Positions 1-64,000 of a stretch of DNA of 64,000 nucleotides are shown one piece after another. The notes under the pieces were generated by a model. The model searched no databases and was not told where the DNA came from. It saw only the letters and a list, made by a program, of their open reading frames with translations. Each line of letters begins with the position of its first letter. The stretch's first letter is position 1. Source of the stretch: Bacillota bacterium (lineage in GTDB: Bacteria; Bacillota; Sulfobacillia; DUSP01; JBFMCS01); NCBI GenBank assembly GCA_040754315.1, contig JBFMCS010000014.1, positions 1-64,000 on the forward strand. Direction: 5' to 3'. Made by a program: the position numbers and the translations under genes.

Positions 1-126
1 TTTTGATGCCCTCACCCCCCAAGAAACACTCTATTGGAGGATTTGACATCCATCCTTTATAATCCTGGTTCCGAAGATTCCGACCATGTCCCTGGATACC
101 CCTCTTCTCATGTGCGGAAAATGGGT

Positions 127-155
127 ACTAAACAGAGGTACCATGCTACTGTCAA
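127..155 (-). promoter_or_regulatory. Candidate sigma-A promoter reading left, out of the window
   Basis: On the minus strand a perfect TTGACA (150-155) is followed after 17 nt by TTTAGT (127-132). Transcription would start near position 120 and leave the window. An extended -10 (TGcTATAAT, TATAAT box at about 235-240) lies upstream on the same strand with a poor -35. The gene served is not in view, so this is inference from box matches alone. Confidence 0.4.
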
Positions 156-353
156 AGCACCCCGGAGGAATGAAGCCAGAGAACGCCTGCTTGAGTAGTT
201 CATTGGACCGCCTCCCATCCTACCTGACCACAATCATTATAGCATGGCAATTATCGTGCTGCAATAAATATTTATCGCTTTACGGTATGCAGTATCGCAG
301 GTAATGGGCTGAGGCAGAGGTAAGTGGTAGGGTCTGGGAGGTGCCCCTTCCGG

Positions 354-517
354 CCTGGTGGCACACGTGAGCCTTCCCCGCCTCCCTGGGAGGCTAGTTC
401 GAGGAAGGCTCGCTGCCACACGGTCCAGGTACATGTGCCAGGCTCCCGTTAAGTGAACAAGGCCGCCTGGCATTCCTCAGGGGGCCGTAGTTACCAGATG
501 CCAGGCCCGTCCCCTGA
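354..517. repeat. Nested and interleaved inverted repeats (structured element)
   Basis: Several arms nest around one centre: CCTGG 354-358 with CCAGG 425-429, GTGGCA 358-363 with TGCCAC 414-419, GAGCCTTCC 369-377 with GGAAGGCTC 403-411, and GCCTCC 380-385 with GGAGGC 389-394. Next to it two further perfect pairs interleave: GCCTGGCAT 465-473 with ATGCCAGGC 498-506, and TCAGGGG 477-483 with CCCCTGA 511-517. No T-run follows on either strand, so it is not a standard terminator. It could be a structured RNA, a 3' UTR element of the peptidase gene, or a palindromic repeat. No known RNA family was recognised. Confidence 0.5.
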
Positions 518-534
518 AACAGCGCTGCCCCGGG

Positions 535-1650
535 CTACCGGCGGATCAACTCCAGGACTATCCTGGCTAGGCTCTCCAGGTCCACCAGGGAAATCTCCTC
601 ATCAACGCTGTGGGGGTTCTTGTATCCCACCCCCAGTACGACGGATTTGATGCCCTTGGCATTGAGAACGCTGGCATCGCTTCCCCCGCCTGTGGAGGTT
701 ACTTGCGCCTTCAGGCCCGCTCTTTCCACGGCGCCCAGAGCCATCTGCACAACGGGTTCGTGGGGCCCAAGATCGTACCCTTCGTACTGCAATATCACCC
801 TTTCCTCAACCTTTGCCCCGACCTTCCCGGCCCCTTCTTGCATGGAAGCCAGCATGTGCTCGGTTTCGGCTTTCATCTTGGCCTTGTCCAGAGAGCGTGT
901 CTCTCCGTGGATCTCCACGCGTTCGCACACTATGTTAGTGGCCTTGCCACCCTGGATCAACCCCAGGTTAGCCGTGGTCTCTGGGTCGATCCTGCCAAGC
1001 TTCATGAGGCTTATCCCCAGTGCTGCCGCCTTCAGGGCATCGATGCCAGACTCGGGGCTAACACCGGCATGGGCAGCCTTGCCGGTGATGGTCCATTCCA
1101 GCCGGTTGTGATAGGGGGCCCTCGTCACGATGCGGCCCGGTGGGCCTGAGCTGTCCAGGACAAAAGCAAGGGGGGACCTCAGTTCCCCCGTCTCCAGGTA
1201 CCTTACGCCCTTTAACCCCTGCTCCTCTGCCACGGTGAAGATGAGTTCCAGGCCAGCATGGGGCAATCCTTGCTCCCTGACGACCGTGAGGGCTTCAAGC
1301 AATGCCGCGATTCCGGCCCTGTCGTCAGCACCGAGAATGGTGTTCCCCTCGGACCTGATAATGCCACCCTCTACCCTGGGCACCACAGGGTGGTCCGCTT
1401 CCACCGTGTCCATGTGGGTTACCAAGCCAATCCACTCATTCCCGGGGGGGGTGGGCTCCAGTCTCCCGACGATGTTTCCACAGTTGCCGCCAATGGCCTC
1501 CCCGGTCCCATCCATGGCTGCCCTCACTTGGAGGGCTTCCAGTTGTGCCAGGACATTCTCAGCAACCAGGTGCTCGTTGAAGGATGGCCCCTCGATCGTG
1601 AGCAGGTTTAGAAAGTTCTCCAGAAGCCGTTCCCTATTCAACAATGCCAT
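535..1650 (-). CDS. M20 family metallopeptidase, peptidase T-like
   Basis: Cytosolic di-zinc peptidase, probably a tri- or dipeptidase of the PepT-like branch of M20. Metal and catalytic residues are visible in order: H79 and D81 in THMDTV, the GADDRAG motif near 107-113, the EE pair at 142-143, and a late STGGGSD stretch with a C-terminal NPHS histidine. About 371 residues is normal for the family. The start is ambiguous: a near-perfect Shine-Dalgarno (GGAGGTGAT, from 1655 down) lies only about 2 nt from the ATG at 1650 but at ideal distance from TTG at 1644. An ATG at 1689 is too far upstream. It is divergent from the PucR-type regulator, which may control both. The amino acid or peptide genes nearby fit a role in supplying free amino acids. 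Confidence 0.85.
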   Translation of the reverse strand: MALLNRERLLENFLNLLTIEGPSFNEHLVAENVLAQLEALQVRAAMDGTGEAIGGNCGNIVGRLEPTPPGNEWIGLVTHMDTVEADHPVVPRVEGGIIRSEGNTILGADDRAGIAALLEALTVVREQGLPHAGLELIFTVAEEQGLKGVRYLETGELRSPLAFVLDSSGPPGRIVTRAPYHNRLEWTITGKAAHAGVSPESGIDALKAAALGISLMKLGRIDPETTANLGLIQGGKATNIVCERVEIHGETRSLDKAKMKAETEHMLASMQEGAGKVGAKVEERVILQYEGYDLGPHEPVVQMALGAVERAGLKAQVTSTGGGSDASVLNAKGIKSVVLGVGYKNPHSVDEEISLVDLESLARIVLELIRR

Positions 1651-1718
1651 CACCTCCAAAGGGACTTGGGGGGTTGTTACAGAATACATACCCTACCCTA
1701 AACAGGGGGGACGACGCC

Positions 1719-3374
1719 ATGATAACCGTGGGCCATGTGCTGGCAATCGAACCCCTCACCCAGGCCAGGGTAGTAGCCGGTGAGTCAGGCCTGGGGAATG
1801 CCATCGAACACGTTGACATCATTGAAGTGCCGGATGCTGATGCCTGGATCCGCCCCGGGTCCTTCCTGCTGACGACGGCATTTGCCTTCAAGGAAGACCC
1901 TGAGAAGCTCTTGGCCCTGATCGAACACCTCGGCAGGACCAAGGCGGCGGCGCTGGCCTTGAAGCCCCACAGGTTCCTGGGTTTCGTGCCCAGGGAGGCA
2001 CTCTCCCTAGCCAACAAGTACTGCCTGCCACTGATAGAGATCCCAGCACACATGGCCTACATTGACATAACCACACCCATAATGACCCTCATCATTGACG
2101 AGCAGTCCTTCAGGCTGAAGCGCTCCGAAACCGTTCACAGGGTCTTGACGGACCTAATCCTTGGAGGCGGCGGGCTGCGCGAGATAGCCGGCGCCCTGCA
2201 TTCCCTGCTCCGAAACCCTGTGGCAGTGCTCTCCCAGGACCTCGCAGTCCTGGCAGAGGTGCCTTCACATGATGACACCAAGGTCAAAGGCTTCCCGGGA
2301 AACATCTCCTTGGGGATACGGCAACTCTCAAAGGGGCGCAGCTCCGATGGCAGTCTCCCACAAAGGATTGACTTGGGTGGCTCGGGTTCAGCCGTGGTGG
2401 CGCCGGTTGTGGCCGGGCGCGAACTCTGCGGGTACCTGGCGGTTCTGGAGGCAACCGGCAAGGTTCCAGATACCGAATGGCTTGCCTTGGAGAAGGCCTC
2501 CACAGCGATAGCGCTGGATCTCATGAGACAGAAGGCCGTGGCCGAGGCCGAACACCGCATGGAACACGACCTGGTCATGGACATCCTCTCGGGGCCCGGG
2601 ATAAGCGAGGATATCGCCCGTGAACGAGCCAAGTACTTCTCCTGGAGGCTCGAGGGCAACGTCGGTGTGGCTGTGGTGGACATAGATGACTTCACCACAT
2701 ACTATCACTCCAGGCCTAAGGATGAGATCCACATTCAGAGGATGAAGGAATCCCTTTTCCAATTGATAGTCAAGGTGACAGGGGAGATCAGCCCAGGTGC
2801 CATAGTCACTAGGTACAGTGACGGCGCCGTAGTCCTCCTCACTGACATCCCGCCTGCGTCCAAGACATGGCTGGATGAAGTGGCCAAGTCGATCCACCGG
2901 GAACTCTCCCAGTCCATAGATGGCCCCACCTGTTCAATAGGGGTGGGGGGAGTGTACTCCCAGCTGTCCCAAACATGGCGCAGCTTCAACCAGGCCCAGA
3001 AGGCCATAGAGATCGGAAGGATGATCCACGGGAAGAACACCGTTCACTGCTATAACACGCTTGGCATCTACCGTCTCATCTGCGACTACCACGACAGGGA
3101 AGCACTCCAGGAGATAGTCGAACAAACCATCGGCCCGTTGCTCAAGTACGACAGGAACAACAACGGCTCCCTCATGGAAACCCTCCACACGTACCTTGCA
3201 TGCGATAAGTGCCAGAAGACTGCCGCGGAGCAATTGTACTTGCACCGCAACTCTATGAAGTACCGCCTCCAGCTAATACGGAACCTCCTGGGGGATGACG
3301 CCCTCACGGGGTTCGGCGCCACCCGCGTCCACCTCGCCCTGGCCATATACATGGTACTTTCCCGGCACTCCTGA
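1719..3374 (+). CDS. PucR family transcriptional regulator
   Basis: DNA-binding regulator of about 551 residues. The N-terminal PucR domain (about 1-125, starting ITVGHVLAIEPL) is a ligand-sensing domain typical of purine and amino-acid catabolism regulators. The central part resembles the GAF/GGDEF-like region of CdaR/PucR proteins. The C-terminal 60 residues form the PucR helix-turn-helix (CQKTAAEQLYLHRNS). The ATG at 1719 has a G-rich ribosome site at 1704-1710. An in-frame codon at 1644 would overlap the divergent gene and encodes unlikely sequence. Being divergent from a peptidase and upstream of the transporter-racemase-DUF917 genes, it is the likely local activator; this is inference from position. 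Confidence 0.88.
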   Translation: MITVGHVLAIEPLTQARVVAGESGLGNAIEHVDIIEVPDADAWIRPGSFLLTTAFAFKEDPEKLLALIEHLGRTKAAALALKPHRFLGFVPREALSLANKYCLPLIEIPAHMAYIDITTPIMTLIIDEQSFRLKRSETVHRVLTDLILGGGGLREIAGALHSLLRNPVAVLSQDLAVLAEVPSHDDTKVKGFPGNISLGIRQLSKGRSSDGSLPQRIDLGGSGSAVVAPVVAGRELCGYLAVLEATGKVPDTEWLALEKASTAIALDLMRQKAVAEAEHRMEHDLVMDILSGPGISEDIARERAKYFSWRLEGNVGVAVVDIDDFTTYYHSRPKDEIHIQRMKESLFQLIVKVTGEISPGAIVTRYSDGAVVLLTDIPPASKTWLDEVAKSIHRELSQSIDGPTCSIGVGGVYSQLSQTWRSFNQAQKAIEIGRMIHGKNTVHCYNTLGIYRLICDYHDREALQEIVEQTIGPLLKYDRNNNGSLMETLHTYLACDKCQKTAAEQLYLHRNSMKYRLQLIRNLLGDDALTGFGATRVHLALAIYMVLSRHS

Positions 3375-3532
3375 AAATCCTTCCCAGGCAGCATGCTGTG
3401 TTCCTTTGTGCATGGGGCATGATCAGCAGGCATTTCCTTCATGCATCAGAACCGTTGTCACACCGTTGGCCCAAATACTACAGTCGAACTACAAAATGGG
3501 GGCGTGTGCCCCTGAAGAAGGAGGGATCCACA
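3375..3532 (+). other. Intergenic leader of the transporter gene
   Basis: This 158-bp gap precedes the transporter. It holds a short GGGGC...GCCCC hairpin near 3498-3513, just before the ribosome site. A TTGTCA near 3454 has only weak -10 candidates, so I do not call a promoter. Confidence 0.3.
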
Positions 3533-5089
3533 GTGAGTACGGAAGTGAAAACCCCGCTCGGCCCCAAGAGCCATCCAAAGGCCCTTACCGGCGTAAACCT
3601 GATCTTGGGGTTGGCCATGGCCGCCGTTTCCGGGGCCATCTGCATGCAGATCATAGGGCGTATCGGGATAACACCCAACACATCCATTATTGGCGCTATC
3701 GTGGCAATCACCCTGGCCAGGGTTGTTGCCAGCCTGAGACCGCTGGACAGCCAAAACATCATTCAGACCTACACATCAGCTGGAGGTTTTTCTGCGGCTA
3801 ATGCTGGACTTCTTTCCGTGGCCATCGTGTTCTTAATGGGGCAACCCGCTCTTGTCTATCCTCTTCTTATCGGGTCAGGCATTGGTGTGCTGCTTGACGT
3901 GTGGTTCGTCACCCAGTTGTACAATACCAAGGTATACCCTGCTGAGGGGGCCTGGCCCCCTGGCGTGGCCACCGCCGAGGCACTCTGGGCGGCTGACGAG
4001 GGAGGCAAGCGAGCCAGGAGACTTGTGGAAGGCATCATAGCTGGCATAATCGGCACCTACTTCAAGTTGCCAATGGCAGGCATCGGCATAGCCTTTATCG
4101 CCAACATCTTCGCCATCACTGCTCTGGGCATAGGCCTTCTCATCCGAGGTTACGCACCAGTGCTCTTCGGCGTCAACCTGGGGGAGACCTATGTTCCCCA
4201 CGGGATGATGATTGGCGCTGGTCTGGTCCAGCTCGTCCAGGCCTTCCTGATCATCTCAAGGAAACAGGAGGAGAAGGAAACTGCTCAAACCGAGGCTAAC
4301 GAAGGCATCCCCAAGAAGATAGTGATTCACTTCGCGCTCTTTTCCGTAGGCGCCTTGGTGATGGCACTGATTGCAGGGGCGCTGTGGCAGATGAGCCTAG
4401 GCCAGATAATCGTATTCACGCTGTTTGCCGGTTTCGCCGCAGCCGCGTCCACCATCATTGTGGGTCTTTGCGCCATGCACTCGGGTTGGTTCCCAGCCTT
4501 CGCGGTGACGATAATCTTCCTTACCATAGGTATGTTCCTGGGTATCCCCGCGGTACCCCTGGCACTCCTGACCGGGTACACGGCATCCACGGGCCCCCTC
4601 TTCGCCGACTTCGGGTATGACCTGAAGACGGGCTGGCTAATCAGGGGCAGGGGCCAGGACATGGCCTACGAGAAGGACGGCAGGAAGCAGCAGTTCATTG
4701 CTGAAGCCGTGGGCGGGATCATGGGCCTGGTGATGGTAGGCCTGTTCGCCGGGATGCACTTCAAGCTGGACCTGCTTCCCCCGGTGAGCCGGGTCTTTGC
4801 GGCCACCATTAACGCAGGGGCGGATCCGGGGATTGTCCGCCAGCTAATCCTCTGGAGCATCCCCGGCGCCGCCATACAGGTAATTGGCGGTCCAGGCAGG
4901 GCAATGGGCGTCCTGTTTGCCACTGGGCTCCTCATCATGAGCCCCATATATGGCTGGGGCCTCATAGCCGCTGTCATAGCCAGGAGGATTATTGGCGAGG
5001 AGCCAATGAAGGTCAGGGAGGCTGGCCTCATAGCAGGGGACGGGATCTACGGTTTCGTGAATTCCATAATCCGGACATTCTTCGCCTGA
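3533..5089 (+). CDS. OPT superfamily transporter (oligopeptide/YSL type)
   Basis: Polytopic membrane protein of about 518 residues with roughly a dozen hydrophobic segments, matching the oligopeptide transporter (OPT) superfamily. Family-like stretches include GGFSAANAGLLS early, NTKVYPAEGAWPPGVA in the first half, and LTGYTASTGPLFADFGYDL in the second. OPT proteins import peptides or metal chelates by proton symport. The GTG at 3533 is chosen because GAAGGAGGG (3517-3525) sits 8 nt before it; the upstream in-frame extension of 45 residues is not protein-like. It is followed by a racemase gene with a 10-bp-stem hairpin between, so it probably imports the substrate of that cassette. The substrate cannot be read from sequence. 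Confidence 0.85.
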   Translation: MSTEVKTPLGPKSHPKALTGVNLILGLAMAAVSGAICMQIIGRIGITPNTSIIGAIVAITLARVVASLRPLDSQNIIQTYTSAGGFSAANAGLLSVAIVFLMGQPALVYPLLIGSGIGVLLDVWFVTQLYNTKVYPAEGAWPPGVATAEALWAADEGGKRARRLVEGIIAGIIGTYFKLPMAGIGIAFIANIFAITALGIGLLIRGYAPVLFGVNLGETYVPHGMMIGAGLVQLVQAFLIISRKQEEKETAQTEANEGIPKKIVIHFALFSVGALVMALIAGALWQMSLGQIIVFTLFAGFAAAASTIIVGLCAMHSGWFPAFAVTIIFLTIGMFLGIPAVPLALLTGYTASTGPLFADFGYDLKTGWLIRGRGQDMAYEKDGRKQQFIAEAVGGIMGLVMVGLFAGMHFKLDLLPPVSRVFAATINAGADPGIVRQLILWSIPGAAIQVIGGPGRAMGVLFATGLLIMSPIYGWGLIAAVIARRIIGEEPMKVREAGLIAGDGIYGFVNSIIRTFFA

Positions 5090-5097
5090 ACAGAACC

Positions 5098-5133
5098 GGG
5101 GAAGGCCATGGCAGCGGCGCCTTGGCCTTCCCC
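5098..5133 (+). other. Intercistronic hairpin between transporter and racemase
   Basis: GGGGAAGGCC (5098-5107) pairs perfectly with GGCCTTCCCC (5124-5133), and the 16-nt loop contains GGC/GCC that can extend it. No U-run follows, so it is more likely an mRNA processing or stability element, or a weak attenuator, than a terminator. Confidence 0.5.
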
Positions 5134-5155
5134 TCCATAACGGGAGGATACCCAC

Positions 5156-5821
5156 ATGTACAACGTAGGGCTCATACGTGTGCTGACAGTGGATGACGAG
5201 GAGGCCCTCAACCTTCACGGCGCCATCATCCAGGAGTACCTACCCCAGCTGAGGGTCATCTCAAGGTGCATACCTGATCAGCCCTGCGGCATATATGATG
5301 CTTGCACCGAGCGAGAGGCCATCCCCAAGATCTTGCAGGCAGGGAAGGACCTGCGGGATGAGGGGGTCATGGCCCTTATTGTAAGCTGTGCAGCCGACCC
5401 AGGGGTGCAGGCTCTCCGGCGCCAAGTGTCCATTCCCGTGATTGGGGCTGGCTCGGCAGGGGCCTCCGTCGCCTTGGCCCTGGGGGGCCCTGTGGGCGTA
5501 CTGGGTATAACCGGGGAGGCCCCGGAGGCCATGGCCAGGGTCCTGGGCCAGAACCTGGCCGGGGTCGCGCGGCCGGAAAAGGTAAAGACCACCTTGGACC
5601 TCCAGGCTGGCGGCGCCCTAGAGGAGGTCGAAAGGGCCGCTCGCGGGCTAGTGGAGGGAGGGGCACGCTCCATCGCCCTTGCCTGCACAGGCATGACCAC
5701 TTGCGGCGCCGCGTCCCACCTTGCCAAGAGGATTGATGCTCCAGTGGTGGACCCGGTGCTGGCAGCAGCCTTGGCAGCCTATTCCGCTGTGGTAACGAGG
5801 GGACTGGGGGGGAAGGCATGA
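5156..5821 (+). CDS. Asp/Glu/hydantoin racemase family protein
   Basis: A 221-residue protein of the aspartate/glutamate/hydantoin racemase family, which inverts a stereocentre by two-base catalysis with two cysteines and no cofactor. Both are visible: C78 in VSCAADPG and C177 in LACTGM, with a GAGSAGAS stretch between the halves. The ATG at 5156 has GGGAGGA about 10 nt upstream. The last 4 nt (ATGA) overlap the start of the DUF917 gene, so the two are translationally coupled. Pairing with DUF917, whose family includes S-methyl-thiohydantoin desulfurases, makes a hydantoin-type or similar cyclic amino-acid derivative a reasonable substrate guess. An amino-acid racemase role is the alternative. 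Confidence 0.8.
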   Translation: MYNVGLIRVLTVDDEEALNLHGAIIQEYLPQLRVISRCIPDQPCGIYDACTEREAIPKILQAGKDLRDEGVMALIVSCAADPGVQALRRQVSIPVIGAGSAGASVALALGGPVGVLGITGEAPEAMARVLGQNLAGVARPEKVKTTLDLQAGGALEEVERAARGLVEGGARSIALACTGMTTCGAASHLAKRIDAPVVDPVLAAALAAYSAVVTRGLGGKA

Positions 5822-6885
5822 TACACCTTGCCGCAGGTTCGGTGAAGATGGCTGTACTTGGAGGGGCGTTGCTGGGCGGCGGTGGGGGCGGGTCCATGGA
5901 TCTGGGCCTAGCCTTCGGAAACCTGGCAGTGGCCATGGACAGGGTGTGCCTGGTCCAACCGGATGAACTCCCGGGCGATGCCGTCATCGTCACGGTAGGA
6001 GCCGTGGGAGCCCCTGCGGCCCAGGACCGCTACGTCACTCCCAGGCACTACGTGAGGGCTGTGGATCTTCTGTGCAGGCATGAGGGTATTCGTGTAGGGG
6101 GCCTCATCACCAACGAGAACGGCGGATTCGCCACGGTCAATGGCTGGCTGCAGGCAGCTACCCTGAATGTACCTGTGGTGGACGCCCCCTGTAACGGCAG
6201 GGCCCATCCCACCGGTCTCATGGGTTCCATGGGCCTTCACAGGTTGGAGCACTTCGTATCCGTTCAGTGTGCCAGTGGAGGAGACCCCAAGAAGGGAAGA
6301 TACTTGGAGACAACGGTCACGGGTAGCCTATCCCAGGTTGCCGCCGTCATACGCCAGATCTCCGTCCAGGCCGGGGGAATAGTGGCTGTGGCCAGGAACC
6401 CCGTTAGCCTGGAGTATGTCCAGGAGAATGCCGCCCCCGGTGCCATTACCCAGGCCATGAAGGTGGGCAAGGCCCTGGTGGAGAACGAGGGAGACCCGGA
6501 TAGGATGGCGGCCAAGGCCATGGAGACGCTGGGAGGGAGCGTGCTAGCCACAGGGATCATCGAAGACTTCTCCCTGATGACCGAGGGTGGCTTCGATTTG
6601 GGCTCTGTACGTCTTTCCACCGGGCATCACCTGACATTCTGGAATGAGTACATGACCCTGGACACGGAGAATGAGAGGGTCGCCACATTCCCCGACCTGA
6701 TCATGACACTTGACGCAGGTTCGGGGCTCCCCCTGGCCACCGCTGACCTGAGCCTGGGGAGAAGGGTGATACTGGTCATGTCAAGAAGGGAGAACCTCTT
6801 CCTGGGCGGGGGGATGCGAGACCCTGGTCTCTTCGCCATGGCTGAGGCTGCTGTGGGCAAGCCCATGGTAGAGTACGTGTTCTGA
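5818..6885 (+). CDS. DUF917 family protein (S-methyl-thiohydantoin desulfurase family)
   Basis: 355-residue protein with the glycine-rich N-terminus (LGGGGGGSMDLG) typical of DUF917. The family is now associated with S-methyl-thiohydantoin desulfurase activity, though most members are uncharacterised. Conserved-looking features are GGLITNENGG near 98 and a late LITMTLDAGSG-like segment near 300. It begins in the ATGA overlap with the racemase gene and ends 18 nt before the DUF1177 gene. This protein differs clearly from the second DUF917 protein at 40402-41508, so the two are probably not interchangeable. Family assignment is fairly sure; activity on any given substrate is not. Confidence 0.75.
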   Translation: MIHLAAGSVKMAVLGGALLGGGGGGSMDLGLAFGNLAVAMDRVCLVQPDELPGDAVIVTVGAVGAPAAQDRYVTPRHYVRAVDLLCRHEGIRVGGLITNENGGFATVNGWLQAATLNVPVVDAPCNGRAHPTGLMGSMGLHRLEHFVSVQCASGGDPKKGRYLETTVTGSLSQVAAVIRQISVQAGGIVAVARNPVSLEYVQENAAPGAITQAMKVGKALVENEGDPDRMAAKAMETLGGSVLATGIIEDFSLMTEGGFDLGSVRLSTGHHLTFWNEYMTLDTENERVATFPDLIMTLDAGSGLPLATADLSLGRRVILVMSRRENLFLGGGMRDPGLFAMAEAAVGKPMVEYVF

Positions 6886-6903
6886 TCCTTGGAGGTGACG
6901 CGA

Positions 6904-7851
6904 ATGGCTTTGAGGCATGTCACAGACGTCCTGGACCTGCTGGACCATCCTAAGGCTGGTGGTCCCTACATCAAAGAGGCTCTGGCTCACAGGGAATTCA
7001 AGGGCGAACTGTTGACACGGGAGGTATCAACGGAGAAGGGCAAGACAGACTTCGTGTGCTTCCGTTTCCCGGGGCGCAGGGGAAAGACCCGGGGTGGGGA
7101 TGCCCCCACCTTTGGCCTGATCGGCAGGCTTGGCGGCATCGGGGCGAGGCCTGAGAGGATAGGCCTGGTTTCGGACGGCGACGGTGCCATAACTGCAGTG
7201 TCCGCCGCCTTCAAGCTGGGACAGATGGCTGCCCGCGGTGATGTCCTTGAGGGTGACGTCATTGTAACAACTCACATATGCCCTTGCGCGCCGGTGAGGC
7301 CCCACCACCCGGTTCCATTCATGGATTCCCCCGTTGACCTCGCCACCATGAACGAGCACGAGGTGCTACCCGAAATGGACTGCATCCTCTCGGTGGATAC
7401 CAGCCGTGGCAACAGGATAATCAACCAGAGGGGGTTTGCCATCTCCCCGACGGTGAAGGAAGGCTACATACTCAAGGTCTCTGATGACCTCCTGGATGCC
7501 ATGGAGATAGTCACGGGAAGGCCCGCGCAGGTCCTGCCCATAACTATGCAGGACATAACCCCTTACGGCAATGGGGTATTTCACCTCAACAGCATACTCC
7601 AGCCCTCGTGTGCCACGCCATCTCCGGTAGTGGGAGTCGCCCTCACGGCTGAGGTGCCCGTGCCTGGCTGTGCCAGCGGTGCCTCTCACCCAGTGGACAT
7701 TGAGATGGCAGTGCGCTTCGTCATAGAGGCGGCAAAGGGGTTTACCTCGAAGAGCCTTCACGTGTACGATCCCGAGGAATTCAGCCGCATGGTCGAATTG
7801 TATGGTGAGATGACCCACCTGCAGACGCTCGGGAGGAAGGGTACGAGTTGA
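6904..7851 (+). CDS. DUF1177 family protein
   Basis: About 315 residues, opening RHVTDVLDLLDHP and containing the stretches SDGDGAITAVSAAFKLG and HHPVPFMDSPVD, which I recognise as DUF1177. The family has no known function. An ICPCAPV motif carries two cysteines, and several His, Asp and Glu residues lie around it, compatible with a metal site, though that is a guess. Start: ATG 6904 follows GGAGGTGA (6891-6898) by 5 nt; the in-frame codon at 6889 lies before the ribosome site. The stop overlaps the TTG start of the next gene, so it is part of the coupled cassette. Confidence 0.65.
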   Translation: MALRHVTDVLDLLDHPKAGGPYIKEALAHREFKGELLTREVSTEKGKTDFVCFRFPGRRGKTRGGDAPTFGLIGRLGGIGARPERIGLVSDGDGAITAVSAAFKLGQMAARGDVLEGDVIVTTHICPCAPVRPHHPVPFMDSPVDLATMNEHEVLPEMDCILSVDTSRGNRIINQRGFAISPTVKEGYILKVSDDLLDAMEIVTGRPAQVLPITMQDITPYGNGVFHLNSILQPSCATPSPVVGVALTAEVPVPGCASGASHPVDIEMAVRFVIEAAKGFTSKSLHVYDPEEFSRMVELYGEMTHLQTLGRKGTS

Positions 7852-8705
7852 GACAGTCAATCCAGATCACGCTGACCGTGCCTGAGGGGAAGAGACTCAT
7901 CGCCAAGGCGCTGAGCCTTGTCCCCGAGATCCAGGAGGCTCTCGTACATGGCTTGATACTCCTCAAAGGGGGGACAACGGTGTCCGCGCTCTGCGAGGAA
8001 CTATGCGGTGTGCCCCTGAGGATCTCCGGCCGCATAAGTGCCACGGGAACGCGGGCGGCGCGGGATGAATCCCGCGCCCCCCATGTTGTGCTCCTGGATC
8101 ATGGCCGCCCTCAGCCCTTGATGGACCTGGAGGCAATGGCAAGTACGGTGAGGTCCATGGGACCTGGGGACGTGTCTGTGATGGGGGCGAATATCATTGA
8201 TGCCCAAGGGAATGCGGCTATGATGGCCGGCGCCGAGCTGGGCGGTGCGCCAGGTCAAGTGATCTCCGGCCTGATGGCTCAGGGGGCACACCTCTTCATA
8301 GCGGCGGGCTTGGAGAAGATGTCCCCGGTGAGCGTGGGCAAGGCAGTGCTTGCGGCAGGACGAACGCGAATGAAGAGGAGTATGGGGATGGCAGTAGGCC
8401 TCATACCCATCTACGGTCGCCTCGTCACGGAGATGGAGGCCCTGACCATACTGGGCAGGTCTCTCGGTGAGGAACCGGCAGTCTCCGTGATAGGCCGGGG
8501 AGGCATGGATGGGGCAGAAGGCTCAACAACCTTCGTTGTGTCAGGGGAGACAGACACCCTCGTGGAGGGCGTTTGGGAAGAGGTCTGGAGGATCAAGGGC
8601 TCAGGCCACTCGGGGGAGGAGGCCTCGCTGCCGGAGTGCGCGGGGGCAGGCCCTAGCTGCGCCCGCCACAGGAGTTGCTGTTATGTAAGGAGGTTAGGCC
8701 CGTGA
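7848..8705 (+). CDS. Uncharacterised protein, possibly NagB/RpiA/CoA-transferase-like fold
   Basis: 285 residues; I do not recognise a named family. The central motif VMGANIIDAQGN resembles the GAN-x-ID-x-x-GN loop of NagB/RpiA/CoA-transferase-like and LUD proteins, followed by a Gly/Ala-rich segment and AAGLEKMSPVSV. That resemblance is by eye only. The last 25 residues are Cys- and Arg-rich and may be a poorly conserved tail. It uses TTG at 7848 with GGGAGGAAGGG 6 nt upstream, overlaps the previous stop, and itself overlaps the GTG of aroM by 4 nt. Its fixed position between DUF1177 and AroM genes suggests a shared pathway. Confidence 0.6.
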   Translation: MRQSIQITLTVPEGKRLIAKALSLVPEIQEALVHGLILLKGGTTVSALCEELCGVPLRISGRISATGTRAARDESRAPHVVLLDHGRPQPLMDLEAMASTVRSMGPGDVSVMGANIIDAQGNAAMMAGAELGGAPGQVISGLMAQGAHLFIAAGLEKMSPVSVGKAVLAAGRTRMKRSMGMAVGLIPIYGRLVTEMEALTILGRSLGEEPAVSVIGRGGMDGAEGSTTFVVSGETDTLVEGVWEEVWRIKGSGHSGEEASLPECAGAGPSCARHRSCCYVRRLGP

Positions 8706-9370
8706 AGTTAGCGTTGATAACCATTGGGCAATCGCCCCGTCCAGACATTGTGCCGGAACTACGTGGCATTTGGGGGCAGGTCGTCCAGGTCATGGAGAGG
8801 GGTGCCCTGGATGGACTCGGCAAGGAAGAGATAGCCTCCATGGCCCCAACCCCGGATGACTACGTGCTGGTTACCAGGCTGGCTGATGGCTCCTCGGTCC
8901 GGATAGCCCGGCGCTTCGTTGAGCCCTTGGTGGTCAAGGCAATACGGGAGATGGACGCTGCCGGGACTGATTGCATACTCCTTCTTTGCACAGGGGACTT
9001 CGCGGCGCTTGAAACCCAGACCCTTCTTGTCAAGCCCGATGAGGTTCTTCACAACACCGTTGAGGCCCTGGCGGGCAACCGCACTGTGGGGATCCTGACA
9101 CCTGCCCCGGCCCAGGTTGAGCAGGCTAAGGTGAAGTGGGCAGGCCAGCCCGGCAAGGTTGTGGTTGAAGCGGCGAACCCCTATTCTGATACCCAGGAGA
9201 CCATGGTCCGGGCAGTTGAGTCCTTGAAGAACCAGGGAGCCGGGATCCTGGTCATGGATTGCATGGGGTATACCCTTGCCATGAAGAAGGTTGTGAGGGA
9301 GGTTTCCGGTCTGCCCACGGTGCTTGCCCGCAGCCTCCTTGCCAGGGTTGTCGCGGAGATACTGGGATAG
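8702..9370 (+). CDS. AroM family protein
   Basis: About 222 residues with the AroM signature near the N-terminus (ITIGQSPRPDI). AroM proteins are of unknown function. They share the two-Cys layout of the Asp/Glu racemase superfamily, here LLLCTGDF and VMDCMGY, so an isomerase or lyase role is plausible. The GTG at 8702 has AAGGAGG (8687-8693) 8 nt upstream, and GTGA overlaps the stop of the preceding gene. It is the last gene of the plus-strand cassette; a convergent M42 peptidase gene follows. There are no shikimate genes nearby, so the name says nothing about pathway here. Confidence 0.78.
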   Translation: MKLALITIGQSPRPDIVPELRGIWGQVVQVMERGALDGLGKEEIASMAPTPDDYVLVTRLADGSSVRIARRFVEPLVVKAIREMDAAGTDCILLLCTGDFAALETQTLLVKPDEVLHNTVEALAGNRTVGILTPAPAQVEQAKVKWAGQPGKVVVEAANPYSDTQETMVRAVESLKNQGAGILVMDCMGYTLAMKKVVREVSGLPTVLARSLLARVVAEILG

Positions 9371-9468
9371 ACGTTGAAAGCGGGGAGCCCGCTGCCCGGG
9401 TGGGAGAAGGGCACTGCCAGGCCGGGAAAGGGACAAGCCCCCCCGAGCCTTATCTGGTGGCGAGAGCT

Positions 9469-10575
9469 TTAACCCTGGTGGCTCCTGCTATTTTCCTTTT
9501 TCCCGGCTCCTGTCAACCCCATTCCCCTCACGAAACCCACTAGGAGGTTCACCGCGCCCGCCGCGTCCCTCAAATCACATACCTCCACAGGGGAATGCGA
9601 GTACCGCCGGGGTATGGACACCACACCCGTGGGGATCCCTGCCCGGGACAGGCCTATCGCTGAGGCATCGGTATTGGTCACGGGCACCACAGCCAGCTGG
9701 CAGGGAATGCCCTCGCTCTTGGCAACACTCTCCAGGGCCTCCCTGACCCCCGGGTTGGCGATGAAGGCCACATCACCTTCCTGAGTCATTAGCTGGATGA
9801 CAGGCCCCTCGCCGATGGCCACCGGGAGTTCCTGGTAGAAACTGACGTCCGGGGTATCCCCGCAAGGCATGGTGTCCAGGGCTATGGCCAGACCCGGGTC
9901 CACCTGGAATGCGGCCATCTTGGCACCTCCGAAGTCCACCTCTTCCCTGGTGGTAATGATCCCTACCACGGTTCCCCGGAAGGGCACGTCCCTGATCTGG
10001 GAGAACACCTCCGCCAGCACGGCACAGCCCACCCGGTTGTCAATGGCCTTGCCCACCACGCGGTAGGGTGAGAGCATCTCAATCTCGCTCTTGGCTGTTA
10101 CCGGGCTTCCTATCCCGATCCCCATGGACCTGACCTCATCCGCGCTGGAAGCGCCTACATCTATGTAGAGGTCCTCAGCCCTGGGAAGCTCTCCCTTCCC
10201 GGGGAAATGCCCGGGTCTGACGCCGATGACTCCCAAGTGCCCGGACACCCTTACCTTCCTGGCCTGCAGGATCCAGGCCCTCAACCCCACAGTGTGGAAA
10301 CGAAGAAAACCCGATGGCTCAACGCTCTTAACCAGCCCACCCACCTCGTCACCATGCGCGGCAATCATTAGCTTGGGCCCGCCCGGCAACCCCTCCCTGG
10401 AGGCGTAGAGATTCCCGGCACCATCGGCCCATACCCGGTCGGCCCAGGGCTCCAGTACTGTCTGCATGAGGCTGGTAATTGCCTGCTCATGACCGGAAAA
10501 CCCGTCAGTCTCTGCCAGCAGCTTCAGCCTGGCCAGCAACCGTTCTTCAAGGGTTGTGCCAGAGCATTCGGACAC
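9469..10575 (-). CDS. M42 family metallopeptidase (glutamyl aminopeptidase/FrvX-like)
   Basis: 368-residue cytosolic aminopeptidase of the M42 family, which forms large tetrahedral complexes that trim peptides. Metal ligands are visible: H74 in AAHGDEVGG, D179 in AIDNRVG, and the catalytic and metal glutamates at 211-212 in TTREEV, with a C-terminal histidine in RYSHSPVE. The GTG start at 10575 has AAAGGAG about 9 nt upstream. The gene is monocistronic and convergent with the AroM cassette, with 98 bp between stops and no clear terminator there. Together with the PepT-like enzyme it fits peptide use. Confidence 0.9.
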   Translation of the reverse strand: MSECSGTTLEERLLARLKLLAETDGFSGHEQAITSLMQTVLEPWADRVWADGAGNLYASREGLPGGPKLMIAAHGDEVGGLVKSVEPSGFLRFHTVGLRAWILQARKVRVSGHLGVIGVRPGHFPGKGELPRAEDLYIDVGASSADEVRSMGIGIGSPVTAKSEIEMLSPYRVVGKAIDNRVGCAVLAEVFSQIRDVPFRGTVVGIITTREEVDFGGAKMAAFQVDPGLAIALDTMPCGDTPDVSFYQELPVAIGEGPVIQLMTQEGDVAFIANPGVREALESVAKSEGIPCQLAVVPVTNTDASAIGLSRAGIPTGVVSIPRRYSHSPVEVCDLRDAAGAVNLLVGFVRGMGLTGAGKKENSRSHQG

Positions 10576-11106
10576 TGGGATCCACTCCTTTCAAATGCCC
10601 GGCTTCCCCCTAGTTCCATCCCGAAAGGCCCATCCCCTTCAGGACGGCGGTAAGCCCTCCATCCCGAACGCAATGCCCGCGCTCGGAGGGACGGGATCCC
10701 GCCAGTGAGAAACATTCTGGCTAACCCTCCCAGCCAGGGTGTCTGACGTGAACCGCGAAGATCAAGAGATCCGGAAGATCACGGAGCTGAGCCGCTTGTA
10801 TGGGAGACACTGAAGGCTTGAGACTACGCAGCGGCAGAGGAGACCTTCTCTCGAGCCGTTCACCTTCATGGCGGCACCAGGGGGAGAATCCCGACCGGGC
10901 AGAGCCGAGCAGATTAGGAAGGTCAACCTCATGGTATGAACAAGAGGATCCGGTAGTTCTACAAGACCCTGAAGAGCGAGCTCCGCTGGCTAGAATGAAA
11001 CGGGCACCAAGAACCAGCGGAGAAGACCCTGCACTCCGGGGCTGCAGATCTGGCCTGTCCTCATGGATACCACGCTGCCCCGGATCCTGCGCGCCACCTG
11101 TCATCC
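10576..11106. other. 530-bp stretch without an intact gene; inverted repeats and possible decayed coding sequence
   Basis: This lies upstream of the M42 gene and downstream of pyrG. An 11-mer, TCCATCCCGAA, occurs twice (10615-10625 and 10658-10668). Perfect inverted pairs are CTGGCT/AGCCAG (about 10719-10740), GCCGCT/AGCGGC (about 10791-10834) and CTCCGCTGG/CCAGCGGAG (10981-10989 and 11014-11022). On the plus strand around 10937-10998 a frame reading NKRIR, stop, FYKTLKSELRWLE looks faintly like a broken protein, but no family was recognised. It may be a decayed mobile element or gene. Confidence 0.35.
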
Positions 11107-13394
<2,288 letters not shown>

Positions 13395-13415
13395 GGGGCT
13401 CCCCCCTCCGGCGAC

Positions 13416-13850
13416 CTAGTCCTCGGACTCCAGGGTGTCCCAGGCCTCCTCTTCCTCCTCGAGGTCCTCCTCCTCCTCGTCTTCTTCGGGTTCTACCTGG
13501 AGCTCATCCTCTGTGTCGTCGGGCTCCTCCCGTCTCAGGCGGTTGTCTCTCCGGGGTTTGATGATGGCGCGGGCAGGAGAGACCCGGGCGGTTGTTGTCT
13601 TGGCCGCCCGATCCTTGAGACTCCAGAGGCCGTTCCCTGTGTAACACAGGCGGTGGTCCAGGTTAATCTCCGTGTAGATCCTCGCCATCTCCCTGGCTCT
13701 CGCCGCAGGATCCGAGATCCCGTCGCCAACAATCTCCTTCATGATCTCGGAATAGTGCACCGGCCTGCCTTCCCTCTTGAGGATGGCGTAGGCCATGTCA
13801 GCCCCCGAGACAACGGGTCCACCATCTGGGGCTTTGAGGTTCTCCGTCAT
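13416..13850 (-). CDS. rpoE: DNA-directed RNA polymerase delta subunit
   Basis: 144 residues: an N-terminal HARE-HTH fold (about 15-85, with YAILKREGRPVHYSEIMKEI), a basic linker (KPRRDNRLRR), then a long Asp/Glu-rich disordered tail. That layout is diagnostic of RpoE, the delta subunit that binds RNA polymerase core and speeds its recycling. Delta is restricted to Bacillota, which supports the taxonomic reading. ATG start. It lies between argS and the MBL hydrolase gene on the pyrG strand. Confidence 0.93.
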   Translation of the reverse strand: MTENLKAPDGGPVVSGADMAYAILKREGRPVHYSEIMKEIVGDGISDPAARAREMARIYTEINLDHRLCYTGNGLWSLKDRAAKTTTARVSPARAIIKPRRDNRLRREEPDDTEDELQVEPEEDEEEEDLEEEEEAWDTLESED

Positions 13851-13926
13851 TCACCAAGCCCTCCCGCGGCCGAATTCCACAAAGTAATTTTATCTTGAAC
13901 ACTGCCAGTTATCAACAGAAAAGGAT

Positions 13927-15591
13927 CTACATCCTCTCAGGCGCGGACACACCCAGGATGCACAGGATGTTTCGTAAGGTTATCCTTGCAGCCTCGGTCA
14001 GCTGCAACCGTGCCTTGGTGATCTCGGGGTCATCCCCCAGTACCCTGCAGCGCGTGTAGAACGCGTGGAACAATGTGGCCAAATCCGAGGCGTAGCGGGT
14101 TATCCTGTGCGGTTCCATGGCCAGGGCGGCCCCAGCGATCTCTTCCGGCAGGTCCGCGATCTTCTTCATGAGGTCCAGCTCTGACTCGTCCTGCAGGAGA
14201 CTCAGGTCAGCCTCCTTGGGAATATTCACTCCTTGTTCCGTCATCTGGCGGAATATGGCACTCATGCGCGCATAGGCATACTGCACGTAGTACACGGGGT
14301 TCTCGTTGGACTGGAGCCTAGCGAGGTCCAAGTCGAAGTCCAGCTGGGCATTGGGCGCCCTCATGAGAAAGAAGAACCGGGCGGCATCCCTTCCCACCTC
14401 ATCCAGGAGGTCGTCCATGGCAAAGAACTCCCCGGCGCGCTTTGACATCCTAACCGCGTCACCGCTCTTGATCAGGCGAACCACCTGTACGATGAGGACC
14501 TCCAGGGAGTCCTCGGGGTAGCCCAAGGCTTGTACCGCCGCTTTCATCCGGGCTACGTAACCGTGGTGATCTGGCCCCCATAGATTGATAACCTTCTTGA
14601 ACCCCCTCTGGAACTTGTTGAGGTGATAGGCTATATCCGGGGCAAAGTAGGTGGCTTGGCCATCTTGCTTAAGGAGAACCCGATCCTTGTCATCACCGAA
14701 GGATACGGTCCTGAGCCAGATGGCACCCTCTTGCACGTAAGTGTGGCCTCTCTGGGTCAGGAAATCGATGGTGGCCTGCACAGCCCCAGATTCGTGAAGG
14801 GACTTCTCGCTGAACCACACGTCAAACTCCACGCCGTAGCGTCGCAGGCTCTCCTGGTGGCTCTTGACCATGCGGTCCACTACGTACTGCGTCAGGTAGG
14901 AGAGGGCCCCGGCCTCGCCCACCTCTAGCAGGCTGTCTCCCTTCTCCCTGGCCAGCTCCTCACCCATCTCCACCAGGTATTGCCCGGGGTAGCCCCCATC
15001 GGGGATCTCTCCTGGGAGTCCCAGGGCCTGCCTGTACCGGGCGTAGATCGATCTGCCCAGGTTCTCGACCTGGTTGCCCGCGTCGTTTATGTAGAACTCC
15101 CGAGCCACATCATACCCTGCCCAGTCCATCAGGCTGGCCAGGGTGTCCCCGACTGCCCCGGATCGTGCCTGTACCACCACCATGGGACCAGTGGGATTGG
15201 CACTGACAAACTCAATCTGCACCTTAGTCTTTCCGCCGTGGTCCGAGCGGCCGTAGTCATCCCCCTGTCCGATGGCGTCTCTTACCGCTTCGTGTAGCCA
15301 CGAGGGGTCAAGGAAAAAGTTGATGAACCCGGGTCCCGCCACTTCCAGCCGCTGGACCAGGGTCCCGGAGGGATCAAAAGCCCTGGCAATGGATTGGGCC
15401 AGTCTCCGCGGGTTGGTCTTGATCTCGCTGGCCAGATTCAGCGCCACGGGCGACGCAAAGTCGCCATGTTCCTTCTCGCGAGGGACCTCCAGGATGACCT
15501 CCACCGCCAGGTCCTCGGAAACCGCTCTCCTAACCGCCCTCTCCAGCTCGGCCAGGATGGCCAGGCGAACCCTCTCTATCACTCCAGGCAT
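13927..15591 (-). CDS. argS: Arginine--tRNA ligase with unusual HIGH motif
   Basis: Class I aminoacyl-tRNA synthetase of 554 residues, charging tRNA-Arg. The N-terminal Add-1 domain is followed by FVSANPTGP, REFYINDAGNQVENLG, the KMSK-equivalent RMSKRAGEF and a C-terminal DALR-type anticodon domain ending near LCILGV. The usual HxGH/HxGN after NPTGP is replaced by VVVQ at residues 138-141 (15169-15180), then ARSGAVGD. Everything else looks intact, so this is probably a lineage variant rather than a dead gene. Start: ATG 15591 follows GGGGAGG by about 7 nt; an upstream in-frame codon at 15690 would precede the -10 box. It is served by the promoter at 15662-15690. Confidence 0.93.
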   Translation of the reverse strand: MPGVIERVRLAILAELERAVRRAVSEDLAVEVILEVPREKEHGDFASPVALNLASEIKTNPRRLAQSIARAFDPSGTLVQRLEVAGPGFINFFLDPSWLHEAVRDAIGQGDDYGRSDHGGKTKVQIEFVSANPTGPMVVVQARSGAVGDTLASLMDWAGYDVAREFYINDAGNQVENLGRSIYARYRQALGLPGEIPDGGYPGQYLVEMGEELAREKGDSLLEVGEAGALSYLTQYVVDRMVKSHQESLRRYGVEFDVWFSEKSLHESGAVQATIDFLTQRGHTYVQEGAIWLRTVSFGDDKDRVLLKQDGQATYFAPDIAYHLNKFQRGFKKVINLWGPDHHGYVARMKAAVQALGYPEDSLEVLIVQVVRLIKSGDAVRMSKRAGEFFAMDDLLDEVGRDAARFFFLMRAPNAQLDFDLDLARLQSNENPVYYVQYAYARMSAIFRQMTEQGVNIPKEADLSLLQDESELDLMKKIADLPEEIAGAALAMEPHRITRYASDLATLFHAFYTRCRVLGDDPEITKARLQLTEAARITLRNILCILGVSAPERM

Positions 15592-15661
15592 GGCGAGCCT
15601 CCCCTCTTCAGGCCGGGACGCAGGCCGTCCCAGGGTGCATAATGCCCGAATTACACTGGAG
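15592..15661 (-). other. 5' leader of argS
   Basis: About 60 nt of transcribed leader between the predicted start site and the argS ATG. I see the ribosome site but no T-box or other riboswitch signature. Confidence 0.4.
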
Positions 15662-15690
15662 ATTATAACAGAAGGAGACGCCCATGCCAA
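15662..15690 (-). promoter_or_regulatory. Predicted sigma-A promoter of argS
   Basis: On the minus strand TTGGCA (15685-15690), a 17-nt spacer, and a perfect TATAAT (15662-15667). The predicted start near 15655 leaves a short leader before argS. It probably drives argS, rpoE, the MBL gene and pyrG, which follow without a visible terminator. Confidence 0.75.
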
Positions 15691-15855
15691 CTCCCCAGGT
15701 TAAGGCTGGACCTTGCTGGGCTTGGCCTTTCTCCCCCAGGGTCGACGGCAGGGGCTGCTCCCAGTGATCTCCATCACAACCCCTGGCCTGGTCACCGGCG
15801 AACGCCGGGAACTCAAGCCCACCCGGGCACGCCCCGGGAACGGAGGTACGGCTCG

Positions 15856-18009
15856 GTGGCAGACAGAATCCCTGGCAACGGTCGCCACCCCTCCAGGAGG
15901 GACAGGAAGAAGGTGCCCCGTTCCCGTCCCCGGTGGCCACGGGTGGTGGCCGCTGTCGCGCTAGCCTCTGTGGCTGCCCTGGTGGGGTTTTTCGTGCTAG
16001 CCATAGCCATGCCCCTGGAGACCCCCGAGGTCCCCAGCGCCACCACCATCCTGGACATAAGAAACCGTGTGGCTGCCCGGCTCTTCACCGAAAATAGGGT
16101 GGAGGTGGCCTTGGAGGACATCCCCCATCACTTCAGGAACGCCATCGTCGCCGCGGAAGACGAGCGGTTCTTCGGCCACGCTGGGCTTGACCCCGTCGCC
16201 CTGGGGCGCGCCATGGTAAGGAACCTGCAGGCAGGACGGATCGTGGAAGGCGGCAGCACCATCACCCAGCAACTGGCCAAGAATCTCTTCCTTTCACCAG
16301 AGCGAACAGTGGCCAGGAAGCTCCAGGAGGCTCTTGTCACGGTGAGGCTCGAGAGGTCCTATGACAAGCAGCGCATCCTGGAGCTGTACATCAACCAGAT
16401 CTACTGGGGCCATGGCGCTTACGGTGCACAGGTCGCATCCCAAACCTACTTCGGCAAGGATGTGTGGGATCTCACCTTGGCCGAGTCGGCGCTCCTTGCC
16501 GGTATGGTAAGGAGTCCGGAGAACCTGAGCCCCTACCGGAACCTCGAGGTGGCCGTGGCTCGCAGGCGGCAAGTACTTGAGAGCATGGTACGGCTGGGTT
16601 TCGTGGGAGCCCAAGCCGCTGGCGAGGCCCTAAAGGAGCCTATCCGCTTGTCAGGCCTGCGGCAGGACCAGAACATGGCACCCTACTTCGTTGAGTACGT
16701 GATACATTCCCTGGCAGAGGCACTTCCGGACATCTCGGAGGCGGACATCTGGCGAGGGGGCTATGTCATCAGGACCACCATGGACCTGGACATGCAGCTG
16801 GCAGCCCAGAACGCAGTGACCGCTGGCTTACCGCCGGGCACCCTGGGGCAGGGCGGAGTGGAGCAGCCCCAGGGCGCACTGGTGGCCATTGACCCCAGCA
16901 ACGGGCACATAAGGGCCCTGGTGGGAGGCCGTGAATACTCCCAGTCCACATGGAACAGGGCCTGGAGGGCCAGGCGCCAGCCGGGTTCCGCCTTCAAGCC
17001 CTTCGTGTATGTTGCCGCGCTAGACATGGGATTTTCCCCGGCTCACCTGCAGCGGTGTGAGCCCGTCACATTCACCGGCCCGGTGCCTGGGGAGGAATGG
17101 GCTCCCGGGGACTACGGGGAAGACAAGTATCACTACAGAGCTATGGCCATGAGGGAGGCCCTGCGCATATCCGACAATGTGGCGGCTGTGAAGTGGGCAG
17201 ACACAGTGGGGACCAGGGCAGTCATTCACTACGCCCGGAGAATGGGGGTCAGGAGCCCCCTTGAGGCTGACCTCTCCCTGGCCCTGGGGACCTCCTCTGT
17301 GACCCCCCTGGAGCTAGCGGCCGCTTACTGCCCCCTGGCCAACGGGGGCGACATGGTCAGGCCCTTGGCCATCTTGAGTGTAGAGGACCTCCAGGGGAGG
17401 GTGCTTCACCTTGGAAACCCAACCAGGGAGGGGGCCATCGACGAGAGGGTCGCCTTCCTGGTTACCTCCCTCCTAAAGAGTGTGTTCGATCCAGGAGGCA
17501 CAGGAGCCCATATCAGCCTGGACCGGCCGGCCTCAGGCAAGACGGGGACTAGCAGCGAATTGAAGGACGCGTGGTTCGTGGGATACACGCCAGACCTGGT
17601 GACCGCGGTGTACGTGGGTGATGATGACCCCTCCCGTTCCCTGGAGGGAGGCGGGGGAACCCTGGCAGGGCCCATATGGGAGGCGTTCATGAGAAATGCG
17701 CTGGTGGGCCGCCCCCCTAGGGACTTCCCCGCGCCTTCAGGCATCGTCTCCAGGGAGATCTGCGCGGATACTGGGCGCCTGGTGACACCCGCCTGCCCTC
17801 GTCCCTACACGGAGTACTTCGCTGAGGGCACGGCCCCCAGGGAGTACTGCCCAGGGCCCCACCCCATCACACTGGAGGCGGGCGTGGAAGAGCCCGGTGA
17901 ACCCGAGCCAGGGCTGGTGGCTCCAGAAGAGCAACCTCCGGAAGCCCAGGGGATCCCGCCGGAAGCCGAGACCGGGGAGGAGGAAGATGCTGCGGAGCCC
18001 GCCCCTTAA
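15856..18009 (+). CDS. Class A penicillin-binding protein (PBP1A family)
   Basis: 717-residue bifunctional murein synthase anchored by one membrane segment (about 28-52) with the body outside. The glycosyltransferase GT51 domain (about 75-245) shows E101 in EDERFF, then GGSTITQQLAKNL and RKLQEALVTVRLE. The transpeptidase domain has the nucleophile S378 in GSAFK, SDN at 439-441 and KTGTS at 562-566. The C-terminal 50 residues are a Pro/Glu-rich tail. GTG start at 15856 with GGAGG about 10 nt upstream. It is divergent from argS. Its stop overlaps that of the convergent rlmH gene (shared TTAA, 18006-18009). Confidence 0.95.
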   Translation: MADRIPGNGRHPSRRDRKKVPRSRPRWPRVVAAVALASVAALVGFFVLAIAMPLETPEVPSATTILDIRNRVAARLFTENRVEVALEDIPHHFRNAIVAAEDERFFGHAGLDPVALGRAMVRNLQAGRIVEGGSTITQQLAKNLFLSPERTVARKLQEALVTVRLERSYDKQRILELYINQIYWGHGAYGAQVASQTYFGKDVWDLTLAESALLAGMVRSPENLSPYRNLEVAVARRRQVLESMVRLGFVGAQAAGEALKEPIRLSGLRQDQNMAPYFVEYVIHSLAEALPDISEADIWRGGYVIRTTMDLDMQLAAQNAVTAGLPPGTLGQGGVEQPQGALVAIDPSNGHIRALVGGREYSQSTWNRAWRARRQPGSAFKPFVYVAALDMGFSPAHLQRCEPVTFTGPVPGEEWAPGDYGEDKYHYRAMAMREALRISDNVAAVKWADTVGTRAVIHYARRMGVRSPLEADLSLALGTSSVTPLELAAAYCPLANGGDMVRPLAILSVEDLQGRVLHLGNPTREGAIDERVAFLVTSLLKSVFDPGGTGAHISLDRPASGKTGTSSELKDAWFVGYTPDLVTAVYVGDDDPSRSLEGGGGTLAGPIWEAFMRNALVGRPPRDFPAPSGIVSREICADTGRLVTPACPRPYTEYFAEGTAPREYCPGPHPITLEAGVEEPGEPEPGLVAPEEQPPEAQGIPPEAETGEEEDAAEPAP

Positions 18010-18485
18010 CGGTGGTAGGGTTCGTTCCGGGCTATCTTCATTGCCCTGTATACCTGCTCCAGGAGAATGAGGGGCACCATCTGGTGGGGAAAGGTCATCC
18101 GGGAGAGGCTGAGAACCACGTCCGCCCGCTTCTTCACCTCAGGCGACAGGCCTGAGTGCCCACCCACGACGAAGGCCACCTTGCTCTTGCCGAAAAGGCC
18201 TAGGTCTGCCAGGAGGCGCGAGAACTCCGTCGATGACATGCAGACGCCGCCTTCGTCCAGGGCTATGACGTACTCTTCCCGGTTCAGCCGCGCCTGGATG
18301 GCCTTGCCCTCGTCCGCCACAGCCATGCCTTCCATGGCTGGTCTCGCATCAGGGGGCACCGGGACGTCCGGTATCTCCACCATCGTTAGGGAACAGTAGG
18401 GAGCAAGACGAGAAGAGTACTCCCTAACCCCCTCCGAAAGGAAGCGTTCCCTCATCTTGCCCACCAGTAACACTCGTATCTGCAT
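18006..18485 (-). CDS. rlmH: 23S rRNA (pseudouridine1915-N3)-methyltransferase RlmH
   Basis: 159-residue SPOUT-class methyltransferase, the usual RlmH length, modifying pseudouridine 1915 of 23S rRNA. Visible signatures are the N-terminal MQIRVLLVGKMRE, the SAM-binding knot region AFVVGGHSGLS, and the C-terminal LSRMTFPHQMVPLILLEQVYRAMKI. It is the last gene after htrA in the wal operon, as in Bacillus. Its stop codon overlaps that of the convergent PBP gene by 4 nt. Confidence 0.96.
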   Translation of the reverse strand: MQIRVLLVGKMRERFLSEGVREYSSRLAPYCSLTMVEIPDVPVPPDARPAMEGMAVADEGKAIQARLNREEYVIALDEGGVCMSSTEFSRLLADLGLFGKSKVAFVVGGHSGLSPEVKKRADVVLSLSRMTFPHQMVPLILLEQVYRAMKIARNEPYHR

Positions 18486-18496
18486 GAATGGACTCC

Positions 18497-19660
18497 TTAA
18501 CTCACCGGCATTTCTCCCAGCCTGACCGAGAGGACCGTCTCCTGGCCGTCCCGGCGCACCCTGACCTCTACCACGTCACCAACCTTGTGGGTTTCGATTA
18601 CCGCGCGCAACTCTTCCAGGCTGTCTGTGCGGCGACCCTGGACTGAGAGGATCACGTCGCCCTCCTTCATGCCTGCACTAGCCGCAGGCCCTCCAGGCGC
18701 CACCTGGCCCACATACAGTCCCCGGTCAAACTGGATCCCGTACACCTCCGCGGTTTCCCTGGTCACAACCCCAACTCCGAGCCACGGCCTTATAACCCTG
18801 CCATGCTGTATGAGCTCGTCAGCCACGCGCCGCACTGTGTTGGAGGGGATGGAGAACCCCATCCCTTCAACCCTGGGCAGGTCTAGCTTGAGGGTGTTTA
18901 TGCCTATCACCTGACCGTCCATGTTCACCAGGGGCCCTCCGCTGTTCCCTGGGTTAATCACGGCATCGGTCTGGATGAGCAGAAACGTCCTCTCACCGTA
19001 CTGGATCTTGCGGTTGAGCCCGCTGACGACCCCGGCGGTCACCGAGCGCTGGAACTCCATGTCCACAGGGTTCCCTATTGCCAGCACCGGTTCGCCCACC
19101 CTGAGCTTGCCAGAATCACCGAACTCAGCAGAGCGCAGCCCTGGCTGGTCCACCTTCACCACCGCAAGGTCAGTGGCAGGGTCCACCCCCACTACCTGTG
19201 CGGGAAGGTCCTCACCGCCCGGCAGCACCACCACCAGCTCGGCAGCCCCATCCACAACATGGTGGTTAGTGACGATGTGGCCGTTGCCATCCAGGATGAC
19301 CCCGGAACCCGAGCCCTGTTCTATTATCTGGCTCCTCCCAGAAAAGTAGTTGTAGACCTGGGCCTTGTTGATTATTCCTACCACAGAATGGGCCGCCTTC
19401 TCCACGGCCAGTACCGATGGGGGCGTGGCACCAGGAGCCGGCTGGGGTTCATCCCCACCCTGGTTAAGGCTAAGAGGGGGTTCCACCTTGGTCTCGCCGG
19501 GTCCCTCCAGGCTGAAGGCTGCGGGGAAGTAGGATGGCAGCACGAAGGTCACCAGTAGCGAGCCTAGCACAGCCCCCAGCAATGCCACCATGAAGTAACT
19601 CCACAAGGATGACCGTCTGGGCGGTCCACAGTGATGACTCACAGGCATAACCCCCTTCAC
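18497..19660 (-). CDS. HtrA-like serine protease with PDZ domain
   Basis: 387-residue membrane-anchored trypsin-like protease of the HtrA/DegP family, handling misfolded proteins outside the membrane. One membrane segment (about 20-42) is followed by a Pro-rich linker. The catalytic triad is H134 (TNHHVV), D164 (TDLAVVKV) and S240 (GNSGGP). A C-terminal PDZ domain spans about 285-380. GTG 19660 overlaps the murA stop (GTGA); ATG at 19648 is an alternative. The position in the wal operon just before rlmH corresponds to htrC of Bacillus. Confidence 0.93.
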   Translation of the reverse strand: MKGVMPVSHHCGPPRRSSLWSYFMVALLGAVLGSLLVTFVLPSYFPAAFSLEGPGETKVEPPLSLNQGGDEPQPAPGATPPSVLAVEKAAHSVVGIINKAQVYNYFSGRSQIIEQGSGSGVILDGNGHIVTNHHVVDGAAELVVVLPGGEDLPAQVVGVDPATDLAVVKVDQPGLRSAEFGDSGKLRVGEPVLAIGNPVDMEFQRSVTAGVVSGLNRKIQYGERTFLLIQTDAVINPGNSGGPLVNMDGQVIGINTLKLDLPRVEGMGFSIPSNTVRRVADELIQHGRVIRPWLGVGVVTRETAEVYGIQFDRGLYVGQVAPGGPAASAGMKEGDVILSVQGRRTDSLEELRAVIETHKVGDVVEVRVRRDGQETVLSVRLGEMPVS

Positions 19661-20916
19661 TCAGCGACTCGCTGGACCTTGGCCCCTAGGGCCGTGAGTT
19701 TGCTTTCCAGGCCTTCATATCCCCTGTCTATGTGCTTTATCCCATAGATTTCGGTGTCCCCCTGGGCGCTCAGGCTCGCAATGAGGAGGGCGGCTCCTCC
19801 CCTCAGGTCGTTAGCGGTCACTGGCGCACCATAGAGGATGTCAACCCCCTCCACAATCGCTGTCCTGCCATCTACTTTAACGCTGGCGCCCATGCGAATC
19901 AACTCATTGGCATAACTAAAACGATTATCGTACATGGTTTCCTGGATCATGCTGACCCCGTCGGCCTTGGCCATGACCGCCACCAAGGGTTGCTGCAGGT
20001 CGGTGGGGAAGCCCGGATAGGGCAGTGTCTTTGCGTTCACGGCCCTGGGCTTCTCGTCCGCAATCACCCTGACGGAATCCCCCAGGTCCTCCACGGCGGC
20101 CCCCATCTCCGATAGTTTCGCCAAGATGGATTCCAGGTGCTTTGGTATGACGTTCTCCACCGTGACGTCCCCCCGGGTGGCAACCCCTGCCAGGAGGATG
20201 GTACCAGCCTCAATCTCATCGGGAATGACAGGGTGATGGGTGCCCCGGAGCTCCTGGACGCCCTTGATCCTTATGATATCGGTACCCGCACCCTGGACCC
20301 GGGCTCCCATGGCGTTTAGGTAGTTGGCCAGGTCCACAATGTGGGGTTCCTTGGCGGCGTTCTCAATGATGGTGGTACCATGTGCCAGGGTGGCTGCCAG
20401 CATGATGTTGACGGTGGCGCCCACGCTGACCACATCCAGGTAGATGGAGGCTCCCGTGAGGCATGGGGCGTGGATCTTCACGATCCCGTGTTCAAGCACA
20501 ACCTCGGCCCCCAGGGCTCGAAACCCCTTGATATGCTGGTCTATGGGCCTGAGCCCGATATCACAGCCCCCGGGCATGGCCACCTCCGCCCTGCCGAACT
20601 TGGCCAGGAGGACCCCTAGGAGGTAGTAGGAAGCCCTAAGGCGACGGACCAGCTCGTATGGGGCCTCCCAGGCCTTGAACCCGTTGGGGTTAATGATTAC
20701 CTTCGACCCCTCATTGAACTCTATCTGGGCTCCCAGGGACTGGAGGATATCGGCGAAGATGGTTACGTCCTTTATGGCGGGAACATTCTCCAGCGTGCTG
20801 GTATCAGAGGCCAGGAGGGCCGCAGGGAGGCTTGCCACCGATGAGTTCTTGGAGCCTGACACAAGCACCCTCCCGTGGAGTCTTCTTCCTCCTTGGACCA
20901 CGAATTTGTCGCTCAA
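19657..20916 (-). CDS. murA: UDP-N-acetylglucosamine 1-carboxyvinyltransferase
   Basis: 419-residue MurA, transferring enolpyruvate to UDP-GlcNAc in the first committed step of peptidoglycan synthesis. The GSKNSS motif (K23) and the catalytic cysteine C118 in PGGCDIGLRPIDQH are present; the Cys predicts fosfomycin sensitivity. TTG start at 20916 preceded by GAGGG. Its place inside the wal operon, where Bacillus has walJ, is a notable variation and links WalRK to precursor synthesis. Whether another murA copy exists elsewhere cannot be seen. Confidence 0.96.
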   Translation of the reverse strand: MSDKFVVQGGRRLHGRVLVSGSKNSSVASLPAALLASDTSTLENVPAIKDVTIFADILQSLGAQIEFNEGSKVIINPNGFKAWEAPYELVRRLRASYYLLGVLLAKFGRAEVAMPGGCDIGLRPIDQHIKGFRALGAEVVLEHGIVKIHAPCLTGASIYLDVVSVGATVNIMLAATLAHGTTIIENAAKEPHIVDLANYLNAMGARVQGAGTDIIRIKGVQELRGTHHPVIPDEIEAGTILLAGVATRGDVTVENVIPKHLESILAKLSEMGAAVEDLGDSVRVIADEKPRAVNAKTLPYPGFPTDLQQPLVAVMAKADGVSMIQETMYDNRFSYANELIRMGASVKVDGRTAIVEGVDILYGAPVTANDLRGGAALLIASLSAQGDTEIYGIKHIDRGYEGLESKLTALGAKVQRVAE

Positions 20917-20931
20917 ATCACATCGCCCTCT

Positions 20932-21798
20932 CTAGGGAACAATGGACACGGGACCCTCCAGGTCACCAGTGTAGGCATTTACATAAAGGGTATCACCGGT
21001 CCGGGTCCTGATTCGCCACACCGGCGGGGCCTCCCACTGGGTGGCGTTGTAGGCTTCGCTGTAGTAGCCCAAGGTCACGGCCTCTACTGTTGTGTCCCGC
21101 CCCAAGGCCTCCAGGCACTTCAACAAGGCATCCGTGGCGGCCAGCACCTGTTTGGGCTTCCCGCTGGGACCTGCCGGGGAGAACCACACAAACAGCACAG
21201 CCTCAACCCCACCAGGCCCAACCACAACTGAGATTTGCCCGCCGTAAATGGGATATCCCTGGTACTCCTGGTAGTACTGGACTATGTGCCTGTCTGACTT
21301 CTCGTCGTACGCCACGTAGTCAGGCCGGGCACCGGGAGGGAGCCCTCCCCTCTGGCTCCAGAACTCCTGGGCCTGCTCGCGGGCCAAGGCCTGGGCAACC
21401 TGGGTGGCGTCCTGAGTCCTTACCTTCCGGGAGTAAAGGAGGACGCCGTTCTCATACCTGGTAAGGCTCTCCAGGGAGTTCTCCAGCACCACCCTTCCAT
21501 CAGCCTTCTCCGAGCGACGAACCTCTCCTTCCTCTTCAAAGAACAACGCCAGGGCTTGGCTCTCCGTCATCTCCTGGTGCCTCAGGAGGATCAGTGACAT
21601 GGCTGGCGCCCTCCGGGGCACCGTAGCAGCCAGCAGCACACCCTGCGAGGCGAGATCCTGGGCGGCTGCCTCCACTTGCTGCAGGGTCACCAGGGTCATA
21701 CTGCCTCGCACCGGATCCGACAATAGCCGGTAGCCCAAGAATACATTGAAAAGCGTGTATGCTATGATCAGTAACGTCTTGGCCCGCGACCAGTCCAT
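20932..21798 (-). CDS. walI: WalI (YycI)-like regulator of WalK
   Basis: 288 residues with one N-terminal membrane segment (about 5-22, WSRAKTLLIIAYTLFNVFL) and an extracytoplasmic domain. The opening resembles YycI, and the C-terminal half has the repeated fold of the YycH/YycI superfamily, ending VYVNAYTGDLEGP-like. In Bacillus, WalI and WalH bind the WalK membrane region and restrain its kinase. The call rests on topology, size and position directly after walH. ATG start at 21798. Confidence 0.75.
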   Translation of the reverse strand: MDWSRAKTLLIIAYTLFNVFLGYRLLSDPVRGSMTLVTLQQVEAAAQDLASQGVLLAATVPRRAPAMSLILLRHQEMTESQALALFFEEEGEVRRSEKADGRVVLENSLESLTRYENGVLLYSRKVRTQDATQVAQALAREQAQEFWSQRGGLPPGARPDYVAYDEKSDRHIVQYYQEYQGYPIYGGQISVVVGPGGVEAVLFVWFSPAGPSGKPKQVLAATDALLKCLEALGRDTTVEAVTLGYYSEAYNATQWEAPPVWRIRTRTGDTLYVNAYTGDLEGPVSIVP

Positions 21799-21807
21799 GC
21801 GCGGTCC

Positions 21808-23151
21808 CTACCTCTCCCTGATGTCAACGATACTACCGGTGTGCGCGTCTACCAACACCGGCCTTTCCCCCTCCATGGTAACCACCCACACTGGCACTGC
21901 AAGCCCCTTCAGGTCCTCCCCTGCCTTAACCCAGTATCCCAGGTAGACATCGGTGACGGTTCCCTCCAGCCTCACATCCTGCCCATCAACTACTGCCCTT
22001 ATGGCGTCAAGTGGCCTGATGACCCGGCCGGCGGGGTGCTGTTCACCCACGGGACACAGCACATTCCTGCGGTACCCCGCCACCTCCTGGCCACCCACGG
22101 ATACCTCCAGGGGAAAGCCGCTGGAAATGACGGGCCTTGAGTCAATGGTGTAGGAAAACCGCAGGCTAAGTCCCTCAGCCATCCCTCCCAGGAGCGTTGG
22201 GCTCCAGCTGGTGAGAAAGGGGTTCTCCGGCCAGGAACCATGCTGGGCAACGAAATCCACTGACTTCCTCAGCGCCTCGGCCAGGTTAGGGAACTCGGGG
22301 CCAATGTCGGTGAAGGGTGTCGCGTATTCCAGGCCGCCCCAGGGATAGACCCTGAGACCGATGCTGCCGTCGGTGTATATGATGGCCCCGTCCCTCTCCT
22401 CGATCCGCCGGACCACCGAGGGATCCACAAAAAACCCCGCCAGGATGGCCTGGACGTCGGCGGCCTCGGCCTCCAGGCTAAGCGCCGCAGCCTCGGGTGA
22501 GGCCACGGGCAAGAACACGCCGTCGGACACCCCAACCCCGGCTGCCTCTCCCGGCATGAGCCACGCTCCATCCCCAGGGCCAGGGGGGCTCAGGGTGAGG
22601 GCCTCCTTCAGCACCTGCGCGTCTACCATGAGATTGATAACTTTGTAGCTCCCGGGCGAGGTCCTCACAAAGGCCCTGTTGCCGGCGGTTGTCAGGAAGA
22701 ACCTGGATGTGGGAAAATCCCAACCCGCCGGGGCTTCAATGCCCATGTAGTCCAGCCACTGGGAAAAGGGCAGCGCCACCGCCAGCATGAACTCTATCCC
22801 AACGCCCTGGCGGCGAGCCCTGTCGGCCTCATCACCCCCGGCGGTGCCAGCGAGTTCTCCCATGACAAAGGTGAGGGGCCTGCCCTCGTTCCAGGCCTCA
22901 TCGTAGCCGGGTGTCCCCCGGGACAAGAGTGAGAAGGCGCCATTGCCGTGGTGGCTGGCGATCCTTGAGGGCATGAGGAAGTCCCCCGGGTTAACATCTG
23001 ACCTTACAGCCACTTCCATACCCGAGGTGGGCTCCCCGGAGACATAACGACCCGGAAAACCAAACCACATGTAGCCTGTGAGAAAAACACTTGCAACCAC
23101 ATGAACTGCCAGGATCACGCTTTTTGCAGTCTCAAGCTGGTTTTCCTTCAT
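21808..23151 (-). CDS. walH: WalH (YycH)-like regulator of WalK
   Basis: About 447 residues: one N-terminal membrane segment (about 8-28) and a long extracytoplasmic part, the length and topology of YycH. The protein ends LVDAHTGSIVDIRER, echoing the end of WalI. It lies between walK and walI, the canonical place. Start: ATG 23151 is preferred by protein similarity; ATG 23175 is possible, and either overlaps the 3' end of walK. Sequence conservation in this family is low, so confidence rests mainly on context. Confidence 0.75.
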   Translation of the reverse strand: MKENQLETAKSVILAVHVVASVFLTGYMWFGFPGRYVSGEPTSGMEVAVRSDVNPGDFLMPSRIASHHGNGAFSLLSRGTPGYDEAWNEGRPLTFVMGELAGTAGGDEADRARRQGVGIEFMLAVALPFSQWLDYMGIEAPAGWDFPTSRFFLTTAGNRAFVRTSPGSYKVINLMVDAQVLKEALTLSPPGPGDGAWLMPGEAAGVGVSDGVFLPVASPEAAALSLEAEAADVQAILAGFFVDPSVVRRIEERDGAIIYTDGSIGLRVYPWGGLEYATPFTDIGPEFPNLAEALRKSVDFVAQHGSWPENPFLTSWSPTLLGGMAEGLSLRFSYTIDSRPVISSGFPLEVSVGGQEVAGYRRNVLCPVGEQHPAGRVIRPLDAIRAVVDGQDVRLEGTVTDVYLGYWVKAGEDLKGLAVPVWVVTMEGERPVLVDAHTGSIVDIRER

Positions 23152-24943
23152 GGGAATCCACCAACCTCGCGGCATCCGCCCTAAGGGTGAAGGTCACAAT
23201 GGTGCCCTCTCCCATTTCGCTCTTTATCTCTACCTGGCCGCCGTGGGCCTCAACGATCTGCCGGGCGATGCTAAGCCCGAGCCCGGTACCTCCCAGCTGT
23301 CGTGACCTTGCCTTGTCGACCCGGTAGAACCGGTCGAAGATCCTGGGAATCTCCTCCTTGGGAATGCCGATGCCGTTGTCCTTCACAGACACCCGGTACC
23401 AACCGTCTGCCTGGAGGATGGAGATCCTGACATCTCCCCCCTCCGGCGTGAACTTTATGGCATTCGAGATGAGGTTCATCACCACCTGCTGGATCCTCTC
23501 CCGGTCTCCCAGGGCTGTCAAGGGCCCGGGGGGCGCCTCTATGCTCACTGCCATCCCACGCTTCTTGGATTGAACCGCCAGCGCCTCAACGGCATCGCGA
23601 ATGGCCCCTGCCAGTGAGAAGGGTTTCATCTCCAGGTTGGCGCCCTCGTAGTCCAGTGTAGACAGGTCAAGGAGGTTGTTCACCAGGCGTACCATCCGAT
23701 CCGTCTCCTCGTCCACAACCTCGAGGAAGTGGGGCCTCAGGTCCCGGTCCTCCATGGCACCGTCCAGGAGGGTCTCCACGTAGCTCTTGATGGTGGTCAG
23801 GGGTGTCCGGAGCTCGTGAGACACATTGGCCACGAACTCCTTCCTGAGGGACTCAAGCCGCTCCTGGTCGGTGATGTCCTGGAACACCACCACGGTGCCG
23901 GCAAGGCGCCCGTCCTCATTACGCAAGGGGGCAAACTGCGCCCTGAGCGCCCTGTAGACTGGTCTCCTCAGGGTTATTTCCTGGGAAATACCCCGGTATC
24001 CCTTGAGTGTCTCCCGGAGGGCATCCTCTGAGAGGATGTCCCCGAGCACCTCTGACACGGGCTTGCCCACGGTCTTCTCAGGACGCACTCCCACCATTCG
24101 AGCAGCCGCCGGGTTGGCAATGAGTACACGTCCCTCGTGGTCCAGGGCTAGGATACCATCGGCCATGTGGGTGAGTATTGCCTCCAGCTTCGCCTTCTCG
24201 CCCGATATCTCGCTGAGGGTCTCCTTGAGCCTGAAGGCCAGGTGGTTGAACATCCTGGCCAGCTGGCCTATCTCGTCCTCGGACCTCACCTCAATGGCTT
24301 GTTCAAAATCACCAGAGGCCATCATGGCCGCCTTCGAGGTGACCTCCTTGATAGGCCTGGTTATTGTTCTCGCCAAGCCAAAGCCAAGGATGGCAGTGAC
24401 CGCCAGGGCCACGGCGGTGGCGGAGAACAGGATGGAACGCACATCCCCCAGGGTACCGTATATCTCCTCCAAGGAGCCGATAAGATAGACGGCTCCTACC
24501 ACCTGGTTGCCCGAGAGTACAGGGACAGCCACGTGGAGATGACGCTCCCCCGTGGATGCTTGCACCCGGACCTCCTCGCTCCTGGTACCCGCGAGCGCCC
24601 TTGCAACATCGGTCTGGTTCGCCTTCTGGCCGAAGGCCTCCCGGGTGCCAGATGACGCCAGCATGAGGCCAGCCGTGCTGAAGACGGCGATCTCCAAGCC
24701 TGCCTGGTGGCCGAAGTCCACCAGCATCTTGTCGGCGAATCCCTCTTCTGACGCACCCACCAGGTACCTGTCCATGAAGCCCGCCAGGAGCTGTCCCTGC
24801 GAACCGACGGTATCGGTGAAACCCGTGATGTAGTAGCGTTCCAGTGACTGCAGGAGGTAGAATCCCACCAGCTGCATGGCCAGCAGGATCATCAGCAGGT
24901 AGATCAGAGCGAGCCTCCACTGGACGCTCTTAAGAGTAAGCAT
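23132..24943 (-). CDS. walK: Sensor histidine kinase WalK
   Basis: About 603 residues in WalK order: membrane segment near 12-31, extracytoplasmic sensor domain, second membrane segment near 172-194, HAMP (about 195-247), PAS (about 252-360), HisKA with the phosphorylated histidine in VSHELRTPLTT at about 376, and the HATPase domain with NLISNAIKF, DNGIGIP and GGTGLGL. It phosphorylates WalR to control cell-wall turnover genes. ATG 24943 has GAGG 6 nt upstream; a TTG at 24949 overlapping the walR stop is the alternative. Confidence 0.94.
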   Translation of the reverse strand: MLTLKSVQWRLALIYLLMILLAMQLVGFYLLQSLERYYITGFTDTVGSQGQLLAGFMDRYLVGASEEGFADKMLVDFGHQAGLEIAVFSTAGLMLASSGTREAFGQKANQTDVARALAGTRSEEVRVQASTGERHLHVAVPVLSGNQVVGAVYLIGSLEEIYGTLGDVRSILFSATAVALAVTAILGFGLARTITRPIKEVTSKAAMMASGDFEQAIEVRSEDEIGQLARMFNHLAFRLKETLSEISGEKAKLEAILTHMADGILALDHEGRVLIANPAAARMVGVRPEKTVGKPVSEVLGDILSEDALRETLKGYRGISQEITLRRPVYRALRAQFAPLRNEDGRLAGTVVVFQDITDQERLESLRKEFVANVSHELRTPLTTIKSYVETLLDGAMEDRDLRPHFLEVVDEETDRMVRLVNNLLDLSTLDYEGANLEMKPFSLAGAIRDAVEALAVQSKKRGMAVSIEAPPGPLTALGDRERIQQVVMNLISNAIKFTPEGGDVRISILQADGWYRVSVKDNGIGIPKEEIPRIFDRFYRVDKARSRQLGGTGLGLSIARQIVEAHGGQVEIKSEMGEGTIVTFTLRADAARLVDSHEGKPA

Positions 24944-24945
24944 TG

Positions 24946-25632
24946 TCAACCTCGCTTGAAGTAGTAGCCAACCCCTCGCTTGGTCTGGACGTACTCAGGC
25001 TCAGAAGGGTCATCCTCGATCTTCTCCCGGAGTCTCCGGACGGTGACATCCACTGTCCGGGTATCGCCGAAGTACTGGTACCCCCAGACCTCATCCAGGA
25101 GCGCCTCCCGGGTGAATATCTGGCCGGGGTGAGCCGCGAGGAAGCGCAGGAGCTGGAACTCCTTCTGGGACAGGGGAACGGCCTGCTCCCCCTTGCGGAC
25201 CTGGTAGGTGTCGAGGTCAACGATGAGATCACCCGACTTTATCACCCTTGGGCCTTGCCCTCCAGGGCTGGAGGCCCTCCTGAGGATTGCCTTGACCCGG
25301 GCCACCAGCTCCCGGGGGCTGAAGGGCTTTGTGACGTAGTCATCAGCCCCGAGCTCCAGGCCGAACACCTTATCAACCTCTTCCTGCTTTGCGGTAAGCA
25401 TGAGTATTGGCACGTGAGACCTCCGCCGGATCTCCTGGCACACCGCGAACCCATCCATCCTGGGCAGCATGATGTCCAGGATAACTAGATCCGGCCGGTC
25501 CTCCTCCGCTCGCTGGAGCGCCTCCCGGCCGTCATTTGCCACGCTAACCTGGTATCCCTCTTTCTCCAGGTTGAACTTGATGATGTCTGCGATGGGTTTC
25601 TCGTCGTCAACTACCAGGACTTTGAAGGACAC
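24946..25632 (-). CDS. walR: Response regulator WalR
   Basis: 228-residue OmpR-type regulator. The receiver domain has the acidic pair at 9-10, phospho-acceptor D53 (LDIMLP) and the lysine in TKPFSPRE. The C-terminal winged helix ends KRGVGYYF, with VRRLREKIEDDP as recognition region. GTG start at 25632 with GGGAGG 9 nt upstream. It heads the wal operon walR-walK-walH-walI-murA-htrA-rlmH, transcribed toward the PBP gene, and shares its 550-bp upstream region with the divergent lysA riboswitch. Confidence 0.95.
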   Translation of the reverse strand: MSFKVLVVDDEKPIADIIKFNLEKEGYQVSVANDGREALQRAEEDRPDLVILDIMLPRMDGFAVCQEIRRRSHVPILMLTAKQEEVDKVFGLELGADDYVTKPFSPRELVARVKAILRRASSPGGQGPRVIKSGDLIVDLDTYQVRKGEQAVPLSQKEFQLLRFLAAHPGQIFTREALLDEVWGYQYFGDTRTVDVTVRRLREKIEDDPSEPEYVQTKRGVGYYFKRG

Positions 25633-25857
25633 GTGTATCTACCTCCCGGCGCTTCTCTGGGCCTATTCGCCCCAGGACACCCGTTTTCCTGCCCAGGGGC
25701 CTTTTGCCGCCCAGCGGGCACTGGGGCTCGCCACCTGCGCTCCCAGGGGCCGTGCGCGACAAAGGACAGGCTACTTCCGGGGCCACCCTGCTTAACCGGG
25801 GCGTAGCGCCGGGGGAGAAGCCTGGATAAGGCCTCATGGGTAGCCTGGAACTGCTAT
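25633..25857. other. Intergenic region upstream of walR
   Basis: This is the space between the walR start and the lysA promoter. A promoter for walR must lie here or in the lysA promoter region, but I see no good -35/-10 pair on the minus strand. Confidence 0.4.
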
Positions 25858-25886
25858 TTGACAACCCGGCCCTGCCCCGCTATTAT
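25858..25886 (+). promoter_or_regulatory. Sigma-A promoter of lysA
   Basis: A perfect TTGACA (25858-25863), exactly 17 nt, then TATTAT (25881-25886). Transcription should begin near 25893, just upstream of the lysine riboswitch. Confidence 0.85.
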
Positions 25887-25907
25887 GTAGGACAAAGCAT
25901 AACGTGA

Positions 25908-26160
25908 ACCTCACTCTCAAGAAAGGGTGAGGTAGAGGCGCGGGGTACCATGAGTAGGGCCGCAGGGTGGCACCAGTGACCGGTCAGAAAGGGGTCCCCG
26001 CCGAAATCCCGTCTTGGGCCAGCCAAGCGGGGTTGGGCCTGCGTCCGAACAGGTGCAGGACTGTCACCGGGGGAGAGCCCCGCTTACCCGGTGGAGAGCT
26101 ATCTCACTTGGGGACATTGAGGGTGACTCTGGGCACCCACAGGGTGCCTTATTGTCTTTC
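25908..26160 (+). ncRNA. Lysine (L-box) riboswitch
   Basis: The aptamer spans about 25927-26107. P1 is GTGAGGTAG (25927-25935) with CTATCTCAC (26099-26107), nine pairs with one G-U. Conserved L-box pieces are AGGTAGAGGCGC, CCGCCGAAAT in the middle, GGACTGTCACC and TGGAGAGCTATCT at the 3' side. A hairpin with U-rich tail follows at 26132-26160. High lysine should stabilise P1 and favour termination, lowering lysA expression. A 5' segment ACCTCAC (25908-25914) can pair with the 5' strand of P1 and compete with it. The downstream gene, lysA, makes lysine, as expected. Confidence 0.93.
26132..26160 (+). terminator. Riboswitch-controlled intrinsic terminator
   Basis: GGCACCC (26132-26138) pairs with GGGTGCC (26142-26148) across an ACA loop, followed by TTATTGTCTTT. 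It lies between the L-box aptamer and the lysA ribosome site. GGGTG at 26121-26125 could pair with CACCC of the stem and act as part of an antiterminator; that is inference. Confidence 0.75.
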
Positions 26161-26179
26161 GAAGGGAGGAGAGTGAGTC

Positions 26180-27526
26180 ATGGTTTTGCCCGAGACTATG
26201 GCGGTGAATGCTCTAGGGGAACTCGTTATTGGCGGGGAGACTGCAGGAGACCTCGCCCGCCGCTTCGGTACGCCCTTGCTGGTGTACGATGAGGAACTAA
26301 TCCGAAAGCGTTGCAGGGAGTACATGACCGCTCTTGCCCGGTCCTATCCGAGGTTCTTCGTGGCCTTCGCGGGAAAGGCCTTCATGACCCAGGCCACAGC
26401 AGTGATCATGGCCCAGGAGGGTCTCGGCCTCGACCTGGTCTCCGGAGGAGAGATCTACACGGCGCTCAAGGCGGGTTTTTCGCCAGACAGGATCCAGTTC
26501 AACGGCAACAACAAGAGCGACCATGAGCTCTCCATGGCGGTCAAGGCCGGTATAGGGCGGGTTATCGCCGACGGCTTCCAGGAACTCTACGCCCTGGACG
26601 AGATAGCCAGGGCACACGGTGTCGTCCAGGACATACTCCTCCGCGTCACACCTGGCGTGGAGGCTCACACCCACGAATATACCCAGACAGGACAGGAGGA
26701 TTCCAAGTTCGGGTTCTCCGTGGGAGACGGCAGCGCCCTGGAGGCCGTGGCCCAAGCCCTGTCCCTGCCGGGCCTCTCTCTCAGGGGGATACACTGCCAT
26801 GTGGGTTCCCAGGTGCTGGACCTCTCGCCGTTTCGCCTAGCCGCTGCGATCATGATGGATTTCCGTGCCCGCATCTACCAGGAGACCGGTGCTCTGCTGG
26901 ATGAGGTGAACCTGGGAGGAGGCCTCGGAATCCGCTACCAGGATTGCGATGCACCCCCCAGGATCCAGGACTATGTGGACGCGGTGAGCCAAGCCGTCCG
27001 GGAGGCCTGCCGCCGCCATTCACTGCCCCTACCCGTGCTCCAGCTGGAGCCCGGGCGTTCTGTTGTAGGCGAAGCAGGAGTCACCCTTTACACTGTTGGC
27101 ACGATCAAGGAGATCCCCGGGCTTCGCACCTACGTGAGCGTTGACGGGGGGATGACGGATAACCCGAGACCCGCCCTGTACGGTGCGCGATACAGCGCCA
27201 TCCTTGCCCAGCGGGCAAAGGAGGATCCCGCCAGGCAATACACCATAGCGGGGCGCTGCTGTGAGTCCGGTGATGTGCTGATCTGGGATATTGACTTGCC
27301 TGAGGTAACTAGGGGCGATATTCTCGCGGTTTTCTCTACAGGGGCCTACCACTACTCAATGGCATCCAACTACAATCGATGCCCCAAACCCACAGTGGTG
27401 CTGGTGAGCCAGGGTATGGCAGACCCCATCGTGGAGAGAGAGACCTACGAGGACCTGGTGGCAAAGGACCGGATCCCTGCGCGCCTGCGGAAAGGGGTAG
27501 AAGCCACGGGAAGGGCGTGTTCCTGA
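26180..27526 (+). CDS. lysA: Diaminopimelate decarboxylase
   Basis: 448-residue PLP enzyme of fold type III, converting meso-diaminopimelate to L-lysine, the last step of lysine synthesis. Visible: K66 that binds PLP (FAGKAF), HCHVGSQ, the phosphate loop LGGGLGIRY, EPGRSVVGEAG, and CCESGD with the catalytic Cys contributed across the dimer. ATG 26180 follows GAAGGGAGGAG. The upstream L-box strongly supports the assignment. It is monocistronic, ending at the hairpin at 27558-27579. Confidence 0.96.
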   Translation: MVLPETMAVNALGELVIGGETAGDLARRFGTPLLVYDEELIRKRCREYMTALARSYPRFFVAFAGKAFMTQATAVIMAQEGLGLDLVSGGEIYTALKAGFSPDRIQFNGNNKSDHELSMAVKAGIGRVIADGFQELYALDEIARAHGVVQDILLRVTPGVEAHTHEYTQTGQEDSKFGFSVGDGSALEAVAQALSLPGLSLRGIHCHVGSQVLDLSPFRLAAAIMMDFRARIYQETGALLDEVNLGGGLGIRYQDCDAPPRIQDYVDAVSQAVREACRRHSLPLPVLQLEPGRSVVGEAGVTLYTVGTIKEIPGLRTYVSVDGGMTDNPRPALYGARYSAILAQRAKEDPARQYTIAGRCCESGDVLIWDIDLPEVTRGDILAVFSTGAYHYSMASNYNRCPKPTVVLVSQGMADPIVERETYEDLVAKDRIPARLRKGVEATGRACS

Positions 27527-27547
27527 CGACCCCTCGCTCACCCCAGG

Positions 27548-27579
27548 AAAAAAGGGCGGGTGGTACGGGCGTACCACCC
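27548..27579 (-). terminator. Terminator between convergent lysA and M23 genes
   Basis: A perfect 9-bp stem GGGTGGTAC (27558-27566) and GTACCACCC (27571-27579) with a 4-nt loop. Read on the minus strand it is followed by GCCC and six T (27548-27553), so it is a good terminator for the M23 gene. It may also slow transcription from lysA, though on the plus strand no T-run follows. Confidence 0.75.
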
Positions 27580-27695
27580 AACGCATTATGTTAAGAGGGG
27601 GTCAAGAACCTAGGTCATCATTCCAGAAAAAAGTATACCGGGCCAATGTTACAGCCCGGTTACGCCTTCATTAAGGATGTGTAACAATTCTCGAC

Positions 27696-29126
27696 CTACT
27701 TCGGATAGTAGCTCATGGGGTTGACGGTGGCGCCTTTCAGCTGGATCTCAAAGTGAACATGGGGGCCGGTGGATCGCCCCGTGGTGCCTATTCTGGCTAT
27801 GGCCTGTCCCTTCTCCACCACTGTGCCCACATTCACCAGGTTGGCGGAATTGTGGCTGTACTGCGTGACCATGCCGTCGCCATGGGCGATCTTAATGGTC
27901 AGGCCATAGGCACCCAGGCTTCCCGAGAAGATCACCGTGCCCTTGTCTGCGGCCCTTATCGAGGTCCCGGCGGGAGCAGCGATGTCGATTCCGGAGTGCA
28001 TGCCCCCCCGCCTGTAGCCGTACCATGATGTAACCTGCCCAGCATCCAGGGGCCACGCCAGGACCCCTGTGCCCATGCTGGGCACGGCTTTCGTTCCCTG
28101 CACAACCACTTGGGTCTTTGGTTCCAGCACAGTCTCGGTACTCAGGGTCTCCCGCCCGGTCTCCACACCGTTAACCCGGGCTATGCGCACGGTGACCTGC
28201 TTTTTCCCAGGCTCCCCGGGCACCCTTACCACCCTCTGCCAGGGCCACAGGCTGTCATCCGTCTCAGCCCGGGTGGGGAAGGGGATGCTCTGATCATATA
28301 TCATGGTCTCGGTGCTGGTGACAGTGATGAAGGGCTCGGGCACCACCAGGCTGAGTTCCTGTCCCACCTGCAACAGGTCCGAGGCCATGCTAGGGTTGGC
28401 CGCCCGGAGCTCGTCTACTGACAGGCCATTGGAGGACGCTATTGTCCACAGGGATTCTCCACGCTTGACCTCGTATGTCTTGATGACGTCGGTGCCCCTG
28501 AGAAGAATACGCCGGGCCTCCTCCTCCGTCACCACCTGCTCGGGCTTGAAGGAAACCCGCTCGATGCTCACCTCTTCAACTATGTCCAGGGACTCCAGGG
28601 TGACCCGGTCCCCCTGTACAATGGCCTGGCGGAAGTCTTCCATGATGCCGTCCAGGACCGCCTGGGCGCTGCCTTCATCGGGCAAGACCACGGAGCGGCG
28701 TCCATCCACCATGATGGCATAGGCAACAGCCATGAACCTGGCGGTGCGAATCATGGCCTTTTGGAGGTCAGCATGGCTCATGATCTGGCCAGGGGGGCTG
28801 TACAGGTCCACCGGCTCGGTGCCGAACTCGTTGACCAGGACCATTTCCATGCCCTCAGCCCTGGCCTTCTGCAAGCACAGGCCCGTGGCAGCCTCCTGGA
28901 CAACGTGCTCCTCCTCAACCCAGCCGACCTCCTGGCCGTCCCAGAGCACACGGTAGTATGTGCACCTAGCAGTAGCACGGAACCCTCCTGTCACAGCGAG
29001 GACCGCAACCACCAGTATAACTGCAATAGGCAGGGGGCGGCCGGTGATCTTCCTGAGCAACGGCTTACCTCCGCTTCTATTTCTAATCGACCGTAAGAAG
29101 CTGACAATGTACACTTCGATACCCAT
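27696..29126 (-). CDS. Secreted M23 peptidase with LysM and G5 domains
   Basis: About 476 residues. An N-terminal membrane segment (about 31-49) anchors or exports it. In order: an uncharacterised extracytoplasmic region (50-215), one LysM peptidoglycan-binding domain (217-261, KRGESLWTIASSNGLS), a G5 domain (265-344) and an M23/LytM endopeptidase domain (377-470) with zinc ligands in HSGIDIAAP and HVHFEI. This layout is that of Bacillota cell-wall hydrolases acting on peptide cross-bridges. ATG 29126 has GGAGG 10 nt upstream. Both ends are bounded by terminators, so it is its own unit. Confidence 0.92.
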   Translation of the reverse strand: MGIEVYIVSFLRSIRNRSGGKPLLRKITGRPLPIAVILVVAVLAVTGGFRATARCTYYRVLWDGQEVGWVEEEHVVQEAATGLCLQKARAEGMEMVLVNEFGTEPVDLYSPPGQIMSHADLQKAMIRTARFMAVAYAIMVDGRRSVVLPDEGSAQAVLDGIMEDFRQAIVQGDRVTLESLDIVEEVSIERVSFKPEQVVTEEEARRILLRGTDVIKTYEVKRGESLWTIASSNGLSVDELRAANPSMASDLLQVGQELSLVVPEPFITVTSTETMIYDQSIPFPTRAETDDSLWPWQRVVRVPGEPGKKQVTVRIARVNGVETGRETLSTETVLEPKTQVVVQGTKAVPSMGTGVLAWPLDAGQVTSWYGYRRGGMHSGIDIAAPAGTSIRAADKGTVIFSGSLGAYGLTIKIAHGDGMVTQYSHNSANLVNVGTVVEKGQAIARIGTTGRSTGPHVHFEIQLKGATVNPMSYYPK

Positions 29127-29154
29127 GTAGAGTTTTCCTCCCCAGGAAAAAACC

Positions 29155-29176
29155 AAAAAACCCAGGAAACTCCTGG
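29155..29176 (-). terminator. Terminator of the thiolase/CoA-transferase operon
   Basis: On the minus strand CCAGGA-GTT-TCCTGG (29162-29176) is followed by GTTTTTTGGTTTTTT. It lies about 145 nt after the thiolase stop, so the operon has a long 3' UTR. Confidence 0.75.
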
Positions 29177-29318
29177 AGACTATGCTGCCCCTTGTCCATG
29201 CCCGCTATTCCTTCAAAAAGCTCCTGCAAGTGCCATACGAGGAAAACCCTGCCCTCTCGTCCCCACCAGGTGTCACCTATTCATCCTATTCTGAAGACAG
29301 TTCTTGTGTGAAATTGCC

Positions 29319-30500
29319 TCAGGGGGACTCTAGGACCATGGCGATGCCCATGCCGCCCCCGATACACAGGGCGGCCAATCCATACCTGAGGCTTCTCCTC
29401 TTCATCTCATGGAGCAGGGTCACCAGGATGCGAGCCCCTGAGGCCCCGATGGGGTGTCCCAGCGCTATCGCGCCTCCGTTCACGTTCACCAGGGATGTGT
29501 CCATCTCAAGGCTGCGCAGGACCGCTATGCTCTGGGCCGCAAACGCCTCGTTGAGTTCAACCAGGTCGAGGGTTCCCTGGCTCAAGCCCGCCCTTGCCAG
29601 GGCCTTCCTGACGGCTTCCACGGGACCGATGCCCATAAGCGAGGGGTCAACTCCGGAGGAGGCATATCCCCGTACCACCGCCATGGGCTCCAGGCCCCTT
29701 CTCCGGGCGAAGGCATCAGACACCACAACGCACGCGGCGGCGCCGTCGTTGATGCCGGAGGCATTGCCCGCCGTCACCGTGCCCCCCGGCTTGAATGCCG
29801 GGCGTAGTGCCGCCAGGGCCTCGATGGTCACACCAAGCCTGGGGTGTTCATCCTTGTCAAAGAGGCTCACTTGCCCTCGTTTCCCGGAAACCTCCACGGG
29901 CACTATCTCATCCCGGAAGAGGCCATCATGAATGGCCTTCTGGGCCTTCTCCTGGCTTTCCAGGGCGAAGCGATCCTGCTCCTCCCGGGATATGGAGTAC
30001 AGGGACGCCAGGTTCTCTGCGGTCGCTCCCATGTGGGCGTCGCCGAAGGCACACCAAAGACCATCCTTGATCATGCTGTCCACCAGGCTCCCGTGACCCA
30101 TCCGGTAACCGTACCTTGCCTTCTCCAGCACATAGGGGGCGTTGCTCATGCTCTCCATTCCCCCCGCCACGACGGCAGCGGCATCGCCCAGGAGAACTGC
30201 CCCGGAGGCCATGGCCACGGTCTTCAGGCCGGAGCCACACATCTTGTTCACCGTTGTGGCCGGAACCTCCTGGGGAATACCCGCCTTCATAGCTGCCTGG
30301 CGGGCGGGTCCCTGTCCCAGGCCAGCCTGCAGCACACACCCCATGAGAACCTCATCTATCTCACGGGGCTTCACCCCAGCCCGGGCCACCGCCTCTTTGA
30401 TGACTACAGCACCCAGTTCTTCCGTCTTGACCTGGGCGAGTGAACCCCCGAGAGACCCCACCGCTGTCCTCACCGCCGAGACTATCCAAGCCTCTGCCAC
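29319..30500 (-). CDS. Acetyl-CoA acetyltransferase (thiolase)
   Basis: 393-residue classical thiolase joining or cleaving acetoacetyl-CoA. All catalytic motifs are present: nucleophile C88 (VNKMCGSGL), [15 protein letters not shown] with the catalytic His, and the second Cys in CIGGGMG near 379. GTG start at 30500 with GAGGGGG 9 nt upstream. It follows the two CoA-transferase subunit genes (gap 14 nt), which suggests the operon degrades a 3-keto acid: the transferase makes the CoA ester and the thiolase splits it. Confidence 0.94.
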
Positions 30501-30514
30501 GTGAAAGACCCCCT

Positions 30515-31300
30515 CTAGGTTCTACCTATGATATAGCGGTACGGGTCCACTCGTTCCCTGAGCACCCGCAGCTCCTCTAGGGTTGGAGGCTCGCTTGATC
30601 TCAGATCTTCTGACCACAAGGGGTCAAAGCCGGTGTGGTCCTGCACCGCCTGCCTGTTCACTCCTGGATGAAGGCTCTCCACAACCATCTCCCCGGTATC
30701 TCCGGAGAAACCCAGGACTGCCAGGTCTGTGATGACCTTGTACGGCCCTGTGCCCGGGGGCAGCCCCGCGGCCTCCCTGGCTCCCCTGCCGGTAAGGAAG
30801 CCGGGGGAGGTGACGAAGTCCAGTCTCTCCACGAACCTCCTGCGATCCTGGGGCGTAATGACCATTGTCCTCCAGCACAGGGAGGCAAGATCGTTGGCAC
30901 CGCCGCTGCCAGGAAGTCTCACCTTGGGCCTGGGGTAGTCAGAACCGATCATTGTGGAATTGAGGTTCCCGTACCGGTCTATCTGAGCGCCCCCCAAAAA
31001 GCAATAGTCAACCATGCCCCTCTGGCACATCTCCATGATCTCTGGCATGCTGGAGGCGGCAAGCCCCCTGTGGAAAGTCCGGGAATCCCCCACGGATATT
31101 GGCATGGAAGGAAGCAGGGGTCCTATCCCCCCCGCCTCGAACATGATGATCAGGTCAGGGGCGTGGATAGCCTGCGCCAGCATGGCCGCGGCACAGGGAG
31201 CCCCCGTTCCCACCACGACAGTGGCTCCCTTCTCCAGGTACCGGGCGGCCAGGCATATCATCAGTTCCATCCGGTTGTACCTAGTCACACCCTTCCCCAC
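30515..31300 (-). CDS. CoA-transferase subunit beta (glutaconate/3-oxoadipate type)
   Basis: About 261 residues of the family I CoA-transferase beta subunit. The likely catalytic glutamate is E55 in [10 protein letters not shown], matching the position of the active-site Glu in glutaconate CoA-transferase subunit [16 protein letters not shown] motif follows. The start may be GTG 31300 or GTG 31288, both overlapping the end of the alpha subunit gene, so translation is coupled. Substrate is unknown; a paralogous pair lies at 55342-57033. Confidence 0.88.
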
Positions 31301-32285
31301 CCCCCTCCATGTCTACCAGGAGTTCCTTGGCTCTCAGCCGGCGCATCCTCTCCATGCCCCCGCAGATCTCAAGGTACTCGTAAAAGTCCCTGACGTTGTG
31401 TATGTGCCTGTCAACGAAGGCCTGGAACGTGCTGCCATCCGCCTCGGCCTCCAGCCAGGCTGCGATGTGTTCCTCATCGGAAAAATACTCGTAGGGCATG
31501 TTCCCCGGGTAGGAGCCAAAGGGAACCTCCGCGACGGCGTCCACCAGGAAACCGGGAATGGCAGTGCGTGCAGGGTCTTGCCGGATCTCTTCGCTGGGGA
31601 CAATCCGCTCGGCGGTGATTAGGAGGGTCTTGGCCGCCCGGGCGAGGTCCCAGTCGGACACCATGATCCCGTCAATCTGGCAGTTGCCGTAGACATCCGC
31701 GCGGTGCACGTGGATTGCCGCCACATCGGGGTACAGGGCGGGAAGCGCCGCCAGTCTCATCCCTGTAAAGGGGCACGTTACCTCCCTAGCCGCGGAGCGC
31801 CTTCCCGTATCCGTTCCCGCCAGGACACGGCTGGGAAGGAAGGGGACACCCATGGCTGCTGCTTTGTACCGCCATGCCAGGGCGCCGTTGGACCACTCCG
31901 CCACCTCGACCCGCCCACTCTCAAAGAGCCTGCGAGACGCCTTTGAGAGACCACGCGCCTCAAGGCCAAGCACATAGGCTACATCGCAACGGTTTATGCA
32001 GTCCCCCGCAGCCAGCACCTGGCAGTCATGGGTGGCCGTGTGGCCGCTAAGTCCTAGGTTCTTCTTGCGCTGGCGCACAATTTCGTGGAGCACCGCCGTG
32101 GGAATGCGGTTCGTCCCGAAACCCCCGACGGCTAGGTAGTCCCCATCGTTGATGAACCTTGACACGGCTTCCTTCACCGTCATTGTCTTGGGCGCCAGGC
32201 GTTTCACCTTTCGCCGGAAGAACTCCCTGGCTGCATCAACGTCCGGTTCCATCAACAGGGGCCCCTCGCCTAGTCCTTGGTTCAT
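31281..32285 (-). CDS. CoA-transferase subunit alpha
   Basis: About 334 residues, matching glutaconate CoA-transferase subunit A-like proteins (GGFGTNRIPTAVLHEI near 55, HVHRADVYGN near 200). It works with the beta subunit that overlaps its 3' end. ATG 32285 follows GGGGAGGG by 7 nt; upstream in-frame codons lack a ribosome site. It is the first gene of the CoA-transferase/thiolase operon. Regulation is not evident. Confidence 0.88.
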   Translation of the reverse strand: MNQGLGEGPLLMEPDVDAAREFFRRKVKRLAPKTMTVKEAVSRFINDGDYLAVGGFGTNRIPTAVLHEIVRQRKKNLGLSGHTATHDCQVLAAGDCINRCDVAYVLGLEARGLSKASRRLFESGRVEVAEWSNGALAWRYKAAAMGVPFLPSRVLAGTDTGRRSAAREVTCPFTGMRLAALPALYPDVAAIHVHRADVYGNCQIDGIMVSDWDLARAAKTLLITAERIVPSEEIRQDPARTAIPGFLVDAVAEVPFGSYPGNMPYEYFSDEEHIAAWLEAEADGSTFQAFVDRHIHNVRDFYEYLEICGGMERMRRLRAKELLVDMEGGGEGCD

Positions 32286-32829
32286 GTCCACGCCCTCCCC
32301 GGGGCGCCTTGCCCCTTGCCAGTGTGAGGACAGGGAGCAGCGACTTAGAGTCAAGACGGCCCCCAGCCTCTTTGGGAGCAAGCCGGTGCCCCCTGCTTCT
32401 TAGAGCCAGCCGTTTGGTAGGGGAGGATTCGTCCCTTCCTTGAATTTGTCCTCCCCCTGGCCCCGGTGAATGAAAAATCCCTCACTGGCCATGATATAGC
32501 AGCAGAAAACTCATACACCCTTCCCGACCTCACTCTTGGCCAGCCCGAAAGAGAAGACCCCCCAAGGATTACCTCCTCCAGCCTCGAACACCTCTTGCCC
32601 GCGTAGATGCGCGCTGGGCGCCAGCGCCCTCTTTACGGTTTCTGGCAGGGCGAAGTCCCTTGCGGGCCGGGTAGCGGTTCTCAAAACCGGCAGGATGCAT
32701 AACATTACCAGGAAGAGAGTGCCAGAGGTAACGGAAAATGGCGGCCTTGAATAGTTATGGAACCATAGGGGAAACTCAGAACATGACCTTGAGGCTGGCG
32801 CAGGCATCGCCAGTTGAGGAGTTGATGTC
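32286..32829. other. 544-bp divergent intergenic region
   Basis: It separates the CoA-transferase operon from the divergent LysM/M23 gene. A small hairpin CTGGCG...CGCCAG lies at about 32798-32816, just before the M23 ribosome site. I looked for a cyclic-di-AMP (ydaO) riboswitch, common before such peptidase genes, and did not see its conserved pieces. No confident promoter was found. Confidence 0.4.
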
Positions 32830-33810
32830 ATGGCGGAACAGCCGGAGACTGGGGGACCTGCACCCCGAGCGAATCTGCCACCTGTAACCAGGGTGGCTCT
32901 AGCCGTATGGGTAGCCCTTTGCCTGGTTGGGGGGGCTACCGTAGGATCAGTGACGGGCAGGTTCATCCAGGCGGGCCCTCACATGACTGGATCGGGAATT
33001 CAAGCACCACCCCTGGATCACTCTATAGCGCACCTCAGGATGGTGGAGCCCCGCCCAGGCGAGCCAGTAATGGGAACCCCGGGCACACCTGAGATAACCA
33101 CATACACGGTGAAACAAGGGGATACCCTGTGGGAGATAGCGCGAATGCACGGCACTGACGTGGAGAGCCTCGCCGCCATCAATGACATAGCCGCCAGGGA
33201 ATACCTGCAGCCCGGCCAGAGGGTTACGGTACTCAGCACCCCCGGGTTACTCTGCAAGGTAGGGCCCGGTGACACGCTGTGGGGCATCTCCTCCACGCAC
33301 GGTATCCCAGTGAATGAGATCATGGAAGCCAACAGGCTTGAATCCAGCACACTGGCGGTGGGCCAGGTCCTGATCCTGCCCGGCGCCAAGCCTGCGGCTG
33401 TTGTCACGGCGCGAGCGGCATCCCTCTCGTCTCAGGCTGTCCCAGGCTTCGCCTGGCCGCTGAATGGCAGGATTACATCGCCCTTTGGGAGGCGATGGGG
33501 CCGCATGCACGAAGGGATAGACATCGCCGCTGCCCACGGCACGGAAGTGAAGGCGGCCAGGGCAGGGGTCGTGACCTTCGCGGGATGGTACGGAGGCGGG
33601 TACGGGAACACCGTCTTTCTGGACCACGGGAATGGGATCACCAGTGTGTACGCACACCTCTCCAGGGTATCCGTGAACCGGGATTCTAGCGTGCTCCAGG
33701 GGCAAGCGCTAGGAAGCGTGGGGAGCACGGGATTTGCTTTTGGACCACACCTGCACTTTGAGATCCGGGTCAACGGTGTCCCACAGGACCCCGCTTCAAG
33801 TCTGCCGTAA
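32830..33810 (+). CDS. Secreted M23 peptidase with two LysM domains
   Basis: 326 residues: membrane segment about 20-41, LysM 1 (about 91-135, VKQGDTLWEIARMHG), LysM 2 (about 141-184, VGPGDTLWGISSTHG), and the M23 domain (about 215-322) with zinc ligands in MHEGIDIA and PHLHFEI. It is a peptidoglycan endopeptidase bound to the wall. ATG start with GAGGAG 8 nt upstream. Its last 296 bp are repeated, in diverged form, at 37381-37667. Here the reading frame is intact, so this is the functional copy. Confidence 0.92.
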   Translation: MAEQPETGGPAPRANLPPVTRVALAVWVALCLVGGATVGSVTGRFIQAGPHMTGSGIQAPPLDHSIAHLRMVEPRPGEPVMGTPGTPEITTYTVKQGDTLWEIARMHGTDVESLAAINDIAAREYLQPGQRVTVLSTPGLLCKVGPGDTLWGISSTHGIPVNEIMEANRLESSTLAVGQVLILPGAKPAAVVTARAASLSSQAVPGFAWPLNGRITSPFGRRWGRMHEGIDIAAAHGTEVKAARAGVVTFAGWYGGGYGNTVFLDHGNGITSVYAHLSRVSVNRDSSVLQGQALGSVGSTGFAFGPHLHFEIRVNGVPQDPASSLP

Positions 33811-33818
33811 CTGCCACC

Positions 33819-33842
33819 GGGGGAGGGCGCCTGCCCTCCCCC
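33819..33842. other. Hairpin between convergent M23 and aminotransferase ends
   Basis: GGGGGAGGGC (33819-33828) and GCCCTCCCCC (33833-33842), a perfect 10-bp stem with a 4-nt loop. It is conserved in the second repeat copy at 37676-37699. No T-run follows on either strand, so termination strength is uncertain. Confidence 0.5.
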
Positions 33843-33846
33843 ACCC

Positions 33847-34073
33847 TCATGCAACGCCGGCCTCGGCTTCTACACCGGCAATGGCATCTTCCAGGATGGA
33901 CACCATCTCCAGAGCCTCTGCCCTGGTGGTTACCAGAGGGGGTGCCACGAGCAGGTGATCGCCCTGGTCTCCCCAATCTGCTCCTGGCCCATGGTAGACG
34001 ATGAGACCCCTTCTGACAGAGATTCCGTGACCGCTGGCTCACCCGGGGAGCTCAGGCGCGGCGACGCTCACCT
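33847..34073 (-). pseudogene. 3' fragment of a class III aminotransferase gene
   Basis: Decayed copy of the last ~75 codons of the aminotransferase gene at 37704-39047. It ends with the same Ala-TGA (stop 33847-33849) and retains the same codons for much of its length. The distal part carries indels relative to the intact gene (for example around 34015-34046), breaking the frame, and it has no 5' part or start. It marks the left junction of the island. Confidence 0.85.
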
Positions 34074-34690
34074 TCTGGGCATCGAAAGAAGTCCGGCGGA
34101 TGGCTTTTGCTGGTGAGGACGAGACTGCCTTGCGGGAGGTGTTGAGCTCATTCCGTATCGTGACCGGTGTGGCTCTTGGGGCAAAGAATGCCTTCAGGGT
34201 AAGGGGGAGCGGTTAGGAGAAACTGCCTGGGTGGATGTGTTCCCGGTCGACGAAATGCGGGTGGGTCGGCTTTGGCAACCGCCCATCTGCCGGAGTTGGA
34301 ACTTGAACACCACGCTCGAGGATTGCGGTACTGACATTACTGCCCAGAGCCAGGCTGTCCCTGCAGTGGCTGGCGAGTTCGAGGCAACCTGTGGCTTCTG
34401 GTTTATATATAAGGGGGAACTGCCTTTTGACGGAGGAAGCTCTTCTAGGGCCGCACGGTTTGTAGAACGTAGTTGGGTTTGCGACGAATAACCCAGGGTC
34501 TGTGAATCTCTGTCACCCCAAAAAGCCGGAAGCAACAAGCTAAGCGGCCACCCGTGGCCGCCGCGCGGTGGAGGAGTCAGGGGCATCTTGATGGATTGGC
34601 TTGCCGGGGCAGGCGCCTGGGGGCCAGTGTTGCTGGGTGCCAGTCGCCGGCTAGCCGTGGCACATGCCGGTGTGCGCACGGCTTGCATGG
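34074..34690. other. Left part of the island, no recognised gene
   Basis: About 620 bp with no convincing complete gene. A plus-strand frame at 34100-34216 (38 codons, starting MAFAGEDETALREV) and one at 34231-34491 read like protein in places but match nothing I know and lack good ribosome sites. They may be remnants brought in with the island. The terminator of the minus-strand toxin operon lies at 34528-34561. Confidence 0.4.
34528..34561 (-). terminator. Probable terminator of the AbiEii/DUF6922 operon
   Basis: On the minus strand GCGGCCA and TGGCCGC (34544-34561, 7 bp, 4-nt loop) are followed by TTAGCTTGTTGCTTC. It lies 130 nt downstream of the DUF6922-like stop codon. Confidence 0.5.
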
Positions 34691-35041
34691 TCAATCGACC
34701 TCCAGGCGGGGGCACCTGGCAGGGTTACCGGGTGAGGACTGGGCGAGGCGGCGGCACTGCCACCTGGATTTATCGCCGGCATCCTGCCACTCGGATTCCT
34801 CGACGAACAGCAGCTCCCACAGCCTGCGGGTGGACTCGGGCAGGGTCCTGAGACCGCTATAGTCTTCCAGGAACACTTCGCCGATTCTCTGTTTCCCATA
34901 CCGGCTGAACAGCCACATGATTTGCTCCCAGCTTCCTCGAGAGAGGACGGTCTTGATAACGAGGGCGGCGTGCTTTTGGTCATCTATGGTCGGGAAAACG
35001 TAGTTCTTGAACAAATCGGCAAACGAGCCGGGCAGATTCAT
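34691..35041 (-). CDS. DUF6922-like partner of AbiEii-type toxin
   Basis: 116 residues. The core FADLFKNYVFPTIDDQKH...LSRGSWEQIMWLFSRYG resembles small DUF6922 proteins, which commonly accompany AbiEii-type nucleotidyltransferase genes and probably serve as the antitoxin or DNA-binding partner. The C-terminal 30 residues look unconserved. ATG 35041 has GGGAG about 8 nt upstream. It is 13 nt downstream of the nucleotidyltransferase gene, so the two form an operon. The family call is from memory of the motif and moderately sure. Confidence 0.6.
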   Translation of the reverse strand: MNLPGSFADLFKNYVFPTIDDQKHAALVIKTVLSRGSWEQIMWLFSRYGKQRIGEVFLEDYSGLRTLPESTRRLWELLFVEESEWQDAGDKSRWQCRRLAQSSPGNPARCPRLEVD

Positions 35042-35054
35042 GGTCAGGCTCCCT

Positions 35055-35804
35055 TCAAGGTGTTTTAGAGCGCACCGCGCTCGGCGGTCTTGTGTCGCTT
35101 TGATCTGGCGCGCCAGTCTTCCGCTCAAGATACCCCTTCACGTGTTGGCGCAGAAGCGCTTCTACGGTGTTAAGGGTGAGGCCTGGCTGGCTGACAAGCC
35201 GCAGCGCCGCATCAACATCGTCAAGGTCCTTAGTATAGCACAGTTGCTCAAGGAAGAGCTTGGTAGAGAATACGCGCTCTCCAGCGATGACGAACTTCAC
35301 TGTGGCGTCATTGATTATGGTCTCCAGCGTTGCCATACCGGACTGGAGCAGGGAGTATAGGTCTACATAGTCACGGGCGGCAGCGCGCCGGCCCAGCGCA
35401 TAGGCTTTCATCGCGGCTATTTCGCGAGAGTGAGCGAGGCTTATCCCCTGCAATCCTGGGACAACGACCCCTGCGTCTTCAAGCGGGTACAAAAGGGGAA
35501 ACGGGTAGCCAATGAAAGATGTTTTCACACCCAAGATGCTCCATGTAACCTGTGTGGCTTCTCTCAGCTCCAGGCGGCCATTCGCTTCACCGAACAAACG
35601 CTCTATTTCACGGGTGATCACACCGGCTGCAATCTTCTCCGTTGGGTTTCGGGGAAAGAAGTCCAGATCGTCCGATTTCCTGTGGCGCAACTGGAGAGCG
35701 AGACCGGTTCCACCCGCAAGGTAGAAGGAATTCCCCAGTCGGGATTGGCCCAACGCGTGACACACTTCGATCATTGTATGGCTGAGCACAGTGCGTGGAT
35801 CCAT
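35055..35804 (-). CDS. AbiEii/AbiGii-type nucleotidyltransferase toxin
   Basis: About 249 residues of the nucleotidyltransferase AbiEii family (PF08843 type). The signature appears at FYLAGGTGLALQLRHRKSDDLDFF (GGTGL at 31-35, acidic DDLD near 45-48 for metal), with a later MKAYALGRRAAARDYVDLY. These proteins act as type IV toxins or phage-defence effectors, adding nucleotides to tRNA or other targets. ATG 35804 follows GGAGGG by 6 nt, and a promoter is predicted right upstream. It lies inside the repeat-bracketed island, fitting a mobile defence gene. Confidence 0.82.
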   Translation of the reverse strand: MDPRTVLSHTMIEVCHALGQSRLGNSFYLAGGTGLALQLRHRKSDDLDFFPRNPTEKIAAGVITREIERLFGEANGRLELREATQVTWSILGVKTSFIGYPFPLLYPLEDAGVVVPGLQGISLAHSREIAAMKAYALGRRAAARDYVDLYSLLQSGMATLETIINDATVKFVIAGERVFSTKLFLEQLCYTKDLDDVDAALRLVSQPGLTLNTVEALLRQHVKGYLERKTGAPDQSDTRPPSAVRSKTP

Positions 35805-35822
35805 TTTCTTCCCTCCATCACC

Positions 35823-35851
35823 AGTATACCCATCCGCCTGGAGTGTCACAA
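35823..35851 (-). promoter_or_regulatory. Predicted promoter of the AbiEii operon
   Basis: On the minus strand TTGTGA (35846-35851), 17 nt, TATACT (35823-35828). The start site would be only about 11-12 nt before the ATG, leaving a very short leader that just includes the ribosome site. Confidence 0.45.
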
Positions 35852-36156
35852 GGTATGACAGTGATCGTGTGCAAGCATAGGCGAGGTGGTAATACCGGCG
35901 TGAGGCGCAGAAAACTAAGATGCCTCAATGATTAGAGCCAAGGAGTGGCCGGCGGTTTAGCCGGCAATAAACGCCTGCGGCGGGTTTGACCAAGTTCCAG
36001 GCGCACGGTCAGCAAAGAGTCGATTGCCAGGAAGACAGGCACATATGGCGGTGCAACCCGGGGAAGAGCGGATTCCGTGTCTTCCGGCGAGAGTAGGCCT
36101 TGGCAGAGGGAACCAAGTAGGGGTTCTCCTTGTCTTATCACAGAGGGGGTATTCGA
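35852..36156. other. Intergenic part of the island
   Basis: About 300 bp between the divergent AbiEii and lipoprotein genes. The 12-mer ATGATTAGAGCC at 35928-35939 recurs as the start of the lipoprotein gene (36157-36168). A GCCGGC...GCCGGC hairpin is near 35948-35965. A short minus-strand frame (35932-36141) matches nothing recognised. Confidence 0.4.
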
Positions 36157-36768
36157 ATGATTAGAGCCCGATTCTGGGAAAGTATCATTATGCTGGCGCT
36201 TACACTACTTCTTCTCACAGGCTGCAGCGAAAGTATGGAATTTGAGGTAGAGGAGAAGCAAAAGGAGAAACCTTCTCTCGATAATGCAGTTACGTCATAC
36301 CTGGACGATAACCTTTTGTCACCAGGGTTTGGCGGCAAGGTGTTGACGGCCCATAGAGTCTTGGGCTCTAACTCTGAAGAAGTATACGTATGGGTATACG
36401 CACAGGAGTTTTATGACGATTTTCGGGAAAAGGGTACGGGGCTATCAGGCCCTGTGGTCTTGACTATTTCTTCTCAAGACGAGGAAGAAATCAAGATTAT
36501 CGACCATAGGTTGCCAAGGGATGGCAGCTACTACCCACAGGACATCAAAGCAATGTTCCCCAAGAAGGTTCAAGAAGCGATATTTAGTGTTCAGCAGGGA
36601 CAACTCATCCAGGAATTGAGTAGCCAGGTAGAAGAAAGAGCAAGGGTAACCCGCATGTCTTTTGGTATCCAAGACCCGGAGAGCACAGGAGCAATACCAT
36701 CAATTGATAACAAAGCATCTACCGCTGATGGAGAAGCATCGAAGCGAATAGATCTGCTTAAGAGGTAA
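36157..36768 (+). CDS. Putative lipoprotein of unknown function, probably truncated by a nonsense codon
   Basis: 203 residues from ATG 36157 (ribosome site AGAGGGGG). A signal peptide with lipobox LLLTGC (Cys about 25) predicts a lipid-anchored protein; the mature part is acidic and soluble, with no recognised domain. The C-terminus runs into a predicted helix (ASKRIDLLKR) and is cut by TAA at 36766-36768. The same frame stays open for 57 more codons and continues the amphipathic pattern (VELLEESLA). So this is likely the first four fifths of a broken gene. The base composition looks more AT-rich than the rest of the window, which supports transfer. Confidence 0.65.
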   Translation: MIRARFWESIIMLALTLLLLTGCSESMEFEVEEKQKEKPSLDNAVTSYLDDNLLSPGFGGKVLTAHRVLGSNSEEVYVWVYAQEFYDDFREKGTGLSGPVVLTISSQDEEEIKIIDHRLPRDGSYYPQDIKAMFPKKVQEAIFSVQQGQLIQELSSQVEERARVTRMSFGIQDPESTGAIPSIDNKASTADGEASKRIDLLKR

Positions 36769-36942
36769 GTCGAGTTACTCGAAGAATCTCTCGCAGCCAG
36801 TACTCCCAAGGAAGATGCAGAGACTTGGGCAAGGGGTAGGGAATGTGATCAAATAGCTAAAGTCCTTGTTAAGCGCTATGATGACTTCTGGTACATTACA
36901 ACAATACTCTCCCAGCAGGGTTATGAGGGACAAGTCCAATAA
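36769..36942 (+). pseudogene. In-frame C-terminal remainder of the lipoprotein gene
   Basis: 57 codons in the same frame as the lipoprotein, directly after its TAA, ending at TAA 36940-36942. The encoded segment begins VELLEESLAASTPKEDAE and ends ILSQQGYEGQVQ. It has the same codon style, lacks its own start or ribosome site, and continues the heptad-like helix across the stop. A single base change of the TAA would give a 261-residue protein. Confidence 0.65.
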
Positions 36943-37380
36943 TCCCTGTTAGGGGTTTGGATGGCTTGGCGGCTGAGTGATCCTAGGGTGCCTCACGTAA
37001 GCTGGGACAATTGGACGGTAATCTTCTACAGTGGCCCGCACATAAATACGCCCATAGCAGGGGGACTGGCTCTCATTTAGGCCCTTGGCACTACACTAGA
37101 CCTCCCTGGCGGCAAGGGGAAAATCTCCCCGGCTAACCGAGCCCCCTCCTCGGTAGATACTACCACGAGGACAGCAGGGCAAGGACCTCCCGGGGATTCC
37201 TTAGGAGATGTGAGGCCAGCCCCCTTACAGCGTAATGATGCCACGAACCCCGTCAAGAGCATTTGGGACCAATTCGCAGACCGTGATGTTAGCCTAACTT
37301 CACCCCCCCCCCTGCCCCCAAGCATAAGGCCCCTTATGGCGCTTGGGGGGGTGAAGTTAGGTTATGTCAACGGAGCTTCC
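36943..37380. other. Right part of the island
   Basis: About 440 bp without a confident gene. A 39-codon frame at 36961-37080 (starts MAWRLSDPRVPHV) has an AGGGG upstream and natural composition but no match. The last 90 bp hold a long hairpin (37293-37361), described separately, ending 19 bp before the right repeat begins. Confidence 0.4.
37293..37361. repeat. Long palindrome at the right island junction
   Basis: CCTAACTTCACCCCCCC (37293-37309) is the exact complement of GGGGGGGTGAAGTTAGG (37345-37361). Inside, CCCCCAAGC (37315-37323) can alternatively pair with GCTTGGGGG (37341-37349) around ATAAGG/CCTTAT (37324-37337). It resembles the subterminal hairpin or repeat end of a mobile element. 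No second copy was found in the window. Confidence 0.75.
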
Positions 37381-37667
37381 GGATGGACATCGCCGCTGCC
37401 CACGGCACGGAAGTGAAGGCGGCCAGGGCAGGGGTCGTGACCTTCGCGGGATGGTACGGAGGCGGGTACGGTAACACCCTCGTCCTGGACCACGGGGATG
37501 GGATCACTCGTGTGTACGCACACCTCTCCAGGGTACCGGGATTCCAGCGTGCTCCAGGGGTGCGTGCCGGAAACGTGGGGAGCACGGGATTTGCCTTCGG
37601 ACCACACCTGCACTTTGAGATCCGGGTCAACGGTGTCCCCCAGGACCCCGCTTCAAGCCTGCCATAA
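37381..37667 (+). pseudogene. 5'-truncated copy of the LysM/M23 peptidase gene
   Basis: Encodes only the last ~94 residues of the M23 domain, from MDIAAAHGTEV to PASSLP, without signal, LysM domains or the first zinc-ligand histidine. An 8-nt deletion (after SRV) followed by a 1-nt deletion about 30 nt later gives a local frameshift that is then restored, so the residues between (PGFQRAPGVRAGN) are scrambled. It cannot be an active enzyme. Confidence 0.88.
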
Positions 37668-37929
37668 CTGCCACCGGGGGAGGGCACCTGCCCTCCCCCA
37701 CCCTCATGCTACGCCGGCTTCGGCTTCTACACCGGCAATGGCATCTTCCAGGATGGACACCATCTCCAGAGCCTCCGCTCTGGTGGTTACCAGAGGGGGT
37801 GCCACGAGCAGGTGATCGCCCTGGTCTCCCCCATCTGCTCCTGACCCTGGGTAGACGATGAGCCCCCTTCTGAAAGCAGCCTCCGTAACCCGCTGGCTCA
37901 CCCGGAGCTCAGGCCGGTGAGGCTCCTTG
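37381..37929 (+). repeat. Right copy of the ~550-bp direct repeat
   Basis: Counterpart of 33515-34073, at an offset of 3866 falling to 3857 after two small deletions. Here the aminotransferase part is intact and the M23 part is a headless fragment, the mirror image of the left copy. Confidence 0.92.
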
Positions 37930-39047
37930 CTCTTTCGATCCTTCACCAGTTCCAGCCCGAGCATGAGGCCGAGCCCTCGCACATCCCCCACCAGGGCATG
38001 CCTTCCCTGCAAGGCGCCGAGAAGGGACCTGAGGTAGGCTCCGGTCTCCCAGGCCCTCTCGGCCAAGCCCTCCTCCCGGATGATCCTCACCACCGCCGCC
38101 CCCACGGCCGTGCTCAGCGGGTTCCCCAGGTAGGTGTGGCCGTGATTGAAGGTACCCGATCCGCCAAGAAGGGTGTCATGAACCTCGTCCCTGACCATAA
38201 GGCCCGCCAGCGGGGTGTAACCACTGCCCAGCCCCTTGCCCATACACATCATGTCGGGAACCACGCTCCAGTGTTCCATGGCAAACATTCTCCCGGTCCT
38301 GCCGAAACCCGTCATAACCTCATCAGCCATGAACAACACCCCATGGCGGTCACAGATCTGCCTCACCCTTGGGTAGTACTCGGGAGGGGGTACCAGGGCA
38401 CCGCCGGAGGCTCCCACCACCGGTTCCGCCACGAAGACCGCTACGCTCTCCGGGCCCTCCCGTTTGATGCAGTCATCCAGGGCATCAGCGCATCGCACCC
38501 CACACCCGGGGTACTCCTGCCCGAAGGGGCAACGGTAGCAATAGGGGGCTGGGATATGTGGAAACGGCGCCAGCAGGGGGCTGTACATCCGTCTCCTGGG
38601 TGACTGGCCGCCCACGGAGAGGGCGCCCAGTGTGTTTCCATGGTAGCTCACCCAGCGACCTATTGCCTTGTAACGGCTAAGATCGCCCCTTTCCACGTGA
38701 TACTGGCGCGCCAGTTTCAGCCCGGCTTCCACCGCCTCGGATCCGCCGGAGAGGAAGTAGACCCGGTTCAGGTCTCCTGGCGAAACCTCCGCCAGGATAC
38801 GGGCGAGGTCCTCCTGGGGCCCGCTGGTGAACTGGCTGGTATGGGCGAAGCAAAGCTTAACAGCCTGTTCCGCCATGACCTCCGCGATCTCTTTCCGGCC
38901 GTGCCCTATATTCACCACCAGGGCCCCGGATGCCCCATCCAGGTACCTTTGGCCTTCGGAATCCCAGATCTGGACCCCTTCGGCCCTAACCGCCAAGGGG
39001 TACTTCTTCCTGGGAGCCCTGTAGAACACGTGACCCTTGCCTTCCAC
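37704..39047 (-). CDS. Class III PLP-dependent aminotransferase (first of tandem pair)
   Basis: 447-residue class III (omega-type) aminotransferase, moving amino groups from terminal amines such as ornithine, GABA or beta-amino acids to a keto acid. Visible: the glycine loop SGGSEAVEAGLKLA, the PLP-contact ADEVMTGFGRTG, and the Schiff-base lysine in CMGKGLGSGY. It lies 14 nt after the second aminotransferase gene and ends the long minus-strand operon at the hairpin at 37676-37699. Its 3' end is the right half of the island repeat. Substrate unknown. Confidence 0.9.
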   Translation of the reverse strand: MEGKGHVFYRAPRKKYPLAVRAEGVQIWDSEGQRYLDGASGALVVNIGHGRKEIAEVMAEQAVKLCFAHTSQFTSGPQEDLARILAEVSPGDLNRVYFLSGGSEAVEAGLKLARQYHVERGDLSRYKAIGRWVSYHGNTLGALSVGGQSPRRRMYSPLLAPFPHIPAPYCYRCPFGQEYPGCGVRCADALDDCIKREGPESVAVFVAEPVVGASGGALVPPPEYYPRVRQICDRHGVLFMADEVMTGFGRTGRMFAMEHWSVVPDMMCMGKGLGSGYTPLAGLMVRDEVHDTLLGGSGTFNHGHTYLGNPLSTAVGAAVVRIIREEGLAERAWETGAYLRSLLGALQGRHALVGDVRGLGLMLGLELVKDRKSKEPHRPELRVSQRVTEAAFRRGLIVYPGSGADGGDQGDHLLVAPPLVTTRAEALEMVSILEDAIAGVEAEAGVA

Positions 39048-39061
39048 TTCCAGGTCCCTCC

Positions 39062-40354
39062 CTACGATGGCCTGTACTCCCTCATGGTCTCCTCAATGAT
39101 CGCAAGCCCGTAGTCCAGGTCTTCCCGGCTGATGTTCAGCGGGGTCATGAACCTGAGCACATGCTTGTGATCCCCCGCGGGGTGCACGATGAGCCTCTTC
39201 TCCAGGCAGCGCTGGGTTATGTAGGTCACAGCATCCCCATTGGGGGTCCCATCCGGGTGAACGAATTCCACACCTACCATCATCCCAAGCCCCCGGACAT
39301 CCCCTATGAAGGGGTGTTCCTGCTTCATTTGTTCGAACCGGGACTTCATGTAAGCACCCATCTCCGCGGCCCTGCCCAGGAGGTTCTCCTCCTCGATCAC
39401 CTTGAGGCTGGCCAGGGCAGCGGCACAGGAGACGGGGTTTCCCCCGAAGGTTGTGCCGTGGGCTCCGGGCTTCCACGCATCCATGATCCGCCGGGGCGCC
39501 GCCAGGGCGCTCAGGGGCAGCCCTGCCGCGATCCCCTTGGCCATGGTCATGATGTCCGGGACAACCTGGAAGTGCTCCGTGGCGAACATCCTTCCTGTCC
39601 TGCCGAATCCCGACTGCACCTCGTCCATGATCAGCAGGATCCCGTGGTCAGCCGTGAGTTTCCTGAGCTCCCGCACATAACGGGCCGGGGGAACCACGTA
39701 CCCACCCTCCCCCATGACCGGTTCCATGATGACGCAGGCAACCCTGTCAGGAGCAACCTGGTATCGCATGAGGGTTCTCATCTCATTGAGGCACTCCAGG
39801 TCACAATTGGCCGGCGAGAGCCTGTAGGGGCAACGGTAGCAGTAGGGGTACGATACATGATATACCTCGGGTAACAGGGGTTCGTAGTAGGAATGATACT
39901 TCCAAGACGAGGCCGTCAGGCTGACAGCGCCGAAGGTCCTGCCATGGAAGCTTCCATAGAAACCGATGATACCAGGGCGCTTGGTGAAGTAGCGGGCCAG
40001 CTTGATGGCTCCCTCCACCGCCTCCGCACCGGAGTTGGAGAAGAAACACGTGTCTATCTCCCCCGGGGCCAGGCGTGCCAGCTCGCTGGCCAGTTCAGAG
40101 ACACTCTCATAGTACGCAGTGCTGATGGATATGTGGATGAGCCTCTCCAGCTGTGCCTTGGCGGCCTCAACCACCCGCGGGTGGCAGTGACCCACGTTGC
40201 ACACGGCTATCCCTGCTATGAAGTCCAGGTATCTCTCACCCTCACTGGTGTAGAGCCATGAGCCCTCACCCTTTTCCACCACCAGTTCCGTGTCTCTCAC
40301 TATCACCCCGGAAATGTGTTTCCTGCCCTTTTCGATAACCTCTGATGTTAACAC
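39062..40354 (-). CDS. Class III PLP-dependent aminotransferase (second of tandem pair)
   Basis: About 430 residues and resembling acetylornithine/4-aminobutyrate aminotransferases: FSNSGAEAVEGAIKLAR, MDEVQSGFGRTG and the PLP lysine in TMAKGIAAGLPLSA. Start: GTG 40354 (VLTSEV) with GGGGGTG upstream; an earlier in-frame TTG at 40393 encodes an unlikely extension. Clearly paralogous to its neighbour yet only partly similar, so the two may act on different donors or form a heteromer. It sits downstream of DUF917 and the Liv transporter. Confidence 0.9.
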   Translation of the reverse strand: MLTSEVIEKGRKHISGVIVRDTELVVEKGEGSWLYTSEGERYLDFIAGIAVCNVGHCHPRVVEAAKAQLERLIHISISTAYYESVSELASELARLAPGEIDTCFFSNSGAEAVEGAIKLARYFTKRPGIIGFYGSFHGRTFGAVSLTASSWKYHSYYEPLLPEVYHVSYPYCYRCPYRLSPANCDLECLNEMRTLMRYQVAPDRVACVIMEPVMGEGGYVVPPARYVRELRKLTADHGILLIMDEVQSGFGRTGRMFATEHFQVVPDIMTMAKGIAAGLPLSALAAPRRIMDAWKPGAHGTTFGGNPVSCAAALASLKVIEEENLLGRAAEMGAYMKSRFEQMKQEHPFIGDVRGLGMMVGVEFVHPDGTPNGDAVTYITQRCLEKRLIVHPAGDHKHVLRFMTPLNISREDLDYGLAIIEETMREYRPS

Positions 40355-40401
40355 CGTAAACACCCCCACATGGTATGTGACTGCTGGCGTCAAAGCGCTT
40401 C

Positions 40402-41508
40402 CTAGGGCACCAGGTGTTCCAGGGGCCTGTAGCCTGCATCGCAGCCAAAGTATCGAGGCCCCAGGATCCGGAGCGCGGGCTCGGACCTGAGCAGGCCGGG
40501 GGCCGGCGCCGCAACCACCACCAACTGGGCACCCACATCGATGTCTCCGTTGAGGACAGGCTTGCCATCGACCTTGCTGAGGCAGGTAATGATGTCCGGG
40601 CTGGTGACAAACGGTTCCCCGTTGAGGGTGGAGACGTGGTTCTCGTTCTTGAAGGTAATCTCCATGACCTGGCCCGTTGACTCAAGGGTGTGGGTTCCCC
40701 AGTAGTAGCCGTCCCGGTCCTCCTGCTCCTTCTTGGTGACGGTGCCATGGAATATGGTCCTCCATCCCAGGGGCCTCAGGGCGTCCCAGGGATTAGAGCC
40801 CTTGGTCGAGGCCTCCCGCATGGCCCTGCCCGCCCTGAGGGCCTGGCTCAGGGAACCCTCGACCAGGGCCTGGCGGCACTCCCCCAGGGACATCATGAAG
40901 CCAGTGAGACCGGTGGAACCGTAGGCTGCGTCGCTCAGGTACTTCCCCAGTCGTTCCGCCACGGCAAGGCTGGTGGCCTCCGTGAGGAGGGCCCGGTTAC
41001 CCCACTTGTCTACGCTGGCGGCAGGGAGAAAGGGCATGTCGAGAATGCCCACGGTACTCTGGGTGATCTCTGGCACAGCGCGCCCCGCGTAATCCCCATC
41101 CACCACAAGGATACCCAGGTGTGCTGCGGCGGCCACGGGGACCGGGGTGTTGGAGCCGCCCAGCTCAAATGGGACCAGGGCATCGATGCGCCGGCCGGTA
41201 AAACGCTCCAGCTGGCGTACGCTCTCAGGCAGGTTCCGCGGGTACTTCCACTGGGTGAAGCCTAGGGCCTTCATTTCAGCCCGCTTCTTTGCCGTCAGGG
41301 GAGCCGTGGACCCCATCAGGAAGGTACAGGCGGTCATCACGTGATTAGGCAGGGAACCGGGGTCTACCCATCCCACCTCCCGGCCAGCCTCCACCTGCTC
41401 CAGCAGTGCCGCCAGGCCCTCTTCGGGTTGGCCTCCCCCTCCCGCCCCATAGAGGGTGCACCCAAAGACGAAGTCCCTGGCATCTACTGGGTCGAGGATC
41501 GTTTTCAC
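40402..41508 (-). CDS. DUF917 family protein (S-methyl-thiohydantoin desulfurase family), second copy
   Basis: 368 residues, a typical DUF917 protein: CTLYGAGGGGQPEEG at the N-terminus, ELGGSNTPVP near 125 and VVDGDYAGRAVPE near 145, the canonical family signature, and a C-terminal domain of the S-Me-THD_C type. It begins with ATGA overlapping the livF stop, so it is translationally coupled to the ABC transporter. That tight link suggests the transporter imports its substrate. It is much closer to the family consensus than the other DUF917 protein at 5818-6885. Confidence 0.85.
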   Translation of the reverse strand: MKTILDPVDARDFVFGCTLYGAGGGGQPEEGLAALLEQVEAGREVGWVDPGSLPNHVMTACTFLMGSTAPLTAKKRAEMKALGFTQWKYPRNLPESVRQLERFTGRRIDALVPFELGGSNTPVPVAAAAHLGILVVDGDYAGRAVPEITQSTVGILDMPFLPAASVDKWGNRALLTEATSLAVAERLGKYLSDAAYGSTGLTGFMMSLGECRQALVEGSLSQALRAGRAMREASTKGSNPWDALRPLGWRTIFHGTVTKKEQEDRDGYYWGTHTLESTGQVMEITFKNENHVSTLNGEPFVTSPDIITCLSKVDGKPVLNGDIDVGAQLVVVAAPAPGLLRSEPALRILGPRYFGCDAGYRPLEHLVP

Positions 41509-42227
41509 CTGCCCCCCACCTGCCTTCGTCTCCCGAGGTAGGCTTCTTGTACAAAGGGGTCCTTCAGGAGTTCCCTGGCGATGCCGGACCTCACGATTTC
41601 GCCTGTCTGGAACACGTAGGCCCTGCGCGCCAAGAGCAGTGCCTGGCGGGCGTTCTGTTCTACCAGGAGCATTGTCACGCCCTCACGGTTTAACTGGTGG
41701 AGCTGGCGGAAGATCTCCTGGACCAGGATGGGGGCAAGCCCTAGGGAGGGCTCATCCAGGAGGAGTAGCCTGGGCTTGGACATCAGGCCCCTGGCTATCG
41801 CCAGCATCTGTTGCTCGCCACCGGAAAGGGTGCTGCCGGGCTGCCAGAGCCGTTCCTGGAGCCGGGGGAATATGCGGTAGACCCTCTTGAGGTCCGCCTC
41901 AATGCCGGCCTTGTCGCTCCTCAGGTAGGCGCCCATGAGGAGGTTTTCCCGTGTGGTGAGGTTGCCGAACACCCGCCTTCCCTCGGGGACCAGCACTATG
42001 CCTGCCCTTACAGTCTCGTGGGGCTGCCTTGGAACGGGCTTCCCGCCAAAGCGCATCTCCCCCTTGGAGGGCTTCACCAGACCTGCTATGGTGTTCAGGA
42101 GCGACGTCTTCCCGGCCCCGTTGGCCCCAACTATGGTGACGATCTCACCCTCGTGAACCTCAAGGCCCACACCCCTCAGGGCTCGGATGGCGCCGTAGGA
42201 TACCTCCAGGTTCCCAACGCTAAGCAT
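41505..42227 (-). CDS. livF: Branched-chain-type ABC transporter ATP-binding protein LivF
   Basis: 240 residues: Walker A GANGAGKTS near 34-42, signature LSGGEQQMLAIARGL, Walker B LLLLDEPSLGL. It is the LivF-type ATPase of a HAAT-family importer. It overlaps livG by 8 nt upstream and DUF917 by 4 nt downstream. Substrate specificity lies with the binding protein, not here. Confidence 0.93.
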   Translation of the reverse strand: MLSVGNLEVSYGAIRALRGVGLEVHEGEIVTIVGANGAGKTSLLNTIAGLVKPSKGEMRFGGKPVPRQPHETVRAGIVLVPEGRRVFGNLTTRENLLMGAYLRSDKAGIEADLKRVYRIFPRLQERLWQPGSTLSGGEQQMLAIARGLMSKPRLLLLDEPSLGLAPILVQEIFRQLHQLNREGVTMLLVEQNARQALLLARRAYVFQTGEIVRSGIARELLKDPFVQEAYLGRRRQVGGR

Positions 42228-42996
42228 CCTCGTCCACCTCCTCCCCGAGATAGGCCTTGATTACCTCCTCGTTTTCCTGCACCTCGTCCGCGCAGCCCTC
42301 CGCTATGGTGGTCCCGAAGTTCAGCACCAGTATCCTCTCGCAGATCCCCATCACCACGTCCATGTGATGTTCTATCAGCAGGATCGTCAGGTGGAACTCC
42401 TCCCGGATCCGCTGTATCAGGTCCATGAGGTCTAGGGACTCGTCGGGGTTCATGCCCGCCGCGGGCTCGTCCAGGAGAAGCAGCCTGGGGCTCAGGGCCA
42501 GAGCCCTGGCTACCTCCAGCTTCCGCTGGTAGCCGTAGGGCAGGTTGGAGGCCTTCTCCCTCATCTTGTCCCCCAGGCCCACCATCTCCAGGAGATACTC
42601 CGAGCGCTCCCTGGTCTCTCTCTCCCCTTTTTGGAAACTCCCGCTCCGGGTGAGGGCGGCAAGGAAGCTGTAGCCAACGCCCATCTGGGCGGCGGTGAGT
42701 ACGTTGGCCAGGGCTGTGAGGTTTCTGAAGAGCCTCAGGTTCTGGAAGGTCCGGGCAATGCCCTTCCTGGCAATGATGTGGGGTCTTTGCCCCGTGATGT
42801 CCTCGCCCATGAAAGCGATGCTGCCTTCCGTGGGCTGGTACATGCCGGTCACCACGTTGAACACCGTGGTCTTGCCGGCGCCGTTGGGGCCAATGAGGCC
42901 CACCAGTTCCCCTTTGGCCATCTCCAGGTTGAAATCGGACACCGCCACAAGGCCACCGAAGTGCTTGGTCACGCCGCTCAAGGCAAGAACGCTCAC
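42220..42996 (-). CDS. livG: Branched-chain-type ABC transporter ATP-binding protein LivG
   Basis: About 258 residues: Walker A GPNGAGKTT, the LivG-type degenerate signature LPYGYQRKLEVARAL, Walker B LLLLDEPAAGMNP. GTG start at 42996 overlaps the livM stop (GTGA) and has GGGAGG 8 nt upstream; the longer open frame to 43131 only runs through livM antisense-like sequence. It pairs with LivF as the two ATPases. Confidence 0.93.
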   Translation of the reverse strand: MSVLALSGVTKHFGGLVAVSDFNLEMAKGELVGLIGPNGAGKTTVFNVVTGMYQPTEGSIAFMGEDITGQRPHIIARKGIARTFQNLRLFRNLTALANVLTAAQMGVGYSFLAALTRSGSFQKGERETRERSEYLLEMVGLGDKMREKASNLPYGYQRKLEVARALALSPRLLLLDEPAAGMNPDESLDLMDLIQRIREEFHLTILLIEHHMDVVMGICERILVLNFGTTIAEGCADEVQENEEVIKAYLGEEVDEDA

Positions 42997-43859
42997 GCCC
43001 CAGCCTCCCTTCGCGGCCTCTTCACAAGGGACCTGAGGCCGCCCAGGGATATCTCGTAGAAGCCCAGGAGGCCCTGCGGCCTGATGACTATTGTCAGCAC
43101 CAGCGCAAGGCCATAGAACACCATCCTCCACTGGGCAAGCGGCCGGAACACCTCCGGTATCGCTGTGAGGATCACCGCGGCCACCACGGAGCCTGTCAGG
43201 CTCCCGAGGCCCCCGAACACAACGCTGGCCGCCAGTTCCGTGGACTTGGCGATGTCGAACATGATTGGCTGTATGTACTGCATGTAGAAGGCGAACATCC
43301 CCCCGCCAACACCTGCGTAGAAGGCACTTATGGCTAAGGCCAGCATCTGGTACCGGACAACGTCAATTCCCAGGGCCTCCGCGGCAAGACGGTCCTCCCG
43401 GATGGCCATGAAGGAACGGCCAAACCTTGAGAGGATAGTGTTCCTCATAAGGAGGCACGCGAGGGCCGTCACGAAAAGGGCCACCCACAGGGTGGTGTAG
43501 TGGGGCATGCCGGGAAACCCCCGGGCGCCCCCGGTGAACTTCCCCCCGTTCTCCACGATGAGCCTGAAGGCCTCCCCAAATCCCAGGGCCGCTATGGCGA
43601 AGTAGTCCCCCTTTAACTTAAGGGTGGGGTACATGATGAGGCTCACTATCGCCGCCGCCGCCCCGGCCAGGGGCAGCGAGATGAAGAAGGGAAGCCCCTG
43701 TCTCACCGTGAGAATGGCCGCGGTGTAAGCCCCCACCGACATGAATCCCGCGTGACCGAAGCTGAACAGCCCTGTGAAGCCCGTGAGCAGTGAAACCCCC
43801 AGCACCGCAGTGACGTTAATGGAGATGAGGGTAAGAATGCCCTGGTGGTATGGAGACAT
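42993..43859 (-). CDS. livM: Branched-chain-type ABC transporter permease LivM
   Basis: 288-residue permease with about eight to ten membrane segments and the family motifs LLTGFTGLFSFGHAGFMSVGAY near the N-terminus and a C-terminal EGF-like FRPLAQWRMVFYGLALVLTIVIRPQGLLG. It follows livH by 16 nt. It forms the transmembrane channel together with LivH. Confidence 0.92.
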   Translation of the reverse strand: MSPYHQGILTLISINVTAVLGVSLLTGFTGLFSFGHAGFMSVGAYTAAILTVRQGLPFFISLPLAGAAAAIVSLIMYPTLKLKGDYFAIAALGFGEAFRLIVENGGKFTGGARGFPGMPHYTTLWVALFVTALACLLMRNTILSRFGRSFMAIREDRLAAEALGIDVVRYQMLALAISAFYAGVGGGMFAFYMQYIQPIMFDIAKSTELAASVVFGGLGSLTGSVVAAVILTAIPEVFRPLAQWRMVFYGLALVLTIVIRPQGLLGFYEISLGGLRSLVKRPRREAGA

Positions 43860-43875
43860 CTATGCACCCCTCCCC

Positions 43876-44754
43876 CTACACCTTCTCTTCCACGTAGCGC
43901 CCCAGGATGCCGCTGGGACGTACCAGGAGGATCACTATCAGCGTGGTGAAGACGATGAGGTCCCTCAGCGTGGAAGAGATGAATGCCGCGGTGAAGGTCT
44001 CAATCACCCCAAGGCACAGGGAGCCCAGGATGGCCCCGGGCAGGCTTCCTAACCCGCCGAAGATCGCCGCCACGAATGCCTTTATCGTCAGGTACCCCAG
44101 CTGGGGGTACACCGTGTACTTCATCCCAAGAAGGATCCCGGACACCCCTGCCAGGAGACCCGCTATGAAGAATACGATGGCGATTACCCGGTTTACGTTC
44201 ACCCCCATGAGACCTGCCGCCGGCAGGTCAAATGAGGCGGCCCGGATGGCCATTCCCGTCTTCGTCCGGGTCACAACGAAGTTCAGTATCAGGAGGAACG
44301 TTACCGCTACACCCGCCGCCACCATGTCAAGGATGCCCACGCTGATCCCACCAAGGTCCAGCGCCCTAACCGCCAAAATCTGCGGGTAAGTCCGGAACTG
44401 AGGTCCAATGGTCACGATCACCAGGTTCTCCGCGAATATGGAGACACCCAGGGATGCGATGATGAAGTAGAGGGCCTTTGAACCCCTCATCCTGATGGGC
44501 CTGTAGGCGAAGCGCTCCGTCATAATGGCAACCCCGCCGGAGAATACCAGGGCCATGGCCATGACCACCAGGAAGGGGAGACTCGTTCCCGCCATGGCGA
44601 AGAAGCCGGCGTAAGCCCCGGCTATCAGGAAACTCCCGTGGGCGAAGTTGCTGAACTGCAGGATGCTGTAGATAAGCGAGTACCCCACCGCTATCAGGGC
44701 ATAAATCGAGCCTATGGAAAGGCCGTTGAGGGTCTGCTGTATCACTGTCTCCAC
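43876..44754 (-). CDS. livH: Branched-chain-type ABC transporter permease LivH
   Basis: 292-residue permease opening LNGLSIGSIYALIAVGYSLIYSI, characteristic of LivH, with about eight membrane segments and the terminal IVLLVRPSGILGR-like end. It is separated from the binding-protein gene by a 67-bp gap holding a very GC-rich hairpin, a common way to raise binding-protein expression relative to the permeases. Confidence 0.92.
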   Translation of the reverse strand: METVIQQTLNGLSIGSIYALIAVGYSLIYSILQFSNFAHGSFLIAGAYAGFFAMAGTSLPFLVVMAMALVFSGGVAIMTERFAYRPIRMRGSKALYFIIASLGVSIFAENLVIVTIGPQFRTYPQILAVRALDLGGISVGILDMVAAGVAVTFLLILNFVVTRTKTGMAIRAASFDLPAAGLMGVNVNRVIAIVFFIAGLLAGVSGILLGMKYTVYPQLGYLTIKAFVAAIFGGLGSLPGAILGSLCLGVIETFTAAFISSTLRDLIVFTTLIVILLVRPSGILGRYVEEKV

Positions 44755-44781
44755 CTGAAACCCCCTCTCACCAGGGGATGC

Positions 44782-44809
44782 GGGGGGGGGGCCCCCTGGG
44801 GCCCCCCCC
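44782..44809 (-). other. G/C-rich hairpin between binding-protein and permease genes
   Basis: A run of ten G (44782-44791) faces eight C (44802-44809) across a short loop. On the minus strand it lies just after the binding-protein stop. Without a U-run it is more likely a 3' stabiliser of the binding-protein mRNA than a full terminator. Confidence 0.5.
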
Positions 44810-44821
44810 TGGGCCTTCCCT

Positions 44822-46015
44822 TTACTCCGGCACGTACTTGGAATGGAACACGAACTTGGAGCCCTCTACCTTCTCGATGACCGCAGGCTTGTTCAGGGGG
44901 TTGTGCGTCTCGGGATCCATTGTTATCACAGCATGCTTCAGCTGGACGTCCTTGGCGGTCTCAATGGCATTCCGCAGGGCCTCCCCGTCAGTGGACCCAG
45001 CCCTCTTGATGGCGTCCACCAGGAAGTACACGATGTCATAGCCCATGACCAGGTTGTACTCGGGATCCTCCACCCCGTACTTGGCCGTGTAGCGGTCCTT
45101 CATCGGGGCAATCTCCGGGTCTTTCCAGGTCATGTGACCGGTCCAGTAACTCCCCTCCAGTTCCGGGCCTGCCATCTCCAGCATTGTCAGTGAGTACCCG
45201 TCACCGCCCATGAACACCAGGTCGCTCATGCCCAGCTCCCTTGCCTGCTTCGCCGGGAGCGCGATCTCCTTGTAGAGGTTCGGGAGCACCAGTAACTCCG
45301 GGCCCTTGGCCTTTATCTCACTGAGCTGCGGGCGGAAGTCCACGTCACCGGCCTTGAAGGCCCATGTACCGATAACCGTGCCCCCCAGCTCCTCGAAGCG
45401 TGCCTTAAAGTATTCAGTGAGCCCTACCGAGTAGTCCGAACCGATGTCGTACAGCACCGCTGCATTCTTCAGACCTAGCTCGTTGTAGGCGAAGTCCGCT
45501 ATGACCTTCCCCTGGTAGGGGTCGATGAAACACAGGCGGAAAGACCACGGGCGCACGTTGCCGTTCTCGTCCACCGTCACCAGCGGGTTTGTGGAGAAAC
45601 TGCCTATCTGAGGCACCTTGGCGGCGGCCACGATGGGAGCCGTGGCTATGTTCACACCGCTGTAGTTTGACCCCAGAACCGCTATGACCTTGTCCTGCTC
45701 CACCAGCCTGCGCGTGGCGTTCACCGAGTCCGCTGCGTTGCCTCGCCCGTCCGCCACGAATAGCTCCAGCTGCCGCCCTAGGACGCCGCCGGCGGCGTTG
45801 ATGTCCTCCACAGCCATCTTAGCGCCATTGGACTCGGCCACGCCCCACACCGCCCCGTCACCGGTGATGTGGGCGAGATAACCAATCCTGATGGGCTCTG
45901 TCGAAACGGGTTCCTCGCCCTCATCGGGCTCTTCCGCCGGCGCAGCCGGCGTGCCGCATCCTGCCAGGCTCACCGCCAGCGCCAGCACTAACAGGAGAAC
46001 CAGACTCCTCTTCAT
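44822..46015 (-). CDS. Branched-chain-type ABC transporter substrate-binding lipoprotein
   Basis: 397 residues: signal peptide with lipobox SLAGC (Cys about 20), then the type I periplasmic-binding fold of the LivJ/LivK family (IRIGYLAHITGDGA..., GSNYSGVNIATAPIVAAAKVP, AVLYDIGSDYSVGL). It captures the ligand outside the membrane for LivHMGF. The neighbours (DUF917, aminotransferases, amino-acid-type dehydrogenase) argue for a modified or cyclic amino acid or small peptide rather than leucine itself. ATG start with AAGGGGGAG upstream. Confidence 0.92.
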   Translation of the reverse strand: MKRSLVLLLVLALAVSLAGCGTPAAPAEEPDEGEEPVSTEPIRIGYLAHITGDGAVWGVAESNGAKMAVEDINAAGGVLGRQLELFVADGRGNAADSVNATRRLVEQDKVIAVLGSNYSGVNIATAPIVAAAKVPQIGSFSTNPLVTVDENGNVRPWSFRLCFIDPYQGKVIADFAYNELGLKNAAVLYDIGSDYSVGLTEYFKARFEELGGTVIGTWAFKAGDVDFRPQLSEIKAKGPELLVLPNLYKEIALPAKQARELGMSDLVFMGGDGYSLTMLEMAGPELEGSYWTGHMTWKDPEIAPMKDRYTAKYGVEDPEYNLVMGYDIVYFLVDAIKRAGSTDGEALRNAIETAKDVQLKHAVITMDPETHNPLNKPAVIEKVEGSKFVFHSKYVPE

Positions 46016-46100
46016 GTCTTTCTCTCCCCCTTCTTTTCTAGGTGATGGACTCGGTTACGTTCCGGGCGCATTCCTTATTCCCAGCGCTCACCCCCTTGCC

Positions 46101-46805
46101 CTAGCGGTACTTGTCAAGGTCCGGAACTTGGTAGATGCCTCCCTTTACATGGTGAAGGCCAAGGTCTACCAGGCTTTCAGCCATCTTCAGGGCGGCGGTG
46201 GTCGGCTCAATGACGGGAACAGGCAGCGCCATGGACACCACCCTGGCAACAGGCACCAAGCCGGTGCATCCTAAGATGATCGCCTCCGCCCCCAGCGCCA
46301 GGGCCCCCTGGGCCTCCTGGATGACAGCCTGAGCCGTGGCTTCCTCGTCGCTCCCTATCTCCAGCACGCGCACATCTATCCCGGATGCCCATACCAGTCT
46401 CCCATCCAGCCGGAACCGGCGGGCCCTCTCCCTGATCCTGGCGCCCGAACCCTTGCCCACGGAGACTACCGCGTAGGCTGGCGCAACAAGGTAGGCCAGG
46501 GTCATGGAGGCCTCCCCCGCTCCCACCACAGGGATGGACAGCAGGTCCCTGGCCGCCTCGACCCCAGGGTCCGCGAAACAGTTGACAACAACGGCGTCGT
46601 AGCCCCGGGCCTCCCTGGCCAGGAGATCCAGCATGGCGGGGACCGCCAAGGCCTCGTCGTAGAAGTCCTCGATGGACCCAGGGCCCCGGTCCAGGCTCAT
46701 GGCCACCACCTCGGTGGGTGGGCGGACAGCAGCACACGCTGCATCCATAGCCGGGCCATCAAGGCTATCAACGCTTATGGGGGTCACTAGGAGCAGGCGG
46801 CTCAC
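46101..46805 (-). CDS. Asp/Glu/hydantoin racemase family protein
   Basis: 234 residues with the two catalytic cysteines in VVNCFADPG and ILGCTGL, and GAGEASMTLAY between. Start: GTG 46805 has AAGGAGGTG 7 nt upstream; the longer open frame to 47099 overlaps the oxidoreductase gene and is not protein-like. It lies between the dehydrogenase subunit genes and the Liv transporter. A close relative is at 50247-50951, so this operon carries two racemases that may act on different intermediates or as a pair. Confidence 0.82.
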   Translation of the reverse strand: MSRLLLVTPISVDSLDGPAMDAACAAVRPPTEVVAMSLDRGPGSIEDFYDEALAVPAMLDLLAREARGYDAVVVNCFADPGVEAARDLLSIPVVGAGEASMTLAYLVAPAYAVVSVGKGSGARIRERARRFRLDGRLVWASGIDVRVLEIGSDEEATAQAVIQEAQGALALGAEAIILGCTGLVPVARVVSMALPVPVIEPTTAALKMAESLVDLGLHHVKGGIYQVPDLDKYR

Positions 46806-46837
46806 GCTGCACCTCCTTGGAGTCCCGGCACTGCCCG

Positions 46838-48010
46838 TCAAGCCATGGCGAAGCGTTCGATACAGAAATCCTCCAGGGAGATAGATGTCTCGCCATAGGC
46901 TATAAGTTCGGACATGAGGTAACCGCTGCTGATGCCGAGCATTATGCCGTGGCCGTTGTGGCCCGCAGCCATGTAGAAGCCCTGGATGCCGGGGACCCTC
47001 CCTAGGATAGGGAAGTCGTCCTTGGTGAAGGGAAAGAAGTTTGCGAAGGAACGTATAACCAGGATCCCCTTTTCCCCAAGGGTGGGCACCAGCTGGCATA
47101 CGTGCCTGGATATGGCCCTAATCGACTCGCACGAGCAGGACTTGTCGTACCCAACAAACTCCGATGTGCTGCCCAGGAGGAGGTTCCCCTTCTTCGTCTG
47201 GGCGTAGACGAAACCCAGCTCGGACCCATCACCCCCTGAGTGAAGCAATGAAGACTTGGACTGTTCACCCAGGATGTAGCAGGAACACATGATCACCCGG
47301 TCCATCAAGGGGGCCACGGGTTCACTCACAAGGATTTGCATGCGATTCGGGGTGATGGGGACTTCCAGGCCCACGAGCCTGCCAATACTCGCGGCCCAGG
47401 CGCCGGCTGCATTCACCACTGTGGGTGTCCGGATCTCCCCCTGATCCGTGACTACCAAGCATACTTTGCGACCCCGGGTCCGGATCTCCTGCACCGTCGA
47501 GTACTCCCATATCCTAGCCCCAAGTTCTCTTGACTTGTCCGCAAGGCCCAGGCAGAGGTAGATGGGGTTAATGGTCCCGTCCACCGGGTTCCAGGTTGCG
47601 GCGACTATGGTCCCAGACACCAGGGGCTCCCTTTCCCTGAACCCCGGGCCGTCCAAGAGCTCCATCTCCGTAAGCCCGTCGTGGTGCCGCTGGTCAATCC
47701 AGGGCTTCATCCTCTCCATTTGCTCCTTACTCTCAATAACGATATAGCCACCGCACTGGCGATATTCAATGTCCCTGCCAAGTTCATCCCCCAGGGACGT
47801 GTACAGCTGGATGCTCTTTTGTACCATGGGCATGACCTTCTTCTTCCGTGTAGAGGTCCATACGAAGGCCTCATTTGCCCCAGAGGCGCCCGACGCTATC
47901 TCGTTCTTCTCCAGCAAAAGGACGCTCTTGCCCGCCCGGGTCAAGTAGTAGGTCACAGCCAAGCCCAGGATACCCCCGCCAATGACCACTGCGTCCGCGT
48001 CTGTCTTCAT
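46838..48010 (-). CDS. FAD-dependent amino acid oxidoreductase (DadA/HcnC/sarcosine oxidase beta-like)
   Basis: About 390 residues with the N-terminal dinucleotide motif VVIGGGILGLAVTYYL, NEAFVWTS, and a C-terminal FTKDDFPILGRVPGIQGFYMAAGHNGHGIMLG, all typical of the DAO family. It should oxidise the alpha C-N bond of an amino acid, imino acid or opine. ATG 48010 overlaps the stop of the preceding Fe-S protein gene (ATGA). With three upstream genes it makes a complex like dye-linked proline, opine or hydrogen-cyanide-synthase type dehydrogenases, passing electrons to its partners. Confidence 0.87.
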   Translation of the reverse strand: MKTDADAVVIGGGILGLAVTYYLTRAGKSVLLLEKNEIASGASGANEAFVWTSTRKKKVMPMVQKSIQLYTSLGDELGRDIEYRQCGGYIVIESKEQMERMKPWIDQRHHDGLTEMELLDGPGFREREPLVSGTIVAATWNPVDGTINPIYLCLGLADKSRELGARIWEYSTVQEIRTRGRKVCLVVTDQGEIRTPTVVNAAGAWAASIGRLVGLEVPITPNRMQILVSEPVAPLMDRVIMCSCYILGEQSKSSLLHSGGDGSELGFVYAQTKKGNLLLGSTSEFVGYDKSCSCESIRAISRHVCQLVPTLGEKGILVIRSFANFFPFTKDDFPILGRVPGIQGFYMAAGHNGHGIMLGISSGYLMSELIAYGETSISLEDFCIERFAMA

Positions 48011-48786
48011 TCCATGTCCCCACCCAACGCATCCAGCGCTAGTGGCCTGACCGGCGGCCGGGCAGTGTCCTGCCCGGTGCACTCCGGGTCAACCCCAATC
48101 TCCTGGCACAAGATACCGGTGATAAGGCCCGAGCAGGTCTTCCCCTGGCACACACCCATTCCCGCAGTGGTACGCCTCTTGATCGCCGGTATGCTGCGGG
48201 CGCCCCCCTCCCTAATGGCCCGCAGGATCTCACCGCGAGTGACCTCCATGCACCTGCATATGGTGGGGTCGCCAGCAGGGGTGCCTTCATTGGTCATCTT
48301 GATCCCCCTGACATCCATGACATGCTGTCTCGGAACGGCTAGGTGGAGCACAATGGTCTTATTGTATCCAGAGGCATCTACGACCTTCGTCACAGTACCG
48401 CGGCAGACTGCACGTCCCTGCCTGTCCAAGGCCTGGACCTGCTGCCCCTCTCGAGGCACGGGAAGGAACTCGTAGGGCATCTTGATGATGGCATCCTCAC
48501 CCTCGCTCTGGTCAATGACGAATATGGCCAGGCCGGGACAGGCAGGGATGCACAGCCCGCATCCAGTGCACCTCTCTTCGTAGAACCGCGGCACCCGAGT
48601 TATGTCATCCCCCACCACTATGGCTCCGTTCGGGCATGCTTCCTCACAGGGGTTGCATGGGATGTCCTCGACGCACTCGATCACGGCCACCGCCCCCCTG
48701 AGCCCGGCCTCCAGGGGAGATGGCCTGAGCCTGGCTATCTCCCCTGGAGACAGGTAGCCCCGGGTCCTAAGGTTTGGCCAGTCCAC
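48007..48786 (-). CDS. Fe-S subunit with 4Fe-4S ferredoxin and BFD-like [2Fe-2S] domains
   Basis: 259 residues. The N-terminal half has a partial cluster motif (CNPCEEACPNG) and a full one (CTGCGLCIPACPG), suggesting one or two 4Fe-4S clusters. The C-terminal domain has ICRCMEV and VCQGKTCSG, the C-x-C ... C-x4-C pattern of BFD-like [2Fe-2S] domains. In related complexes these domains are fused to the NAD/FAD subunit; here they are separate. Start and stop overlap or touch the flanking subunit genes. Confidence 0.85.
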   Translation of the reverse strand: MDWPNLRTRGYLSPGEIARLRPSPLEAGLRGAVAVIECVEDIPCNPCEEACPNGAIVVGDDITRVPRFYEERCTGCGLCIPACPGLAIFVIDQSEGEDAIIKMPYEFLPVPREGQQVQALDRQGRAVCRGTVTKVVDASGYNKTIVLHLAVPRQHVMDVRGIKMTNEGTPAGDPTICRCMEVTRGEILRAIREGGARSIPAIKRRTTAGMGVCQGKTCSGLITGILCQEIGVDPECTGQDTARPPVRPLALDALGGDME

Positions 48787-48787
48787 G

Positions 48788-49876
48788 TCATCCCCACCTC
48801 TCCATGAGGCGCGCCTTGGCCCTAAGGCGCTCCTCTCCGAAGGTCCCCGAGCGCAATCCCTGGAGCCTTGAAGAGATTTGCGCCTTGGCCCTCACGGCTT
48901 CATCTTGGGATATGAGGCCTAGCGACCGGGAGGCCGCCACCCCCGCAAGCCTGCCTTCCTCCAGGGCAGTGCTAGCCTCCTCCACCCCGGAGGCATCACC
49001 TGCCACGTAGATCCCTGGGACCGTGGTCTCCATATCTTCGTCATGCAGTGGCACATACCCCCCCAGCTGGCGACAAAAAGCCACCCGGCATCCTGGCATC
49101 CTGGCCAGCTCCACTAAGGGGGAAAGCCCGACACTGAGACATATCAGGTCCACCTCCAGGGGTTTCTCACTCCCGGGCACCTCGTTCCTCTCATCATCGA
49201 TCTCGACTATGACCGCCCTCTCCACGGAGGAGTCCCCTTCTGCCTGCTTGACTGTGTGCCTCACCCAGATGGGCACATCTGCCCGGGTTACCTTGGCTGC
49301 GTGCACGCCATAACCGCCGATACGCGGCATGGCGTCTATGACTGTCACCTTCCGGACACCGGCCTGGAGGAGCTGGTAGGTCACTATGAGGCCGACGTTT
49401 CCACTTCCAACCATGAGCACGCGCTTACCAGGCACGACCCTGTGGACATTCATCAAGGTCTGGCAGGCCCCGGCCCCCATCACACCTGGGAGGGTCCAGC
49501 CAGGAAAGGCGTAGGAGTTCTCGGTGGCTCCTGTGGCTATGACTAACCGCTGGAACTGCCATTCCTCCACAGCCCCGCCCGGGGTATGAACTCCGAGCCG
49601 CCCGCCGGCGAAAACCCCCCAAACCACCGTGTTCAGGGCCACGTGTACCCCCAAGCGCTCCGCTTCCTCGAAGAGGGCCTTGCCGATCTCGTAGCCTCGG
49701 AGCCCGGCCATGTGCTCGGAGGACCCGAAGAACTTGTGGAGCTGCTTTAAGAGCTGGCCTCCAGGCCGGGCGTTCTCGTCAAAGACCACGGTCTTGGCTC
49801 CCCTCTTGGCACACTCAATGGCTGCGCCGAGGCCAGCAGGCCCAGCACCCACTACCGCGACCTGGGAGCTCCTCAC
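48788..49876 (-). CDS. NAD(P)/FAD-dependent oxidoreductase subunit (HcnB/OoxA-like)
   Basis: 362 residues of the pyridine nucleotide-disulphide oxidoreductase fold: FAD motif VAVVGAGPAGLGAAIEC at the N-terminus, second dinucleotide motif LMVGSGNVGLIV near 165, and the late YVAGDASGVEEA. It lacks the C-terminal BFD domain found in many HcnB-type proteins because that part is a separate gene here. It forms the electron-transfer core between the small [2Fe-2S] protein and the amino-acid oxidase subunit. Confidence 0.87.
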   Translation of the reverse strand: MRSSQVAVVGAGPAGLGAAIECAKRGAKTVVFDENARPGGQLLKQLHKFFGSSEHMAGLRGYEIGKALFEEAERLGVHVALNTVVWGVFAGGRLGVHTPGGAVEEWQFQRLVIATGATENSYAFPGWTLPGVMGAGACQTLMNVHRVVPGKRVLMVGSGNVGLIVTYQLLQAGVRKVTVIDAMPRIGGYGVHAAKVTRADVPIWVRHTVKQAEGDSSVERAVIVEIDDERNEVPGSEKPLEVDLICLSVGLSPLVELARMPGCRVAFCRQLGGYVPLHDEDMETTVPGIYVAGDASGVEEASTALEEGRLAGVAASRSLGLISQDEAVRAKAQISSRLQGLRSGTFGEERLRAKARLMERWG

Positions 49877-49882
49877 CTTTTC

Positions 49883-50200
49883 TCACCTCGCTGGGCCAAT
49901 TGTGCCGTGGCCATGCTGTCTCTTCACTGTCATCCCGTCTCTGACCGGTGTGATGCAGGTCCGCACGTTGAAAACCCCATCCACCACCATCCTGCACTCG
50001 TTGCACCTGCCCAAAGCGCAGAACAACCCCCTTGGTTCGTGCCTGGTATTGCTGAAGTGGAGCACCCGTATGCCCGCGGCTGCCAGGGCCGCGGCGATGG
50101 GCTCCCCCTCAACGCAGGGGATGGGTGTCCCCTCAAAGAGGATGGCAACCTGCCGCGGAGCCTGCACCCTCCCCAGGACCGGGTGATCAAGGATCCTCAA
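49883..50200 (-). CDS. Small [2Fe-2S] ferredoxin-like subunit (HcnA-like)
   Basis: About 105 residues opening RILDHPVLG with the plant-type cluster pattern C-x4-C-x2-C-x12-C (FCALGRCNECRMV...RTC). It matches the small subunit of HcnABC/opine-dehydrogenase type complexes. The TTG at 50200 is preferred because it gives the family's N-terminus and has GGGAG upstream; the open frame extends to 50296. It is the first gene of the four-subunit dehydrogenase set. Confidence 0.82.
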   Translation of the reverse strand: MRILDHPVLGRVQAPRQVAILFEGTPIPCVEGEPIAAALAAAGIRVLHFSNTRHEPRGLFCALGRCNECRMVVDGVFNVRTCITPVRDGMTVKRQHGHGTIGPAR

Positions 50201-50246
50201 GGTTACAGCACTCCCATCTATCAAGGATAGGTGCCGGGCGCCAAGG

Positions 50247-50951
50247 CTACGGTCGCCCTGGCCGCCAGGTCTGAGACTGGGGTCTGGGGGGCACACCCAG
50301 GTGCACGTAGAGTTCCAGCATCCTCAGGGCTATGGGACCGGGCTCCACCACCCGGGTGGCCAATCCCAGGGCAGCCAGGTCATCATCCAGGCTGCAGGCC
50401 ATACCCGCCATGCCGGTGCACCCCAGGAGGATTACATCCGCCCCGGCGCCTGCCATTTCCATGGCACCCTCCCTGAGGGCCGCAGCTAGCCTGGGGGCAT
50501 CACCCATCTCCAACACCGGCACCCCCACACCCTTGATCCCCACGACGGTCCCGGCTACCCCCAACCTCTGCACTACCCGGGCGATGAGGGGCTCAGTCTC
50601 CCCGAGGACTGTGAGAATGCCCACCTTGCCCATTGTGGAGGCCACAAGGATTGCCGGCTCAGCGCAGCCCAGGACCGGGATGGACACAGCCCTGCGGGCC
50701 TCCTCCACCCCTGGGTCCGCAAAACAGTAGACCAGGCAGCCATCGTATCCGGAGAACTGGGCCTCCCTTGCCAGTTCCACCACACCCGGGGCAGCCCTAT
50801 CAGCATCCGCCTGGGTTTCCACGCAGGGAGGTCCGGATACCAGCGCCTTGGCTTCCAGCCTCACACCTGGACTGGCGTGGGGCGCCAGCTCCGCCTCCAC
50901 CACGGATTTAGCCACAGGAGTCACCAGGGGCCTGATTATCCTCAGTCTCAT
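50247..50951 (-). CDS. Asp/Glu/hydantoin racemase family protein
   Basis: 234 residues, with cysteines in LVYCFADPG and LLGCTGM and the GCAEPAI loop. It resembles the racemase at 46101-46805 and, less closely, that at 5156-5821. ATG 50951 overlaps the stop of the RocB-like peptidase gene (ATGA). Placement ahead of the dehydrogenase subunits suggests it prepares the right stereoisomer for oxidation. Confidence 0.82.
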   Translation of the reverse strand: MRLRIIRPLVTPVAKSVVEAELAPHASPGVRLEAKALVSGPPCVETQADADRAAPGVVELAREAQFSGYDGCLVYCFADPGVEEARRAVSIPVLGCAEPAILVASTMGKVGILTVLGETEPLIARVVQRLGVAGTVVGIKGVGVPVLEMGDAPRLAAALREGAMEMAGAGADVILLGCTGMAGMACSLDDDLAALGLATRVVEPGPIALRMLELYVHLGVPPRPQSQTWRPGRP

Positions 50952-52633
50952 CCTGAGAGAGCCTCCTCGAACCCCACTAGCTGCTCCACGATCCTGAGGG
51001 TCAGCTCAGGCAGCACCTGGAAGGTGTAGGGCATGTGGACGCGCTCGGTCATCTTGTGAGCGTCCTTGCCGTAGGTGCCAACGTTGATGACCGGCACGTC
51101 GAGATCCAGTACCGGGCGGGGGTCGAAGGTGTACTTCCCTCCCCAGGCCGGCATGTTCCGGGCCAGGCAGGCGATGGAGTCCTCGTCCTCACTCATGGCC
51201 AGGAGGCTCATGTCCGAGATATAGGGGAAGAAGTTGCGAACGGCCACCGGCCACGCAATCTGGTCATGAAGGGAATTCACCGCCCGGGAAACGGCCTCCA
51301 TGAGCCTCCTTTCCCCGGGGCGGGCTCCGGTAAGGACCACCCTGGGGGAGAAGGCCGATGAGAAGTACAGGACGGCGCATGGCGACTTATCTTCACTCCA
51401 AGCCCAAGCCTCTTCAACCATGCGGCGACTAAAGACCCTCAGGTCTATTGAGGGGTCTTCCAGCATGGCCTTGGCCAGGGTGCTCATGGCATCCTCGAAG
51501 GCTGTGCCGTGTCGCAGGGCCAGCCCCCCGCGGAACTCCTCCCAGGAAGATACCCGTACCTTCCAGGGGCAGGGTCCTGCCGGGATCCCGGCCTTCTGGC
51601 AGTAGGCAAGGCGCCTGGACTCCATGAGGTCCAGGGCGTCCTGGAAGGCCCTTCTCCCCACCTCCAGCATGAGGTGGAGGACCTCCTCCGGGGATTTTGA
51701 GTGGGTGAAGAAGTTGTAGTAGGCATAGGCGGCCACCGGGGTCTGTACCGTGTACACATCCTTGAGGTCTGCCATCTTCAGGGACACAGGGGGCGCCGCG
51801 ACCTCCCCCAGCCCCTCGTCGGCCAGCTCGGGGTTAAGGTCGATGAGCCGGGTGAGTTCCGCAGCCACCAGGTTGGGGTCAAAACCCTCAAAGGGCTGTC
51901 CCACGTGGGTCTCCTTGCCCGCTATGAAGAAGGAAGGCAAGACCTTTCCCACCGAGCCCAGGTAGACATAGCGGCTGGGATCCCCAGGGTAAAGTGGTGA
52001 GGTGTAGTCGGCGTTGATGGCGGCTACGTAACGAAGACCCTGCTCCCTGGCGAGCTGTCCCATGCGATCCCGGGCCGTCAGGATACCGTGGGACATGTCC
52101 TCCTCGTCAGGGGTGGCGAGGAAGAGCACGTTGCCCGCCATGCGTTCTGTCCTGGATGACAGGTATTCAACCAGGGCCATGTGCGCGGCAACCCCCGCCT
52201 TCATGTCCAGTGAGCCCCGGCCGAAGAGCCACTCGCCGGATTCCAGGTCCTCCCGGACCTCACCAGCCAGGCCCGGCAAGCCCGCAAGCCTCCCGGCCAG
52301 TTCCCGGGGCTCCAGGGCCCATGGCTTCAGGGGACCGAAGTCACCGGTCCCCACCGTGTCGGTGTGCCCGAAGAGCACCACGGTATCCTGGGGAGCAACG
52401 CTATCCGAAACGGCTCTTCCCTTAACAAGGGCAAGAACCAGGTACCTTTCGTGTTCATCGTCCTTGGTCTTGATGAGTTCCAGGTGATCCGGCTCACTGC
52501 GGAAGTAGGGGAGGGAACGCAGGCGCTGGAACACCCAGCGGCCGATGCTGGCCTCGCCCGGCGTTGCCACGATGCTCTCTATCCTCACCATGTCTTCGGT
52601 CAAGGCCTGTACCCTAGAGGGGTCAACCCGCAA
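50948..52633 (-). CDS. M20-type amidohydrolase, RocB-like
   Basis: 561 residues, the length of RocB-like proteins rather than ordinary M20 peptidases. Metal-site motifs are visible: H90 and D92 (LFGHTDTVG), GRGSLDMKAG near 145 and ATPDEEDMSHG near 180. RocB sits in arginine catabolism operons of Bacillus, but its reaction is unproven. TTG start at 52633 with GGAAGGGGG upstream. It is coupled to the racemase gene downstream. It may open an amide or ureido bond of the imported compound; that is inference. Confidence 0.82.
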   Translation of the reverse strand: MRVDPSRVQALTEDMVRIESIVATPGEASIGRWVFQRLRSLPYFRSEPDHLELIKTKDDEHERYLVLALVKGRAVSDSVAPQDTVVLFGHTDTVGTGDFGPLKPWALEPRELAGRLAGLPGLAGEVREDLESGEWLFGRGSLDMKAGVAAHMALVEYLSSRTERMAGNVLFLATPDEEDMSHGILTARDRMGQLAREQGLRYVAAINADYTSPLYPGDPSRYVYLGSVGKVLPSFFIAGKETHVGQPFEGFDPNLVAAELTRLIDLNPELADEGLGEVAAPPVSLKMADLKDVYTVQTPVAAYAYYNFFTHSKSPEEVLHLMLEVGRRAFQDALDLMESRRLAYCQKAGIPAGPCPWKVRVSSWEEFRGGLALRHGTAFEDAMSTLAKAMLEDPSIDLRVFSRRMVEEAWAWSEDKSPCAVLYFSSAFSPRVVLTGARPGERRLMEAVSRAVNSLHDQIAWPVAVRNFFPYISDMSLLAMSEDEDSIACLARNMPAWGGKYTFDPRPVLDLDVPVINVGTYGKDAHKMTERVHMPYTFQVLPELTLRIVEQLVGFEEALSG

Positions 52634-52708
52634 CTTCCAGCCCCCTTCCTTGGTTGAAGGACATCAGGGTTTGCCGTGGCCAGGGAGATGACCCTGGAGG
52701 TCTTCCGG

Positions 52709-53128
52709 TTAAACGGTGTCCGCCTTGAACTTGTAGCCGTAGCGGACTACACCCTCTTCCTCGTAGATGCGTCTCAAAACCGCTCTTACCCTCGTGCCTA
52801 TCGCTGGCATTTCGCTGGCGTCAGCCACCTGGGCGACCACCCGGGGGCCCTCATCCACCTGGATGATGGCCACCACGTAGCCCCCCTTGACCTCAGCCTG
52901 CCTGAGAAACTCAGGGGGGGCCCCGCCCCCGGCCAGCTGGGTCACTGCGTAGACTGTCCCGGTGCCTCTAAGTCTTACCGGCTGGAACCCCTCGAGAGCC
53001 CCGCAACCTGGGCAGGTCCCCTTCCTGGGGAACACCAGGCTAAAGCAGGCTGCGCAGCGGGAGGCTTCCAGGAGGTAACGTTCATCCAAGGTCCTCTGGT
53101 ACATCTGTACGGAAATGTGGGCGCCCAC
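52709..53128 (-). CDS. DUF35 protein (zinc ribbon plus OB fold)
   Basis: About 139 residues. The N-terminal zinc ribbon has CAAC and CPGC, and the rest is the OB-fold acyl-CoA-binding domain (GTGTVYAVTQL, VGGYVVAIIQVDEG-like). DUF35 proteins bridge thiolase and HMG-CoA synthase in a channelling complex known from archaea, and also partner thiolases such as BbsB. GTG 53128 has GGAGG 8 nt upstream. Its neighbours are exactly a thiolase and an HMG-CoA-synthase-like gene. Confidence 0.85.
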   Translation of the reverse strand: MGAHISVQMYQRTLDERYLLEASRCAACFSLVFPRKGTCPGCGALEGFQPVRLRGTGTVYAVTQLAGGGAPPEFLRQAEVKGGYVVAIIQVDEGPRVVAQVADASEMPAIGTRVRAVLRRIYEEEGVVRYGYKFKADTV

Positions 53129-53142
53129 AGGCAAGACCTCCC

Positions 53143-54144
53143 TTAGACAAAACTTCTCAGCCGGGCATATGTGAAGAAGTCCAAAACCTGCCCACTGGAA
53201 AGCATGTGATCCAGGCCGGCGCCCGGGTGCTCCAGGATGCGATCCGTGACGCTCAGGGCCAGGGCGTCACTGCCCGAACCGGGGGCGAAGGACGCGACGA
53301 GGATCCTGTCTTGGGGATCCGCCATGTCCAGGGCCGCGGCCAGTCCCACCAGGGGACCGGCGGAATTGAGGTTGCCCAGGAGCCTGAACACCCTGGCCGG
53401 GGCCGCCTGTTCCTCGGTAATCCCGGCCTTCCGGGCCAGTTGGCCAGGCAGCGCCCCGCCGGGGTGGGGCAACACAACGAAACGGTAGTCCGCCAGGTCA
53501 GACCCGGTCTTCTCAAGAAGGCCACGGATGGCCCCCATGACGCAGGTCTCGTAGCTCTCTGCCAGGAGTGATGGTATGCCCAGGTCCAGGAAGTCTGCCT
53601 CTCCCCTGGCCCTGACCCCTAGGCCAAGCCTCTCCTCGCAAAAGGACGCACAGGCCTCCGCCCGGGCGAGGAGGTCCCCGCTCCCAGTGAGTATCGCAGC
53701 GGCGGCGGCGCCCGACCCCTCTTCCCAGCTGGACCTAGGGGTGCCCGCGGGCACCTCGCCTGCCACTACCAGGGCCTCGTCGCTGCGGCCCAGCGCCTCA
53801 ATGAGGGCCTCCAGGCCTGCCTTGGGGGATGAGGTGTGTTCCGAGGAGAACACCTCATTCCCCAGGCCAAGCATGGCTCCGAGGGTGCCCCCCATGACCC
53901 TCCCGTCGTAGGGGCCGGTGGTGGTGGCCACTCCCATGTAGGTGATATCCTTGCCAGGCCGCGGCCTCCTCGAGAGAAGCACCCGCGCGGCCTCCACTGC
54001 CATGGTGACCGCGTCCTCGTCGAAGTCGTTCACCCTCTTCTCCTCGAACCCAGATTCCCGGACCTGGCCCAGGCCCTTCCCGTACTCCTTCAAGGGCAGG
54101 CGGTAACGGGGCAGGTACACTCCGTAGTCCTCGATTCCAGTCAA
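53143..54144 (-). CDS. HMG-CoA synthase-like protein lacking catalytic Glu and Cys
   Basis: About 333 residues with the thiolase-superfamily fold of archaeal-type HMG-CoA synthase (TGIEDYGVYLPRYRL at the start). At the position of the catalytic cysteine (archaeal ACKAG) it has SPKAG, proline 107, and where the family has SES-H-PY it has TTT-G-PY, so the general-base Glu is also gone. A histidine remains in LPHPGGALPGQ. The enzyme therefore probably does not make HMG-CoA; it may bind acyl-CoA, act by another route, or hold the thiolase/DUF35 complex. TTG 54144 is preferred (GGGGGTGG upstream). Confidence 0.78.
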   Translation of the reverse strand: MTGIEDYGVYLPRYRLPLKEYGKGLGQVRESGFEEKRVNDFDEDAVTMAVEAARVLLSRRPRPGKDITYMGVATTTGPYDGRVMGGTLGAMLGLGNEVFSSEHTSSPKAGLEALIEALGRSDEALVVAGEVPAGTPRSSWEEGSGAAAAAILTGSGDLLARAEACASFCEERLGLGVRARGEADFLDLGIPSLLAESYETCVMGAIRGLLEKTGSDLADYRFVVLPHPGGALPGQLARKAGITEEQAAPARVFRLLGNLNSAGPLVGLAAALDMADPQDRILVASFAPGSGSDALALSVTDRILEHPGAGLDHMLSSGQVLDFFTYARLRSFV

Positions 54145-54159
54145 TGGGGCCACCCCCAA

Positions 54160-55323
54160 CTACGCTCTTTGATATATAACGACCGAGGCCGAGCCCCCTG
54201 AGCCCCCCACGTTGTGAGATAGGCCGGTGTGGGCCCCCTTGACCTGGCGCGCGCCACACTCGTCCCTCAGCTGGTGGAATATCTCCGCCGCCTGGGCAAC
54301 CCCCGTGGCCCCCAGCGGGTGTCCCTTGGACTTCAGGCCCCCGCTAGGGTTGACCGCCACCCGGCCGCCGTTGAGGGTAAAGCCCTCCTCCAGGAGCCTG
54401 GGTGCCTGCCCCCGGGCGCAGAAGCCCAGGTCCTCGTAGGCCAGGATCTCAGCGATGGTGAAGCAGTCATGGACCTCCGCCACCTGGATGTCTCCGGGGC
54501 CCATCCCCGCCATGGCCATCGCCCTCCGGCCGGCCTCCACCGAGGCCCCCAGGGATGTCACTACCTCGCGATCGTGGACCGCCAGGTGGTCAGAGGCGGC
54601 GCCGTAACCCACCACCGCCACGGGTTTCTTCGTGAACTCTATTGCCATCTCCAGGGGAGCCACCAGGGCGCAGGCGGCACCATCCGAGGTCAGGGAGCAG
54701 TCGAATAGGCCCAGGGGCCAAGCCACGTTGGGAGCGGCCATGGCCTGCTCCAGGCTTATGGCCTTTCTCATGTGCGCCTTGGGGTTTTTCACCCCGTTGG
54801 CGTGGTTCTTCACGGCCACCATTGCGAGGTGCCTCTTCTTTGCCCCGTACTCGTGCATGTACCTGGATGCCATGAGCGCGTATATCCCCGCGAAGGTGAG
54901 GCCTGCCAGCCTCTCGTATTCCGTGTCCCCGGAGACACCCAGCCAGTAGCGGCCCTTGGAGGAGGACATGTCCCGCATCTTCTCAACGCCGGCAGCCAGC
55001 ACCAGGTCATGCTCCCCCGAGGCCACGGCCCTTATGGCCTCCAGGAGCGCGTACCCCCCGGAGGCGCAGGCGTTCTCCACCCTGACCGAGGGGATGGCAC
55101 CCAGCCCCAGGTGGGTTGTTAGGAGCGGTGCTGACTGGCCCAGCTGGAAGCCCCCCACCCCCAGGGAGCCGATGTAGGCGGCCTGGATCCGGCGACCTTC
55201 AAGGGGATAGTCCAGGCCTTCCAGGGTTTCCCGGTAGGCCTCCTGGAAGAGCTCCTTGATGCCCATGGAACCAAACTCACCGAAGCGGCTCTGGTCAGCC
55301 GACACTAGCGCTACCTTCCGCAA
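54160..55323 (-). CDS. Thiolase of the SCP-x/archaeal acetoacetyl-CoA type
   Basis: 387 residues, with nucleophile C86 (VENACASGG), VHDCFTIAE, GHPLGATG with the catalytic His, and HNVGGSGG in place of the second Cys, as usual for this subgroup. Such thiolases work with DUF35 proteins and HMG-CoA synthase-like partners, both encoded next. TTG start at 55323 with GAGGGGG 9 nt upstream. In this operon it probably cleaves a 3-keto acyl-CoA made by the CoA-transferase encoded upstream. Confidence 0.88.
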   Translation of the reverse strand: MRKVALVSADQSRFGEFGSMGIKELFQEAYRETLEGLDYPLEGRRIQAAYIGSLGVGGFQLGQSAPLLTTHLGLGAIPSVRVENACASGGYALLEAIRAVASGEHDLVLAAGVEKMRDMSSSKGRYWLGVSGDTEYERLAGLTFAGIYALMASRYMHEYGAKKRHLAMVAVKNHANGVKNPKAHMRKAISLEQAMAAPNVAWPLGLFDCSLTSDGAACALVAPLEMAIEFTKKPVAVVGYGAASDHLAVHDREVVTSLGASVEAGRRAMAMAGMGPGDIQVAEVHDCFTIAEILAYEDLGFCARGQAPRLLEEGFTLNGGRVAVNPSGGLKSKGHPLGATGVAQAAEIFHQLRDECGARQVKGAHTGLSHNVGGSGGSASVVIYQRA

Positions 55324-55341
55324 TTCCCAAAACCCCCTCGC

Positions 55342-56109
55342 TTACTCCAACTTGCCCAGGTAGATGCGGTGAGGGTCCAGCTCCTCCCGGAGAACCCGGA
55401 GTTCCTCCGGGGTGGGAGGGGCATTCTCCTCAAGGTTGCGGGACACCTTCAGATCCCACCCGGTGTTCTCCTTGACCTCGGTCACGGATACCCCTGAATG
55501 CAGGGCAGCCAGGTACATCTCCCCTGTTTCGTCGAACTTCATGACCCCCAGGTTGGTTATGACGGCCTCTGGGCCTCCACTGATACCCAGGGCTTCCCGC
55601 TGGGACCTGTGGCCCAGGTAGCCAGGGCTGGTGATGAAGTCTACCCTCTCCGGAAAGCGGCGCGGCGAGTGAGGGATGAGGATAAGGGTCCTCCTAGAGA
55701 GGATGGCTATGTCGCAGGCACCACCGCTACCGGCCAGCCGTACCTTGGGATTATGGTAATCCCCGATCACCGTTGAGTTGAGGTTACCAAAACGGTCCAC
55801 CTGGGCGGCTCCCAGGAAACCTACGTCTATGAGGCCTCTTTGAAGGTAGAGGGAGAACACCTCGTACATGGAGCACACGGAAAGTGCCCCTGATACCAGG
55901 CAGGGGTCACCTATGGACAGGGGCAGCCTCAGTGGGTCTGCCCCTATTACCCCAGCCTCATATATCATCACCAGGCCCGGCGCGTACAGCCTCTTCGCGA
56001 GGTTGGCCGCGAGATTGGGCTGGCCGATGCCGATGAAGGCCCTCTCATTGTCCCTCAGCATGCGGGCCGCCGCCACGATCATCATCTCACCCTGCGAGTG
56101 ATCGCCCAT
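55342..56109 (-). CDS. CoA-transferase subunit beta
   Basis: 255 residues, paralogous to 30515-31300. The likely catalytic Glu is in MIYEAGVIGAD, followed by LGAAQVDRFGNLNST. ATG 56109 has GGAGAGGGGAG upstream. It lies 15 nt after the alpha subunit gene and 18 nt before the thiolase gene. Substrate unknown, but the thiolase-DUF35-HMGS-like trio suggests a branched or unusual acyl group. Confidence 0.87.
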   Translation of the reverse strand: MGDHSQGEMMIVAAARMLRDNERAFIGIGQPNLAANLAKRLYAPGLVMIYEAGVIGADPLRLPLSIGDPCLVSGALSVCSMYEVFSLYLQRGLIDVGFLGAAQVDRFGNLNSTVIGDYHNPKVRLAGSGGACDIAILSRRTLILIPHSPRRFPERVDFITSPGYLGHRSQREALGISGGPEAVITNLGVMKFDETGEMYLAALHSGVSVTEVKENTGWDLKVSRNLEENAPPTPEELRVLREELDPHRIYLGKLE

Positions 56110-56124
56110 TTTCGCTCCCCTCTC

Positions 56125-57033
56125 CTACCGGTAGATACCATAGTCCACGGAGTAGCTAGGCCTGGTCCTGGGAAAGAGGCCGAGGACCTGGGAAGCATCC
56201 ATCTTGCCCATGTATTCCCGGCGGCAGTTCACCCCCAGAACCCATTCCTCTAGCCACGCCTCCAGGGCGGAGGCGTCCCTGGACACAGTATCCCAGGCCA
56301 GGTAGTGCTGGTTGTCCCGGTCGTAGAAGCCCTGGGCGTAGGATGGGTGGGCGCCCCACGGTTCCTCCACCACGGCTGACACCAGGAACCCCGGGATCAT
56401 GGTACGGTTGGGATCGGAGCGCACAACCTCTCCGGGGACGACCTCCTCAACGGAAACCACCACACGCTTGGCGGCGAAGGCCGCCTCCCGCTGCTCGCCG
56501 ACGATCCCCCATATCTGGGTGTTGCCCTCCGGGTCTGCCCTCTGGGCGTGGATGAAGGTGACATCGGGCTTGAGGCTGGGGACGGTGCTGATGCTCTCCC
56601 CCGTGTAGGGGCAGGTCACCCACTTGATCCACCGGTTCGCCTCAACCAGGTCGGAGCCCTTGTTGCTCTTCACCGGAAGGAACGGGAGGTTCGAAGCACC
56701 CGCCATGAGCCTGGTCACCATGTCAAAATGGGAGTACTCCTCAATCTCGAGCTGGCCAGCCTCGATCTCTCGCCGGATGGCCCTCAATGGGCCCACACCT
56801 GGGTTCCCCATCCAGCTGAATACCACCTTGGAGGCGCACCCCGCCGCCACCATCTGGTCATAGATGAGGTCCGGAGTGGCACGGCAGAGGGTGAGGTTCC
56901 TCTTGCCCTGGCGAAGGATCTCGTGACCTGCCGCGAAGGGAATGAGATGAGTGAATCCCGCGAGGTAGATCACATCACCGTCCCTCACGTTAGCCCGGAC
57001 AGCCTCCCCCATGCTCACTATCTTGGACTCCAC
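56125..57033 (-). CDS. CoA-transferase subunit alpha
   Basis: About 303 residues; YLAGFTHLIPFAAGHEILRQGKRNL resembles the alpha subunit of glutaconate-type CoA-transferases. A run of G about 7 nt before GTG 57033 supports that start; the open frame continues to 57147 without protein-like sequence. It is paired with the beta subunit downstream. It lacks obvious similarity beyond family level to the first alpha subunit at 31281. Confidence 0.83.
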   Translation of the reverse strand: MESKIVSMGEAVRANVRDGDVIYLAGFTHLIPFAAGHEILRQGKRNLTLCRATPDLIYDQMVAAGCASKVVFSWMGNPGVGPLRAIRREIEAGQLEIEEYSHFDMVTRLMAGASNLPFLPVKSNKGSDLVEANRWIKWVTCPYTGESISTVPSLKPDVTFIHAQRADPEGNTQIWGIVGEQREAAFAAKRVVVSVEEVVPGEVVRSDPNRTMIPGFLVSAVVEEPWGAHPSYAQGFYDRDNQHYLAWDTVSRDASALEAWLEEWVLGVNCRREYMGKMDASQVLGLFPRTRPSYSVDYGIYR

Positions 57034-57202
57034 AATCACACCCCCCAGGAAGCCTGGAGAAAGCAGCAAGACCCAACGACTTCTCTGCACCCAAGGGTTG
57101 CGAGAGCGCTGGGTCACCCCGCTTAGCTGGATGGCTTGGAGGCCCACCAGGAGCGGGAAACCGCCTTCACCGGGAAACAGGCTATGTGTTGTTTACGGCA
57201 TT

Positions 57203-57559
57203 CTATTCGGCGGGCTCGCCCCAAACCCTTCCTGCGGGGCTCTTCTTTTGCTTCTTCTCTGTGTAGCGCTGCACCGCCGTGCGTACTGCCATCATGACGG
57301 CCTGCTGGGATGGGGCCAGGTAGCGCTCCTCCATGTCTTTCTGGATGGGTCCCAGACCCTGGTTGAGATCGTATCCCACAAGGAGGTCCCTGAAGAACTT
57401 TTTGGCCAGGTCCGTGACAAAGGTGCATTCCGCATCCTCTATGGTGTCGTTCTCCGGATTGATGGCCAAGACCACCCCGGCGTGCCTGAATACCTGGTGC
57501 ATGGAGGTGCCCTCCGGAGCCTTGGCGTACCCGGTGACCAGGACAACATTCTTGTTCAT
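57203..57559 (-). CDS. DUF3870 domain protein
   Basis: 118 residues containing VTGYAKAPEGTS, ECTFVTDLAKKFFRDLLVGYDL and a C-terminal basic tail, matching DUF3870, a small family of unknown function often found beside amino-acid and CoA-metabolism genes. GGAGG directly abuts the ATG, an unusual spacing. It lies between panB and the CoA-transferase genes on the same strand. Confidence 0.7.
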   Translation of the reverse strand: MNKNVVLVTGYAKAPEGTSMHQVFRHAGVVLAINPENDTIEDAECTFVTDLAKKFFRDLLVGYDLNQGLGPIQKDMEERYLAPSQQAVMMAVRTAVQRYTEKKQKKSPAGRVWGEPAE

Positions 57560-57639
57560 CCTCCTTCACCTTGCCCTTCGCGGCATTTGCCAGAAGATTC
57601 GCCGTTCGGGTCCGGATTCCTCCAGGGCTGCCACTGGGA

Positions 57640-58479
57640 CTAGCAGCCCAGGGCCCGCCTCAATTCCTCCTCGTTCCCGGTGAAAGAGTGTTCACTTCCG
57701 GGGAAGCTCCTGTTCCGCACCTCCGAGGAAAACATGCTCAAGGCCTCTCCGGCCTCCCGGCCCAGCTGGGCGTACCGCTTAACGAACCTGGGCACGAAGC
57801 GGTCAAACAGCCCCAGGAGGTCATGGATGACCAGCACCTGGCCGTCACACTCCGGGCCAGCCCCGATGCCGATGGTGGGAACCGGCAGTCTCTCTGTGAT
57901 GATCTTCCCTAAAGGAGCAGGCACCGCCTCGATTACCACGGAGAAGACACCCGCATCCGCCAGGGCTACCGCATCATGGTAGATGCCCCTTGCAGTCTCC
58001 ACGTCCTTCCCCTGGACCCTGAAGCCCCCCATGGCCTGGGCTGTCTGGGGTAGGAGTCCTATGTGGCCCATCACGGGAATACCCGCCCGGGTGATCTTCC
58101 TCACGGCCTCAGCCTGGTCCTGGCCGCCTTCGAGTTTCACGGCGTCTGCCCCGCCCTCCTTCACGAGGCGCCCGGCGTTCCGCAGCGCCTCCTCCGGGCT
58201 GACCTGGTAGGACATGAAGGGAAGGTCCGCCACGATCATGGTGTTCGGGGCACCTCGCCTTACGGCCCGGGTGTGGTAGATGATCTCATCGACTGTTACA
58301 GGTGTGGTGTCCGGGTTACCCTGGACCACCATCCCCAGGGAATCCCCCACGAGGATCATCTCAATGTCCACCCTGTCCACCAGGAGGGCAAAGGGGTAGT
58401 CGTAGGCAGTCACCATGCAGAGCCTCTTGGAGCCCTTGGATATCCTCACTTCCTGGGCTGATACCTTGCGCTTCTCCAT
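57640..58479 (-). CDS. panB: 3-methyl-2-oxobutanoate hydroxymethyltransferase
   Basis: About 279 residues, normal for PanB, which makes ketopantoate from 2-oxoisovalerate and methylene-tetrahydrofolate. Motifs: MVTAYDYPFALLVDRV, LVGDSLGMVVQGN with metal ligands, VKLEGG and GHIGLLPQ. ATG 58479 follows AAGGAGATGG. panC and panD are not in the window. Being in a catabolic operon it could be a family member acting on another 2-keto acid, but the motifs look standard. Confidence 0.9.
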   Translation of the reverse strand: MEKRKVSAQEVRISKGSKRLCMVTAYDYPFALLVDRVDIEMILVGDSLGMVVQGNPDTTPVTVDEIIYHTRAVRRGAPNTMIVADLPFMSYQVSPEEALRNAGRLVKEGGADAVKLEGGQDQAEAVRKITRAGIPVMGHIGLLPQTAQAMGGFRVQGKDVETARGIYHDAVALADAGVFSVVIEAVPAPLGKIITERLPVPTIGIGAGPECDGQVLVIHDLLGLFDRFVPRFVKRYAQLGREAGEALSMFSSEVRNRSFPGSEHSFTGNEEELRRALGC

Positions 58480-58502
58480 AGTTCCATCTCCTTCAGAGTG
58501 AC

Positions 58503-59717
58503 TCATCCCAGGAAAAGAGCCGCTGCCACAGCGAATATCTGGGATGCTTCTACCAGCTCCTGCACATCAACGTACTCGTCGACCTGGTGGGGGATGAGGC
58601 GCCCGCCGGCGCCTGTGGTGACGATGGGGATCCCTGCCACATGGAGGAATGTGCCATCGGTGGCTCCGGGCACCCCATTGTAGACGGGCGGCCTGCCCAG
58701 GACCCTCCTGGCTGCCTCGGATACTGACTTCACCAGTGGGTGATCCATGGGGGTTTCCGTCCAGGGCCTGCGCTCAATGATCTCCATGGTGGCATTGAAC
58801 TTGGGGTCCGCGAAGGACTCCTTTTGCAGGATGGACCGGAGTCCGGATTCCAGGACCTCTTCAGACTGACCCGGAATGGTCCTTATGTCCAGCGTGGCGT
58901 AGGCCTCAGATGGAACCACGTTGATCTGGGGTTCGCCGGTTTGGGGAGCCTGGAAGATAGTGGGGGTCAGGCTGGGCCAGCCCAGGTGCGGGTGTTCCCC
59001 GTGTTCCCTGCACTGCCATTCCTCAATCTTCTCCACAGCCAGGAGGACCCGGGCCATGCGAGGTATGGGATTGATGCCCACCCGGGGGATGGCACCGTGG
59101 GCCATCTTCCCCTTTACCGTGATGGTAGCCCTCATGGCTCCCTTTTGTGAGACACAAACTTGGTTCTCCTCAGGCTCACATATGAGGGCGGCATCAACAC
59201 CCGCCGCATGCCCCGCCTGGAGGAACCGCTTTATCCCCTTCATCATGCCTTCCTCGTCCACAGGGCAGCACAGGATAACCTTGCCCCGCCAGGAGTCCCT
59301 GTGGGCCGCCAGGGCCTTCACCGCCATGATGGCCGCGGCCAGGTTTCCCTTGGTATCCGCGGAGCCCCTACCATATATTCGCCCGCTTGCTAGCACCGCC
59401 TCAAAGGGAGGGTAGGTCCAGGCCCCGGGGTCTCCCTCGGTGACAACGTCTGTGTGGGCCTCAAGGAGCAGGCATGGGCCGGGAGCGTTTCCCCTAACCT
59501 CAGCCCACACATTGGGACGGCCGGGCTCAACCTCCTCCCACTGCGGTTCAAGGCCCATGCCCTTAAGGTAGTCCGCCACGAAACTGGCGACCTCTCCCTC
59601 GCCCTCTCCCTCGCCGCTTGCCCCAGGCCGGTAGACGCTGGGGATCCTGACCAGGCGGCGAGTGAGTTCTACCAGTGCCTTCCGGTCAATGGAACCTGCC
59701 AGGGAATCCAGGTCCAC
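58503..59717 (-). CDS. M20 family metallopeptidase (ArgE/DapE-like)
   Basis: 404 residues. Metal and catalytic residues: H88 and D90 (LEAHTDVV), D121 (RGSADTKGN), E155/E156 (VDEEGMM). ArgE/DapE-like enzymes remove N-acyl groups from amino acids or cleave dipeptides. The GTG start at 59717 has GGAGGGTGA 7 nt upstream. It follows the P1 peptidase gene by 6 nt and precedes panB by 23 nt, so is cotranscribed. Confidence 0.88.
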   Translation of the reverse strand: MDLDSLAGSIDRKALVELTRRLVRIPSVYRPGASGEGEGEGEVASFVADYLKGMGLEPQWEEVEPGRPNVWAEVRGNAPGPCLLLEAHTDVVTEGDPGAWTYPPFEAVLASGRIYGRGSADTKGNLAAAIMAVKALAAHRDSWRGKVILCCPVDEEGMMKGIKRFLQAGHAAGVDAALICEPEENQVCVSQKGAMRATITVKGKMAHGAIPRVGINPIPRMARVLLAVEKIEEWQCREHGEHPHLGWPSLTPTIFQAPQTGEPQINVVPSEAYATLDIRTIPGQSEEVLESGLRSILQKESFADPKFNATMEIIERRPWTETPMDHPLVKSVSEAARRVLGRPPVYNGVPGATDGTFLHVAGIPIVTTGAGGRLIPHQVDEYVDVQELVEASQIFAVAAALFLG

Positions 59718-59723
59718 TTGCCA

Positions 59724-60701
59724 TCACCCTCCATCGCTGCCGTGGAGGCTGGATGCAGAAGGCAGCCCCCCCGCGGGCTCCGCCTTCAGCACTGCCCTCT
59801 TCACCGCCTCCGCAACCGCCAGGGCCGCCACGGAACCGATGGTGCTCAGATCTGCCTGGGTTTTTCCCCGGGACATGACGAAGATCGTATCGCCGTCAAA
59901 CATGGTGTGCACGGGCACAATAGACCGGGCCAGCCCGTCGTGGGCCATCTGGGCCACCTTGTTGGCGCCCTCCTTGTCCAGGACCGCGTTGGTGTACACC
60001 ACGCCTATCGTGGTGTTGCTGGAAAAACCCAGCGCCCGCTGGCCCAGTTCCGTGGTCATGGCATTGAGGGTGTTGAGGAACCCTCCTACAAGGGGTTTCC
60101 TCGCGCCCGCCAGGATCCTCCCGCTGGCGTAGTCCAGGACGTCCCCAAAGGCATTCACCGCCACAATAGCGGCCACCTTCACCCCCCGGGCCAAGCGGGC
60201 GCAGGCCATCCCCAAACCTGCCTTCATGGCAAGGCCGGGCCCCGCTACCTTCCCCACGCTGGCCCCAGTACCCGCTCCAACGTTGCCTTCCTCCCCGGGT
60301 CTTTCCCGGGCCGCCTCACATGCCCTGTAGCCCATGGCCGCATCAGGCCTTGACTTAGGGCTCCCCAATCCGAGGTCAAAGAGCACCGCAGCAGGGACGA
60401 TGGGAACCCTGGCAACCTTCGTGTCAAACCCTATGCCTCGCTCTTCCAGGAAACGCACGACCCCGGCGGCAGCGTCCAGCCCGAAGGCGCTCCCCCCTGA
60501 CAGGAGCACCGCGTGTACCCTCTCCACCAGGTTCATCGGCCTAAGGAGGTCCGTCTCCCGGGTGCCGGGGGCCGCGCCCCGCACGTCCACACCCGCCACG
60601 GCTCCCTCGGCACACAGCACAACGCTGCAGCCGGTCAGGCCCTCTGGGTCTGTGGCGTGTCCCACCAGGAAGCCGCCGATCTCAGGCGTCACCCACTCCA
60701 C
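59724..60701 (-). CDS. P1 family peptidase (DmpA/S58-like)
   Basis: 325 residues of the DmpA-like P1 family, N-terminal-nucleophile hydrolases that mature by self-cleavage and act as aminopeptidases or amidases, including on D- and beta-amino acid substrates. Visible: LLSGGSAFGLDAAAG near 68, NVGAGTGASVG near 140, the cleavage and nucleophile region SNTTIGVVYTNA near 228, and AHDGLARSI, HTMFDGDTI. GTG start at 60701. It lies 6 nt after ecfT, suggesting link to the imported compound. Confidence 0.85.
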   Translation of the reverse strand: MEWVTPEIGGFLVGHATDPEGLTGCSVVLCAEGAVAGVDVRGAAPGTRETDLLRPMNLVERVHAVLLSGGSAFGLDAAAGVVRFLEERGIGFDTKVARVPIVPAAVLFDLGLGSPKSRPDAAMGYRACEAARERPGEEGNVGAGTGASVGKVAGPGLAMKAGLGMACARLARGVKVAAIVAVNAFGDVLDYASGRILAGARKPLVGGFLNTLNAMTTELGQRALGFSSNTTIGVVYTNAVLDKEGANKVAQMAHDGLARSIVPVHTMFDGDTIFVMSRGKTQADLSTIGSVAALAVAEAVKRAVLKAEPAGGLPSASSLHGSDGG

Positions 60702-60707
60702 GAAAAA

Positions 60708-61553
60708 TCACCCCTTCAGGATGAGGCTGGCAGGTATCCGGCCAGCGAGGATCAGCACTCCAATATCGAAGAGTATGATGAGGAGCAACGCAATATAGTC
60801 CGCGGTTCCAAACCTCAGCTGCACCAGCTTGCTGCGACCCTTCCCCCCTGTGTAGCAACGGGCGTCCATGGCCAGGATGAGTTCCTCCGCCCGCTGGAAG
60901 GAATTGTAGAACAATGGGATTAAGAGCGGGAGGAGCTTCCGGGTCCGCCCGATGAAGTTGCCTGTCTCCAGGTCTGCACCCCTGGCGATCTGGGCCTTCA
61001 TGATCCTCTCGAGCTCATCCACCAGTGTGGGCACAAAGCGCAGCGCAATGGTAAATACCATCGCCAGCTCATTGGCCGGCAGGCCCACCTTCTGGAAGGG
61101 GCGCATCAGGGCTTCGCCGCCGTCTGTGAGGTCCACAATATCCGTTGCCAGGGTGAGAATGGAGGTAAGCAAAACCAGGATAATCACCCTGAGGATGCTC
61201 ATGGTCCCCCGGTGAAGGGCATCCAGCGTAGCCGTGATGAAGCTGAACTGGAACAGTATGGGGCTACCCTCGTGGGCGCTCCCGCCGAAGAGCAGCTGGA
61301 AGACCCACAGGATCACCAGGACGGGCAGCATGGGCTTCAGCCCCGAAAGGGTGTAGCCCAGGGGGAGCCGGGACGCCCTTATGAGCAGGAACACCAGGAC
61401 GAAGAAGGTGAAGTAACCCAGGTATGTCTTGGTCATGAAGAGCCCAATTAGGAGAAGTATGAGAGAGACTATCTTCGTGCGAGGGTCCAGCCGGTGGACC
61501 TGAGAGTCCCTATCCACGAACTGCCCTATGGTTACGTTCTTCCCCAGTTCCAT
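60708..61553 (-). CDS. ecfT: ECF transporter transmembrane component EcfT
   Basis: 281 residues, five or so membrane segments and the coupling motifs ARG-type: QIARGADLE and DARCYTGG near the end, characteristic of EcfT/CbiQ. It couples the two ATPases to the substrate-binding S component. It follows ecfA2 by 11 nt with AGGAGGG upstream of ATG 61553. Confidence 0.92.
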   Translation of the reverse strand: MELGKNVTIGQFVDRDSQVHRLDPRTKIVSLILLLIGLFMTKTYLGYFTFFVLVFLLIRASRLPLGYTLSGLKPMLPVLVILWVFQLLFGGSAHEGSPILFQFSFITATLDALHRGTMSILRVIILVLLTSILTLATDIVDLTDGGEALMRPFQKVGLPANELAMVFTIALRFVPTLVDELERIMKAQIARGADLETGNFIGRTRKLLPLLIPLFYNSFQRAEELILAMDARCYTGGKGRSKLVQLRFGTADYIALLLIILFDIGVLILAGRIPASLILKG

Positions 61554-61564
61554 CCCGGTCCCTC

Positions 61565-62416
61565 CTAACCCGTCTTAGGTACAGCCCGCTCGATCTCCCG
61601 GACCGCCAATCCAGGGTCCAAGATACGGGTTTCCACGGGGTACCCGCCAGACCTCAGGGCCCACAGGACCTCGGTTACCTGCGGGATCCCCAGACTCATG
61701 GCCTTGAGCTCCTCTACCTTGGAGAAGATGTCGCCAGGAGGCCCGTCTAGGGCGATCCGCCCGGCCTTCATCACCACAACCCGCTGGGCCATGGCGGCCA
61801 CATCCTCCATGTTATGGGACACCATGATCACGGTCATCCCGTCCCGGTGCAGGTCCCGGATAATCGAGAGGATCTCACGCCTCCCCCGGGGATCCAGGCC
61901 AGCGGTGGGGTCATCAAGGATTAGCACCTTGGGCCCTAGCGCGATTACGCTAGCCAAGGCTACACGGCGCTTCTGCCCCCCGCTCAGGGCGATAATATAG
62001 CGGTTTCTGAAGGTCTTGTAGTCAAGCCCGACGGTCTCCAGGGCAGCCTGGATCCTACCGTCCATCTCGTCTCTGGGGATGCCCAGGTTCTTAAGGCCAA
62101 AAGCGATATCCTCTCCTACCGTGTCAGCGAAGAGCTGGTGTTCAGGATACTGGAACACCAGGCCTACGGTGCGGCGGATCAACCTGAGATCCAGGTCCCT
62201 TCGGGAGGTATCCATCCCGGATACCCAGACCTTGCCACGCTTGGGCACATAGAGTGCGTTGAAGTACTGGATCAGCGTGGACTTCCCTGACCGCGTAGGG
62301 CCGATGATGCACACCATCTGCCTTTCCAGGATCTCCAGATGGATGTCAAACAGGACCTCCTGCTGGAAAGGGGTTCCCTCCATGTAGGTGTGACAGAGGT
62401 TCTCCGTCTTGATCAC
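61565..62416 (-). CDS. ecfA2: ECF transporter ATP-binding protein EcfA2
   Basis: 283 residues: Walker A GPTRSGKST, Q-loop FQYPEHQLF, signature LSGGQKRRVALA, Walker B VLILDDPTAGLD, H-loop VSHNME. The FQ(F/Y)PEHQLF pattern and position second to ecfA1 mark it as the A2 paralogue. GTG start overlaps the ecfA1 stop (GTGA). Confidence 0.93.
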   Translation of the reverse strand: MIKTENLCHTYMEGTPFQQEVLFDIHLEILERQMVCIIGPTRSGKSTLIQYFNALYVPKRGKVWVSGMDTSRRDLDLRLIRRTVGLVFQYPEHQLFADTVGEDIAFGLKNLGIPRDEMDGRIQAALETVGLDYKTFRNRYIIALSGGQKRRVALASVIALGPKVLILDDPTAGLDPRGRREILSIIRDLHRDGMTVIMVSHNMEDVAAMAQRVVVMKAGRIALDGPPGDIFSKVEELKAMSLGIPQVTEVLWALRSGGYPVETRILDPGLAVREIERAVPKTG

Positions 62417-63249
62417 GGGGCTATACCTCCCTTCAACGTGCCCACCAGTTCCGGAATGGTGAGAACATCAAGGGGTACACGGTAGCCCTGAGCAGCCAGG
62501 CGCTGGCCCAGGTCAGTAACGGGCGGGACGTCCAGATCCAGTTGCCTTAGCCTCTCAGAATCCCGGAAGACTTGCCGGGGGGTTCCCTCCATGACGATCT
62601 CGCCCTTCTCCATGACGATTACCCTGTCCGCATTAACCACCTCCTGCATGAGGTGGGTTATGTGGATGACTGTGAGGCCCTCCTGGCGGTTCAGGCGGAG
62701 CACCGTCTTCATGACGTCCTCCCGGCCGCTGGGGTCTAGCATGGAGGTGGCCTCATCCAGGATCATGTACTTGGGGCGCATGGCAAACACCCCAGCCACG
62801 GCCACCCTCTGCTTCTGCCCGCCGGAGAGGAGATGGGGGGGGCACCTGCCAAACTCCGTCATACCCACTATGTTCAGGGCCTCCTCAAGACGCCTCTGCA
62901 TCTCCTCCCTGGGAAGCCCGAGGTTCTCCATGCCAAAGGCCACGTCCCTTTCAACTGTGCTGGAGACCAGCTGGTTGTCGGGGTTCTGGAACACCATCCC
63001 CACACGCTGTCTCACCTGCTTGATGCTGCCCTTCTCCTTGGTATTCAGTTCATCCACCCATATGTGCCCCGAGGTTGGGGTAAGCAGTGCGTTAAGGCTC
63101 TTGGCCAGGGTGGACTTGCCAGAGCCGTTGTGTCCCACAATGCACAGGAACTCCCCTTCCCTCACCTTGAGGCTCACGTGGTTGAGGGCTGTCACCGGCG
63201 TTGGGGTGCTGGCCCCGTATTGGAACAACACATCCTCGACCTTGATCAT
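62413..63249 (-). CDS. ecfA1: ECF transporter ATP-binding protein EcfA1
   Basis: 278 residues: Walker A GHNGSGKST, Q-loop FQNPDNQLV, signature LSGGQKQRVAVAG, Walker B YMILDEATSMLD, H-loop ITHLMQE. The FQNPDNQ motif is typical of A1. It follows the S-component gene after 78 bp containing a perfect hairpin. Confidence 0.93.
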   Translation of the reverse strand: MIKVEDVLFQYGASTPTPVTALNHVSLKVREGEFLCIVGHNGSGKSTLAKSLNALLTPTSGHIWVDELNTKEKGSIKQVRQRVGMVFQNPDNQLVSSTVERDVAFGMENLGLPREEMQRRLEEALNIVGMTEFGRCPPHLLSGGQKQRVAVAGVFAMRPKYMILDEATSMLDPSGREDVMKTVLRLNRQEGLTVIHITHLMQEVVNADRVIVMEKGEIVMEGTPRQVFRDSERLRQLDLDVPPVTDLGQRLAAQGYRVPLDVLTIPELVGTLKGGIAP

Positions 63250-63280
63250 GTCTACTCACCCCCACAAAGCGACGGACGTA

Positions 63281-63306
63281 GGCCGCGGGGCAAAAGCCCC
63301 GCGGCC
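63281..63306 (-). other. Perfect hairpin between S component and EcfA1 genes
   Basis: GGCCGCGGGGC (63281-63291), loop AAAA, GCCCCGCGGCC (63296-63306): an 11-bp uninterrupted stem. No T-run follows on the minus strand, so it is a candidate processing or attenuation site that could set the ratio of S component to energy module. Confidence 0.6.
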
Positions 63307-63327
63307 CACCACTATCTCGGGCTATTG

Positions 63328-63867
63328 TCAGGACTTCTGCACTTTGCCAGTTGATCCGGTGAATCTCTTGAGGCCTAGGCCCACTGCCAAGACGATGATG
63401 GCTGCCACCACGATCTCGGGCACACCGTGGGTAATCCCTAAGGCAACAGACACATTGCCTGGCAGGTAGCCACGGACTGTGGCCATACCAAGCACCAGAA
63501 TGGTGTTGGTGGCCGTGCCCACGACAGCCGCCACCACCAGGGCCAGCGCCTCATTGACCTTGCGAAGCGGGACGTAGACCAGGAAGGCCGTGATGCCGAT
63601 GAAGATCCGAGGCAAGATGGCGACGAGCGGGTCTGCGAACAGAGGAGTGGTCGCCCTGAGGAAGCTGAAGAGTCCGAAGATGAAGCCCACTATGGCCCCG
63701 ACAGCTGGGCCTTCCACCACACCGCCAATGATGGCGGGAACATGCATGATGGTGGCATGGGCTGCTGGCGTCGGCACCGGAATGAAGCCGAGGCCCGTGA
63801 CACCCAGGAGAATGGCGATGGCTCCGAGAATTCCCGACATGACGATCTTTCTGACGCTGAGGGTCAC
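63328..63867 (-). CDS. ECF transporter S component, substrate unknown
   Basis: 179 residues with five to six membrane segments and the S-component-like stretch HATIMHVPAIIGGVVEGPAVGAIVGFIFGLFSFL. S components bind the vitamin or other ligand for the ECF module encoded next. The MHVPAIIGG and PLVAILPRIFIGI patterns recall the pantothenate-type group, and panB lies further along the same strand, but specificity cannot be settled by eye. GTG 63867 has AAAAGGAGGTG 8-9 nt upstream. Confidence 0.85.
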   Translation of the reverse strand: MTLSVRKIVMSGILGAIAILLGVTGLGFIPVPTPAAHATIMHVPAIIGGVVEGPAVGAIVGFIFGLFSFLRATTPLFADPLVAILPRIFIGITAFLVYVPLRKVNEALALVVAAVVGTATNTILVLGMATVRGYLPGNVSVALGITHGVPEIVVAAIIVLAVGLGLKRFTGSTGKVQKS

Positions 63868-64000
63868 CAGTTTTCACCTCCTTTTCTTGTTTCGCGATGC
63901 CCGTTCCGTATTGTGGTACGCCTTTCCGTATTATCGAGGATTGATTCTACGATACCAGATTAATTCCTCTTTCCCCAGGCAATATCCTTGGGGATTCTCG
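63868..64000 (-). promoter_or_regulatory. Upstream region of the ECF operon with repeated 9-mer
   Basis: On the minus strand AATACGGAA occurs twice (63904-63912 and 63924-63932), 20 bp apart, so on about the same helix face. The upstream one overlaps a possible -10 GATAAT (63930-63935), for which the -35 (CTGGTA) is weak. This is a candidate operator; the promoter call is tentative. Confidence 0.35.

Follow-up and report, generated by a model that had tools for sequence, protein, structure and literature searches.

The closest described systems are the gene clusters around non-CDPS cyclodipeptide oxidases (CDOs), in which, according to the available part of a 2024 report (PMC11055893), genes for hydantoin racemase, DUF917, AroM, an OPT or dpp ABC transporter, and peptidases are enriched; the same part of the report already noted the predicted structure of AroM as racemase-like. 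Diketopiperazines are known to be degraded by Paenibacillus strains, and the enzymes that hydrolyse them were unidentified as of 2013 (PMC3852281). In the open-access literature searched, DUF1177 was found in one paper only, which concerns an unrelated fungal DUF family, and no paper was found that joined DUF1177 with AroM or DUF917. The DNA analysed here (the window, i.e., the whole stretch of 64,000 nucleotides) has the racemase, DUF917, AroM, OPT and peptidase genes in common with the non-CDPS CDO clusters as described in that part of the report, but its cassette differs from them in that it carries no cyclodipeptide oxidase and adds DUF1177 and an unnamed protein, hereafter UNK.

Five genes lie on the forward strand between positions 5156 and 9370 in the order racemase, DUF917, DUF1177, UNK and AroM (Table 1), with a PucR regulator and an OPT transporter upstream, and family scans agreed with the first-pass annotation on the types of these two preceding genes. 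The gene order and the junctions it had given, namely three 4-nt overlaps and one 18-nt gap with a ribosome site, were exact to the base: racemase and DUF917 overlap by ATGA (5818-5821, read from the sequence), DUF1177 and UNK by TTGA (7848-7851), and UNK and AroM by GTGA (8702-8705, preceded by AAGGAGG), and the gap between DUF917 and DUF1177 (6886-6903) contains GGAGGTG. It had noted neither the RNA hairpin upstream of the racemase gene nor the two peptidase genes that flank the set, of which the M20 PepT-like gene is a probable accessory of the cassette and the M42 gene is tied to the operon only by its position. The sequence from 5087 to 5155, which holds this long and very stable hairpin, folds with -34.6 kcal/mol (z -4.0; 0 of 200 shuffles equally stable); the hairpin may serve for RNA processing or attenuation and could give different expression levels for the transporter and the enzymes.

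Table 1. Features of the window in and around the five-gene cassette
Feature	Coordinates	Strand	Evidence or remark
M20 PepT-like peptidase	535..1689	-	divergent from PucR; TIGR01883 323.7 bits, cut-off 274
PucR-type transcriptional regulator	1719..3374	+	PF07905, PF17853, PF13556
OPT-family transporter	3533..5089	+	PF03169 E 6e-22
RNA hairpin, OPT/racemase intergenic	5098..5133	+	11-bp outer stem, no U-tract
Asp/Glu/hydantoin racemase-family protein	5156..5821	+	PF01177 E 3e-24; Cys78 and Cys177
DUF917, cassette-specific clade	5818..6885	+	PF06032 and PF20906 (S-Me-THD N and C domains)
DUF1177	6904..7851	+	PF06675 E 1e-129; predicted aminopeptidase-like alpha/beta fold
UNK, unnamed conserved protein with Cys/His tail	7848..8705	+	no family in Pfam or NCBIfam
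AroM, racemase-superfamily protein	8702..9370	+	PF07302 E 2e-77; Cys96 and Cys187
M42 aminopeptidase	9469..10575	-	convergent; PF05343 E 6e-76

Co-presence of these genes was evaluated in 61 genomes, i.e., the window's own genome and 60 relatives, mostly of the same class. The results showed that DUF1177 was present in 25 of the 61 genomes, that AroM was found in all 25 genomes with DUF1177 in comparison to 3 of the 36 without it (Fisher p 3.7e-14), that the cassette-type DUF917, which has a low PF06032 score, was found in 21 of 25 in comparison to 0 of 36, and that other DUF917s were independent of DUF1177 (p 0.42), with the reservation that these tests count related genomes as independent and the p-values thus overstate independence. 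We also collected 79 DUF1177 loci from a collection with one genome per species, sampled from Bacillota, Synergistota, Thermococcus, Chloroflexota, Spirochaetota, Pseudomonadota and Actinomycetota. DUF917 was the direct upstream neighbour of DUF1177 in 28 of 78 loci and AroM the direct downstream neighbour in 36 of 75, the commonest AroM junction being a 4-nt overlap. No DUF917 was found within 8 kb in 43 of the 79 loci; ring chemistry is therefore not obligatory for DUF1177.

The full seven-gene module, PucR-OPT-racemase-DUF917-DUF1177-UNK-AroM, has counterparts in distant Bacillota and in Synergistota, where it was found in Acetomicrobium (Synergistota, locus L032) and four other Bacillota (loci L143, L144, L145 and L146) in two gene orders, most of them with a gene for an M29-like aminopeptidase, and many Paenibacillus carry the module. 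The divergence of DUF1177 correlates with that of DUF917, AroM and PucR (Mantel r 0.54-0.78), for which common ancestry accounts in part. The cassette is a real operon that occurs in many bacteria and some archaea, and co-occurrence in other genomes, which had been named beforehand as the refutation test for the claim that the set is one unit, was found far more often than chance would give.

The cassette racemase reached 86.3 bits with PF01177 (cut-off 31), its best PDB match was 2eq5 over the full length (E 4e-62), and the catalytic-type residues Cys78 and Cys177 were invariant in 29 of 29 homologues. In its full-length match and two invariant cysteines it is like the Asp/Glu/hydantoin racemases (PF01177; PDB 2eq5), and it resembles the hydantoin and allantoin racemases in PDB, which supports the link to hydantoin racemases that the first-pass annotation drew from the family; 2eq5 is itself a hypothetical protein. 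AroM was below the PF01177 cut-off (19.8 bits in comparison to 31) and belongs to PF07302 instead, its Cys96 and Cys187 were observed to be invariant (54/54), and it aligns with racemase 2eq5 at both cysteine positions. Because both proteins keep two invariant cysteines, with AroM aligning to 2eq5, the racemase and AroM are probably both racemases of the cofactor-independent type. The window's AroM also passed the model of E. coli AroM (NF007788, PRK10481; 230.7 bits, cut-off 198), but in the E. coli control genome AroM was present without a DUF1177 or DUF917 match, unlike in the window's cassette.

The cassette DUF917 matched the thiohydantoin/S-methyl thiohydantoin desulfurase models (NCBIfam NF058529 and NF058532) over the full length with 289.4 and 278.1 bits, respectively, but failed both equivalog cut-offs (440 and 450). 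A maximum-likelihood tree of DUF917 was divided into two clades with branch support of 100/100. Clade 1 holds nearly all DUF1177-linked members, the window's cassette copy included, and scores 276 to 346 bits with the desulfurase models, in comparison to 75 to 129 bits for clade 2, which holds the HyuA-linked members, the copy in the CDO locus of the window's own genome, and a second DUF917 of the window. The view that the cassette DUF917 is the more divergent type, based on PF06032 scores alone, was overturned by the NCBIfam scores and the tree, which place its clade nearer to the desulfurases. The cassette protein can be regarded as related to the thiohydantoin desulfurases and in the same family, and the earlier description of it as a desulfurase relative stands to that extent; the desulfurase identity itself is putative, with scores below the cut-offs and no recognised pathway partners near the cassette.

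These results bear on the catabolism of hydantoins or thiohydantoins proposed in the first-pass annotation, for instance through an ergothioneine-like branch that ends in an amino acid. The nearness of DUF917 to the desulfurase models and the PDB likeness of the racemase fit such a pathway, as do the genes for HyuA, NCS1 permease and CN-hydrolase, consistent with cyclic ureides or amides, that a minority of the DUF1177 loci carry. However, the thiohydantoin desulfurase cut-off was reached in 0 of 299 Bacillota genomes, the HyuA-side DUF917 belongs to the other clade in loci with HyuA, no lyase or urocanase-like gene adjoins the cassette (a different contig carries the urocanase-family gene of this genome), and no hydantoinase belongs to the module, as had been noted earlier; we consider this pathway unlikely.

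Elsewhere in the window, the second DUF917 (40402-41508, reverse strand) overlaps a branched-chain amino-acid-type ABC transporter operon and is followed by two aminotransferase-like genes (37704-40393), both named by eye, and this region is possibly a separate amino-acid-derivative pathway. In two Alicyclobacillus loci (L026 and L068), several short opposite-strand ORFs lie between two DUF917 genes and are nearly identical in both.

The AF2 model of DUF1177 was confident (pLDDT 92.3), and Foldseek returned 201 PDB matches at E<=0.001, the matches listed being M17 and M28 aminopeptidases (E about 1e-7, prob 1.00, TM about 0.5). An aminopeptidase-like alpha/beta fold is thus predicted, and in this fold DUF1177 is like the M17 and M28 enzymes, from which it differs in its about 10% identity and in catalytic motifs that are not recognisable; no M17/M28/M42 metal motif was recognised in its sequence. 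D91, D93, D165, H227 and E275 are invariant and H124 and C126 near-invariant, and the three aspartates together with His124 and Cys126 could be metal ligands. Profile comparison with M20, M42 and M29-like peptidases gave no convincing match and none significant to M20 or M42, and PDB sequence searches with DUF1177 or UNK, single and as profile, gave chance matches only.

UNK matched no Pfam or NCBIfam model; of 398 Bacillota genomes sampled, 107 carry a member of its wider family. Most members of the close branch (about 20 matches of >300 bits) have DUF1177 on one side and AroM on the other, or stand next to DUF917 and a racemase in loci of ABC type that lack DUF1177 (L148, L149 and L153). Within one branch of the operons UNK is a regular partner. 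Conserved in UNK are the motifs KGGTT and GAN..D..G together with a Cys/His tail, for which the distant branch has a shorter Cys tail. The AF2 model of UNK was confident (pLDDT 92.5), but its best structural match was weak (E 3.8e-3, prob 0.98). The matches listed reach a TM of at most 0.34, and nearly all of them are ISOCOT, which weakly suggests an isomerase- or transferase-like enzyme; profile comparison with M29-like peptidases gave no convincing match. For any ring opening, DUF917 is a likelier candidate than an unknown protein such as UNK, whose weak similarity is to the ISOCOT fold (isomerases and CoA transferases) and not to hydrolases. A methyltransferase link of the distant UNK branch was rejected, as the neighbours vary by genome and several are pyruvate formate-lyase-like by eye; in several Bacillota (loci L118, L120, L123 and L124) this branch adjoins a gene whose N-terminus appears pyruvate formate-lyase-like by eye.

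Among the 79 DUF1177 loci, OPT was found within 8 kb in 31 and an SBP5-type (dpp-type) ABC transporter in 21, and the two were nearly exclusive, with one locus containing both (p 1.5e-4); PucR was found within 8 kb in 25. The peptidase-family genes near DUF1177 were M29-like in 26 loci, M20 in 18 and S51 in 14. The alternation of OPT and dpp-type ABC transporters, the M29-like, M20 and S51 peptidases, and the predicted fold of DUF1177 point to a substrate of peptide type and not a free hydantoin, although PucR, OPT and M20 are broad families from which the substrate can be deduced only weakly. The catabolism of a cyclic amino-acid derivative, as first proposed, survives as one of several options, and what chiefly has to be corrected in it is the peptide context.

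One such option is the recycling of linear peptides that are stereochemically damaged or contain D-residues, in which DUF917 would act on a cyclised end or a succinimide. Two putative racemases in one operon would suit this function, and in other DUF1177 loci the place of DUF917 is taken by a peptidase of the S51 aspartyl-dipeptidase type, none of the 79 having both (p 6.6e-5), but the S51 loci are mostly from Halomonadaceae and Actinomycetota, so that the exclusivity may be phylogenetic, and D- or iso-residues are without direct evidence. Such recycling appears improbable.

CDOB (PF19585) was not found beside the cassette, which is on contig 14; its matches in the window's own genome are on contigs 39 and 45, in two cyclodipeptide-oxidase loci away from the cassette. 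The locus on contig 39 (L140, 1-11071) is of cyclodipeptide-oxidase type with four M29-like genes, NCS1 permeases, HyuA, DUF917, CDOB and a racemase-like gene; that on contig 45 (L139, 1-10300) has a dpp-type ABC transporter, PucR, CDOB with a nitroreductase-like gene, and HyuA, and two more DUF917 genes are found on this contig beyond the locus. A narrower version of the favoured explanation is the catabolism of cyclic dipeptides (2,5-diketopiperazines), in which DUF917 would open the ring, the racemases would handle epimers, and DUF1177 and peptidases would cut the linear dipeptide. Besides the two CDO loci in the same genome, this version is favoured by the enrichment around non-CDPS CDOs described in the available part of PMC11055893, by AroM adjoining a CDO locus in Brevibacillus massiliensis (L133), and by the many module-carrying Paenibacillus, a genus with diketopiperazine-degrading strains. 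Against it, CDOB was found in only 6 of 48 DUF1177 genomes and was not seen in cassette loci, and the DUF917 of L140 is of the other clade than the cassette's, such that the diketopiperazine form is possible but doubtful. Upstream genes of 100 and 205 aa in Paenibacillus, whose size suggested a CDO, were considered as candidates and rejected, as by eye they encode a small HTH-like protein and a TetR-like regulator.

In general, the analysis suggested, with a probability of about one half, that the operon serves to break down a compound that is imported, derived from a peptide and perhaps cyclic or epimerised, and that DUF917 acts on its ring. Such an operon would be substrate-inducible and catabolic. 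Judged from its family, PucR would sense a ligand, and OPT, given its family and its alternation with dpp-type ABC importers, would import a small peptide-derived compound. The racemase and AroM would then determine the configuration at one or two residues, DUF917, whose clade is near the thiohydantoin desulfurases, would attack a cyclic form, hydantoin-like or other, at a carbon of its ring, and DUF1177 and peptidases (M29-like, M20 or M42) would release amino acids, with UNK possibly contributing as an ISOCOT-like isomerase or transferase; all of these reactions are putative. A more detailed pathway common to Bacillota, Synergistota and Thermococcus can be put forward tentatively, in which DUF917 would open a cyclic dipeptide or peptidyl-hydantoin, the two racemases would correct both stereocentres, DUF1177 would be a new dipeptidase of aminopeptidase fold, and UNK, where present, would represent a new enzyme family.

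The module is widespread, real and largely uncharacterised, and the pathway itself is undescribed. It links three poorly characterised families, DUF1177, AroM and UNK, within a single compact operon that also has a transporter and a regulator. AroM, which has its name from E. coli and no assigned function, now has a testable candidate activity, and the module is one concrete candidate for the enzymes that open cyclic dipeptides.
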